DNA from: Actinomycetes bacterium
GTDB lineage: Bacteria > Actinomycetota > Acidimicrobiia > Spongiisociales > SHLN01
Reading direction: 5' to 3'
Assembly: GCA_024638625.1 (NCBI GenBank)
Contig: JAHEJY010000005.1
Span: 1 to 47,449, forward strand
DNA length: 47,449 nt
Part shown: positions 1 through 47,449 of the stretch, one piece after another
How positions within the stretch are numbered: the stretch's first letter is position 1
Layout: the number at the start of each line of letters is the position of its first letter
Translations under genes and position numbers: made by a program
Notes under the pieces: model-generated
The model's database searches: none
The model's input: the letters and a program-made list of their open reading frames with translations, nothing else
Told to the model about the DNA's origin: nothing

Positions 1-105
1 GCTGCAGCAGCCTGAGTCTGAACACTTATAGTGGTCACACGTGGCGAGATTAGGTATATTGTGGTCTGAGTCGGACGCAGAGAGTGAGCGGAGCTTGCGG
101 ATCTC

Positions 106-137
106 GTTGCGATGGTGTTGCTGGACCCCATCGCAAC
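106..137 (-). terminator. 10-bp perfect inverted repeat downstream of menA
   Basis: GTTGCGATGG (106-115) and CCATCGCAAC (128-137) are perfect reverse complements around a 12-nt loop, about 25 nt past the menA stop. No T-run follows on the minus strand, so it is only a candidate terminator or RNA-stabilising hairpin. I see no gene in the rest of bases 1-162. Confidence 0.35.
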
Positions 138-162
138 CGCGTCCGGCTCATCAGGTTGTTGG

Positions 163-1068
163 CTACCTCCCCGCGACAACGATTCCGATGACGATGAGCA
201 ACCCGACTGCGAGCTGGGTTTGAGCGGTTCCCTGTAGGACCGGGATCAGGTCTTTTCCCGTAGCCCCGGAGCGGACCTGCCTCATCAGGCGCCAGGCCCC
301 CACCACCGTCACGATCGACGCAGCTGCCCCGGCCGGCACGACCCCGGCTATGGCCTCTGCGCCTGGAAGCACGGTTCCGCCCAACATCAACGCTGCGTAC
401 AGCCATTCGGATCTATCTCTCCCCATACGAACCGCCAGGGTGCGCTTGTTGGCGGCCTCGTCGGTTGGAATGTCACGAATGTTGTTAGCGACGAGGATCG
501 CAGTGGCCAGGAGACCGATCGGTAGGGACAACCACCAGGCATCGGCCGGCGCGGTGGAATCATGCACAAAACGGCTGCCAACCGTCGCGACAACGCCGAA
601 GAACAGAAACACGAAGACCTCACCAAGACCGGCATAGCCGTACGGGCGGGGGCCCCCGGTGTAACCGAGGGCGGCGATTATGGAAATCACGCCGATCGCG
701 ATGATGACGACGCCGGCTTGGAAGGCCAGGTAGATGCCACAGATGGCAGCTATGCCGAACATCAGCCACACGGCTGTCCACGCCTGGCGGCTGCTGACGA
801 GACCCGTCGCAACCACCCGATCCGGACCAAGCCGGTCGGGCGGGTCTGCGCCCCGTTTGGCATCTGATGCGTCGTTGGCGATGTTGGTGGCAATCTGGAT
901 GCACACTGCGGCGAGCAGGGTCACGAGAAAGACGTCGACTCGGAAGACGTCGTCGTGGTAGGCGAGGGCACCACCCACGACGACCGGGACCGCTCCCGCC
1001 AGGAGCGTTGGTGGTCGGCTGGCCGTCACCCAGGTCGCGATACCTGGCGCCGGGCTAGCCGAAGGCAT
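163..1068 (-). CDS. menA: 1,4-dihydroxy-2-naphthoate polyprenyltransferase (MenA)
   Basis: Membrane prenyltransferase of the UbiA superfamily. It would attach the polyprenyl tail to 1,4-dihydroxy-2-naphthoate in menaquinone synthesis. The 301-residue length is usual for the family and the protein is mostly hydrophobic helices. The first Asp-rich motif is NIANDASD (residues 62-69) and the second is NNIRDIPTD (195-203), the pair that binds Mg-diphosphate. TASRP near residue 15 is also typical of MenA. The ATG lies inside the end of the upstream beta-propeller gene (14-nt overlap), so it is the last gene of a unit that starts at ctaG. Linking quinone synthesis to cytochrome oxidase assembly fits one respiratory chain. 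The product is clear; substrate specificity rests on family similarity. Confidence 0.9.
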   Translation of the reverse strand: MPSASPAPGIATWVTASRPPTLLAGAVPVVVGGALAYHDDVFRVDVFLVTLLAAVCIQIATNIANDASDAKRGADPPDRLGPDRVVATGLVSSRQAWTAVWLMFGIAAICGIYLAFQAGVVIIAIGVISIIAALGYTGGPRPYGYAGLGEVFVFLFFGVVATVGSRFVHDSTAPADAWWLSLPIGLLATAILVANNIRDIPTDEAANKRTLAVRMGRDRSEWLYAALMLGGTVLPGAEAIAGVVPAGAAASIVTVVGAWRLMRQVRSGATGKDLIPVLQGTAQTQLAVGLLIVIGIVVAGR

Positions 1069-2563
1069 AGAAATAGCCGTCTCTGGCGCCGACGTAGATC
1101 GTCCCTTTCCAAATCGTTGGCGTCGACTCGATGCACCCCGAATTCAGATCGAATTGGGAAAGGATCTTCGGGTTTCTGGGGTCAGAGGTGTCGTAGAACC
1201 GCAAGCCGCCTCCTGCCTCGCAATTGATCGAGACGATGAGTGTTCGGTCGACGAGGAGGGGAGACGACCACGCGTGATGGCCGACCTCGTCGCGGAAGAC
1301 GACCTCTCCCGTTTCGATGTCTACGGCAAGGAGCTCACCCGGATGGGTGGTGACATAGATCACTCCATCACCCAGAACCGGAGTGGCCCAGAGACCGCCG
1401 TCATCGCCTTCGATCCGAGGGGGGATCGGAACTCCCCACACGAACGGATCGGGTCGAGAAGGATCGAGCTTTACGAGCTGGCCCACCTCCCTGCTGCGGG
1501 CGTTGAAGCGCTCCATCTCGACCGGCACATACAGCATCCCCTCCTCGTCAATGACGATCGAGGCATCGATGTCGTCGCCGAGCCAATAGTCGAACACGAT
1601 CGGAGCCTCGCCGGAACGGATAGTGGTGATGTCGACCCCGACCACCCGCCCGCCCCCGTTTGCGAAGTATGCCGTGTTCTCGAATACCGCAACCGAGTTC
1701 TCGATCGAAAGGTTGCGACCGACGAGGTTGATCAGTTCGGTTGTCCAGCCGTTCACCGTTGCCAGCACCTGAGGGTCGACCCGGACGGTGCCGTCTTCTG
1801 CATAGCTTCGGTTCAGCTGCACGGCGTAGAAGATTCCGTTCTCACCGCCTTCATAGAGAACATCGTCGATAACAGACGGGTTGCCGTCCCAATCATTGTT
1901 CCAGATGCCATTCCAGTCATCAGAATTCAGGGCCCACAGCTCAGTGGGAGTATCGCGGTCGAGGGCCAGGATGCGCATCTTGTTGTCTCGGGAGCCGAAG
2001 TACAACAGGGGAAACCCGTCCGGATCGAGCGTCACCGATCCTTTGATGGCGTCGCCCGTTACGAAGGGAGGCCGGGTTTCAAGGCCGGTGGTGGCGTCGA
2101 GGAAATGGACCTTGTGGTCGTACGCCCCGAAGATGACCTCGGTGACACCGTCACCTCGCTCGTAGACAACCGGCTGGCCGGTCCAGGCGGTCCCGCATTT
2201 CGTCGTTGGGCCCGTTCCCGGATCCGTCACGCCGCACATCTCCCCGAACCGCCACTTGATGGACGGGCTCGTGGGGACCGGGCCGACGCCGTACCAGGTG
2301 TGGGTGGGATTGCCACGGAACTGCAGCACGCCCGCGACGACCCCGTGGGGCCTTTTGACTGCGTTCACGAAGGTTTCGGGGATAGTCGTTGTGGTAGTGC
2401 TGGTGGTGGTCGTCGGCTCAGCAGCCGGGGCGGCGGATTCGACCGCCGGCGGCAGGGTCGAACTGACGGTTTCGATCCCGGCCAGCTCGCCGGCAACGCT
2501 CGCACAGGCCGGGAGCAGGACAACCGCCACTGCGCAGACGATTACTCGGGTGCCGCCGGTCAT
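1055..2563 (-). CDS. PQQ-type beta-propeller lipoprotein
   Basis: Predicted lipoprotein, 502 residues. The N-terminal signal ends in a lipobox (LLPAC), followed by an Ala/Pro/Thr-rich linker with a Thr/Ser run (about residues 50-65). The remainder looks like a beta-propeller of the PQQ/WD40 type, with repeated blades of the form 'GVIYVTTHPGELLAVDIETGEVVF', 'GTIYVGARDGYFYAFG' and 'KVHFLDATTGLET'. Such proteins are scaffolds (BamB-like) or quinoprotein dehydrogenases. I cannot see a convincing PQQ-binding active site, so enzymatic activity is not claimed. It starts with an ATGA overlap with the NAD(P)-binding gene and overlaps menA by 14 nt, so it sits in a tightly packed operon with cytochrome oxidase assembly genes. 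A role at the outer face of the membrane is inference. Confidence 0.75.
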   Translation of the reverse strand: MTGGTRVIVCAVAVVLLPACASVAGELAGIETVSSTLPPAVESAAPAAEPTTTTSTTTTTIPETFVNAVKRPHGVVAGVLQFRGNPTHTWYGVGPVPTSPSIKWRFGEMCGVTDPGTGPTTKCGTAWTGQPVVYERGDGVTEVIFGAYDHKVHFLDATTGLETRPPFVTGDAIKGSVTLDPDGFPLLYFGSRDNKMRILALDRDTPTELWALNSDDWNGIWNNDWDGNPSVIDDVLYEGGENGIFYAVQLNRSYAEDGTVRVDPQVLATVNGWTTELINLVGRNLSIENSVAVFENTAYFANGGGRVVGVDITTIRSGEAPIVFDYWLGDDIDASIVIDEEGMLYVPVEMERFNARSREVGQLVKLDPSRPDPFVWGVPIPPRIEGDDGGLWATPVLGDGVIYVTTHPGELLAVDIETGEVVFRDEVGHHAWSSPLLVDRTLIVSINCEAGGGLRFYDTSDPRNPKILSQFDLNSGCIESTPTIWKGTIYVGARDGYFYAFG

Positions 2564-3015
2564 AGTTGGGCGCGCTCATCGAGTTCCGCCACCTGTTTCG
2601 CTGCGATATGGATATCTTCAACTTCGACGATCGCGAACTCCGGTGCACATTTGGCCAAACCGGCCTCCTCGGCGAGCGATGGCGATCCGATCCAGATGAT
2701 CCTCTTGACGTGGGCGTCTGACAGTCCTTCCGCCCATGCCCTCGCGACGTCAACCGGCCTGGCGGCGAAGGACCGCTCGCGGTCATCCGACGCCGCCAAT
2801 CCCACGAGCACGGCCGAGAAAACCGAGGTTGCTGCCCCGCCCACGTGAGAGGCGTCAGAGATGTCGCCGGTCGCCACCTTCACGCCCTTCTCCTTGAGCA
2901 GAAGGCCGACGCCCGGGTCTGTGACGAAGGCACGGAGCTCACCGTCGCGAGCAAGCAGAGCCCCGACCGTCGCCATACCGACGTCGGTATCGGCACCGAC
3001 GACCAAAACGGGCAT
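2560..3015 (-). CDS. Short NAD(P)-binding (NmrA/SDR-like) protein
   Basis: Small Rossmann-type protein of 151 residues if it begins at the ATG at 3015, where the sequence reads MPVLVVGADTDVG; the ORF track start at 3054 lies inside ctaG. The start at 3015 is one base past the ctaG stop. The N-terminus has the beta strand and Gly-rich turn of atypical SDR/NmrA proteins (GADTDVG), then a strand ending in Asp after 'VKVATGDISD', as in nucleotide-sugar epimerase-like folds. It is roughly half the length of ordinary NmrA-like enzymes and has no visible YxxxK catalytic motif. It may therefore be a binding or regulatory protein rather than a full reductase. It overlaps the next gene by ATGA. Function unknown. 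Confidence 0.65.
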   Translation of the reverse strand: MPVLVVGADTDVGMATVGALLARDGELRAFVTDPGVGLLLKEKGVKVATGDISDASHVGGAATSVFSAVLVGLAASDDRERSFAARPVDVARAWAEGLSDAHVKRIIWIGSPSLAEEAGLAKCAPEFAIVEVEDIHIAAKQVAELDERAQL

Positions 3016-3016
3016 G

Positions 3017-3838
3017 TCAGCTGTCCACGTGCCGGGGCTGTGTGCTGGGGACACCCTCTTGCCTGGCCCATCGGAAGAACATCACACCGATTGCAAGCCA
3101 GGTGATCGGGATGGTGGCCACCTTCATGATGAGGCCGGCTATCTGCTGGTCTTCGAGGGCCGTGATGTCAAATACCCTCGGTGCAAGTTCGTACGTGTTG
3201 TACAGCGGAAAATCACCGAACGTGAGAGCACTGGCAGGGATGACGGCGATCACAGACGTCGTCAGAAACAAGAACAAAATACGAGCGAGGTAGGTCTTTG
3301 CCCGAAATTCCGGTATGGGGGAGAGAACCGGGAGCCAGAGCACGAGCCCGGTTGCGATCCACAGCATGTCCATGGCGAAGGAACCGAGCTGGCCGGCTCG
3401 CAGCGTATCGACAGTGATCGGCGCGTGGGTGGTTACCAGGAGTGCGTTATAGAGGATGCCAGAAAAGAGGAGCGAGCCGGTGACGCGCCGGGTGATTCGG
3501 TAGAGGCGGAGGCGGGCCAGGACTCGCCGCATCATCCATTCGGGGGTCCCCATGAGCATCAGAGGCACCGCCACCATGGCGTAGAGCACGAACTGGACCA
3601 TATGGGCTGACGCCAGGTAACCGGCGCCGAGGGGACCGAGTGGCCAGTCGGAGGCGACCCACAGTGTCAGAACCCCCAGCAGAAAGTAGATCTTCTGGCT
3701 GCGCGCCAGCACCTTATTGCGCGCCAGTCGGAAGTACAGCACAAGTAGCGCTCCGACAACTACCCAGACGCCCGGATACAGCGTGAGTTCCCAGCGCCAC
3801 GGGCGCAGAGAAGACGTGCACCACCAACTCCAGTTCAT
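3017..3838 (-). CDS. ctaG: CtaG-type cytochrome c oxidase assembly protein
   Basis: Polytopic membrane protein of 273 residues matching the caa3-type CtaG family, which helps assemble the copper site of cytochrome c oxidase. Visible hallmarks are several hydrophobic helices, a 'SAHMVQFVLYAMVAVPLMLMGTP' segment with the conserved His-Met, and later His/Asp-bearing loops such as 'TTHAP' and 'TALEDQQIAGLIMKV'. The family usually has 6-7 transmembrane segments. The ATG at 3838 lies 6 nt after a TAACCT box, so the gene probably has its own leaderless promoter. It heads the ctaG, NAD(P)-binding, beta-propeller, menA unit, while sco, PCuAC and cytochrome c genes lie just upstream on the same strand. 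The shared theme is copper delivery and respiration. Confidence 0.85.
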   Translation of the reverse strand: MNWSWWCTSSLRPWRWELTLYPGVWVVVGALLVLYFRLARNKVLARSQKIYFLLGVLTLWVASDWPLGPLGAGYLASAHMVQFVLYAMVAVPLMLMGTPEWMMRRVLARLRLYRITRRVTGSLLFSGILYNALLVTTHAPITVDTLRAGQLGSFAMDMLWIATGLVLWLPVLSPIPEFRAKTYLARILFLFLTTSVIAVIPASALTFGDFPLYNTYELAPRVFDITALEDQQIAGLIMKVATIPITWLAIGVMFFRWARQEGVPSTQPRHVDS

Positions 3839-3844
3839 GATCCC

Positions 3845-3850
3845 AGGTTA
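3845..3850 (-). promoter_or_regulatory. Leaderless -10 box of ctaG
   Basis: TAACCT on the minus strand, followed by six bases (GGGATC) and then the ATG of ctaG. Spacing and sequence match the TANNNT boxes before other starts in this window. No -35 element is obvious. Confidence 0.6.
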
Positions 3851-3884
3851 GGGAGAGGTCGAACAATACGCATCGGCCAGTCCG

Positions 3885-4241
3885 CTATGAACCGAGAGAC
3901 TCGACAAAAGCCGCAATGTCGGCAATCTCGTTCTCAGAGAGGGCGTATGGAGGCATGAAACCCCGGAAATCTCCCACGACCACCTGCTGCGGAAAGACGA
4001 TCGAACTGCGGATATAGTCGGCGTCGACCGGAACCGCTGTCCCGTTCATATCAACTCTTGACTGTCCCCAGATTCCGTTCCAATCGGGACCCAATTCCGG
4101 TCGCGATCCGTCATGGCAAACCACGCATCCGAGGTCTTGCACCAATTCCCTTCCACGATCAACAGGGGATGACTCGATGGTGCCGTCGCCGCACGCCGAG
4201 AGCAATAACGCCAGCATGATCAAAGCGGTGGGTCGTCTCAC
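3885..4241 (-). CDS. Small cytochrome c lipoprotein
   Basis: Exported class I cytochrome c of 118 residues. The leader ends in a lipobox with Cys17 (LLSAC). The haem-binding motif is CVVCH (residues 39-43) and the likely distal ligand is Met96 in FMPPY, followed by the terminal helix 'SENEIADIAAFVESLGS'. Such small c-type cytochromes or cytochrome oxidase subunit II-like domains pass electrons to the terminal oxidase. It starts with GTG directly after the TAA of the PCuAC gene (TAAGTG), so the two are probably translationally coupled. Lipid anchoring fits a single-membrane envelope. Its position after sco and the copper chaperone suggests an electron-donor role to a copper oxidase. Confidence 0.85.
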   Translation of the reverse strand: MRRPTALIMLALLLSACGDGTIESSPVDRGRELVQDLGCVVCHDGSRPELGPDWNGIWGQSRVDMNGTAVPVDADYIRSSIVFPQQVVVGDFRGFMPPYALSENEIADIAAFVESLGS

Positions 4242-4676
4242 TTATTGCGATTCCAGGAGATCGAGGTAGGTATCGAGAGACACAACGGGGATCCTTTCGG
4301 TAAACGACCCGGTCTCGAACTCAAATGTCGCCGAGATGCTGCCATCCTCGACGATGCCTACGGCGTCCATGATCATGACGTGAAGTCCCCCGGGGCGGAG
4401 ATTCAAGGTGGAGTTCGCTGCGATGTCGACGCCGTCGACCGGTTTCATACTCGCCTGACCGTCGGCACTGATGGCTGTCTCGTGGATCATGGTCGTGTAG
4501 CCGTCCACCATTACTCGGATCAGGCGATCTCCAGAACTACCCGAATTCGTGATATCCAGATAGATCGCAGCGTTTGGCCCGGAGGGCTCAACGGCGTAGG
4601 CCGAACCAACTTTGATCGGACTTCCGCTGCTACAGCCGGCAATGAGTAACGCCAGTGCAACAACGGTGCTTCTCAT
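4242..4676 (-). CDS. PCu(A)C-type periplasmic copper chaperone
   Basis: Copper(I) carrier of the PCuAC family, which loads the CuA site of cytochrome oxidase together with Sco. The ORF track starts at 4778, but the better start is the ATG at 4676: it overlaps the sco stop codon as ATGA and directly precedes a lipoprotein signal (MRSTVVALALLIAGC). From that start the copper motif is His65, Met77, His99 and Met101, close to the family pattern H-x10-M-x21-H-x-M. The protein is then 144 residues, usual for the family. It lies between sco and the cytochrome c gene, which supports the functional call. Confidence 0.88.
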   Translation of the reverse strand: MRSTVVALALLIAGCSSGSPIKVGSAYAVEPSGPNAAIYLDITNSGSSGDRLIRVMVDGYTTMIHETAISADGQASMKPVDGVDIAANSTLNLRPGGLHVMIMDAVGIVEDGSISATFEFETGSFTERIPVVSLDTYLDLLESQ

Positions 4677-5305
4677 CGTTCCCCTCCAAGGTTTGCGAGA
4701 ACCTCGAGGTCGTGTGCCCATTCGCTCTGGCGAGTACCGAAGGGATACATGGTGTATCCGAGCCCGTCGGGCGCCCACGCGAACACCTGGGCCGCGTGAC
4801 CGACGAGATAGTCGGGATCGGACGTATCACCGAGGATCGCCGCAGGAACGCCTAACGCTTCCTCGGCTGTTCGCAACTCGTCCATGCTGCCGGTGAGGCC
4901 GATGTAGTCCTCGCTGAACCCATCGAGGTAGTTGCGAATGACCTCAGGCGAGTCCCGCCCCGGGTCGACCGAGACGAATATCACCTCGGTGTTCTCCCTC
5001 AACGGCGGATTTCGATCGAGGACCGACGTGATCTGGGCGAGGTGAACCGGGCAGATGTCAGGACAATAGGTGTAGCCGAAATAGAGAAGTGTCAGCTTTC
5101 CCTGTGTGGAAGCCTGGAAGTCGTAGGGTTGGCCGGCCGTATCCGTCAGGACGAATGATGGCTTCGGAGTGGGTTCGGACAACTCGACTCCCTGAAACCG
5201 ACCGGTCGCATCGATGTCACCCGAGCCGGCGACCGTGCTGCAAGCAGCAAGAATCAGGCCGGCAACCAGGCCGGAGACCAGCAGCACCATCGACCGGAAT
5301 CTCAT
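4673..5305 (-). CDS. SCO1/SenC copper chaperone lipoprotein
   Basis: Thioredoxin-fold protein of 210 residues that delivers copper to, or reduces, the CuA centre of cytochrome c oxidase. A lipobox (LILAAC, Cys22) anchors it outside the membrane. The metal-binding motif CPDICP gives Cys81 and Cys85, and the third ligand is His170 in YLVGHAAQVF, so all Sco ligands are present. The conserved 'LLYFGYTYCPDICP' and 'VFVSVDPGRDSPE'-like segments are clear. The ATG is preceded by a TAGCCT box seven bases upstream. It is the first gene of the sco, PCuAC, cytochrome c unit. Confidence 0.93.
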   Translation of the reverse strand: MRFRSMVLLVSGLVAGLILAACSTVAGSGDIDATGRFQGVELSEPTPKPSFVLTDTAGQPYDFQASTQGKLTLLYFGYTYCPDICPVHLAQITSVLDRNPPLRENTEVIFVSVDPGRDSPEVIRNYLDGFSEDYIGLTGSMDELRTAEEALGVPAAILGDTSDPDYLVGHAAQVFAWAPDGLGYTMYPFGTRQSEWAHDLEVLANLGGER

Positions 5306-5312
5306 GCGGAGG

Positions 5313-5318
5313 AGGCTA
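5313..5318 (-). promoter_or_regulatory. Leaderless -10 box of sco
   Basis: TAGCCT on the minus strand followed by seven bases and the sco ATG. It lies in the 214-bp divergent gap between sco and gltB; no convincing gltB promoter was recognised there. Confidence 0.55.
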
Positions 5319-5519
5319 GGACGGGCGACCGACTATCCGTAAGGCCGCTTGGCGCTCTTCGATCGGCGTGAAGCCACCAACAAGCCTCGAAACACTCCAG
5401 TAACAATGAAACGGTATGTTTCTTGTTCTCCCAGGGAACATGAATGGTGATGGGACACGCTCGGTACGAGCGGATGTTCTGTGGGAAGTAGATGAAGTCA
5501 CTCCGGGAGGATCCAAGTA

Positions 5520-10104
<4,585 letters not shown>

Positions 10105-10112
<8 letters not shown>

Positions 10113-11568
10113 TATCCGCGGGTTCATGAAATATGATCGGGAGCTGCCGAAGCGGCGTCCCGTGACAGAGCGTCTTTCTGACTGGCGGGAGGTGTACCTC
10201 GAATTCCCGCACGAAACGCTCAAACACCAGGCGTCGCGTTGCATGGACTGCGGGATTCCGTTCTGCAATAACGGCTGTCCCCTCGGCAACCTCATCCCCG
10301 ACTGGAATGACCTCGTCTACAGAGACCATTGGCGAGAGGCCATCGATCGACTCCACGCCACGAACAACTTCCCCGAGTTCACCGGCCGCCTCTGCCCGGC
10401 ACCGTGTGAAGCAGCTTGTGTTCTCGGCATCAACGAAGACCCGGTGACCATTAAGCAGGTCGAGGTCGAGATCATCGAGCGGGCGTTCGAAGAGGGCTGG
10501 GTGACGCCGGTCATTCCTTCGACCAAGACCGGAGAGTCGGTAGCCGTGGTCGGGTCCGGCCCGGCCGGGCTGGCAGCCGCCCAACAGCTCACCCGAGCCG
10601 GGCACCGCGTGGTGGTGTTCGAACGGGCCGACCGGATCGGCGGATTGCTCAGATACGGCATTCCTGAGTTCAAGATGGAAAAGCGCGTCCTCGATCGTCG
10701 TCTTCAGCAAATGGAAGCCGAGGGCACCGAGTTCCGAAGCAACACGGAAGTAGGGGTAGATGTGAGCGCGTCGGAGCTACGCGACGAGTTCGATGCCGTT
10801 GTGCTCGCCGGAGGCGCAACCCAATGGCGGGACCTGCCGATTCCGGGTCGTGACCTCGAGGGAATCCACCAGGCTATGGAGTACCTGCCACCGGCCAACC
10901 GCGTGCAGATGGGAGACCTGGCCGAACCTCCCATCAGTGCAGCAGGCAAGCATGTGATCATCATCGGGGGTGGAGATACCGGTGCCGACTGTCTCGGAAC
11001 TGCGCACCGGCAGGGGGCCGCGTCGATCCACCAATTCGAAATCCTGCCCCGTCCCCCCGAGGAGCGACCGGACGCCAACCCCTGGCCCACCTGGCCGATC
11101 ACCTACCGGGTGTCGTCGGCCCACGAGGAGGGCGGCGAGCGAGAGTTCGCGATAAACACCGAGATGTTCGTCGACGATGGAACCGGCAATGTGGCCGGGC
11201 TCAAGACCCACCGGGTCGACATGAATTTCGTCGACGGCCGGATGTCCTTCGACAAGATCGAAGGCACCGACGCCGACTTCCGTGCCGATCTCGTTCTCCT
11301 GGCAATGGGATTCACCGGCCCGGAACGCAGCCCGATGCTCGAGCAGTTCGGCGTCGACGTGACCGATCGGGGCCATGTTGCCCGGGACGACAACTGGTCA
11401 ACCAATGTGCCGGGCGTATACGTGGCAGGCGACATGGGGCGCGGCCAATCACTCATCGTCTGGGCCATTGCGGAGGGCCGGGCGGCGGCTGCGGCGGTAG
11501 ACCAGGACCTGATGGGCGAAACCCTGCTACCGGCTCCCTTGACCCCGACAGCGAGACCGCTGACATAG
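10105..11568 (+). CDS. gltD: Glutamate synthase small subunit
   Basis: Beta subunit of glutamate synthase, 487 residues. It takes electrons from NAD(P)H and passes them through FAD and iron-sulfur clusters to GltB. The N-terminal cluster motifs are [14 protein letters not shown] and [10 protein letters not shown]. Two dinucleotide-binding folds follow: '[17 protein letters not shown]' for FAD (about residue 148) and '[16 protein letters not shown]' for NAD(P)H (about residue 283). The C-terminal '[19 protein letters not shown]' is typical of this flavoprotein group. The ATG lies eight bases inside gltB, indicating translational coupling. A structured repeat begins about 15 bases after the stop and may also act as terminator. 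Confidence 0.97.
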
Positions 11569-11582
11569 CAGCCTTCCCACAC

Positions 11583-11783
11583 AGTCCCCCGCTTGCGGGG
11601 GAAGGTACCGCAGCCCGACGAAGGAGGGCTGGGGTAGGGGGTGCTCAAAGTTGTTCCTGTACCTGGTCGTTGATTGGCCGCACTTGGAGAGAGATCGACA
11701 ACCCTCTACCCCCGACTCGGCTGGCGCTCCGTCGGCGGTACGTTCCCCCATCTGGTCGCCGCTTGCGGCGGTTGATGGGGACT
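11583..11783. repeat. Inverted-arm repeat element, copy A
   Basis: Noncoding element of about 200 bp made of two inverted arms. The left arm starts AGTCCCC, forms a hairpin CCCCCGC-TT-GCGGGGG (11586-11601), then GGAAGGTACCGC, a second hairpin CAGCCC/GGGCTG, and ends GGGGTAGGGGG. The right arm (about 11702-11783) read in reverse has the same order: AGTCCCC, a hairpin ending GATGGGG, GGAACGTACCGC, then GGGGGTAGAGGG. The arms are separated by about 60 bp. Copies B and C lie at about 44.4 kb and 47.3 kb. It fills most of the gap between gltD and the DUF4235 gene and encodes nothing recognisable. Confidence 0.75.
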
Positions 11784-11855
11784 ATTCGAAGATTCGTGAC
11801 CACCGGGTTTGGGGAAGCCGGATTCGGGTAATCGGTTCACGAAAGTGAGGATGAC

Positions 11856-12131
11856 ATGAAGAAGTTTGTTTGGAAGGGGCTCGTGAGCCTTGTCACGTTT
11901 CTGGCCGCTGCTGCCGCTCGCAACGTTGCTACTTCCGCGTGGTCGAAGGTTTCCGACACCGAGGGTCCGGTGAATCCGGCGGACGAATCGGTCAGCTGGC
12001 CCGCCGCAACTGGCTGGGCGCTCTTAGCCGGGGCAGCGGGCGGCATCGCTCGCGTGCTCGGACGCAGGGGTTCGGCCGCAGCTTGGAAGACGGCTACCGG
12101 TGAGACTGCTCCGGGGATTCAAACCGCCTGA
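11856..12131 (+). CDS. DUF4235 family small membrane protein
   Basis: Protein of 91 residues resembling the DUF4235 family, common in actinobacteria and of unknown function. It begins with a short Lys-rich stretch and an amphipathic or hydrophobic segment (KKFVWKGLVSLVTFLAAAAARN). A second hydrophobic segment follows (ATGWALLAGAAGGIARVLG), and it ends with the family-type 'AAAWKTATGETAPG'. The start is supported by a purine-rich ribosome site (GTGAGG) a few bases before the ATG. It stands alone between a repeat element and the ECF sigma factor gene, so context does not reveal its job. Confidence 0.75.
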   Translation: MKKFVWKGLVSLVTFLAAAAARNVATSAWSKVSDTEGPVNPADESVSWPAATGWALLAGAAGGIARVLGRRGSAAAWKTATGETAPGIQTA

Positions 12132-12204
12132 TTCCCTCGTTTTTCTCGAGCCCCCATTCACCGGCTCGCATCAACGGAAGTCCGTGACCGGGCGTGGCGT
12201 TAAT

Positions 12205-12233
12205 CCAGAGTGACGGAACAGACCAGAGTGACG
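12205..12233. promoter_or_regulatory. Direct repeat CCAGAGTGACG x2, candidate operator
   Basis: CCAGAGTGACG occurs at 12205-12215 and 12223-12233, an 18-nt period, in the 228-bp gap upstream of the ECF sigma factor gene. Tandem sites with near two-turn spacing can bind a regulator, but no protein is known for this one. The rest of this gap holds nothing recognised. Confidence 0.35.
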
Positions 12234-12359
12234 TAAAGAGCCGCAGCCGATAGGGGATCGACGGACTAGAGGCTGCTTCCCACGAGTGGAGGGGTTCGCA
12301 TCCGGTAATTTGTGGATCGTGTCACCCGGAGCGGCATCGTCGAGCGTTATAGGAGTGCT

Positions 12360-12830
12360 ATGACGAGAGACGAAGAGATGTACCGCAAGCATTCCGAAGA
12401 GCTCACCCGATTTGCGACCGGCCTGGTCGGCCCCCACGATGCGCCCGACGTTGTCACCGACGCCTGCCTGCGGGTGTTTCGTTCGCCGGCCTGGGGCAAG
12501 GTCGAGAACCCACGGGCGTATCTATACCAATCGGTTCTCAATCAATCGCGGAGCCATCACCGTTCTGCGGTCCGCAGGCAGGTCAAGGAGCAAGAAGCGG
12601 CATTGCTGGCCGCACCGACATCGTCGGTGGTCACCATGCCGGGCCTGGACCTCGATGTTCTGAGAGTGCTCGACCAACTGAGTCTTCGTCAACGCGCCGT
12701 CGTCTTCCTCACGTACTGGGAAGATCTCGACCCGGCCGCGATAGCACGGCGGCTCGGTATTTCCACCGGATCGGTCAAGCGTCATCTGGCGCGGGGCCGG
12801 GCCAAGCTCAGGGAGTTGATCGATGCATAA
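12360..12830 (+). CDS. ECF-type RNA polymerase sigma factor
   Basis: Extracytoplasmic-function sigma factor of 156 residues from the ATG at 12360; the ORF track start at 12312 is an upstream GTG. AGGAG sits four bases before the chosen ATG. Region 2 is recognisable in 'EELTRFATGLVGPHDAPDVVTDACLRVFRSP...NPRAYLYQSVLNQSRSHHR'. Region 4 is the helix-turn-helix 'LSLRQRAVVFLTYWEDLDPAAIARRLGISTGSVKRHLARGRAKLREL'. The stop codon overlaps the start of the next gene (ATGCATAA), so the large membrane protein downstream is its probable partner. Its regulon and signal are unknown. Confidence 0.9.
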   Translation: MTRDEEMYRKHSEELTRFATGLVGPHDAPDVVTDACLRVFRSPAWGKVENPRAYLYQSVLNQSRSHHRSAVRRQVKEQEAALLAAPTSSVVTMPGLDLDVLRVLDQLSLRQRAVVFLTYWEDLDPAAIARRLGISTGSVKRHLARGRAKLRELIDA

Positions 12831-14787
12831 CCGTGACGATGTCCGTATCCGCGAGTTTGTGCAGAAGCTGGCACACGCCGCCCCGCCTGCCCCGCCTTTC
12901 CCGGACCCGACGCTGCTGCGGACGCCGTCCGCACCCCCGGTTCGGGAGCCGCTGGGTTGGGGACCAAAGATCGGTTTTGCCGCCGCTGCGGTTCTCTTTC
13001 TCGTTGTCCCATTCTTCGTGTTCACCGGTGGCACCCCTCCCGGTGTACCGGACGCCCCTGGCGCAACACCCTCCACGGCGATCCCGGTCGAGATCTTCAG
13101 ATATCCCACGACCGACTACCAGGTCGTGCAGGATGGTTTTGTCTCTGGTTCGTTTGTCGTGCCTGACCCTCAAAACCCTCGCCTCGTATCGGCGGTAGTA
13201 GCGCGAGTCGACGACACGGGATTCGAGGGTGCCATCTCCATCAACGTCAACGAGCGGGACCCCGGATGGCCGGTGCTTGGCGAGTTGGTGACCAGCGGTA
13301 GGAGGGATATGAGGGTGTTCAGAGACAGCGGCAGTGTCACGCTGTCGTGGGACGACGGGGATCGGTTTGTGTGGGTCATGGGTGACGAGGAAACCCAACT
13401 GCGCGATCTGCTCGTCATCGGCGGTTCGGTCACGCTGGCCGACGGCGAGTTCGGTCCGGCGACGTTGACGATCGGGGACCTACCAGATGGTTATTCGATC
13501 CTTGCGACGTCCGAGCTGCGATCCAACCGTTCTGAACCCACGCTCACCCTCGGCGGCCCACCCACCGAGGCCATCTTCCCCCGGACTCCCCCCAACCCGA
13601 TTGTCATGGTCGAGGTGAATGCCGAAACTCATGAGCAGATAGCAGGTCGTTTCCCATCGGGCTCACGGGCGGTGGTGCGATCGCTCGACGGGTTCCTCGT
13701 CAGCAGGGGCGATTCCGCCGCCTATGTCTGGGAGGAATACCCCGGTTTGACAGTCACCGTGAGTGGGTCGGCCCCAACCGAACAGCTGCTGGCTGTTGCC
13801 GAAAGCCTCGAGTTCGTCTCAGAAAGTCAGTGGCGCGCAATCTACGACGTGCCCGAATCGCAACCGGCGCTGCCGACCACCACCATTATCACCATCGATT
13901 CAACGACCACCATGGTGACCCATAACCACTGCCAGTCTGATCAGATCAACACCGCTCTCGGAACTTCCGTCTCCGATATTCAGGGACCGGCCCAGGTGGT
14001 GGTCATCTCGAACATCGGTCAGACCGATTGTCTCCTCGAACGGCCGGTCAGCCTGGACGCCGTCCTCGAGTCAGGTGGTGTTTCAACCGGTTCGTTCGGA
14101 GTTTCGATTCGACACCATGAACCTGACCAGTTCCTCGCTCCGGGCGAGAGCGTGGCCGTTGTCTATGAGGTCGAGGCTGGTTGCCAGGCCCTCGAGCCTG
14201 CGAATGCCATCCGGCTCGAGATGACGAATGCCCTTGTGGTTGAGGTCCCGTTCACCGGCGAGCTCGGCTGTCTGCGGTTCGGTCTCCTGGCTCCCTGGTC
14301 CGACGGACAGCTGGGATTTGATGACGGCCAACCCGAACCTTCCGCCGAGCAGCGAGACCTCGTGGAGCTCCTGATGGCGTTTGCGGTGAACCCGACGCCT
14401 GCAAACCTATCCAAGGTTCCGTTGTCGGACAGCGTTGTGCTCACTGCCGGTCCTGACATCGCCAAGACGGTTGCTACCGACGAACTCATGGATCCGGCTG
14501 CCTGGGCGTTAGAGGCCGAAGAATTTCGAGGTGGGACCGGACCCGTCTCGGTTCTCGCGGCGCTCCGGGGCCTACACGAATGGGAGGCCGGTTTTGAGGT
14601 GACGATCGGACCGCATTCGCACTGTGCTTCCCCCTCTCAGCCGAGGGCGGCCGGGCTCGGCGGTCTTACCCAGGTGTCGATCCAATCGGTTGCCACAGAA
14701 AGCTGCCTGCAATGGTGGGTGGTCGATTTGTTCGTGGACGAATCAGATGAGATCGTCGGCATCACGTACGACCTCTGGGAGCCGTAA
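12823..14787 (+). CDS. Large membrane-anchored protein coupled to ECF sigma factor
   Basis: Unrecognised protein of 654 residues. Residues 1-45 are a short cytoplasmic Pro-rich segment, about 48-67 form one transmembrane helix (IGFAAAAVLFLVVPFFVF), and the remaining ~580 residues should lie outside. Topology and the 8-bp overlap with the sigma gene suggest an anti-sigma or sensor role, but I see no zinc anti-sigma motif (HxxxCxxC) in the short cytoplasmic part. A central Cys-containing region (about residues 365-485: HNHCQ..., 'SNIGQTDCLLERPVSL', 'LAPGESVAVVYEVEAGCQ', 'GELGC') resembles DUF4232-like extracellular domains. Another Cys pair lies near the C-terminus. The function is inferred from position only. 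Confidence 0.7.
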   Translation: MHNRDDVRIREFVQKLAHAAPPAPPFPDPTLLRTPSAPPVREPLGWGPKIGFAAAAVLFLVVPFFVFTGGTPPGVPDAPGATPSTAIPVEIFRYPTTDYQVVQDGFVSGSFVVPDPQNPRLVSAVVARVDDTGFEGAISINVNERDPGWPVLGELVTSGRRDMRVFRDSGSVTLSWDDGDRFVWVMGDEETQLRDLLVIGGSVTLADGEFGPATLTIGDLPDGYSILATSELRSNRSEPTLTLGGPPTEAIFPRTPPNPIVMVEVNAETHEQIAGRFPSGSRAVVRSLDGFLVSRGDSAAYVWEEYPGLTVTVSGSAPTEQLLAVAESLEFVSESQWRAIYDVPESQPALPTTTIITIDSTTTMVTHNHCQSDQINTALGTSVSDIQGPAQVVVISNIGQTDCLLERPVSLDAVLESGGVSTGSFGVSIRHHEPDQFLAPGESVAVVYEVEAGCQALEPANAIRLEMTNALVVEVPFTGELGCLRFGLLAPWSDGQLGFDDGQPEPSAEQRDLVELLMAFAVNPTPANLSKVPLSDSVVLTAGPDIAKTVATDELMDPAAWALEAEEFRGGTGPVSVLAALRGLHEWEAGFEVTIGPHSHCASPSQPRAAGLGGLTQVSIQSVATESCLQWWVVDLFVDESDEIVGITYDLWEP

Positions 14788-14813
14788 GAGATTCGGTCCG
14801 GGCACCCCCGGCC

Positions 14814-14819
14814 TAGGCT
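14814..14819 (+). promoter_or_regulatory. Candidate -10 box for the peroxiredoxin gene
   Basis: TAGGCT, the same hexamer as before the EamA and DUF5661 genes. It is followed by a 26-base leader that contains AAAAGGGG and ends at the CTG chosen as start. No -35 element was recognised. Confidence 0.4.
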
Positions 14820-14845
14820 GCTGCCTTCTTCTAAAAGGGGTTGAG

Positions 14846-15379
14846 CTGAGTTTCGATGTCAACAAGCTTGCAGACCAGGTTCTCATCGATCCAGACGGAC
14901 ACGAGGAACGATTGGGAGATCGCTGGGCCGAGCGCCCCCAGGTCGTGCTGTTTCTCCGCCACTTCGGTTGACTGACGTGTCGTGAGCGGGCCGGTCAGGT
15001 CCGTGATAGGTATGACGAGATCGTGGAAGCCGGAGCCGGGGTCGTTGCCATCGGGACCGGTGGGAAACGCTACGCCCAGGCGTTCATCGCAGATGAGGCG
15101 GTACCGTTTCCGGTTCTGCTGGATGAGGACGGGTCGGCGGCAGAGATCGCCGGCACAGCAGAGACAACTCTTTTCGCCCTCGCAGCCCCCAAACAAGTTG
15201 CTGCGGGCGCCAGGGCTGCATTACGGGGGAATCGCCAGCGCAACACCGGGAAGCGGCCACTTCAGTTGGGAGCCACGTTGGTGATCGGCCCGGGGGATGA
15301 GCTGAAATACGCCGATTTCGAAGAATTTGCGGGTGACCATGCCGATCTCGACGAAATCATCGGCTTGCTGACCGAATGA
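14846..15379 (+). CDS. Probable selenocysteine peroxiredoxin-like protein (UxxC)
   Basis: Thioredoxin-fold protein of the AhpC/TSA_2 (peroxiredoxin-like) type, about 177 residues. The ORF track splits it into a tail ending at 14971 and an ORF starting at 15023. Both are in the same frame, separated only by a TGA at 14969-14971. Read through, the centre is VVLFLRHFG-[TGA]-LTCRERAGQVRDRYDEIV; from family memory, relatives read FLRHFGCPFCRE, so the TGA replaces the first Cys of CxxC and leaves a UxxC motif. The rest is intact (VVAIGTGGKRYAQAF, VPFPVLLDEDG, a C-terminal strand-helix). No ATG, GTG or TTG lies in frame after the previous gene. The best start is CTG at 14846 (reading SFDVNKLADQVLIDPDG), five bases after AAAGGGG. 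The alternative is a pseudogene with a single nonsense mutation. No selA, selB, selC or selD gene is in the window. Confidence 0.72.
14986..15004 (+). promoter_or_regulatory. SECIS-like hairpin after the in-frame TGA
   Basis: The 5' arm GCGGGCC (14986-14992) pairs with GGTCCGT (14998-15004): seven pairs including two G-U, around the loop GGTCA. The loop begins 22 bases after the TGA, near the position of the E. coli fdhF SECIS loop, whose GGUC core is the same. The bulged U of the E. coli element is not evident. Confidence 0.5.
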
Positions 15380-15476
15380 CGTGCCGACCCGCTCTCAGAT
15401 TGACCCTGTCGGATAGAGGTCCTTCCGGCGTACAATTGGTATCACACCAGCAAGAACCCACTACCAGCGGAGTTTC

Positions 15477-16883
15477 ATGGCGACCGTCGACATTGACCTG
15501 GGCGATTATCAGCTCGGATGGCACGATACCGAAGAGGACTACGTCTTCAAGCCCAAGAAGGGTTTGAACGAAGAGATCATTCGCGAGATGTCGGCGATGA
15601 AGGGCGAACCCGACTGGATGCTCGAGTTCCGGCTCAAGGCATACAAACGATTCCTCCGGAAGCCCGTCCCCCAATGGGGAGGCGGCGGCATGCTCAACGA
15701 CATCGATTTCGATGACATCTATTACTACATCAAGCCGACCGAGGGTCAGGCCAAGGACTGGGACATGGTTCCCGAGTCAATCAAGGACACGTACGAGAAG
15801 CTCGGCATTCCCGAGGCCGAACGCAAGTACCTCGCAGGCGTTACCGCGCAATATGAGTCAGAAGTGGTCTACCACCGCAATCGGGAGGATCTCGAGGAGA
15901 TGGGGGTGCTCTTCTGTGACACCGACACCGCGGTGCGGGACTATCCCGAGATCGTCCAGGAGTATTTCGGCACCGTCATCCCTCCCAACGACAACAAGTT
16001 CGCCGCGCTCAACTCGGCCGTGTGGTCGGGGGGATCGTTCATCTACGTCCCGCCGGGCGTCCATGTCGACCAACCGCTGCAGGCCTACTTCCGGATCAAT
16101 GCCGAGAACATGGGTCAGTTCGAACGCACATTGATCATTGTCGACGAAGGTGCCTATGTGCACTACGTCGAAGGTTGCTCGGCTCCCACCTGGACCACCG
16201 ATTCGCTGCACTCCGCCGTTGTCGAGATCATCGTCAAAGAGGGTGGCCGTTGCCGGTACACGACCATCCAGAACTGGTCGAACAATGTGTACAACCTCGT
16301 CACCAAGCGGGCAGCTGCCTATAAGAACGCCACTATGGAGTGGATCGACGGCAACCTCGGCTCGAAGCTCACCATGAAGTACCCGGCCGTGTGGCTCATG
16401 GAGGAGGGCGCCCACGGCGAGGTGTTGTCCGTGGCATTTGCCGGCGAAGGGCAGATGCTCGACGCCGGTGCCAAGATCGTGCACGCCGCGCCGAACACGA
16501 CGTCATTGATTACGTCCAAGTCATTGTCGAAAGACGGTGGCCGCGCCGGCTACCGGGGCCTGGTCAGGGTCGAACACGATGCCACCAATGCCAAATCCTT
16601 CGTCCGTTGCGATGCGCTCATCCTCGATGAGGATTCCCGCTCGGATACCTATCCGTACATGGAAATCGAGGAATCGAACGCGCAGATCGGTCATGAGGCA
16701 ACCATCTCCAAGGTGGGCGACGACCAGCTGTTCTATTTGATGAGCCGTGGACTGTCCGAGGAAGAGGCAACGGCGATGATTGTCGCCGGGTTCATCGAGC
16801 CCATCGTCAAAGAGCTCCCGATGGAGTACGCCGTCGAGCTGAACCGGCTCGTCGAGCTCCAGATGATCGGGAGCGTCGGCTAA
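15477..16883 (+). CDS. sufB: Fe-S cluster assembly protein SufB
   Basis: Scaffold subunit of the SufBCD complex, 468 residues, the usual length. Conserved stretches include '[30 protein letters not shown]', '[21 protein letters not shown]', '[22 protein letters not shown]', and near the C-terminus '[43 protein letters not shown]'. The Cys in EGCSAP corresponds to the persulfide-carrying region of the family. The ATG is preceded by GCGGAG. A possible -10 (TACAAT at 15431) would give a leader of about 40 bases. The partner genes sufD, a Rieske protein and sufC lie about 17 kb away on the other strand, so the usual suf operon is split here. Confidence 0.96.
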
Positions 16884-16916
16884 GCGTTCTGGCCGCACCC
16901 GGAGCCGTCCCGGTTC

Positions 16917-16922
16917 TAACCT
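16917..16922 (+). promoter_or_regulatory. Leaderless -10 box of the ATP-grasp gene
   Basis: TAACCT followed by six bases (CCGCCT) and the ATG at 16929. It indicates that the four-gene cluster starts independently of sufB. Confidence 0.6.
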
Positions 16923-16928
16923 CCGCCT

Positions 16929-18368
16929 ATGTCATTGCTCGATGAGTATCGACCGGACGACTCGTTCGGCGAGATGTTTGATGTCGATCGGGTCCGCGAA
17001 CACTATTCCCTGCTGGCCGACCGGCTTTCCGAATTCACGGTCGGCGACCTTCGCGACAAGATGCAGCTGACCGAATCCACGTTCCGCAACCTCGGGATCA
17101 CGTTTGCCGTGTACGGCACCGAGAGCGGCATGGATCGAACCTGGCCGATAGACCTCATTCCCCGGATCATCTCGGCGGCCGACTGGGCGATCATCGAAGA
17201 CGGACTCATCCAGAGAACCAGGGCGCTCAATGCGTTCCTAGACGATATCTACGTCGGCGAACAGGGAATCGTCAACGACGGTGTGATCCCCGAATGGATC
17301 CTCAAGAGCTCGGACGGGTTCAAACGTCAGGCGTTTGGTGTCGAAGTTCGGGGAGGTGCCAGGTGCGTGGTTTCTGGTATCGACATCGTACGGGATGGCA
17401 ACGGCGTGTATCGCGTGCTCGAGGACAACCTTCGAGTTCCGAGTGGCGTGTCCTACGTGATGGAGAATCGGGCTGCCATGAAACGGGCCTTTCCCCATCT
17501 CCTCGACCAGTACTCGGTGCGCTCGGTAGACGACTACGGGTCGATGCTTCTTCGAGCGCTCGAGTGGCAGGCTCCTTACGGCATGGCCGACCCAACGGTC
17601 GTGGTTCTGACGCCCGGTGTTCATAACTCGGCCTATTTCGAGCATGCGTTCCTGGCGCGCCGGATGGGTGTCGAGCTCGTTGAGGGTCGGGACCTAGCGG
17701 TTGATGATCATGTCGTGTATCTGAGAACGACGCGGGGACCTCAGAAAGTCGACGTGATTTATCGAAGGATCGACGACGAATTCCTCGACCCGGCCATGTT
17801 TGATCGCCAATCGGTGGTCGGTGTTCCGGGCCTCTTATCCGCAGTGCGGGCCGGCAATGTAGCCATCGCCAATCCGATCGGGAACGGAGTTGCGGACGAC
17901 AAGGCGGTATACACATATGTCCCGGACATGATCGACTACTACCTTGGCGAACAGGTCATTCTTCCCAATGTCGAGACCTATGTCATGTGGGATCCAGATC
18001 AGCGGGCCAGGGCACTCGGCAGAATGGACGAACTCGTCTTCAAGCCGGTTGCCGAAGCCGGCGGGAAGGGGATTGTCATAGGCCGTTCGGCAACTGACAA
18101 AGAACTCGCAGACGTCCGTAATCTCATCGAGGCCGATCCACGCAATTACATCGCCCAGGAGGTGGTGGAGCTGTCGACCCATCCAACCTTCACGGGTCGT
18201 GAGCTTGCGCCCCGGCATATCGATCTGCGGCCCTTTGTGGTATCGGGTGAGAAGATCGAAGTCCTGCCGGGCGGTCTCACCCGGGTCGCCCTCAATGAGG
18301 GCTCGCTCATCGTCAATTCTTCCCAGGGCGGCGGTTCCAAGGACACCTGGGTCCTGGAGCGGGCCTGA
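16929..18368 (+). CDS. Circularly permuted ATP-grasp protein
   Basis: Protein of 479 residues of the circularly permuted ATP-grasp type 2 family (formerly DUF404/DUF407). ATP-grasp enzymes join a carboxylate to an amine through an acyl-phosphate, and this branch is predicted to make peptide-like amide bonds. Visible landmarks are 'RVLEDNLRVPSGVSYVMENRA' (about residue 160-180), 'VFKPVAEAGGKGIVIG' (about 370-385), 'YIAQEVVELSTHPTF', and 'HIDLRPFVVSGEKIEVLPGGLTRVAL...SLIVNSSQGGGSKDTWVL' at the end. The stop overlaps the alpha-E gene start by one base (TGATG). The neighbourhood with alpha-E and transglutaminase genes is conserved in many bacteria, but no substrate is known to me. Confidence 0.9.
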   Translation: MSLLDEYRPDDSFGEMFDVDRVREHYSLLADRLSEFTVGDLRDKMQLTESTFRNLGITFAVYGTESGMDRTWPIDLIPRIISAADWAIIEDGLIQRTRALNAFLDDIYVGEQGIVNDGVIPEWILKSSDGFKRQAFGVEVRGGARCVVSGIDIVRDGNGVYRVLEDNLRVPSGVSYVMENRAAMKRAFPHLLDQYSVRSVDDYGSMLLRALEWQAPYGMADPTVVVLTPGVHNSAYFEHAFLARRMGVELVEGRDLAVDDHVVYLRTTRGPQKVDVIYRRIDDEFLDPAMFDRQSVVGVPGLLSAVRAGNVAIANPIGNGVADDKAVYTYVPDMIDYYLGEQVILPNVETYVMWDPDQRARALGRMDELVFKPVAEAGGKGIVIGRSATDKELADVRNLIEADPRNYIAQEVVELSTHPTFTGRELAPRHIDLRPFVVSGEKIEVLPGGLTRVALNEGSLIVNSSQGGGSKDTWVLERA

Positions 18369-19312
18369 TGTTGTCTCGGCATGCCGAGGGGCTCTTCTGG
18401 ATTGGTCGGTACATAGAACGCGCCTCAGACGTCACGCGGATGCTCGACGTGGCCTACGACGTCCAAATGGAGCGAGCGCCATCTGCCCGGGAATCGGTGT
18501 GGAGAGATCTGCTCGACGTGTTGTATGTCACCGATCAGTTCGCTGACGACCACGACACCGCTACCACCGATGCCATGAATCAATTTCTGGTTTTGGATGC
18601 CGGCAATCCAAACTCTGTAGCCAATTCCGTTGTGTTGGCCCGGACCAACATCATGAACGTTCGAGATGTCGTGCCCATCGAACTCCTCGAGTCAATCAAC
18701 CGACTCCATACGATGTTCGTGTCGGGTCACCTGGCAGACGAGCTCAGCTCCAATCCCCATTCCGGCTACAGCCTGGTTTCTACCCATTGCCGCACGATTT
18801 CGGGAGCGATGTTCGACTCAATGGCAAGGACGGACGGCTACCGGTTCATGATGATGGGCCGTTTCCTGGAGCGGGCCGAGATGACATGTCGAACGATCGA
18901 CGTTACTCGCAGCGTCGCACCCAACGATGAGGCGGCGTGGCGCGCAGTTCTTCGCAGCGTTTCGGGATTACACGCCTTCACCCAGCTGTATGGAGCGCTG
19001 GCCGAGGTCGATGAGGTCGTGCGGTTCCTCCTGATGGACCGTAATTTTCCCTACAGCGTCCTTCATTGCCTCACCGAATGCTCGTCCGAGCTGAACATTG
19101 TCAGCACAACAGGAACCTGGCAATCACCCAGGACGATTGGCCGCGTCAAATCGGAGCTGGAATTCAGTGAGGTTCCTGAGGTGGAAAGCCAGGAATTCAA
19201 GGCGCTCGTCGAACGTATGGAGGCCGGGATCCGTGAGGTTTCGCAATCATTTCACGACGATTTGTACCAATTCGGGGGCGACGCGACCCTGCACAGTTTC
19301 GAGTCTCTCTGA
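18368..19312 (+). CDS. Alpha-E domain protein (DUF403)
   Basis: Helical protein of 314 residues of the alpha-E (DUF403) family. It begins with the family signature 'MLSRHAEGLFWIGRYIERASDVTRMLDV' and contains 'RFMMMGRFLERAEMTCRTIDV' and 'LLMDRNFPYSVLHCL'. The family is almost always encoded beside the circularly permuted ATP-grasp and a transglutaminase. It is presumed to work with them, perhaps as substrate carrier or partner subunit. One-base overlaps (TGATG) at both ends show tight coupling with both neighbours. No catalytic motif is known for it. Confidence 0.9.
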   Translation: MLSRHAEGLFWIGRYIERASDVTRMLDVAYDVQMERAPSARESVWRDLLDVLYVTDQFADDHDTATTDAMNQFLVLDAGNPNSVANSVVLARTNIMNVRDVVPIELLESINRLHTMFVSGHLADELSSNPHSGYSLVSTHCRTISGAMFDSMARTDGYRFMMMGRFLERAEMTCRTIDVTRSVAPNDEAAWRAVLRSVSGLHAFTQLYGALAEVDEVVRFLLMDRNFPYSVLHCLTECSSELNIVSTTGTWQSPRTIGRVKSELEFSEVPEVESQEFKALVERMEAGIREVSQSFHDDLYQFGGDATLHSFESL

Positions 19313-20229
19313 TGAGACTGTCGATCCGATACATGACGAAGTACACCTATGGCGTCGAAGTCGGTGAGTCGCAAAACGCGCTGCGAGCATGTCCTCTCAA
19401 CAACGAGCATCAACGTCTGCTCGACTACCGACTCACCATCGATCCATTGTCGAACGTGGTGTCATACACGGATTATTGGGGAACCCGGGTCGATGTCTTC
19501 GGCATAAATGAACGGCATACCCGTCTCACGATTTTCGCTGATGCAGACGTCGAAACCTTTATGCCCCCACAGCCGAGCGGGTCGGATCTGCCGTCCGACG
19601 ACACGACGGGCCTTGCCAACCATTATGAGTATCGGACTCCGTCTCCTCATGTGCGATGGGGCACCGAGGTTCACGAGTGGGCCCGGGACATCACAGCCCA
19701 AGCCGGCAACACCTACGAGGTTGCAACGGCGATTCATGATGGAGTAGGAAGCCGTCTCTCCTACGTTCCTCATACCACCGTGGTCGGTACGCCGGTGTCG
19801 GACATCTTTGCCAACAAACAGGGCGTCTGTCAGGACTACGCGCACCTGAGCCTTGCTGCTTTGCGATCTATCGGTGTCCCGGCTCGGTACGTCAGCGGCT
19901 ACTTCTACGCCTCGCCTTCCGGGGAACAACCATCCAGCGACGAAATCGAGGTCGAGACACATGCCTGGATCGAGGTCGCCCTCCCGGGGCTTGGGTGGTG
20001 GGGCCTCGATCCCACCAACCAGCAGGTCGCCGGAGAGCGGCACGTCAAGATCGGTCACGGACGCGATTACGAGGATGTGACGCCTTTGCGTGGTGTATAT
20101 CACGGCGAGACAGACTCGACTGAACTGAGGGTCGGCGTCGTCATGTCGCGATCCGATTTGGCATCCCCGGTCATCGAACCGCGACCCGCTGCCGTGTTGA
20201 CGCAGCAACAACAGCAACAACAGCAGTAG
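19312..20229 (+). CDS. Transglutaminase-like protein with Gln8 tail
   Basis: Protein of 305 residues with the bacterial transglutaminase N-terminal domain (about residues 1-85, 'LSIRYMTKYTYGVEVGESQNALRACP') and a papain-like transglutaminase core. The catalytic Cys lies in 'NKQGVCQDYAHLSLAALRSIGVPARYVSGY', the His in 'THAWIEVALPGLGWWGLDPTNQ', and the Asp in GLDPT, so the triad is complete. Such proteins may act as peptidases or amide-bond transferases on the product of the neighbouring ATP-grasp. Unusually, the last eight residues are all glutamine, just before the TAG. The EEP-family gene begins six bases later. Confidence 0.92.
   Translation: MRLSIRYMTKYTYGVEVGESQNALRACPLNNEHQRLLDYRLTIDPLSNVVSYTDYWGTRVDVFGINERHTRLTIFADADVETFMPPQPSGSDLPSDDTTGLANHYEYRTPSPHVRWGTEVHEWARDITAQAGNTYEVATAIHDGVGSRLSYVPHTTVVGTPVSDIFANKQGVCQDYAHLSLAALRSIGVPARYVSGYFYASPSGEQPSSDEIEVETHAWIEVALPGLGWWGLDPTNQQVAGERHVKIGHGRDYEDVTPLRGVYHGETDSTELRVGVVMSRSDLASPVIEPRPAAVLTQQQQQQQQ
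20203..20226 (+). repeat. CAG/CAA tract encoding Gln8
   Basis: Eight consecutive Gln codons (CAG CAA CAA CAG CAA CAA CAG CAG) end the transglutaminase gene. Mixed codons make recent pure slippage less likely than for a uniform tract, though length variation between strains is possible. Confidence 0.9.
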
Positions 20230-20234
20230 TAAGC

Positions 20235-20948
20235 GTGCTCACCTTCCTGACGTGGAATGTCGCAATGATGAGGCGCTCGGCCGAAGCGCCCCACCAGTGG
20301 GGGATCGAGCACTCGGAGGAGGCAATCAGATCGTTCGTTGCCGAACGCGACCCGGACATAGTTTGCTTTCAGGAGCTGCCGGGTCTGGTTCCCTACATCG
20401 ACACACATGCGCTTGTTCCGGTGAGTACCAGGAGCCACCACGGCGATATCGCCACACTGATTCGGTCCGGACTCATGAGCCGCACCGAGTCACGGGTCGA
20501 AAAGGGATTCGCCGTGATTACCAAGATCGGCGATCTCACGGTGGCCAACGTGCATCTCGCGCCCGGTGCCGACGGGGCAATCGCGCGCCTTGCGATGTTG
20601 CACCAACTGGCGGCTGGCGCCTCGGATCCGCTCGTGGTGTTGGGAGATACCAATATGCGGCTCTCTGAATGGGACCTTGCTGCGGAAATGGGGTTTGCGG
20701 TTGCCAAGCCCGATCAACCGACCTGGGATAGTCGCGTCAATCGATTCAACGAGGAAGGCGCTGGATTCGCAGCCTATTTCACGACGGTGGCGACCCGGGG
20801 CGCCGTCTCGGCCGCGGGGCTCGAAGTATCGACCAAACCCGTCAGGTACCTCGACAAGTCGTTTCACCTATCAGATCACTACCCGCTCACCGGAGACCTC
20901 GAAGTGGTCGATCGTCACAAAGATGCCGATCCCGGCGCAGGCTTCTGA
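20235..20948 (+). CDS. Endonuclease/exonuclease/phosphatase (EEP) family protein
   Basis: Metal-dependent hydrolase of 237 residues with the DNase I-like fold. The family motifs appear in order: TWNV near the N-terminus, 'DIVCFQEL' (metal-binding Glu), 'VANVHLAPG', 'VVLGDTNM', and 'SDHYPLTGDL' with the terminal Asp-His. It starts with GTG six bases after the transglutaminase stop, so it is likely the last gene of the ATP-grasp unit. The substrate may be a nucleic acid, phosphoester or phosphoinositide-like lipid; the sequence does not decide. Its association with an amide-ligase cluster is worth noting because these genes are not obviously linked in function. Confidence 0.88.
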   Translation: MLTFLTWNVAMMRRSAEAPHQWGIEHSEEAIRSFVAERDPDIVCFQELPGLVPYIDTHALVPVSTRSHHGDIATLIRSGLMSRTESRVEKGFAVITKIGDLTVANVHLAPGADGAIARLAMLHQLAAGASDPLVVLGDTNMRLSEWDLAAEMGFAVAKPDQPTWDSRVNRFNEEGAGFAAYFTTVATRGAVSAAGLEVSTKPVRYLDKSFHLSDHYPLTGDLEVVDRHKDADPGAGF

Positions 20949-20951
20949 ACC

Positions 20952-20957
20952 TAGGCT
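20952..20957 (+). promoter_or_regulatory. Candidate -10 box for the DUF5661 gene
   Basis: TAGGCT in the short gap after the EEP gene, followed by a 34-base leader that carries CAGGAGAA before the ATG at 20992. This would be a leadered transcript using the same -10 hexamer as leaderless genes here. Confidence 0.4.
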
Positions 20958-20991
20958 GGCGGACCGAATCGGTCTAAAGATCAGGAGAACC

Positions 20992-21273
20992 ATGTCTGAC
21001 GGCAATCCATTCGATATCGAAGACGCTCGTCGAATCGGAACCGAGATCGGGATCGACTGGGAAAACAGCCGGTTTGACGCCGATCAGTTCCTTATTGGCC
21101 TCGGCGTCGAATTGGAGCACGGCTTGCACGATCCGCAGACCAATGTGACCGGAGACGATCCGATCATTACGGCCAAGATCGCTCATGCCCATCTCAAGGA
21201 GTTTCCGGACTACTACACCCGGCTCGAGAAGCTCGAGAAAAAGGCCGAGGAATACTGGGCCGACAAGGGTTGA
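20992..21273 (+). CDS. DUF5661 family protein
   Basis: Small protein of 93 residues starting at the ATG at 20992, which has a good ribosome site (AGGAGA); the ORF track start at 20566 is a frame extension. The sequence 'DARRIGTEIGIDW...FDADQFLIGLGVELEHG...TNVTGDDPIITAKIAHAHLKEFPDYYTRLEKLEKKA' matches my memory of the DUF5661 family, with its conserved ELEHG and AHLKEFPDYYTRL blocks. It should be soluble and mostly helical. His and Glu residues in those blocks could bind metal, but no function is known to me. It sits between the ATP-grasp cluster and the iron transporter as a separate unit. Confidence 0.75.
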   Translation: MSDGNPFDIEDARRIGTEIGIDWENSRFDADQFLIGLGVELEHGLHDPQTNVTGDDPIITAKIAHAHLKEFPDYYTRLEKLEKKAEEYWADKG

Positions 21274-21433
21274 CTGCAGAGCCCGGTCGATCAAGTGCGC
21301 AGCCCATTGCCAGAAGCGTGGACTGATCGCTCGACATTCCCGCGTCTCGACGCTTCGCGCCGTCGACGTTCCGGCGAGCGTCACCATCTCCCATGTAGTT
21401 CGCCGGGTAACCGAAGGTAGCCTGTTAGGGAAC

Positions 21434-22462
21434 ATGAACACTTCCCGAGCAGTGGGCAATCGTCGGCTCCAAGTTGATTCCGTCTCCAAGACGTTTGGGT
21501 CGGTTGCCGCGTTGGTCGACGTCACGATCGATGTCGAAAGCGGCCAGACCCTGGCACTCCTGGGGCCGAGCGGGTGTGGGAAGACCACGTTGCTACGGGT
21601 GATTGCGGGTCTCGAAGAGGCTGACCGGGGGCGGGTCCTCGTGGGTGATCGCGATCTCTCGCATGTCCGTCCAGAATTGAGAAGAGTCGGTATGGTTTTC
21701 CAAGGGGGAGCCCTGTTCCCTCATATGACCGTCGGTGCCAACGTCGGTTATGGCCTGAGCCAGCGGCCCGATCGGGATGAGCGTGTCGCCGAGGCCTTGC
21801 GACTGATGGACCTGGTTGGGTTCGAATCTCGATACCCCGATACCTTGTCAGGTGGACAGGCCCAGCGCGTGGCGCTTGCAAGGGCGCTGGCCCCCGAGCC
21901 CGATGTTCTGTTGCTCGACGAACCCTTCTCCTCTCTGGATGCCGAACTCCGGATCCGGGTTCGAAGCGAAGTAGCCGAGATTCTTGATTCGCTCAACATC
22001 ACGACCGTCTTCGTGACCCACGACCAGGAGGACGCCTTTGTCGTCGGGGACTCCGTCGCCGTCATGCGCCGCGGGCGGATCTTGCAGACCGGCACGCCGT
22101 CGGCTTTGTACCAGCGGCCCGAGTCGGCGTGGGTGGCCTCATTCGTGGGAGAGGCCAACATCGTTGCCGGGCTAGCCGAAGGAAAGCTCGTAAAGACGCT
22201 CGTCGGACCTGTCGAGATCGATCGGCCGGCAGATGGTCCGGTCGAAGTGGTGTTGCGCCCGGAACACCTGGTTCTCGAGGGAGGGGGAGATGGCCGGGTT
22301 ACGGCCGTCGAGTTCTACGGGCATGACACCGCCTACACAGTGGTCATGGGAGACGATCGTCTCTCAGCCCGGCGGATCTCCGCTCCGGTCTTTTCGGTCG
22401 GCGATTCTGTTGGCTTGCGCTACGCAGGCCCGCCAACGGCGGCATTCAACGAAGGGGTCTGA
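21434..22462 (+). CDS. Iron-type ABC transporter ATP-binding protein
   Basis: ATPase subunit of 342 residues from the ATG at 21434; the ORF track extends it upstream without support. Walker A is GPSGCGKTT, the signature is LSGGQAQR, Walker B is VLLLDEPFSSLD, and the switch His is in VFVTHDQED. A C-terminal TOBE-like domain (about residues 240-340, 'VEVVLRPEHLVLEG') marks it as FbpC/PotA-like. Downstream genes encode a ferric-type binding protein and a fused permease, so iron(III) is the likely cargo, with thiamine, spermidine or phosphonate uptake as alternatives. A TAGCCT box lies ten bases before the ATG (21418-21423). Confidence 0.88.
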   Translation: MNTSRAVGNRRLQVDSVSKTFGSVAALVDVTIDVESGQTLALLGPSGCGKTTLLRVIAGLEEADRGRVLVGDRDLSHVRPELRRVGMVFQGGALFPHMTVGANVGYGLSQRPDRDERVAEALRLMDLVGFESRYPDTLSGGQAQRVALARALAPEPDVLLLDEPFSSLDAELRIRVRSEVAEILDSLNITTVFVTHDQEDAFVVGDSVAVMRRGRILQTGTPSALYQRPESAWVASFVGEANIVAGLAEGKLVKTLVGPVEIDRPADGPVEVVLRPEHLVLEGGGDGRVTAVEFYGHDTAYTVVMGDDRLSARRISAPVFSVGDSVGLRYAGPPTAAFNEGV

Positions 22463-22518
22463 TCAACTCGAACATTTTCGCCGATTTCAGCTACGTGTGA
22501 GAGCCGGCCAATGTGAAC

Positions 22519-22538
22519 TTGTAAGGCATCCCTGACAA
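22519..22538. promoter_or_regulatory. Imperfect 20-bp palindrome upstream of the iron-binding protein gene
   Basis: TTGTAAGGCATCCCTGACAA matches its own reverse complement at most positions (TTGT/ACAA ends, AGG/CCT inside). It lies about 55 bases before the substrate-binding protein gene and could be an operator for the DtxR-family regulator encoded downstream. This is inference from position and symmetry only. Confidence 0.3.
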
Positions 22539-22591
22539 CTTCGCTTAGGATCCATTGACTCGTCGAACACCCATGCGTAGGGTTGTGGCCG

Positions 22592-23593
22592 ATGCAGATT
22601 CGAAGCCTTGCCCTTGTCGCAATCGCGTTTGTCGGGCTCGCGGCCTGCGGCAGCAGCGATGAAGCCCTGGTCGTCTATTCGGGGCGAACTGAGAATCTGA
22701 TCGGCCCGCTCATCGATCAGTTCAGCGAAGAAACGGGCATCACCGTGGAGGTTCGCTACGACGATTCGGCCAATCTGGCCCTCTTGATCGATCAGGAAGG
22801 TTCGCGGTCGCCTGCAGATGTATTCATCTCGCAAAGTCCGGGCGCCATTGGGTTCCTTGCCGGGCAAGATTTGTTGGCACCGCTCGATGACGAGGTGCTG
22901 CAGATGGTCTCAGATGTATATCGAAACGCAAACGGATTATGGGTCGGCATGTCGGGTCGGGTGCGAGCCGTGGTGTATAACCCCGACCTGATCGGCGAAT
23001 CCGACTTGCCGGATTCGATCTTCGATCTGACCGACGTCGCCTACCGGGGAATGGTCGGCGTCGCACCAGAGAACGGATCCTTCCAGGATTTCGTGACGGC
23101 GATGCGACAGATCAACGGCGACGAGGTGACCGCTGATTGGCTGCAGGGAATGGCGGACAACGACGCGCAGCCGTATGCGAACAACTCCGCGATTGTCGAG
23201 GCAGTAGGGCGGGGGGAGATCCCGCTTGGCCTGGTGAATCACTATTACAACCTGAGAGCCATTGCTGAGGATCCAAGCACTATTACGAAGAACTACTTCT
23301 TCCCGAACGGCGATATTGGCTCGCTCGTCATAACGACGGCCATTGGTCAGCTCGCGTCTTCCGATCGTGAGGACGCCGCCCGTCGACTGATCTCATTCAT
23401 GCTCAGCCAATCCGCCCAGGGGTTCTTCAGCGAGGAGACTCTCGAATATCCGCTGATTTCCGGAGTGGCACCATCGCCGTTGCTGCCGGACCTTGGCGAA
23501 ATCGGAGCGGCCACGTACGACTTCGACAGCCTCGGTGGTGGATTGGAAGCAACCAAGGAGTTGATCAGTCAAAGTGGGCTCGAGGGTAAGTAA
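22592..23593 (+). CDS. Ferric-type ABC substrate-binding lipoprotein
   Basis: Extracytoplasmic solute-binding protein of 333 residues from the ATG at 22592. The lipobox LAAC gives the anchored Cys. 'ALVVYSGRTENLIGPLIDQFSEETGITVEVRYDDSANLALLIDQEG' is a typical start for the FbpA/FutA iron(III)-binding group, and the paired-Tyr region 'LGLVNHYYNLR' carries the YY iron ligands seen in that group. A TAGGGT box eight bases before the ATG may give it its own promoter despite lying inside an ABC operon. The stop lies beyond the start of the permease gene (20-nt overlap). Confidence 0.88.
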   Translation: MQIRSLALVAIAFVGLAACGSSDEALVVYSGRTENLIGPLIDQFSEETGITVEVRYDDSANLALLIDQEGSRSPADVFISQSPGAIGFLAGQDLLAPLDDEVLQMVSDVYRNANGLWVGMSGRVRAVVYNPDLIGESDLPDSIFDLTDVAYRGMVGVAPENGSFQDFVTAMRQINGDEVTADWLQGMADNDAQPYANNSAIVEAVGRGEIPLGLVNHYYNLRAIAEDPSTITKNYFFPNGDIGSLVITTAIGQLASSDREDAARRLISFMLSQSAQGFFSEETLEYPLISGVAPSPLLPDLGEIGAATYDFDSLGGGLEATKELISQSGLEGK

Positions 23594-25172
23594 CCGTAGT
23601 CCCATCGGCGGCACGCTGGTCAAGTGGCTTGCGGGAATCATCGGGCTGATCTTCCTTTTCCCGATTGGCTATTTGATTTGGGGAACCGTCACGCTGGGCG
23701 ACGAGTTCTGGTCGACGGTGGGTGCCCGCACGACACTCGGTCCGTTGTGGAATTCCCTCCGGCTGGCGATCCTCACGACATTGGCCTGCACGTCGATCGG
23801 CACCGGCCTTGCGTTTCTGGTCGCACGAACCGACCTTCCCGGTCGGTCGGTTTGGCGGATCCTGCTGCCACTTCCGCTGGCGGTGCCGTCGTTTGTGGGG
23901 GCGACGGCATTGCTGGCCGCAGTCGGCCCCGGGGCGCTCGTTTCGTTCCTTCCGCGAATAGACGGCTACTGGGGAGCATTTTTCGTACTCACGTTCTTGA
24001 GCTATCCGTACGTCTACCTGCCCGTTCTGACCAGGCTGGCATCGACCTCGCCTGCACTTGAAGAGGCATCCCAACTGCTCGGGGGAGGACGGCGCCGAAC
24101 ATTCGCCAAGGTGATTTTGCCTCAGATCCGCGGGTCGGTGATCGCGGGCGCCCTGCTCGTGTTTCTCTATGTGCTGAGCGATTTTGGCGCCGTTGCACTC
24201 CTGCGCTACAACGCCATCACAAGGGCGATTTTTTCATCACGCCTCTTCGATCGATCTACCGCTCTCACGCTTGGGCTGTTGCTGGGGTTGCTTGCGCTGC
24301 TCGTGGCCGCCAGCCAGCGGCTCATCACGCCCGGTCGTATTTCCATAACCGACATGAATGTCTCGCAGGTTCGTTACCGGCTCGGTCGCTATCGACGGGT
24401 GGCGCTGGCCGGTACGGTGCTTCCGTTCTTGATTGGTCTGGCGATGCCGGTCGGCGTGTTCGTCTTCTGGGTGTTCCGTGGGCAGCCGACGGCAAGCCTG
24501 GGGTATGGCGGCTGGGGCGATGACCTCGGGTTCCTGGGCGCTCCTCTTCTCAATTCTGCGGCGGCCGCCGTGGTTGCGGCGATTGCCGCCGTCTGCATCG
24601 TGCTTCCTGTGGGTTACGTAGGGGCAAGGGCACGAGGTTGGCTCCCGGCCGCCGTCACGTCGGCGGTGTCTTCGGTTTTTGCGCTACCCGGTCTGGTTGT
24701 CGCCCTGGCCCTGGTGTTCTGGGCTATTCAGGCACCGGGTGTTCTTGCCCAGCTTTACCAAACCTTTCCGCTCCTGATCCTCGCATACGTGCTTCATTTC
24801 GGTGCCCAGTCGATGCAGTCGTCTCAGGCCGCGATCGCGGACCTCCCATCCGTCCTCGACGAGGCGGCCCGGACGCTTGGCGCAAGCCGCGGCCGGCGTT
24901 TCTTGACGGTCGACCTACCGCTGATTCGTCCGGGCCTGGTGGCAGGCGGCGGCCTGGTTTTGCTGTCGACGCTCAAAGAACTGCCGGCCACCCTGCTACT
25001 CGCTCCGATTGGGTTTCAAACCCTGGCCACCAAGATCTGGGGAGCTGCCGAAGACGGCTTCTACGCCGAGGTAGGCATCACGTCGCTCGTCTTGATAGCC
25101 CTTTCTGCTGCCTTGACGTGGATGATCGTGCTGCGGCGCCAGCCCGCTGAGTTGCCCAAGCGTTCGGGCTAG
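23574..25172 (+). CDS. Iron-type ABC transporter permease (fused two-domain)
   Basis: Membrane permease of 532 residues made of two fused transport domains, the FbpB layout, with about twelve hydrophobic helices. The cytoplasmic EAA loops that contact the ATPase are 'EEASQLLGGGRRRTFAKVILPQIRG' (first half) and 'DEAARTLGASRGRRFLTVDLPLIRPG' (second half). It starts with GTG at 23574, inside the end of the binding-protein gene. The regulator gene begins nine bases after its stop, with a TAGCCT promoter box that includes the permease stop codon. Confidence 0.9.
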   Translation: MGSRVSNRSPIGGTLVKWLAGIIGLIFLFPIGYLIWGTVTLGDEFWSTVGARTTLGPLWNSLRLAILTTLACTSIGTGLAFLVARTDLPGRSVWRILLPLPLAVPSFVGATALLAAVGPGALVSFLPRIDGYWGAFFVLTFLSYPYVYLPVLTRLASTSPALEEASQLLGGGRRRTFAKVILPQIRGSVIAGALLVFLYVLSDFGAVALLRYNAITRAIFSSRLFDRSTALTLGLLLGLLALLVAASQRLITPGRISITDMNVSQVRYRLGRYRRVALAGTVLPFLIGLAMPVGVFVFWVFRGQPTASLGYGGWGDDLGFLGAPLLNSAAAAVVAAIAAVCIVLPVGYVGARARGWLPAAVTSAVSSVFALPGLVVALALVFWAIQAPGVLAQLYQTFPLLILAYVLHFGAQSMQSSQAAIADLPSVLDEAARTLGASRGRRFLTVDLPLIRPGLVAGGGLVLLSTLKELPATLLLAPIGFQTLATKIWGAAEDGFYAEVGITSLVLIALSAALTWMIVLRRQPAELPKRSG

Positions 25173-25175
25173 CCT
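25170..25175 (+). promoter_or_regulatory. Leaderless -10 box of the DtxR-family gene
   Basis: TAGCCT overlaps the permease stop codon (TAG) and is followed by six bases (TTTTTG) and the ATG at 25182. It would let the regulator be made independently of the transporter operon. Confidence 0.6.
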
Positions 25176-25181
25176 TTTTTG

Positions 25182-25838
25182 ATGGACACCACCTACCCAA
25201 TTCGTTACCGCGAATATGCCGAAGCGATTTGGGAGATCGAGGAGGAGGGCATTCCGGTCATTCAGGCCCGGATCGCCGACTGGCTGGGCGTAAGCCGTGC
25301 CAGTGTCTCAGAGATGGTCCATCGGATGGCTGATGACGGCCTTGTCACTTTGGAAGACGAGATCAAGCTCACCGATGCGGGTCGGCACCTCGCCGCCGTG
25401 ATCGTTCGCCGGCATCGGCTTGCCGAACGCTTCCTCACCGAGATCCTCAACCTGCCGTGGTCCAAGGTTCACGCCGAGGCCGAGGTGTGGGAAACCACGA
25501 TTTCTGATGATGTGGAAGCGGCCATGTGGGCCGTCATGGAAGACCCCAAGACATGCCCACACGGTAATCCCATACCCGGGGCGGGCTACAGACCTCCGAT
25601 CATGAAACCGATGGCCGACATGGAACCAGGCGAATCGCTCCGACTCGAGCGTATCTCCGAGGAGCTCGAACTCGATGCCGACATGATGCGGTTTCTGGAC
25701 GAGAGTGGGCTCCGACCAAACGCCACGGTCGAGCTGCTGACCAAAGATCCTCATGGAGCATTGACCGTGTCCGTCGATGGGAGCATGACTGGAGTGGGTG
25801 TCTTCGCTGCCGGCCGGCTCTTCGTGGCGGTCACCTGA
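25182..25838 (+). CDS. DtxR/IdeR-family metal-dependent regulator with altered metal site
   Basis: Metal-sensing repressor of 218 residues. The winged helix-turn-helix is at about residues 24-60 ([29 protein letters not shown]). The dimerisation domain follows, and an SH3/FeoA-like C-terminal domain covers about 150-218. By comparison with remembered DtxR and IdeR sequences, the ancillary site is intact (His78, Glu82, His97). The primary site differs: Met10 becomes Glu11, Cys102 becomes Glu101 and His106 becomes Thr105, with only Glu104 kept. Two of these changes move it toward manganese-sensing MntR. It directly follows an iron-type importer, so iron or manganese control of that operon is plausible. 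The stop overlaps nucS (TGATG). Confidence 0.88.
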
Positions 25839-26497
25839 TGCGTCTTGTCGTTGCCGTTTGCAGCGTCGATTATGAAGGACGCCTCGAAGCCCACCTGCCG
25901 ATGGCGACTCGTCTGATCATGGTCAAGGCAGATGGGTGTGTCGCGATTCACGCGGATGGCGGTGCGTACAAGCCGCTGAATTGGATGAACGCCCCCAACA
26001 CCCTCATCGAAAACGAGGGCGAATGGGAGGTGACCAACCCGAAGGGAGAGAAACTCACCATCCGGATCGAAGAGAAGCTTTCAGATCAGCAGGTCGAGAT
26101 GGGCATCGATCCGGGGCTGGAAAAAGATGGGGTCGAGACCCAACTCCAGGTTCTGCTCGCCGACCGTGTCGAGCTTCTCGAGGATGGATTGACGTTGATC
26201 CGTCGCGAGTATCCGACGGCCATCGGACCGGTCGATCTGCTTTGTCGCGATGTGCGCGGTGATGCGATGGCGGTCGAGATCAAGCGCAAGGCCGGAATCG
26301 ATGGGGTCGAGCAACTCACCCGGTACAGGGAGTTCCTTGCGCGCGATTCGAGGCTCGGGAACGTTCGTGGCATGCTTGTGGGGTTGAGTGTTAGCCCCCA
26401 GGCGCGGCTTCTGGCCGAAGATCGGGATCTCATGTGGCGTGAAGTGGATTACGACGATCTCCGGGAGCGGGAAGGCCGCACTCTGCGTCTTTTTTAG
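25838..26497 (+). CDS. nucS: Mismatch-specific endonuclease NucS/EndoMS
   Basis: Protein of 219 residues, the usual NucS size. The enzyme cuts DNA at mismatches and replaces MutS/MutL repair in many actinobacteria and archaea. The N-terminal DNA-binding domain contains '[23 protein letters not shown]'. The RecB-like nuclease core has '[14 protein letters not shown]' and '[19 protein letters not shown]', with the Asp and the E-x-K catalytic residues in place. The C-terminal LRLF resembles the sliding-clamp-binding tail of the family. It overlaps the regulator stop by one base, so it is probably co-transcribed with it. Confidence 0.95.
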
Positions 26498-26505
26498 TTC
26501 AGAAG

Positions 26506-29094
26506 TTGACGGCTTTGTCCGATTACATAGGCGTGGCGGACAGAAACCAAACCAACAAGGCTCCGAAAGTGCGCGGCCGAGGCGCAGAGGACTCTGACGC
26601 GGGTTCGGGCCCATCCGGTCCCAAGGGAAAACCCCCCGCCAAACCGAAGCGGCAGCGGAAGTTCAGAACCGTTGCACGAGGCTATTCCCGCGAGCAGGTC
26701 GATAAGTCGTTACGGGTGCTTGACGCAGAGCTCGACCGGGCGGCTGCGATCATCGTCCAGAAGGACAAAGAGCTGGAGGTCGCTCGGCAGGCCGAAACCG
26801 AGGCAGTCGATCGGGCCTTCTTCTACATCATGGATCTCAAGGAGCGGCTACTCAGCAACGCTGAGATCCGCGCCGAGCAAATCGTTGCAGAAGCCCAAAT
26901 GCAGGCAAACGGTCGTAAGTCTGACGGGTCTTCTGAAGACATCATCAAGGCGGCGAAGGCAGAAGCGGCGCGTATCGTCAATGCTGCCCGGGCGGAAGCC
27001 CAGCGACTGGAGACGTTCGGTCCCAACGCAGGTTCGACGGCTGACAAGGCTGTGCCCATCCCGATGGGTAAATCCGATGAACAGAAGAACACCGAGTCGC
27101 GAGCCGAGATCAAGGCAATGCGCGCTGAAGCCAAGAAGCTGGTCAAAGAAGCCAAACGCGAAGCCAAAGACATTGTCAGCGCCGCCAACGCCGAACGCAA
27201 GGCGGCACAAGCCCAGCTACGAGACATGGAGAAGCAACTTGCTGCGATAAAGCCGGCGGCAACCGAGGCCCAGGAAGCAAAAGAGAGCACCCTGGCCGAG
27301 CTGGAGGCGCTGAAGTCGGAAATCGAGGAAATCAAGAAAGCTTCGGAAGAGCGTATTCGGCGGGCTGACGCCGTGTCAAAGGAAGCCGAAAAGGCACTGG
27401 CCGCCGCGGAGGCCGACGCGCTCAAGATCAGGCGCGAAGCCAACGCCGAGGTTGCCGAGATCAAGCAGTCGTTGACGCCACTCCAGCAGAAGGCAGCCGA
27501 AGAGGCAGCCGGAATAATCGCCGAGGCGGAGGCCAAGGCAGCGGAGATCGCTGCCTCGGCGGAACGTGAAGGCGAAAAGCTCCTCAAAGCTGCCCGGCAA
27601 GAGGGAAGCCAGCTGTCGAAACAGAATGACGAGATCAAATCCCGGATCGAGGCCGCCCTGGCTACGGCCAAAAAGGATGGCGAAACCCGGGCAGCCGAAA
27701 TGGTTTCTACGGCTCAGGCCAAGTTGTCAGAGGCCGAAAAGCAGGCCGCAGAGATCGTGGCGGAAGCACAGAAGGTGGCGGCCGAGTCGAAAAATCGATC
27801 CGACAAGGAAATCGAAGACTTGCGGCGGGAGCTCGAAGGCAAGGTCGCCGAAAAGCATGCTGCCGCTGATGAAGCCGTCCAGGAAATTGAAAAGCTCACT
27901 GAGCAGGCCAGGGGCGAAGCCGACAAAGCCAAGAATGATGCCGCCTCGATTCTCGAAACCGCCAAATCAGAGGCCGAAGATATCAAGCGCGAAGCCGCCT
28001 CTGTTCTCGATGGCGCAAAGGCTGCCGCGCAGCAAGTTTCCGAAAAGGCAGCAGCTGAAGCGCAATCAATGGTTCAGACAGCCCAAAACGAAGCAGAGTC
28101 GAAACTGGTTGACCTGCGCACCGAAGCCGAGACAGCTCAGCAGGAAGCCATCGCAATCCGCAAGGCCGCCGAAGAGGAATCCAACTCGGTTCGGGAAGCC
28201 GCCCGCCAAGAAGCCGCGGCAATCGTCGAGGATGCCCGCTCGAGCGTCGCACATATCACTGAGGAATCCGAAGCTGCATCCGCCCAGGCGAAGGAGGAGC
28301 TCGCTCGTGCCAACGCGGAGGCAGAGGCACTTCGACAGCGCGCAAAAGCAGAAGCCGAGGACGTTGTCGCCCGATCCCGCGAGCAAGCCAATGCCGCCGC
28401 TGAGAAAACCCAGCGAGAAGCACTCGCGTCGGTGCAGGCCAAAGTAGACGAGGCTCAGAATGCCGCCGTCAAGGCTCGAGAAGAAGCCAAGGGGGCGATC
28501 GGCAAAGCCAAAGAGGCCACCGAACACCTCGAGCGCGTCGCCCAGGAACGCCAGAAGGAGGCCGATGAGGCGCTCGCGCAAGCCAAACAAGAAGCCGCCC
28601 AGTTGCTGTCGACGGCGTCGGAGCGGGCGTCCCGGATGGTTGCCGAGGCCGATGCGGCAGCAGCCCAGAAGGCGGAGCTAGCCAAGAAGGACGCGTTGGA
28701 AGAGATGCAGGACGCCCAAGATCGGACTGCACGTCTCAAAGCCGAAGCTGAAGAGATTGTCCAGCGGGCCGAGGCCAAGGCCGCCGAACGGAGGTCGGCA
28801 GCCGAACAGGAGGCCGAAGAGATCATCGCTGCTTCCCGGGCGGCCATCGCCGACATCGACGAACGCATGGCCCGGGTCGAAGCACGGGAGCGACTGGTTC
28901 AGGATGCCGACTCGCAGGCCACTCGTATTCTTGCCCGGGCTAAAGCCAGGGCCAACGAGATCCTGAAAAAGGCCGAGTCGACCTTGGCGAACGCCGAAGC
29001 TCGGCACCGCGATACCCAGAACGCCGTCGATCGGATGCGCACCAAGCTTCGAGAGCCTCAGGAGCAGCCCAAGGGCCGTTCGCGAGGTAAGTAA
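26506..29094 (+). CDS. Long DivIVA/Scy-like coiled-coil protein
   Basis: Protein of 862 residues, almost all Ala/Glu/Lys/Gln-rich coiled coil with recurring 'AxxEAxxIxxxAxxEA'-type repeats. Residues 1-52 are a basic, Pro/Gly-rich linker. Residues 53-80 (FRTVARGYSREQVDKSLRVLDAELDRA) resemble the N-terminal DivIVA motif with its 'rGYsreqVd' core. This layout is close to actinobacterial polar-growth scaffolds of the DivIVA/Scy kind; assignment to one of them is inference. The start is uncertain: TTG at 26506 or GTG at 26533. The next small membrane protein gene begins immediately after the TAA. Confidence 0.75.
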   Translation: MTALSDYIGVADRNQTNKAPKVRGRGAEDSDAGSGPSGPKGKPPAKPKRQRKFRTVARGYSREQVDKSLRVLDAELDRAAAIIVQKDKELEVARQAETEAVDRAFFYIMDLKERLLSNAEIRAEQIVAEAQMQANGRKSDGSSEDIIKAAKAEAARIVNAARAEAQRLETFGPNAGSTADKAVPIPMGKSDEQKNTESRAEIKAMRAEAKKLVKEAKREAKDIVSAANAERKAAQAQLRDMEKQLAAIKPAATEAQEAKESTLAELEALKSEIEEIKKASEERIRRADAVSKEAEKALAAAEADALKIRREANAEVAEIKQSLTPLQQKAAEEAAGIIAEAEAKAAEIAASAEREGEKLLKAARQEGSQLSKQNDEIKSRIEAALATAKKDGETRAAEMVSTAQAKLSEAEKQAAEIVAEAQKVAAESKNRSDKEIEDLRRELEGKVAEKHAAADEAVQEIEKLTEQARGEADKAKNDAASILETAKSEAEDIKREAASVLDGAKAAAQQVSEKAAAEAQSMVQTAQNEAESKLVDLRTEAETAQQEAIAIRKAAEEESNSVREAARQEAAAIVEDARSSVAHITEESEAASAQAKEELARANAEAEALRQRAKAEAEDVVARSREQANAAAEKTQREALASVQAKVDEAQNAAVKAREEAKGAIGKAKEATEHLERVAQERQKEADEALAQAKQEAAQLLSTASERASRMVAEADAAAAQKAELAKKDALEEMQDAQDRTARLKAEAEEIVQRAEAKAAERRSAAEQEAEEIIAASRAAIADIDERMARVEARERLVQDADSQATRILARAKARANEILKKAESTLANAEARHRDTQNAVDRMRTKLREPQEQPKGRSRGK

Positions 29095-29460
29095 ATGGAT
29101 CGCGCAATGCCGTTCCAGAACATGGTTGTTCTCTTGCTCGGACTCGTGCTCGTCATATCCGGTTTCTATGTCGCTTGGAACGCACCTGAGGAAGCGGCTC
29201 CAACAACTCTCCAAAACCCATCATTCATCATTGCCGTCGAAGGGTTCGATTGCGAACGAGGAACATTCTCGATTCGTGGCGGCAGGCTCACGAGCGCGAT
29301 CACGGTTGCAGATCAGAACGGGGTAGCGCTCCCGCAGACAGACGGCGTCATCGCAATACCGAATTGGGACACCAGTCGATCGCCGGTCGTGGTCAACTAC
29401 TCATGGGCGGGCGACCCCGGATCCCAGATTGTTGATCCAGCCAGTCACTGCAACGGTTGA
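29095..29460 (+). CDS. Small single-pass membrane protein of unknown function
   Basis: Protein of 121 residues, or 117 from the second ATG at 29107. One transmembrane helix (about residues 9-28, MVVLLLGLVLVISGFYVAW) precedes an outer domain of about 90 residues with two cysteines (FDCERG, SHCNG) that could form a disulfide. I recognise no family. The start codon follows the stop of the coiled-coil gene with no gap (TAAATG), suggesting coupled expression and perhaps a membrane partner for that scaffold. Its last 16 bases overlap the end of the convergent gene. Confidence 0.6.
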   Translation: MDRAMPFQNMVVLLLGLVLVISGFYVAWNAPEEAAPTTLQNPSFIIAVEGFDCERGTFSIRGGRLTSAITVADQNGVALPQTDGVIAIPNWDTSRSPVVVNYSWAGDPGSQIVDPASHCNG

Positions 29461-30026
29461 ATCTCCGGCTCCGGAGGGAGCGGTCCCCACTCATCGACGA
29501 CCTCGACGAGGAAGTTGCTGACTTCACGCGCCCGGTCGAGCATTTCGCATAGCGAATCAGGGTCGTACATCAGCTTGGCGATGGGGATGGTAACGGTCCC
29601 CGTGAGCGATAGCTCACGCAATGGCGTGGCAGAAAGGGGACCGAACGAGTCGACACCCGACACTTCGATGGGGACGTTGACCCCGCCGATTCCAGCCAGC
29701 TCAGTTGCCAACATCACGAGATCTGGGGGATTGTCGAGTGCGGGCAGTCGCCAGTTGAAGAGCAGCGGAACCGGGAACCCGTCGTCTGGCAATTCGGCTT
29801 CTTCAACACCTGCATCTTCTGCCGCCAACAACACCCGCGGCTCGATATGGAACGCCAGGTTGAGGTCGAGCGGCCCGTTGCAAGCCGACTCCGGGTGTAG
29901 GTCGATTTCCCACGACTGGCGAAGCGAGTAGGTCTCCAGAAAATGACGCTCGTCATGTACATGGAAACCGTGTTCCATGGCGTGCTCTTTCAGAAAAGTG
30001 ATGAAGCCTGCGAGGTCAACGGGCAT
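29445..30026 (-). CDS. Hypothetical cytoplasmic protein
   Basis: Protein of 193 residues from the ATG at 30026, placed six bases after a TAAGCT box; the TTG at 30029 is the track start. It has no signal peptide or membrane segment. The sequence is acidic with motifs such as 'HGFHVHDERHFLETYSLRQSWEIDLHPESACNGPLDLNLAFHIEPRVLLAAED' and 'DEWGPLPPEPEIQPL'. I do not recognise the family, though similar short proteins occur in actinobacteria. It converges on the small membrane protein gene with a 16-bp overlap of coding ends. Confidence 0.7.
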   Translation of the reverse strand: MPVDLAGFITFLKEHAMEHGFHVHDERHFLETYSLRQSWEIDLHPESACNGPLDLNLAFHIEPRVLLAAEDAGVEEAELPDDGFPVPLLFNWRLPALDNPPDLVMLATELAGIGGVNVPIEVSGVDSFGPLSATPLRELSLTGTVTIPIAKLMYDPDSLCEMLDRAREVSNFLVEVVDEWGPLPPEPEIQPLQ

Positions 30027-30032
30027 CAAACG

Positions 30033-30038
30033 AGCTTA
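30033..30038 (-). promoter_or_regulatory. Leaderless -10 box of the hypothetical gene at 30026
   Basis: TAAGCT on the minus strand, six bases (CGTTTG) before the ATG at 30026, in the short gap after the sigma factor gene. Confidence 0.6.
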
Positions 30039-30041
30039 GGC

Positions 30042-30953
30042 CTAAATCAAATGTTGTAGCTGTTGAATCTTGGTTGGTTGGCGGAGTTTCCCAAGTGCAC
30101 GCCGCTCGATCTGTCGCACCCTCTCCCGGGTTATGCCATAGCAGCGGCCGATGTCGGAAAACGATTGGGGCTCGGTTCCTTCCAGCCCGTAATGCATTCT
30201 GACGATCGTGGCTTCCATGTCGTCAAGTCCGTCTACCGCCTCCCGGAGCCGGCTGCAGCGATCCTCAGCAGCGGCGTTCTCGAACGGGTCGTCGGCTTCC
30301 ATGTCTTCGATGAAGTCGGCCAATTCGCTCGTACCATCGGTTCCAACCGGGCGCTCCAGCGAGACCGTATCAACGGGAATGTCGAGCGCTGCCAGGACCT
30401 TTTCCAGATCGAGACCCAGGTAATCGGCGAGCTCTTCGGGACTTGGTGATCTACCCAGCTCCACCGCGAGCGTCTGGGTCTGCTCTCGCACCTGACGCAC
30501 CGTGTCGACCAGATGCACCGGGATTCGGATGGTCCGCGCCTGGTTTCCGAGCCCGCGGCTGATCGCCTGTCTGATCCACCACGTTGCGTAGGTCGAGAAC
30601 TTGAATCCTTTGCGCCAATCGAACTTCTCGACAGCCCGGATGAGTCCGAGGTTGCCTTCCTGAATCAAGTCGACAAGGTCGAGTCCCCTACCGGAGTATC
30701 GCTTCGCAATGGACACGACGAGCCTGAGGTTGCTGCTGATGAACTCGTCTTTTGCCACAGCCGCGCGACGAACCGTGGATTCGAGTTCTTTTCGCTTTTT
30801 TGCAGACCGGACTCCATCCCGTAGCTCTTGCTCGGCGGCGATACCCGCCTCGATCTGGCGGGCCAACGTGACTTCGTCTGATGCGCTCAGCAGATGGTGG
30901 GGAGCCAGTTGGTCGAGGTATTGACCGACGAGATCGGCGCTGGCCCTCGTCAT
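30042..30953 (-). CDS. Group 2 sigma-70 RNA polymerase sigma factor
   Basis: Sigma factor of 303 residues from the ATG at 30953. The ORF track begins at 31352, but the extra 133 residues are low-complexity and unlike the family. Region 1.2 is 'DLVGQYLDQLAPHHLLSASDEVTLARQIEAG'. Region 2 is 'LRLVVSIAKRYSGRGLDLVDLIQEGNLGLIRAVEKFDWRKGFKFSTYATWWIRQAI'. Region 3 is 'IRIPVHLVDTVRQV', and region 4 ends 'GITRERVRQIERRALGKLRQ'. It lacks a long region 1.1, so it is more like SigB or a group 2 factor than the main SigA. The 361-bp divergent gap upstream should hold its promoter, but none was clear. Confidence 0.92.
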   Translation of the reverse strand: MTRASADLVGQYLDQLAPHHLLSASDEVTLARQIEAGIAAEQELRDGVRSAKKRKELESTVRRAAVAKDEFISSNLRLVVSIAKRYSGRGLDLVDLIQEGNLGLIRAVEKFDWRKGFKFSTYATWWIRQAISRGLGNQARTIRIPVHLVDTVRQVREQTQTLAVELGRSPSPEELADYLGLDLEKVLAALDIPVDTVSLERPVGTDGTSELADFIEDMEADDPFENAAAEDRCSRLREAVDGLDDMEATIVRMHYGLEGTEPQSFSDIGRCYGITRERVRQIERRALGKLRQPTKIQQLQHLI

Positions 30954-31194
30954 AGGGGACGCACCGCTACAACGAACGGTTCTTGTCGGAACGTTGACCG
31001 GATTGACCGCGGATGTGCTATCGCACCGATTCGATCGGTCCGCACTCGACGCAACCGGCCATGCGGATGGCCGTGAAGTTGGCCGTCTGGTTGGAGTCTC
31101 ATGGTGCCACCCTGATTCGACTTCCAGTCGGAAAACTAACACAATGATTGCCAGAAGCGAAATACTCCGGATAAGGGCCTGTTGTAATCCTCCA

Positions 31195-31224
31195 TTGCCC
31201 CTGAAGGAGCAGCGCTGGTAGCGT
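31195..31224 (+). promoter_or_regulatory. Candidate promoter TTGCCC-N18-TAGCGT
   Basis: Lies in the 361-bp gap (30954-31314) between the divergent sigma-70 and DUF4015 genes and would give a leader of about 85 bases for the latter. It is weak evidence. Apart from this I see only short untranslatable stretches in the gap, and no RNA gene. Confidence 0.3.
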
Positions 31225-31314
31225 ATCTTCCGTCCCGGCGGTGAACCCCCCTCCCTTTTGCGATTGTTGTTGATGTTCTTCTTAGTGATTCTGCTGTTGG
31301 CGACCTTGCTGTTC

Positions 31315-32865
31315 ATGAGCAAGCGCCCGCTTACTCTCGAGCTGTATCTCATCCTTTTTGTGGGTTCGCTGACCGCGTGTGCTGGTCCATCAATGGTGGT
31401 GGTGGGAGATCCGATCAGTCCCGCCCCCGAGATTCCCCAACTCGAGGTTGCCGTTCTCGACGAAACCGGTGTTCCTTTGTCCGGCGTAGTCGTCGATTAT
31501 TCAGGGATAACCGTGCCGACGAATCAGGACGGGTCGGCATTTGCGGCATGGCCCGACCGTGCGGTCACACTGAGCCTGTCTGCGCCAGGTTTTCACCCGG
31601 TCACTGAGGTCGTTGCGGAACTACCCATCGAACGACGGGTTGAGTTGAGTCTTCTGCCAGTCATCTTGTCTGGAACCATTGCAACCGTCGATGGCGTTCC
31701 GCTTCCCGATGCGGTTGTGACCTTGCGCGACACCAGCGTCGGGTCGGACGAGCAGGGAAGATTCACCATTGAGCGCGCCGATCCGGGCCTACTCGAAGTT
31801 GAGCGTCTGGGCTATGAGCCTTCCGAGCTTGCCTGGGAGGGCGATGTCGACACAGTCTCTATATCGCTCGAACCCAGGGTTATTCGTTCGGTTCGCTCGA
31901 CCGGACCTGGCACAGGTGCAGAGCAGTGGAACGAACTGCTCGCACTGGTGGCAGCGACGGAGCTCAACGCAGTGGTGGTGGACGCCAAGGACGAGGGCGG
32001 GCAGGTCTTCTATGGCACGAGCAATGAGGACGCCTATGCGGCCGGCGCGGTCGGGTCAACGTTTGATGTCGCAGCTGCGGTTGCCGATCTGGAGAGTGCC
32101 GGCGTCTACGCCATCACGCGAATCGTCACCTTCAAGGATGACAGATATGCGCGCGCCTTTCCTGAAATGGCCGTGCAGTCCGCCACGGGAGGGATCTGGG
32201 AGGACAGCGGCCGCCAGGCCTGGCTGGACCCCAGCAATCCCGATGCGTGGACCTATCCGCTCGAGTTGGCCACGGAGCTCTGCGAGGCCGGGTTCGATGA
32301 GATCCAGTTCGACTACGTTCGGTTCCCCACCGATGGCGATCTGGAAGCGGCTGTTTTCTCGAGCGGATACGACGAAAACCATAGGGTCGCGATGATTTCT
32401 GGTTTTCTGCAAGAAGCCCGTAGGTCTCTCAACCCACTCGGCTGCGCGGTGGCGGCCGACATCTTCTCGGTTGTGCTCAGTACGCCCGACGACCAGGGTC
32501 TCGGCCAGCGGGTAGAAGAACTGTCTCGATCCGTTGATGTCCTCAGCCCGATGGTATATGCCAGCCACTATGACAGCGGCTGGTTTGGATATCGGTGTCC
32601 CAATGAATTCCCCGGACAGGTCGTTGGTTTGGCGCTCGACGATGTCGTCGGACGGCTTGACGGGCCGGTGATAATACGGCCATGGCTCGAGGATTTCGGA
32701 TATCTTTCCGGTCCGCTACGCCGCCAGGGGTGCACCACCACACACTCGCCCGCGACGGTCCGGGCCCAGATTGATGCCGCAGAAGCCAGGGCGGACGGTT
32801 GGATTCTGTGGAACGCCTCCGGCAACTACTCGGAAGGTGTGTTTGAGCTCGTCGATCCGCAATGA
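31315..32865 (+). CDS. DUF4015 glycoside-hydrolase-like lipoprotein
   Basis: Protein of 516 residues from the ATG at 31315, chosen because it directly precedes a lipoprotein signal (MSKRPLTLELYLILFVGSLTAC); the track start at 31258 adds an unlikely extension. Two repeat domains like carboxypeptidase regulatory modules follow (about residues 40-115, 'AVLDETGVPLSGVVVDYSG', and 115-190, 'TIATVDGVPLPDAVVTLRDTSVGSDEQGRF'). The C-terminal half matches the DUF4015 TIM-barrel family, thought to be glycoside hydrolases: 'AVVVDAKDEGGQVFYG', 'YAITRIVTFKDDRYA', 'DEIQFDYVRFPTDGD', 'VDVLSPMVYASHYDSGWFG'. It should be tethered outside the cell and act on a polysaccharide. The substrate is unknown. Confidence 0.85.
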   Translation: MSKRPLTLELYLILFVGSLTACAGPSMVVVGDPISPAPEIPQLEVAVLDETGVPLSGVVVDYSGITVPTNQDGSAFAAWPDRAVTLSLSAPGFHPVTEVVAELPIERRVELSLLPVILSGTIATVDGVPLPDAVVTLRDTSVGSDEQGRFTIERADPGLLEVERLGYEPSELAWEGDVDTVSISLEPRVIRSVRSTGPGTGAEQWNELLALVAATELNAVVVDAKDEGGQVFYGTSNEDAYAAGAVGSTFDVAAAVADLESAGVYAITRIVTFKDDRYARAFPEMAVQSATGGIWEDSGRQAWLDPSNPDAWTYPLELATELCEAGFDEIQFDYVRFPTDGDLEAAVFSSGYDENHRVAMISGFLQEARRSLNPLGCAVAADIFSVVLSTPDDQGLGQRVEELSRSVDVLSPMVYASHYDSGWFGYRCPNEFPGQVVGLALDDVVGRLDGPVIIRPWLEDFGYLSGPLRRQGCTTTHSPATVRAQIDAAEARADGWILWNASGNYSEGVFELVDPQ

Positions 32866-33523
32866 TGTGATCGGCTGTCGCCGATGTCCCCGTCTCGTCT
32901 CCTGGCGCGAGCAGGTGGCGGGGGAAAAACGTGCGTCCTATCAGAACGAAACGTATTGGGGGCGCCCGGTTCCCGGATTTGGCAGCCTCGATGCCAGGGT
33001 GGTGGTCGTTGGTTTGGCGCCAGGTGCGCACGGCGCCAACCGGACGGGCCGTATCTTCACAGGAGATCGGTCGGGTGATTTCCTGTTCGCATCTCTGTAT
33101 AGGACCGGATTCGCCAGTCAAGCGACATCAACCCGGATCGGAGACGGGCTTTCGCTCGAGAATGCATACATCACCTCGCCAGTCAAGTGCGCCCCTCCGG
33201 ACAATCGGCCCACCGCCAAGGAGAAGGCCACCTGCCGCACATGGTTGATGGCCGAATGGCAAGCCCTGGACCAGGCAGAGGTGGTGGTCTGCCTTGGAGG
33301 AATTGCCTTCTCTGAAACCTGGCACCTCCTGAAGGACACGGGACTGGTCCTGCCGAGTCCGCGGCCGAAGTTTGGGCACGGGGTTGAGGTAGATCTGACA
33401 GGTGTCGGCGGCCCCCGGGTCCTCGGCTGCTATCACCCATCACAGCAGAACACGTTCACCGGCCGGCTCACCCCAGACATGATGGATGCCGTTTTCAACC
33501 GGGCGATGGGAATGATTTCCTAG
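32843..33523 (+). CDS. Family 5 uracil-DNA glycosylase (UdgB type)
   Basis: DNA repair glycosylase of about 226 residues. The 4Fe-4S cysteines are in 'GCRRCPRLVSWREQV', 'VKCAPPDNRP' and 'ATCRTWL'. The active-site block is 'VVGLAPGAHGANRTGRIFTGDRSGDFL' and the DNA-binding loop is 'GCYHPSQQNTFTGRLTP', both characteristic of family 5, which removes uracil, hypoxanthine and related bases. No in-frame ATG lies close to the first cysteines. TTG at 32843, five bases after GGAAGG and inside the end of the DUF4015 gene, is the best start; GTG at 32837 or 32867 are alternatives. The stop overlaps the convergent sufC stop. Confidence 0.9.
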   Translation: MSSSIRNDVIGCRRCPRLVSWREQVAGEKRASYQNETYWGRPVPGFGSLDARVVVVGLAPGAHGANRTGRIFTGDRSGDFLFASLYRTGFASQATSTRIGDGLSLENAYITSPVKCAPPDNRPTAKEKATCRTWLMAEWQALDQAEVVVCLGGIAFSETWHLLKDTGLVLPSPRPKFGHGVEVDLTGVGGPRVLGCYHPSQQNTFTGRLTPDMMDAVFNRAMGMIS

Positions 33524-34248
33524 CCTTCGGCGACCTTTCGAAACGCTTCATACCCAGTCCCTTCGAGTTCCGCTGCCAATTCCGGTCCTCCCGAGCGCAC
33601 GATCTTTCCGTCCATCATCACATGAATGCGGTCGGGTTTCAGGTAGCGCAGAATTCGGTCATAGTGGGTGATGAGCAATATGGCCAGTTCGTTGGTGCGC
33701 ATGGCTTCGACGGCTTCTGCAACCTCCCGGACGGCATCGACGTCGAGACCCGAGTCGATCTCGTCGAGCACCGCTACAGCCGGATTGAGCACGGAAATCT
33801 GGAAGATCTCCGATCGCTTCTTTTCGCCTCCTGACAAACCCAGGTTGATGGCACGGTCCATGAACCGTCCGACCTTTATCTCGTCACGCTTCCGGTCAAC
33901 GCGTGCCCAGAATGCATCCGGATCGTCCTGATCACCGGCCAGTTCTTCCATCAAATCGCGCAAGGTCACCCCGGGGATCTCGACCGGATATTGAAATGCC
34001 TGGACGATCCCGGCACCTGCTCTCTGATCAGTTGGTGTGCCGAGGACTTCAACACCCTGGACCTTGACCGATCCCGTTGCCTCGTATTCCTCTTTGCCGG
34101 TCAGGACATGACACAAGGTCGATTTTCCGGACCCATTCGGGCCCATGATGACGTGCATGGCACCTTTGGGTATGGAGAGATCAAGACCCCTGAGGATTTT
34201 GATTTCTCCGATGGAAGCATCGAGATTCTTGATTTCCAGGGCGTTCAT
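33520..34248 (-). CDS. sufC: Fe-S assembly ATPase SufC
   Basis: ABC-type ATPase of 242 residues that powers the SufBCD scaffold. Walker A is GPNGSGKST, the signature is LSGGEKKRSEIFQ, and Walker B is AVLDEIDSGLD. 'GIVQAFQYPVEIPGVTL' is a SufC hallmark. It begins with an ATGA overlap with the Rieske gene. Its partner sufB is about 17 kb away on the other strand. Confidence 0.96.
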   Translation of the reverse strand: MNALEIKNLDASIGEIKILRGLDLSIPKGAMHVIMGPNGSGKSTLCHVLTGKEEYEATGSVKVQGVEVLGTPTDQRAGAGIVQAFQYPVEIPGVTLRDLMEELAGDQDDPDAFWARVDRKRDEIKVGRFMDRAINLGLSGGEKKRSEIFQISVLNPAVAVLDEIDSGLDVDAVREVAEAVEAMRTNELAILLITHYDRILRYLKPDRIHVMMDGKIVRSGGPELAAELEGTGYEAFRKVAEG

Positions 34249-34574
34249 GCTTCCTCGTCCCTCGGTTCGACCTCGACAAACACGTTGCCCTCTTCAACGA
34301 CCACGCCATACGAGGGGACCGGCTTTGTGGCCGGCAGCGCATTCGGCTCCCCGGTTTTGAGGTCGAATGCCGATCCGTGGCGGGGGCACTCAACGGCGCC
34401 GTCCCAGATCTCACCCTCGGCCAGGCTCGCCTCGGCATGTGAACAACGATCTCCCAGAGCGTAGAAGTCGTCGCCGATCTTGAACACCGCGATCCTGTGT
34501 CCGAATCCTTCGAATCGTTTGCCGATCTCGTCGTCGTAATCGGCGACCGATCCCGCCTCTAGCCGTTCTGTCAT
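34245..34574 (-). CDS. Rieske-type [2Fe-2S] protein in suf operon
   Basis: Small ferredoxin of 109 residues with the Rieske ligands C-x-H and C-x2-H (RCSHAEASL and VECPRHGSAFDL). It resembles the soluble ferredoxin components of dioxygenases, but the position between sufD and sufC with ATGA overlaps at both ends, an order seen in actinobacteria, points to a role in Fe-S biogenesis or as an assembly client. It has no transmembrane segment. Confidence 0.9.
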   Translation of the reverse strand: MTERLEAGSVADYDDEIGKRFEGFGHRIAVFKIGDDFYALGDRCSHAEASLAEGEIWDGAVECPRHGSAFDLKTGEPNALPATKPVPSYGVVVEEGNVFVEVEPRDEEA

Positions 34575-35797
34575 GCCCGCCCCGCCGCCTGTGCCTCGGC
34601 GTACTTGGTCGCAACGATCCGTCGTATTCCGGGGGCAACCGCCTGATTGGGAAGAAGTCCGATCGCTTCCTCGAAGAAGCCGCGAACCTGGAGCCGGTCA
34701 GCGCGATCGCGATCCAGGCCGCGACTGGTGAGGTAATAGCGCTGTTCCTGGTCGAGCGGGCCGACGGTCGAGGCGTGGCCACAGGCAACATCGTTGGCGA
34801 GGATCTCCAGATTGGGCACCGACTCGGCCGAGGCATCCCGTGACAAGACGAGATTGCGGTTGGTCTGGTGGGCGCTGGTTTGTTGCGCTTCTTCTTCGAT
34901 TCTGATCATGCCGGTGAAAACAGAATGGGCCGAACCCTCCACCGCTCCTTTGAGGAACATGTTGGATGTGGTCCGGGGCGCCTGGTGGTTGATTGTTGCC
35001 CGGTAGTCGAGAGTCTGGTCTTCATCACCGAAATACAGCCCACTGATTTCTGAGTGAGCGCCTGATCCCTGGAGATCTACGGTGAAGAACAGCCGCGAAT
35101 ACACCCCACCGAGACCCACTTCGCCCAGATGGACGCGCGCGTCGCGTTCTATCGACGTGTGAAGTTGGGCCAATGCCCTCGTCATGTCGCCCCATTCCTG
35201 GACGATGGTGATGCTGATATTTGCCGCGGGACCCGCCTCGATCGTGATTCGCGGGACCACGAGCGCATCAACATCGTCGGCCGACCGGCAAAAGACGAGG
35301 ACCGATGACTGCGAACCCTCCTCTGCGATGACGGTCAGGTTCGGAAAGCTGAGGGTGGAACTCTGGGTGGCAACCACCTCCATCAGGTATGTGTCCGATT
35401 CAGCGCTGTTGCGTTCTAGGTGCAGAACTACGCCGTCACGCACGAAGGCCGTGTGAGCGGTTGCAAAGATATCGGCGCCAGTATCGATGGCGGGCGACGC
35501 CGGGGGAGCACTCAATTCGCTGAGGCGGCCCAATCCTTCGAGCTCGGTTATGAAGCCGTCGACGACGAGGGCACGTCCGGCGGTGGGACCGGCATCAGCT
35601 TCGAACTGTGCGTCCCCAGGTGTAACGGCGAGTTGGTAGTCGGCAATATCAAACTCCAGGTCGACGTACCTCCATTGCTCGAGCCTGGGGTCGGGCATGG
35701 CTGCGGTGGCAAAGGCCTCGGCGGCAGCTGATCTGCTCGCGATAAGCCACGCGGGGCCGCCGAGCCCGGCGCTGGATGAGGGGGTAAGGGGTTTCAC
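34571..35797 (-). CDS. sufD: Fe-S assembly protein SufD
   Basis: Scaffold partner of SufB, 408 residues. The N-terminal 'RLEQWRYVDLEFDIADY' and the core 'ARVHLGEVGLGGVYSRLFFTVDLQGSGAHSEISGLYFGDEDQTLDYRATINHQAPRTTSNMFLKGAV' are typical. 'DVACGHASTVGPLDQEQRYYLTSRGLDRDRADRLQVRGFFEEAIG' is the conserved C-terminal block with the family's His. It starts with GTG at 35797; a TAACAT box lies nine bases upstream. It heads the sufD, Rieske, sufC unit. Confidence 0.95.
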   Translation of the reverse strand: MKPLTPSSSAGLGGPAWLIASRSAAAEAFATAAMPDPRLEQWRYVDLEFDIADYQLAVTPGDAQFEADAGPTAGRALVVDGFITELEGLGRLSELSAPPASPAIDTGADIFATAHTAFVRDGVVLHLERNSAESDTYLMEVVATQSSTLSFPNLTVIAEEGSQSSVLVFCRSADDVDALVVPRITIEAGPAANISITIVQEWGDMTRALAQLHTSIERDARVHLGEVGLGGVYSRLFFTVDLQGSGAHSEISGLYFGDEDQTLDYRATINHQAPRTTSNMFLKGAVEGSAHSVFTGMIRIEEEAQQTSAHQTNRNLVLSRDASAESVPNLEILANDVACGHASTVGPLDQEQRYYLTSRGLDRDRADRLQVRGFFEEAIGLLPNQAVAPGIRRIVATKYAEAQAAGRA

Positions 35798-35847
35798 GGC
35801 CGCCGAATGTTAGGCCACAACCCCGGTCTAGCTCAATGGATTCTCCC

Positions 35848-35853
35848 TAGCCT
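35848..35853 (+). promoter_or_regulatory. Leaderless -10 box of the CDF exporter gene
   Basis: TAGCCT followed by six bases (GATGGA) and the ATG at 35860, in a 62-bp gap divergent from sufD. Confidence 0.6.
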
Positions 35854-35859
35854 GATGGA

Positions 35860-36768
35860 ATGGGCCATTCGCACGTTCAGGTATCCGACGTCGGAGGATC
35901 GCCTCGCGATCGTGGCGCTCTGAAACTTGCTTTTGGGCTAGTGCTTTCCTTTCTACTCGTGCAGGTGGCAGCGGGATTGTGGACAGGCTCGTTGGCCTTA
36001 TTGTCTGATGCGGGCCACATGGCATCCGATGCCCTCGGAATCGGTATGGCCCTCGGGGCGGTGATCGCAGCGAACCAGGCGTCGGTGAAGGGCTCGAGGA
36101 CCTATGGGCTCTACCGTCTGGAAATACTCGCGGCCTTGGCCAACGCGGTTCTGGTGTTCGGCGTCGGAGCCTATGTTCTGTTCGAGGCGTTCCGACGATG
36201 GGGAAATCCGATCGAGGTCAAGGTGGGGCCGATGCTTGCCGTCGGAGTCATAGGCCTGATGGTCAACCTCATCGTGTGGCGGATTCTGCGGTCCGGGGCC
36301 GAGGACAGCCTCAACATGGAAGGGGCCATGCTCGAGGCCGTGGCGGATCTGGTTGGATCGGTTGCGGTGATCGTTGCGGCGGTGATCGTCGGAATCACCG
36401 GCTGGGTGCAGGCAGATTCTGTGATCGCCGCCTGCATCGGTCTCTTGATTTTGCCTAGAGCGTGGCGGCTGGGTCGTCGGGCGTTGCGGGTGCTGCTGCA
36501 GTTCACGCCAGAGGGTCTCGATATCGACGTGATGCGGGATCAATTGGGCCAGTTGGATCAGGTTGTTGACGTCCACGACCTGCATGTTTGGACGCTGACC
36601 TCCACCATGGACGTGGCTTCTGTACACCTCGTCACCACGGCTGGTGCTGATCCCCATAGCGTTCTGGACCAGGCTCGCTCGATGCTCGCCGTCGACTTCG
36701 GCATTGAGCACGCCACCCTCCAGGTGGAACCAGATACCCATGAGGGGTGCACCGAACTCGCGTACTAA
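35860..36768 (+). CDS. CzcD-type cation diffusion facilitator
   Basis: Metal-proton antiporter of 302 residues with six hydrophobic helices. Metal-binding motifs are 'LLSDAGHMASDALGIGMAL' in helix 2 (HxxxD) and 'EGAMLEAVADLVGSVAVI' in helix 5 (ExxxD), the pattern seen in CzcD. The cytoplasmic domain contains 'VVDVHDLHVWTLTSTMDVASVHLVTTAGADPHSVL'. The N-terminal GHSH may also bind metal. It would export zinc or a related divalent ion. A leaderless promoter precedes it and it is a single-gene unit. Confidence 0.9.
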   Translation: MGHSHVQVSDVGGSPRDRGALKLAFGLVLSFLLVQVAAGLWTGSLALLSDAGHMASDALGIGMALGAVIAANQASVKGSRTYGLYRLEILAALANAVLVFGVGAYVLFEAFRRWGNPIEVKVGPMLAVGVIGLMVNLIVWRILRSGAEDSLNMEGAMLEAVADLVGSVAVIVAAVIVGITGWVQADSVIAACIGLLILPRAWRLGRRALRVLLQFTPEGLDIDVMRDQLGQLDQVVDVHDLHVWTLTSTMDVASVHLVTTAGADPHSVLDQARSMLAVDFGIEHATLQVEPDTHEGCTELAY

Positions 36769-36803
36769 GTCGGGTGATGGGCGACCTTTTGGGAAGTCAG
36801 TCG

Positions 36804-38723
36804 TTAGTGGCCGGTCGGAGGCTGGAGGCGTTCTCCCCATGCCTGGGTGTATCGGTCGAGGATCATGGCCATGAGGACCAGGGCCAAGCCCACCTCGGCG
36901 CCGAGGCCGAAGAGGCTGCGAGTCAACGCTCGGATCGTTTCGAATCCGAGCCCGCCACCGCCGACGAAGCCGGCGATGATGACCATGGCCAACACCATCA
37001 TGATGATCTGATTGATCGCAGTCATGATCGTCGGGCCGGCCAGGGGGATCCTGACTCCCAGCATGGTCTGTCGCGGCGTGGCACCGAATGTGCGCGATGC
37101 CTCTACCGACTCTTCCGGAACCTGTCGAATGCCGAGCGCCGAGATCCGGATACCAGGCACAATCGCATAGAGGACCGAGGCAATGATGCCGGGTACCACT
37201 CCCACGGTGAAGAGGATGACGACGGGAATGATGTAGACGAGTGAAGGGATCGTCTGCAAGGCATCGAGGATCGGTCCCATGGCTGCCTCGACTCGCGGCT
37301 TTCTTCCGGCCCAGATGCCAATCGGGATGGCGATGGCCACCGAGATGATCGTTGCCGTCATGACCTGGACAAGCGTTGTGATCGACAGTTCCCACATGCC
37401 GATGAGGCCGATCACTGCAACCGAGCCCGCGCCAAACAAAGCAAGCTTCCACCCCTTTACGTGCCAGCATGCCCAGCCTGTCACGAAGATCAACACCGGC
37501 CATGCGAGCGTATCCGTCAGGAAATCTCTGACCGGAACAATGATCCCCGCGACGATGAAATCGTTGACCGGCCGTGTCAGCCACCGCAGGTTGTCACGCG
37601 CCCACACGACGATGTTGTCGATCGGATCGAACAGGCGGAGCGACCACACCTCGGGGAAGTCGATCAGTCCGGTAAGGCGCCCGATGACCGCTGCTGCCAC
37701 CAGAGCACCGATGCCACTCCAGAGCCACTTTCGGGGCGCTCGCGAGAGAGGGTCGATGTTGGCCAGGCTTCGCCACACACGATCCAGCACGATCGCAACG
37801 GCAACGATGGCGAGCCCGGCTGCGATCCCTCGTCCGGTCCGGCGCTGTGACAGGCTCTGGAAGACGTTTTCACCGAGCCCCCCTGCACCCATCAACGCCG
37901 CCAGAACCACGATCCCCAGCGCCATCATGATGGTTTGGGTGAGGCCCGTGAGGATGGTTGGAAGCGCCATCGGGATCTGCACCTTCATCAGCGTCTGACG
38001 AGTGCTGGAGCCAAACATGCGAGCCGATTCCACGGACTGAACCGGTACCTGCTTGATGCCGAGGGTGGTGAGCCGCACAACCGGAGCGAGCGCATAGATG
38101 ACCGTGGCCATTGCAGCGTTGACGGAACCTATACCGAAGAATCCCAGCAGCGGAAGGAAGTAGACGAACGCCGGAACGGTTTGCATTGCATCCAGAATCG
38201 GTCTCAGAAAGCGTTCAACCCCCGGCCGGAGTGCAGCCAGGATTCCAAGCGGAACTCCGAGGACCACCGCGATCATGACTGCCACTGACATGAGGGCCAG
38301 AGTCTCCATGGTTGGTGCCCACAATCCGATGAGGCCGGTGTAGACGAGGACTGCTGCAGCCAGGAGACCCTGCTTCCACATATTGACCCGGGCCGGGATG
38401 ACAAAAGCGCCGCCGACCACTACATACCACGGCAACCACAAGAGAATCGACTCGATGCCGTCGATCAAGAAATTGAGAAGGTCGGTCAAGGGATTGAAAA
38501 AGCCCGTGAAAAGGGCGTGCGATCGGCGATTGGCTCGAATCCAGTCGCCGAGGGAATCCAACGGGTCATTGATGAACGAGTCGAGCGCTGCCGGGAAACT
38601 GCCGGCGCCACCAAAGGTGACCTGCAGCGCAACTACCCCAAGCCCAAGTACTGCCCACGGTACCCACTTTCTGAGGACGTCGGTCGAGACCCCGGCGCCG
38701 ACCGGGGCGGTTTCGGCGGTCAT
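36804..38723 (-). CDS. proW: Glycine-betaine/proline ABC permease, tandem-fused
   Basis: Membrane permease of 639 residues, about twice the usual ProW size. It contains two complete permease domains. The first has 'VESARMFGSSTRQTLMKVQIPMALPTILTGLTQTIMMALG' (about residue 230-270), the second 'VEASRTFGATPRQTMLGVRIPLAGPTIMTAINQIIMMVLA' (about 535-575). Each repeats the EAA-type loop and the hydrophobic helices, so one gene should supply both transmembrane halves of the importer. The start overlaps proV by ATGA. Osmoprotectants such as glycine betaine or proline betaine are likely cargo. Confidence 0.9.
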   Translation of the reverse strand: MTAETAPVGAGVSTDVLRKWVPWAVLGLGVVALQVTFGGAGSFPAALDSFINDPLDSLGDWIRANRRSHALFTGFFNPLTDLLNFLIDGIESILLWLPWYVVVGGAFVIPARVNMWKQGLLAAAVLVYTGLIGLWAPTMETLALMSVAVMIAVVLGVPLGILAALRPGVERFLRPILDAMQTVPAFVYFLPLLGFFGIGSVNAAMATVIYALAPVVRLTTLGIKQVPVQSVESARMFGSSTRQTLMKVQIPMALPTILTGLTQTIMMALGIVVLAALMGAGGLGENVFQSLSQRRTGRGIAAGLAIVAVAIVLDRVWRSLANIDPLSRAPRKWLWSGIGALVAAAVIGRLTGLIDFPEVWSLRLFDPIDNIVVWARDNLRWLTRPVNDFIVAGIIVPVRDFLTDTLAWPVLIFVTGWACWHVKGWKLALFGAGSVAVIGLIGMWELSITTLVQVMTATIISVAIAIPIGIWAGRKPRVEAAMGPILDALQTIPSLVYIIPVVILFTVGVVPGIIASVLYAIVPGIRISALGIRQVPEESVEASRTFGATPRQTMLGVRIPLAGPTIMTAINQIIMMVLAMVIIAGFVGGGGLGFETIRALTRSLFGLGAEVGLALVLMAMILDRYTQAWGERLQPPTGH

Positions 38724-39739
38724 CTCTCGAGGACCCGGGCGACTGCCCGGCGATCGATGATGCCGACGGTGACGCCATCCGCGTCCACCACGGCCATGGG
38801 CTCGGATCGAATCAGCAATGACGGCAAGATCGATTCAATCGACGCGGAGGCTGCAACGTGGTCGGGATGAACGAGGTCTCCGTTTGCAGATTCCATTACG
38901 TCTGCCGCTGTGAGCACTTTTGCTTTCGGCACGTCCTTGGTGAACTCCGCTACATAGTCGGTAGCCGGGTTCGTGATGAGCTCGGCGGCGGTGCCGATCT
39001 GGTCGAGGGCACCATCTTTCATGATGGCGATGCGATCTCCCAATTTGATGGCTTCGGCGAAGTCGTGTGTGATGAACACGATCGTGCGGTGCATCTGCTC
39101 CTGGAGTCGCAACAGCTCGTCTTGCATGTCCCGGCGGATGAGCGGATCGAGCGCGGAGAAAGGTTCGTCGAAAAAGAGGAGCTGCGGGTCGACGGCCAGA
39201 GCGCGAGCGAGGCCAACCCGTTGTTGCATGCCGCCCGACAGTTGCTGTGGATAGTGATCGCCCCAGCCGTCGAGCCCGACCACGTCGAGAACCTCGAGCG
39301 CCCGTTCGGCCCGGTCCTGCTTCTTCATCCCCTGGATCTCCAACCCGTATGCCACGTTGTCGAGAACCCTCCGGTGTGGCAACAGGCCGAAGTGCTGAAA
39401 CACCATCGACATCTTGTCCCGGCGGACCCCCCGCAACTCGCTCTCACTCATGCTGGTCAGGTCTGTGCCATCGAGTTGGATCGACCCCTCCGTGACGGGC
39501 GTCAACTGGGCGATGCAGCGGATCAAGGTCGATTTACCGCTGCCGGACAGTCCCATGACCACGAAGGTTTCTCCCCAGTCGACATCGAAGGTGACGTCGT
39601 GGACTCCGACCGTGCAGCCGGTGCCACTCAGAATCTCGGCCCGGCTGGCGCCCTGACGGGCCATCTCGAGCGCCCGGTCCGGTTTCGTTCCGAACACCTT
39701 CCAAACGCCTTTGAGTTCCAGGCACGATGCATTGGCCAT
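38720..39739 (-). CDS. proV: Glycine-betaine/proline ABC ATPase
   Basis: ATPase of 339 residues with Walker A GLSGSGKST, signature LSGGMQQR, Walker B LLFFDEPFSALD and switch His in VFITHDFAEA. The N-terminal 'GVWKVFGTKPDRALEMARQGASRAEILSGTGCTVGVHDVTFDV' is the ProV/OpuAA insertion seen in osmoprotectant transporters. A C-terminal CBS-like domain (about residues 270-339) could sense ionic strength. Only one CBS unit is evident. A TAGATT box lies six bases before the ATG. Confidence 0.93.
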   Translation of the reverse strand: MANASCLELKGVWKVFGTKPDRALEMARQGASRAEILSGTGCTVGVHDVTFDVDWGETFVVMGLSGSGKSTLIRCIAQLTPVTEGSIQLDGTDLTSMSESELRGVRRDKMSMVFQHFGLLPHRRVLDNVAYGLEIQGMKKQDRAERALEVLDVVGLDGWGDHYPQQLSGGMQQRVGLARALAVDPQLLFFDEPFSALDPLIRRDMQDELLRLQEQMHRTIVFITHDFAEAIKLGDRIAIMKDGALDQIGTAAELITNPATDYVAEFTKDVPKAKVLTAADVMESANGDLVHPDHVAASASIESILPSLLIRSEPMAVVDADGVTVGIIDRRAVARVLER

Positions 39740-39745
39740 GATCGC

Positions 39746-39751
39746 AATCTA
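39746..39751 (-). promoter_or_regulatory. Leaderless -10 box of proV
   Basis: TAGATT on the minus strand, six bases (GCGATC) before the proV ATG. It lies in the 73-bp gap divergent from the substrate-binding protein gene. Confidence 0.55.
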
Positions 39752-39812
39752 GCCTCTGGTCTATCGGCGATTTCAGTGCTGTGAAGCGGGTCGCCGCAAA
39801 AAGGAGAATCTC

Positions 39813-40799
39813 ATGAAGAAACTATCCGCCCTGCTGCTGGCGCTGGCCCTGGTGGCCGCTGCCTGCGGAGGGGACGAAGGCACTACTGAGACGACGGAAA
39901 CCGGCGGAGCCGGGGGTGGCGTAGACGGCGACAAGCCCACGATCAACCTCATTGTGAATCCATGGACGGCGTCGCGTATGAACGTAGAGGTCGCCAAGAT
40001 CATCATCGAAGAAGAGCTCGGTTACCCGGTGGAAAGCACTGAGGTAAACGAAAACGATGCCATGTTCACGGGTATGGCTGATGGAACATTGGATGCAGTG
40101 CTCGAGATCTGGCCATCCGGAATCACAGATGCGGAACGCACGTACTACGACGATGGCTCTGTCGTAGACCTCGGTGAGCTCGGCGCGGTCGGAAAGATCG
40201 GCTGGTTCGTGCCGAGCTACGTGATCGACGAGCATCCGGAGCTCGCGACCTGGGAGGGTTTTGCGGATCCGGCGCTGGCTGGGCTGTTCGCCACAGCCGA
40301 GACCGGTGACAATGGGCGTTTCCTCGGAACCGATCCGTCGTACTCGCAATATGACGAGCAGATCATCGAGAATCTGGGTCTGCCGCTCGAGGTGGTGTTC
40401 TCCGGTTCGGAGCCCGCCACGGTCGCAGAGGTAGAGGCCAGGGTTGCGGCCCAGGAACCTCTGGTTCTGTACTGGTGGACGCCGACCGCGGCGGTCGCAA
40501 AGTTCGATCTCGTCAACGTCGAACTGCCGGCCTATACCGAAGACTGCGGTGCCAGTGCGGCGGCCGGTGACGGCGGTGTCGATTGCGACTATCCAGAGGA
40601 TGTGATCGTCAAGGCTGCATCAGCCAAACTGGAGGAGAAGGCACCTGACGTGTTCGCCTTCCTACAAAACTTCAAGATCACGACGGATGACCAACTGTCG
40701 ATGCTCCCTCCCGTGGAGATCGATGGCGACGACCCGGCCGCGGTGGCAGCCACGTGGGTCGCCGAAAACGAATCAGTCTGGAAAGCCTGGCTCGTCTAA
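39813..40799 (+). CDS. proX: Glycine-betaine-type substrate-binding lipoprotein
   Basis: Solute-binding lipoprotein of 328 residues. Lipobox AAAC is followed by a Gly/Thr/Glu-rich linker. The mature part begins 'PTINLIVNPWTASRMNVEVAKIIIEEELGYPVESTEV' and contains 'TLDAVLEIWPSGI', 'PLVLYWWTPTAAVAKFDL' and 'VAATWVAENESVWKAWL', with several Trp/Tyr residues suited to an aromatic cage for quaternary amines. It is divergent from proV and would serve that importer. A strong ribosome site (AAAGGAGAA) precedes the ATG. Confidence 0.88.
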   Translation: MKKLSALLLALALVAAACGGDEGTTETTETGGAGGGVDGDKPTINLIVNPWTASRMNVEVAKIIIEEELGYPVESTEVNENDAMFTGMADGTLDAVLEIWPSGITDAERTYYDDGSVVDLGELGAVGKIGWFVPSYVIDEHPELATWEGFADPALAGLFATAETGDNGRFLGTDPSYSQYDEQIIENLGLPLEVVFSGSEPATVAEVEARVAAQEPLVLYWWTPTAAVAKFDLVNVELPAYTEDCGASAAAGDGGVDCDYPEDVIVKAASAKLEEKAPDVFAFLQNFKITTDDQLSMLPPVEIDGDDPAAVAATWVAENESVWKAWLV

Positions 40800-40808
40800 C
40801 CATCTCAT

Positions 40809-40853
40809 ACCCAGGGTTCTAGGTGGCGGAAACCGCCACCTAGAACCCTGGGT
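40809..40853. terminator. Perfect 21-bp hairpin between convergent genes
   Basis: The arm at 40809-40829 (ACCCAGGG...GGTGGCGG) and the arm at 40833-40853 are exact reverse complements with a 3-base loop (AAA). It lies between the ends of proX and the dehydrogenase gene. There is no T-run on either side. A bidirectional terminator or structured RNA end is likely. Confidence 0.7.
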
Positions 40854-40864
40854 TCGCGCGATCT

Positions 40865-41716
40865 CTAGTACTCGTAGAAGCCTTGGCCGGTTTTGCGGCC
40901 CAGTAGGCCGGCGTCGACCATGCGGCGTAGGAGCGGGGGAGCCGCGTAGAACGGGTCGCCGAATTCGGCGTAGAGAACCTCCTGTACGAAGAGCATGGTG
41001 TCCAGCCCGATGAAATCGGCCAGCTCCAACGGTCCCATCGGATGATTGGCTCCCAGCTTCATCCCGTTGTCGATGTCCTCGGCCGAGGCGAATCCTTCTT
41101 CATACATCTTGATCGCGTTCACGATGTAGGGAACCAGGAGGTAGTTGACGATGAAACCGGCTCGATCCTTGGACAGGATCATCTTCTTGCCGAGTTGCTC
41201 CCCGAGTGCTCGTGCTTTCTCGACCGTGTCGTCTGACGTCTTCAGCGACCGTACGAGTTCCAGAAGCGCCATCACCGGGACCGGATTGAAGAAATGGGTG
41301 CCGATCACCTTGTCCGGTCGGTCGGTCTGAGCCGCGAGCTTGATGATTGGGATCGAACTGGTGTTGGAAGCGAGGATCGCCGCCGGGTCGTCCACCGTGG
41401 CGTCGAGCTTGGCAAACAGGTCTTCTTTCAATTCCAGGTTTTCGACGATGGCCTCGATGACGAATTGGCGGTCGGCCAGCTCTTCGGGTTCGGTGCTGAA
41501 TCGCAGACGTGCGAGCGTCGCATCCGCATCATCACGTGAGATCTTGTCGCGCGACACCGCCTTCTCCAGGCTCGCGATTATTCGTCTCTGGGACTTCTCC
41601 GCAATCTCTGGTGCCGCCTCGACGATCACGACGTCGATGCCGGCCTTGGCGGCAACCTCGCCGATTCCGCTGCCCATCTGACCCCCGCCAACGATTCCAA
41701 GGCGCTCAGTCGTCAT
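40865..41716 (-). CDS. 3-hydroxybutyryl-CoA dehydrogenase
   Basis: NAD(P)-dependent 3-hydroxyacyl-CoA dehydrogenase of 283 residues, the single-domain-pair size of Hbd/PaaH/FadB2 proteins. The dinucleotide fold is 'LGIVGGGQMGSGIGEVAAKAGIDVVIVE'. The catalytic His is in 'VIGTHFFNPVPVMALLELV', and the C-terminal domain has 'DRAGFIVNYLLVPYIVNAIKMYEEG', 'LGANHPMGPLELADFIGLD' and 'GRKTGQGFYEY'. It may serve butyrate, polyhydroxybutyrate or fatty-acid metabolism. The start overlaps the VOC gene by 11 bases, so it is in the fumC unit. Confidence 0.93.
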   Translation of the reverse strand: MTTERLGIVGGGQMGSGIGEVAAKAGIDVVIVEAAPEIAEKSQRRIIASLEKAVSRDKISRDDADATLARLRFSTEPEELADRQFVIEAIVENLELKEDLFAKLDATVDDPAAILASNTSSIPIIKLAAQTDRPDKVIGTHFFNPVPVMALLELVRSLKTSDDTVEKARALGEQLGKKMILSKDRAGFIVNYLLVPYIVNAIKMYEEGFASAEDIDNGMKLGANHPMGPLELADFIGLDTMLFVQEVLYAEFGDPFYAAPPLLRRMVDAGLLGRKTGQGFYEY

Positions 41717-42077
41717 TTGCGTCCTTTGGTTGAGCGAAGTGGATCAGAACTCCTGAGGGGTCCCAAACATGGGTGACAAGCGCGTATTCCTCATCGTGGA
41801 TCGCTTTGGTTTTCAAGCCGAAGTCCTCCGCAACCTGTCCCGCCCGCGATTCCCAGGCTTCGATGTCGTCAACCGTCACGTGGATCATGAAGTTCCACGC
41901 CCAGTCTTTGACGTAGAAGTCCTGGAGGTAGATACGGTGGCCACCCAGCTCCAACTCGGCAAGAGAGCGGTCGTCTGCCAGCCACAGCTGTTTCCATCCC
42001 AGGGCTAGATAGAAGTCGAGGGATCGCTGAAAGTCCTGGGCCGGTACAAAGACCTTTACATCGATTACGTCAGCCAA
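41706..42077 (-). CDS. VOC (glyoxalase/bleomycin-resistance) family protein
   Basis: Small metal-binding-fold protein of 123 residues with one vicinal-oxygen-chelate module pair: 'VKVFVPAQDFQRSLDFYLALGWKQLWLADDRSLAELELGGHRIYLQDFYVKDWAWNFMIHVTVDDIEAWESRA' and the closing 'VTHVWDPSGVLIHFAQP'. The usual His and Glu positions can be guessed, but the substrate cannot. It overlaps fumC and the dehydrogenase gene. Confidence 0.88.
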   Translation of the reverse strand: MADVIDVKVFVPAQDFQRSLDFYLALGWKQLWLADDRSLAELELGGHRIYLQDFYVKDWAWNFMIHVTVDDIEAWESRAGQVAEDFGLKTKAIHDEEYALVTHVWDPSGVLIHFAQPKDANDD

Positions 42078-43458
42078 TGATGCCTCCTCTGGTCATTGCC
42101 TCGATGTCGAGGGCAGCGTCGAGTTCTTCTTCTGTTAGGTCGGTCAGCTCTGCAGCCACCTCTCTCACGCCCCGGTCGGAAGCGAAGGCTTCCTTGGCGA
42201 TCCGGGCGGCAGCGTCATAGCCGATCTTGGGAGCGAGTGAGGTAATGATGATGATGGATCGCTCGACCAGCTCGGTGTTGCGATCCTCGTCTGCTTCGAT
42301 GCCGTCGATGCAGCGCTCGCGCAGCGTGTTCGATGCGGCGCTGAGCAGGCCGATGCTTTCGAGAAGATTGTGCGCCATCATCGGCATCATTACGTTCAGT
42401 TCGAAATTGCCGTTGGCTCCGCCCCAGGTGATCGCGGTGTCGTTGCCGATGACGTGGGCGGCCACCTGCATGGTCATCTCGGGGATCACGGGATTCACCT
42501 TGCCAGGCATGATCGATGAACCGGGCTGCAAGGAAGGGAGCCGGATCTCGGCGATGCCGGTCCGGGGCCCGGAGCTCAGCCAGCGCAGGTCGTTGACGAT
42601 CTTGAACATCGCCTGGGCCACGGTTTTCAGGGCTCCACTGGCGAACACGACGGCGTCTTTGGCGGCCTGCGCCTCGAAGTGATTGTCGGCTTCCCGAAAG
42701 GGATATCCGGTCGCTTTCGCAATACCGGCGATCACGCTGGGGGCGAATTCGGGGCGGGCGTTGAGTCCGGTGCCGACCGCCGAACCCCCGAGGGCGAGCT
42801 CTTCCAAAGCCGGGAGCGCGGACTCAACCCGCTCCTTCCCTTTCGATATCTGGGCTGCATAGCCGCTGAACTCTTGGCCCAGCGTGACAGGGGTGGCGTC
42901 CATGAGATGAGTTCGGCCCGATTTGACAATGCCGTCAAACTCTTCTGCTTTGACGGAGAGCGACGTCGAGAGTGCACCGAGAGCCGGCAGCAAATCTTGC
43001 CTGATAGCTGCGACGGCGGCAATGTGGATGGCGCTGGGGATGACGTCATTGGACGATTGGCCCTGGTTGACGTGATCGTTCGGGTGCACCAGCCGATCCC
43101 CGAGGTCGCCGCCCATGATCTGACTGGCTCGATTGGCGATGACCTCATTGGCGTTGGTATTGGTAGACGTTCCGGACCCGGTCTGAAAGATGTCGAGCAC
43201 GAACTGGCTGTCGTGTGAGCCTGCCATGACCTCGTCGGCGGCGGCGATAATGGCGTCTCCCTGCTCGGGAGTCACCACCCCGAGGCCTTTGTTGACGCTC
43301 GCCGCCTCCCGTTTCAGCAAACCAAGCGCCCAGATGAAACGCCGACCAAAGCGAAGCTCCGAGATTGGAAAGTTCTCGACGGCCCGCTGGGTCGACGCAC
43401 CGTACAGGGCATCGTCGGGAACCTGCAGTTCGCCCATCGAATCCCGTTCGATCCTCAC
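42070..43458 (-). CDS. fumC: Class II fumarate hydratase
   Basis: Fumarase of 462 residues interconverting fumarate and malate in the TCA cycle. The start is GTG at 43458, six bases after an AAAGGA ribosome site; the ORF track start at 43755 is an unsupported extension. Conserved blocks are 'QTGSGTSTNTNANEVIANRA', 'HPNDHVNQGQSSNDVIPSAIHIA', 'KSGRTHLMDATPVTLGQEFSGY' and the signature 'GSSIMPGKVNPVIPEM'. A TAAAGT box lies about 28 bases upstream. It heads the fumC, VOC, hydroxyacyl-CoA dehydrogenase unit. Confidence 0.96.
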   Translation of the reverse strand: MRIERDSMGELQVPDDALYGASTQRAVENFPISELRFGRRFIWALGLLKREAASVNKGLGVVTPEQGDAIIAAADEVMAGSHDSQFVLDIFQTGSGTSTNTNANEVIANRASQIMGGDLGDRLVHPNDHVNQGQSSNDVIPSAIHIAAVAAIRQDLLPALGALSTSLSVKAEEFDGIVKSGRTHLMDATPVTLGQEFSGYAAQISKGKERVESALPALEELALGGSAVGTGLNARPEFAPSVIAGIAKATGYPFREADNHFEAQAAKDAVVFASGALKTVAQAMFKIVNDLRWLSSGPRTGIAEIRLPSLQPGSSIMPGKVNPVIPEMTMQVAAHVIGNDTAITWGGANGNFELNVMMPMMAHNLLESIGLLSAASNTLRERCIDGIEADEDRNTELVERSIIIITSLAPKIGYDAAARIAKEAFASDRGVREVAAELTDLTEEELDAALDIEAMTRGGIIG

Positions 43459-43551
43459 GGTTGTCCTTTCAACGTGCCGTACGTCACGAACTTTAGACGT
43501 CGGCACGATGGGAGTCGCAGGGCAATGCGCCGGTCGGTAAGGTCCGTCGCC

Positions 43552-44313
43552 ATGGAACACACTGCAAATTCTCGCCTTGACGCCAGGACCGTGATCGTGA
43601 CCGGGGGGAGCCGGGGAATTGGCCTTGCGATTGCTCGAGCTGTCGCTGACGCAGGTGCGAACGTCGTCGTGGCTTCGCGCAAGCAAGAAGGTGTTGATGC
43701 GGCTGCCGAGGAGATCCGGTCGGCCGGCGGATCGGTCCTGGCTGTTGCCGCTCACATGGGTGACCCCGGCGCCGTTACCGCTCTGTTCGAAAAAGCGCGC
43801 GCTGAGTTCGGAACCGTTGACGGTTTGGTCAACAATGCCGCAACCAATCCCTACTTCGGACCGATGTTGGCCATCGAGGATGGTGCGTTCGATAAGACCA
43901 TCGAGGTCAACCTCAAAGGTCCACTGTTGGCAATCCGAGCATTCGCATCTCAGGGGAGTCCGGGATCAATTGTGAACATTGCCTCGATTGCCGGCATGCG
44001 GGCTGCTCCCTTGCAGGGTGTCTACGGAATGACCAAGGCGGCCCTGATTTCGATGACACAAACTCTGGCACACGAACTGGGCGGTGCCGGAATACGGGTG
44101 AACGCAATCTGCCCCGGTCTTGTCGAAACACGTTTCGCCCAAGCGCTGATCGACAACGAAGAAATTCGGGACATGGTCAACGAGAAGTCAGCCCTCAAGC
44201 GCCACGGCCAGCCAGTCGAGATCGCAGGCGCAGCCGTCTACTTACTGTCGGACGCTTCGAGCTTCATGACGGGCCAGTCCATGGTGATCGACGGCGGTTC
44301 GACTGCGAACTGA
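43552..44313 (+). CDS. SDR family oxidoreductase
   Basis: Short-chain dehydrogenase of 253 residues from the ATG at 43552; the track start at 43474 is an upstream frame extension. Motifs: TGGSRGIG for NAD(P), NNAA, 'IVNIASIAGM' with the catalytic Ser, and YGMTK with the Tyr and Lys. 'GAGIRVNAICPGLVETRFAQAL' and a terminal 'GQSMVIDGGSTAN' are typical of FabG-like members. A TAAGGT box eight bases before the ATG may be its promoter. Substrate unknown. Confidence 0.92.
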   Translation: MEHTANSRLDARTVIVTGGSRGIGLAIARAVADAGANVVVASRKQEGVDAAAEEIRSAGGSVLAVAAHMGDPGAVTALFEKARAEFGTVDGLVNNAATNPYFGPMLAIEDGAFDKTIEVNLKGPLLAIRAFASQGSPGSIVNIASIAGMRAAPLQGVYGMTKAALISMTQTLAHELGGAGIRVNAICPGLVETRFAQALIDNEEIRDMVNEKSALKRHGQPVEIAGAAVYLLSDASSFMTGQSMVIDGGSTAN

Positions 44314-44335
44314 ACGCGAAGTCCGAAGCGATTCA

Positions 44336-44504
44336 GCAGTGGTCCCCTGGCGTGAGCAACCGGGGTTGCCAAGCCGGGCTAGGGAAACGTCCTTCGCGTA
44401 AAACCTCTCTCGTGACGTTCGAGAAAACTCAAAATCCTCCAACCCCCTCTCCGGCCTTCAGCCTCCGAGCGGAACCTTCCCCCCATCTCCGATGGGGACC
44501 ATTG
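44336..44504. repeat. Inverted-arm repeat element, copy B (diverged)
   Basis: Noncoding, about 170 bp. The right arm read in reverse is TGGTCCCC, a hairpin CCCCATCGGAGATGGGG, GGAAGGTTCCGC, then GGAGAGGGGG, matching the order in copies A and C. The left end has GTGGTCCCC but is otherwise diverged. It lies between the SDR and the end of the DUF4126 gene. Confidence 0.6.
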
Positions 44505-44524
44505 GTAGTACATCAAGGTCAGGT

Positions 44525-45103
44525 CTAGGCGACCGACGGCTCCGGTCTGTCCTTGTGTCGCAATCTTCGGATCCAGCGCCAGACGAGATAGATGAACAGG
44601 AGCAACAGGATGGCCAACAATATCGGCGCGAGTACGGCCAGGATCGACGCGAAGGTTGCCAGCACGTCCTCGGCGGCGCTGACCGGGGTGTTGCCAATGC
44701 CCGCCGTCGTGGCGGTTACCGCGGGTCGCACGACAGTCGATTTGGTGGCGTGTACCCCACCGGACACCAGGAGACCTGCGATCACGGCGACCGCCGGATT
44801 GAGCTCGGCAGCTGAGGTGGAGGCAACGAATACGAGGGCGCCGGCTGTCGGACGGACGAAGGTCTGAATGGCATCGTTGACGTGGTTGATTGCCGGCACT
44901 TTGTCGGCCACTACCTCGATGGCCGTCAACACACCGAGCACGGCGAGCACAGCCGGATTCGACACGATGTCGTACGGGCCCGAGAGCTCCAGCAGGTCCG
45001 TGAATCGGTTCATCAGTCCCACCACCAACAACGGGATATAGGCGTTCAACCCGGCCGAGGCAGATAGGCCGAAGGCGGAGAAGATTCCGGTGAGCAGCTC
45101 CAT
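44525..45103 (-). CDS. DUF4126 family membrane protein
   Basis: Membrane protein of 192 residues of the DUF4126 family, function unknown. It starts 'LTGIFSAFGLSASAGLNAYIPLLVVGLMNRF', the recognisable family opening, followed by 'TAIEVVADKVPAINHVNDAIQTFVRPTAGALVFVAS' and three to four more hydrophobic segments. A strongly hydrophobic helix (LAPILLAILLLLFIYLVWRW) ends the protein before a basic tail. A TACGCT box lies ten bases before the ATG. Confidence 0.85.
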   Translation of the reverse strand: MELLTGIFSAFGLSASAGLNAYIPLLVVGLMNRFTDLLELSGPYDIVSNPAVLAVLGVLTAIEVVADKVPAINHVNDAIQTFVRPTAGALVFVASTSAAELNPAVAVIAGLLVSGGVHATKSTVVRPAVTATTAGIGNTPVSAAEDVLATFASILAVLAPILLAILLLLFIYLVWRWIRRLRHKDRPEPSVA

Positions 45104-45138
45104 TCGATCCGAGAGCGTACTCGGCCAAGAGCCGGGCC

Positions 45139-45144
45139 TAGGCT
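45139..45144 (+). promoter_or_regulatory. Leaderless -10 box of the EamA transporter gene
   Basis: TAGGCT followed by six bases (CGCTCC) and the ATG at 45151. It lies in the 47-bp divergent gap from the DUF4126 gene. Confidence 0.6.
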
Positions 45145-45150
45145 CGCTCC

Positions 45151-46068
45151 ATGGTTACCGCTGTCATGCGTGCCCTGGTCGGTGAAGCCGAGCTCAACTA
45201 CCGCCAGGGAGCCGGGGTCGTTCTCGTGGCGGGAGTCATGTTCAGTTTCACAGCGCTGCTGTTTCGAGCCCTCGACGATGCCAACGACTGGCAGTTCCTC
45301 ACGATACGCGGCGGGTCCACGGCGTTGGTGTTGCTCCTCGTCGCATATATCCGCCGCAACAAACGCCCGGTTCATTTCGACCAGATCGATGGCAAGGTGG
45401 TGCTCGCAGGTCTGCTCATTGCTGCGATGTCCATCCTGTTCATCCTTGCCCTGGCCCGAACCACGGCAGCACTCACGACGTTTCTTTTGGCGGCCGCACC
45501 GTTCTTCGGAGCTCTGTTCGGGCGTTTGTTTCTCAAGGAGGCCGTTTCGATGATCACAGTCGCAGCCATGCTTGCCGCAATGAGCGGGGTTGCCGTCATG
45601 GTCGGGTTCGGCATCGAGGCCGGTCAAACCACCGGGGTCTTATTCGCGGCTCTGATTCCGGTGGTGCTCGGTTTGTACAACGTGCTGCTTCGTTCGAAGG
45701 GGAGCTCTGTGGATCCGATCCTGCCGGCCATCATTGCGGGTACCGCACTTGTTGTTGTCGCAGCCGGGGTGTCTTTGACAACGGTCGGACTGGCGTTGAG
45801 CGCGAAGGATATGCTGCTCGGATTCGCTGCAGGTGGCGTCGTCCTGGGGGTCGGGCTTCCTTTGTTCAACCTCGGCCACCGCTCAGTCCCGACTGCACAA
45901 GTCTCTCTCCTCAACCTGTCCGAGATCGTGCTGGCGCCCCTCTGGGTGTGGATCTGGCCAGGGGAAGTTCCGTCCGTCGGCACCCTCATCGGCGGCGCAA
46001 TTGTCCTGGCAGCTGTCGTCTTTCTCGTCGTCGCATCGGATCGAGCTATCAGGCTTGCGGCCCGATAG
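45151..46068 (+). CDS. EamA/DMT-family transporter
   Basis: Integral membrane protein of 305 residues with about ten hydrophobic helices forming two EamA repeats. The first repeat starts 'GVVLVAGVMFSFTALLFRALDDANDWQFLTIRGGSTALVLLL' and ends with 'LLAAAPFFGALFGRLFLKEAVSMITVAAMLAAMSGVAVMVG'. The second covers about residues 165-300 and closes with 'NLSEIVLAPLWVWIWPGEVPSVGTLIGGAIVLAAVVFLV'. Members export amino acids, sugars or other metabolites; the cargo is not evident. A hydrolase gene follows 27 bases later on the same strand. Confidence 0.9.
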   Translation: MVTAVMRALVGEAELNYRQGAGVVLVAGVMFSFTALLFRALDDANDWQFLTIRGGSTALVLLLVAYIRRNKRPVHFDQIDGKVVLAGLLIAAMSILFILALARTTAALTTFLLAAAPFFGALFGRLFLKEAVSMITVAAMLAAMSGVAVMVGFGIEAGQTTGVLFAALIPVVLGLYNVLLRSKGSSVDPILPAIIAGTALVVVAAGVSLTTVGLALSAKDMLLGFAAGGVVLGVGLPLFNLGHRSVPTAQVSLLNLSEIVLAPLWVWIWPGEVPSVGTLIGGAIVLAAVVFLVVASDRAIRLAAR

Positions 46069-46095
46069 CGGCCACGGTCGACAATACTTGCCGCC

Positions 46096-47256
46096 GTGAT
46101 CACGGCCCTCTTCTTCATTGTGAGCTTCGTTTCGGGGTTGCTCACCTACAACGCCCTACGCAAGCGTTCCCTGTGGCTCCTGGCGCTCGTCATCGGTGAG
46201 TTTCCGATTCACCATCTCGTTCTGCAAGGTTTGTTGACGGCTGGCTTCTTGGCACTTGGTGCGGTCCGGGGCTTTCTCGGCTGGTTTGCGCTCGGTCTGA
46301 TGTCCTTCTCGCTGCTGGGGCTGTTGTGGCTGGCTTACCGTGCCACGAGAGCAAAGCGGGTTGTCGAAGGGGTGCTCGAAGAGGCCGGAGTTCAACTCAA
46401 CGGCGAGGTACCTCATGCAGTAAGCGATGTCGTCCTCATCAATCCCCGGCTTCCGGTTGAGGTCGAAGAACTCGTAGACCTCTCTTACGGACCGCACGAA
46501 CGTCATCGACTCGACCTGCATCGCCCGCGATCGTTTTCGGAACCTCTCCCGATGTTGGTGCAGATACACGGTGGCGGCTGGCGACGGGGGAGCCGGGAGA
46601 CTCAAGGCCGGCCGCTCGTCCATCACATGGCCGAGTTGGGATGGCTCTGCGCGAGTATCGACTATCGGCTGAGTCCGGAGGCGACATTTCCTGACCACCT
46701 CGAAGACGTCAAGCGTGCGATCGGCTGGCTGCGCGCCAATGCCGGAGAATGGGGTGGCGACCCTTCCTACGTTGCGGTCACCGGAGGCTCGGCGGGGGGT
46801 CATCTGGCTGCGCTCGCGGCGCTTTCCGGAGGTGAGCCGCTTCTCCAACCCGGGTTCGAAGCTATGGATACATCAGTGCAGGCCTGCGTCCCTCTGTACG
46901 GAATCCACGATCTGCTCGACCGACACCGGGTTCGGTATCCGTGGCCGTTCGTGGAGGCAATCGTGATGAAAGTATCGCCCGAGCACGATCCGGAGGCATG
47001 GGACCGGGCTTCACCGCTCACGCGCGTCACCCCGGAGGCCCCGCCCTTCTTCGTATTGCACGGATCACACGACTTTTTGGTACCACCACTCGAATCGCAA
47101 CTCTTCGTCAAAGCGTTGTCCGAGGTCTCGAGCAATCCGGTTCTCTACGCCGAGATACCGGGAGCCACCCACGGCTTCGACGCCCGCCACTCCATCCGTA
47201 GCCGCCACGTAGTCCACGCCATCGAATCATTCCTGAGCCACCACGCCCACACATAG
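46096..47256 (+). CDS. Membrane-anchored alpha/beta hydrolase (esterase)
   Basis: Carboxylesterase-like protein of 386 residues starting with GTG. Two to three hydrophobic segments fill about residues 1-90. The hydrolase domain then has the oxyanion-hole motif 'QIHGGGWRRGS', nucleophile Ser in 'VTGGSAGGHLAALAAL', catalytic Asp in 'FFVLHGSHDFLVPP' and His in 'PGATHGFD', a complete triad of the hormone-sensitive-lipase-like kind. It likely cleaves a lipid or ester near the membrane. The stop codon TAG at 47254-47256 overlaps the first bases of repeat copy C. Confidence 0.9.
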   Translation: MITALFFIVSFVSGLLTYNALRKRSLWLLALVIGEFPIHHLVLQGLLTAGFLALGAVRGFLGWFALGLMSFSLLGLLWLAYRATRAKRVVEGVLEEAGVQLNGEVPHAVSDVVLINPRLPVEVEELVDLSYGPHERHRLDLHRPRSFSEPLPMLVQIHGGGWRRGSRETQGRPLVHHMAELGWLCASIDYRLSPEATFPDHLEDVKRAIGWLRANAGEWGGDPSYVAVTGGSAGGHLAALAALSGGEPLLQPGFEAMDTSVQACVPLYGIHDLLDRHRVRYPWPFVEAIVMKVSPEHDPEAWDRASPLTRVTPEAPPFFVLHGSHDFLVPPLESQLFVKALSEVSSNPVLYAEIPGATHGFDARHSIRSRHVVHAIESFLSHHAHT

Positions 47257-47449
47257 TCCCCCACGGAGCGGGGGAAGGTACCGCAGCCCGATGGGGCTGG
47301 GGTAGGGGGTGGTCGATCTTTCTCCCTGTATCTTGGTGTGTTTTTGAGGCGGTTCATGAGGTCTAGGACTACCTGCGAACCCCCTACCCCCTCACTTCGT
47401 TCGGCGGTACTTTCCCCCATCTGGTCGCCGCCTTTGGCGGCTGATGGGG
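47255..47449. repeat. Inverted-arm repeat element, copy C (cut by window end)
   Basis: The left arm AGTCCCCC...GCGGGGGAAGGTACCGCAGCCCGA...GGGGTAGGGGG is close to the left arm of copy A (about 22 identical bases in GGGGGAAGGTACCGCAGCCCGA). The right arm shares TTCCCCCATCTGGTCGCCGC with copy A and stops at the window edge before the expected final ACT. The element begins inside the stop codon of the hydrolase gene. Confidence 0.75.

Follow-up and report, generated by a model that had tools for sequence, protein, structure and literature searches.

The gene and its reading frame

The window (the whole stretch of DNA analyzed, 47,449 nucleotides) contains a gene for a selenium-containing redox protein, almost certainly intact as judged from its sequence, which standard ORF finding breaks into 14624–14971 and 15023–15379. 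Read through, the frame 14846–15379 has the TGA at 14969–14971 as its sole internal stop, as originally predicted. The standard call retains only the C-terminal 118 residues, which is also as predicted. The following features were assigned:

14833–14840, + strand: AAAAGGGG, Shine-Dalgarno-like element 5 nt upstream of the CTG (from the sequence; putative function)
14846–15379, + strand: selenoprotein gene, product of the PRXL2/AhpC-TSA_2 type with thioredoxin fold and U42 (from translation, Pfam, homologues and AlphaFold2 model)
14969–14971, + strand: in-frame UGA for selenocysteine (Sec42), position 1 of UxxC (from the distribution of TGA and Cys in relatives)
14978–14980, + strand: TGT, putative resolving Cys45 of U-L-T-C (invariant in an alignment of 67 sequences)
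14986–15004, + strand: candidate bacterial SECIS, GCGGGCC-GGUCA-GGUCCGU, loop at 14993–14997 (from folding, frozen synonymous codons and equivalents elsewhere)

The read-through product, LSFDVNKLADQVLIDPDGHEERLGDRWAERPQVVLFLRHFG-U-LTCRERAGQV...LLTE*, has 177 residues with U42 in the motif LRHFG-U-LTCRERAGQ, and the gene is terminated by the TGA at 15377–15379. The codon at 14846 is CTG. It is probably the start codon, because it aligns with the ATG or GTG starts of relatives and is preceded by the Shine-Dalgarno-like element. CTG is unusual in this role and counts against the selenoprotein reading.

A sigma factor gene lies upstream and sufB downstream. This neighborhood is not conserved in relatives and thus reveals neither an operon partner nor a hint of the substrate. 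Elsewhere in the window, a transglutaminase-like ORF has a terminal codon repeat (20200–20226) that encodes eight consecutive glutamines (LTQQQQQQQQ).

Protein family and fold

The product scores above the cut-offs of PF13911 (AhpC-TSA_2; 39.1 bits, cut-off 27), PF00578 (AhpC-TSA) and PF08534 (Redoxin), the latter two with similar scores. The AlphaFold2 model, calculated from the 67-sequence alignment, has a pLDDT of 91.4 and a pTM of 0.88. In fold it is closest to human prostamide/PGF synthase (PGFS; pdb entry 9usa, TM 0.82/0.89, r.m.s. deviation 2.1). The same protein is the best full-length match by sequence (pdb entry 9us9, profile E-value 3e-18), with its CxxC residues C44 and C47 aligned to U42 and C45. 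Score, fold and CxxC-type site thus agree with AhpC-TSA_2/PRXL2, and the protein is placed in the PRXL2 group, which includes eukaryotic SelU. The classical peroxiredoxin motif PxxxTxxC/U, with Sec or Cys in last position, is absent. In the motif R-H-F-G-U-L-T-C found here, Sec comes first.

The closeness to PGFS and the scores of ResA-type disulfide reductases, which are also among the solved relatives, speak for a selenoprotein with a role other than that of a peroxidase, either a PGFS-like lipid endoperoxide reductase or a ResA-like disulfide reductase. No conserved gene neighbor points to such a substrate, and this role is a possibility that we regard as somewhat doubtful. It concerns the function only and leaves the assignment of selenocysteine untouched.

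Conservation of the UGA codon

A first homologue search yielded seven relatives with 59–72% identity, six of them labeled Acidimicrobiia or Actinomycetes, and all seven have TGA at the same codon. A profile built from these seven and the window sequence was then run against 296 genomes of the window's class (apparently Acidimicrobiia) and matched in 43. The aligned codon is TGA in 40 of these and encodes Cys in three (L045, L046 and L047). A phylum-wide profile search of 397 genomes added 23 TGA genomes outside the class and additional Cys forms. In total, Sec forms outnumber Cys forms by 63 genomes to eight in the class and phylum samples. All eight non-Sec forms have Cys at this column; no other residue was seen. 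All 67 aligned sequences share R38, G41, U/C42, C45 and D93. No relatives were found in a plasmid collection.

The original prediction had the TGA replace the first Cys of a CxxC motif and had named Cys in homologues beforehand as the test. The eight Cys forms and the aligned CxxC of human PGFS bear this out. Its argument that a random nonsense mutation would not hit this very codon agrees with the occurrence of TGA at exactly this position in 40 of the 43 class genomes and in the 23 outside.

In a maximum-likelihood tree the Cys forms L045, L046 with L047, L072, and L087 with L090 are nested separately among Sec forms at well supported forks. This fits a change from Sec to Cys that happened at least four times, if the direction is taken from the majority state.

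Some genomes hold more than one copy. G319 has two selenoprotein gene copies in tandem (L071, contig C130), and G257 has two on contigs C194 and C103 (L042 and L069). A second, divergent TGA-containing relative with the motif LARYYG-U-AGCLDMLAQL is found at L025:1067–1567 (+ strand), on a contig that also holds a copy of the main family. L068 holds a relative similar to this divergent copy.

Comparison of the window gene with its relatives gave dN of ~0.2–0.3 on both sides of the UGA, with dS near saturation. Thus, the segment 3' of the UGA is translated and constrained. In general, UGA acts as a stop codon when Sec-tRNA is lacking. On this ground the codon might be a partly regulated stop that yields a 41-residue product at low selenium and the full selenoprotein at high selenium. 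The 41-residue piece, however, does not contain the active site and no sign of selection for this piece alone was found, so that such a regulated stop is very unlikely.

A conserved hairpin downstream of the UGA

The candidate SECIS is a hairpin soon after the UGA, with G and U in its apical loop. It has a folding energy of -12.1 kcal/mol (z -3.2) and a distance of 21 nt from the UGA to the loop. Over the 39 nt after the UGA, the folding energy is not lower than that of synonymous recodings (mean z ~ -1). Energy alone is therefore no proof of a SECIS, and synonymous conservation, covariation and the contrast of Sec and Cys forms were used instead. An Rfam scan of the window gave no match; such a scan is uninformative for bacterial SECIS.

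The 19 sequences of the window clade all read GCC GGT CAG GTC at codons +7 to +10, counted from the UGA, and 95% of them agree at codon +6. In the 61 other comparable columns, the main codon averages 59% and none is invariant. The freezing of codons +4 to +11 differs from that elsewhere with p=4e-4 (Mann-Whitney).

The sister clades have another hairpin, CGCGC-AGUU-GCGCG, which lies a few nucleotides further downstream. It is paired in 97.7% of cells, compared to 92.5% in shuffles, and three of the five pairs show compensatory changes on both sides. None of the slid controls is comparable in pairing or covariation score. Of the 44 Sec forms, 41 use the TTG leucine codon that forms this loop, compared to none of the eight Cys forms (p=2e-7), whereas TTG is rare elsewhere in the same genes (26 of 321 leucines). 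Inspection of further sequences showed a hairpin GAGCA-loop-UGCUC closer to the UGA in L065–L067 and a hairpin CACCU-CGUGA-AGGUG in L096–L098. Both were read from the sequences, with single examples folded. A competing stem is possible in some relatives, which, like the energy result, counts against the selenoprotein reading.

These observations also bear on the reading of the gene as a pseudogene or as a sequencing error, with a Cys codon (TGC or TGT) mutated to TGA or misread as such. The source genome is a fragmented metagenome bin (2.8 Mb, 86.5% complete, 232 contigs), which would speak for an error. However, the same TGA is found in 63 genomes from different assemblies and across genera and families, which rules out sequencing error and random mutation; the read error at 14969 that the original prediction had left to be checked is thereby excluded as well. 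Furthermore, strong purifying selection persists 3' of the TGA and the hairpin is kept at synonymous sites. A decayed or misread gene is thus highly improbable, even more so than the regulated stop.

Selenocysteine machinery

The complete set of selA, selB, selC and selD, which was to be sought in the same genome, is present. selA (423 bits) directly adjoins selB (305 bits), which extends past the contig end. The tRNA-Sec (selC) scores 71 bits with a cut-off of 47 and has the anticodon UCA. selD (377 bits) is of the Sec type, with a UGA in frame for the U of its catalytic U-A-C-K. A strong perfect hairpin, GCGCAG-GUU-CUGCGC, follows this codon. selD itself is thus a selenoprotein gene too (L018, contig C154, TGA at 1531–1533). 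Contig C94 of the source genome holds a further Prx-like frame with an in-frame TGA and a UxxC motif (L100, ~2879–3151, - strand, ...LLFLRGDW-U-PYCNGQ...), near a run of N. This frame probably encodes one more selenoprotein, from the common Prx-like UxxC group, which would bring the source genome to at least three selenoproteins including SelD.

Across genomes, selA is associated with the UGA form. Of the 296 class genomes, 201 have it. Among those with the TGA form the figure is 38 of 40, compared to 163 of the remaining 256 (Fisher p=2e-5), and none of the three with the Cys form has it (p=8e-4). In the genomes outside the class, selA was found in 21 of 23 with the TGA form and in 211 of 374 without it (p=7e-4). 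The four UGA-form genomes in which selA was not found are G234 (90% complete) and G188 (79%) in the class and G361 (98%) and G459 (83%) outside it. They count against the selenoprotein reading, although all but G361 are incomplete assemblies. Among the additional genomes with Cys forms, selA is absent from G415 and G026 and present in G540, G567 and G342. Since the exceptions include Cys carriers with selA, the contrast is strong and not absolute.

Genome-wide reassignment of TGA to an amino acid such as Trp or Gly would also leave the frame open, but has practically no likelihood, because TGA terminates the selenoprotein gene itself as well as 15 of the 36 clear genes in the window and is therefore a normal stop in this genome, the column elsewhere holds Cys and not Trp or Gly, and a full Sec system is present.

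Proposed mechanism

The machinery, the conserved UGA, its replacement by Cys, the signature of the hairpin and the purifying selection after the UGA together argue for a functional selenoprotein gene, in which SelB recodes the UGA and the product is a PRXL2/SelU-like protein with Sec42 as the likely nucleophile. We hold this reading with high confidence. SelB with Sec-tRNA(UCA) would recode the UGA at 14969–14971 as selenocysteine, directed by the hairpin just downstream, and such recoding at a SECIS is strongly supported by the sequence comparisons. The product would be small, with a thioredoxin fold, and belong to the PRXL2/SelU-like group. Judging from the UxxC motif and the homologues, Sec42 is the putative nucleophile and Cys45 its resolving partner. 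Sec42 most likely reduces a peroxide or a disulfide and would then form a selenenyl-sulfide with Cys45, which a thioredoxin-type or mycothiol-type reductant may resolve. We infer the actual insertion of Sec, this chemistry and the reductant. The most likely role of the protein is that of a selenol-based thiol peroxidase or disulfide oxidoreductase.

The family is widespread in bacteria but overlooked, being cut in two by gene finders. As standard annotation splits or truncates the genes, databases are likely to lack this redox protein, which is common in environmental actinobacteria, or to contain it in shortened form. A predominance of Sec over Cys forms is unusual for a family. Because Sec forms dominate and the RNA signal is readable, the family offers a clean natural series for the evolution of SECIS elements and the exchange of Sec and Cys.

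Comparison with known selenoprotein families

The profile NF040769 (SelL-related redox protein) is matched by all 67 relatives. Its cut-off is 120 bits; the window protein scores 88.8 and is thus not assigned to that family, whereas several distant Sec relatives from other classes do pass. SelL has two Sec residues, in contrast to the UxxC motif found here.

A catalogue of 2026 lists 119 prokaryotic selenoprotein (sub)families (PMC13188914). Its entries include cd02970 with UxxS as well as PF08534 and PF00578 with UxxC; it has no entry for cd02970/PF13911 with UxxC (PMC13188914). Sequences behind such entries are MDX2448127.1 for cd02970 with UxxS, HEU0032618.1 for the Redoxin family protein with UxxC and WP_010940744.1 for Prx-like with UxxC. 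The entry "Peroxiredoxin-like family protein (AhpC/TSA)" (cd02970, PMC13188914; PF13911 in PMC9312934) belongs to the same domain group and also has Sec in first position. By its description it is set apart from the present family as UxxS from UxxC. The Prx-like thiol:disulfide oxidoreductases (PF00578, UxxC/UxxU) and the Redoxin family proteins (PF08534, UxxC) combine a Prx-like fold with UxxC as here, and both are broad groups. According to the catalogue, a shared domain with a different motif makes a different subfamily (PMC13188914). By this rule the UxxC PRXL2-type group would be a new subfamily, although the broad Prx-like UxxC entries may already include members. A Prx-like thioredoxin fold with UxxC follows a residue logic of a known kind. 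The original prediction of a "new selenoprotein" therefore stands as to the selenoprotein, given the conserved UGA, the machinery and the Cys column, and is weaker as to the novelty.

SelU has a Prx-like2 domain, with Sec forms in fish, invertebrates and algae (PMC3473315). A study of the Sargasso Sea reported SelU only as a gene taken as eukaryotic (PMC1088965). No bacterial UxxC selenoprotein of the PRXL2/SelU type was found in the open-licence literature, a selection in which older key papers may be missing. SelU/PRXL2 (FAM213; prostamide/PGF synthase) and the present family share the Prx-like2 thioredoxin fold, with CxxC aligned to UxxC over the full length. In contrast to eukaryotic SelU/PRXL2, the family described here is bacterial, has ~20% identity to it and carries a SECIS of the bacterial type inside the coding sequence just after the UGA. 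Tentatively, it may represent an undescribed bacterial counterpart of SelU, a UxxC PRXL2 family with Sec by default across several families and classes of Actinomycetota and converted to Cys at least four times. If so, it provides a bacterial starting point for testing the origin of SelU, and a link to eukaryotic SelU that goes beyond a common fold would have implications for how that selenoprotein arose.
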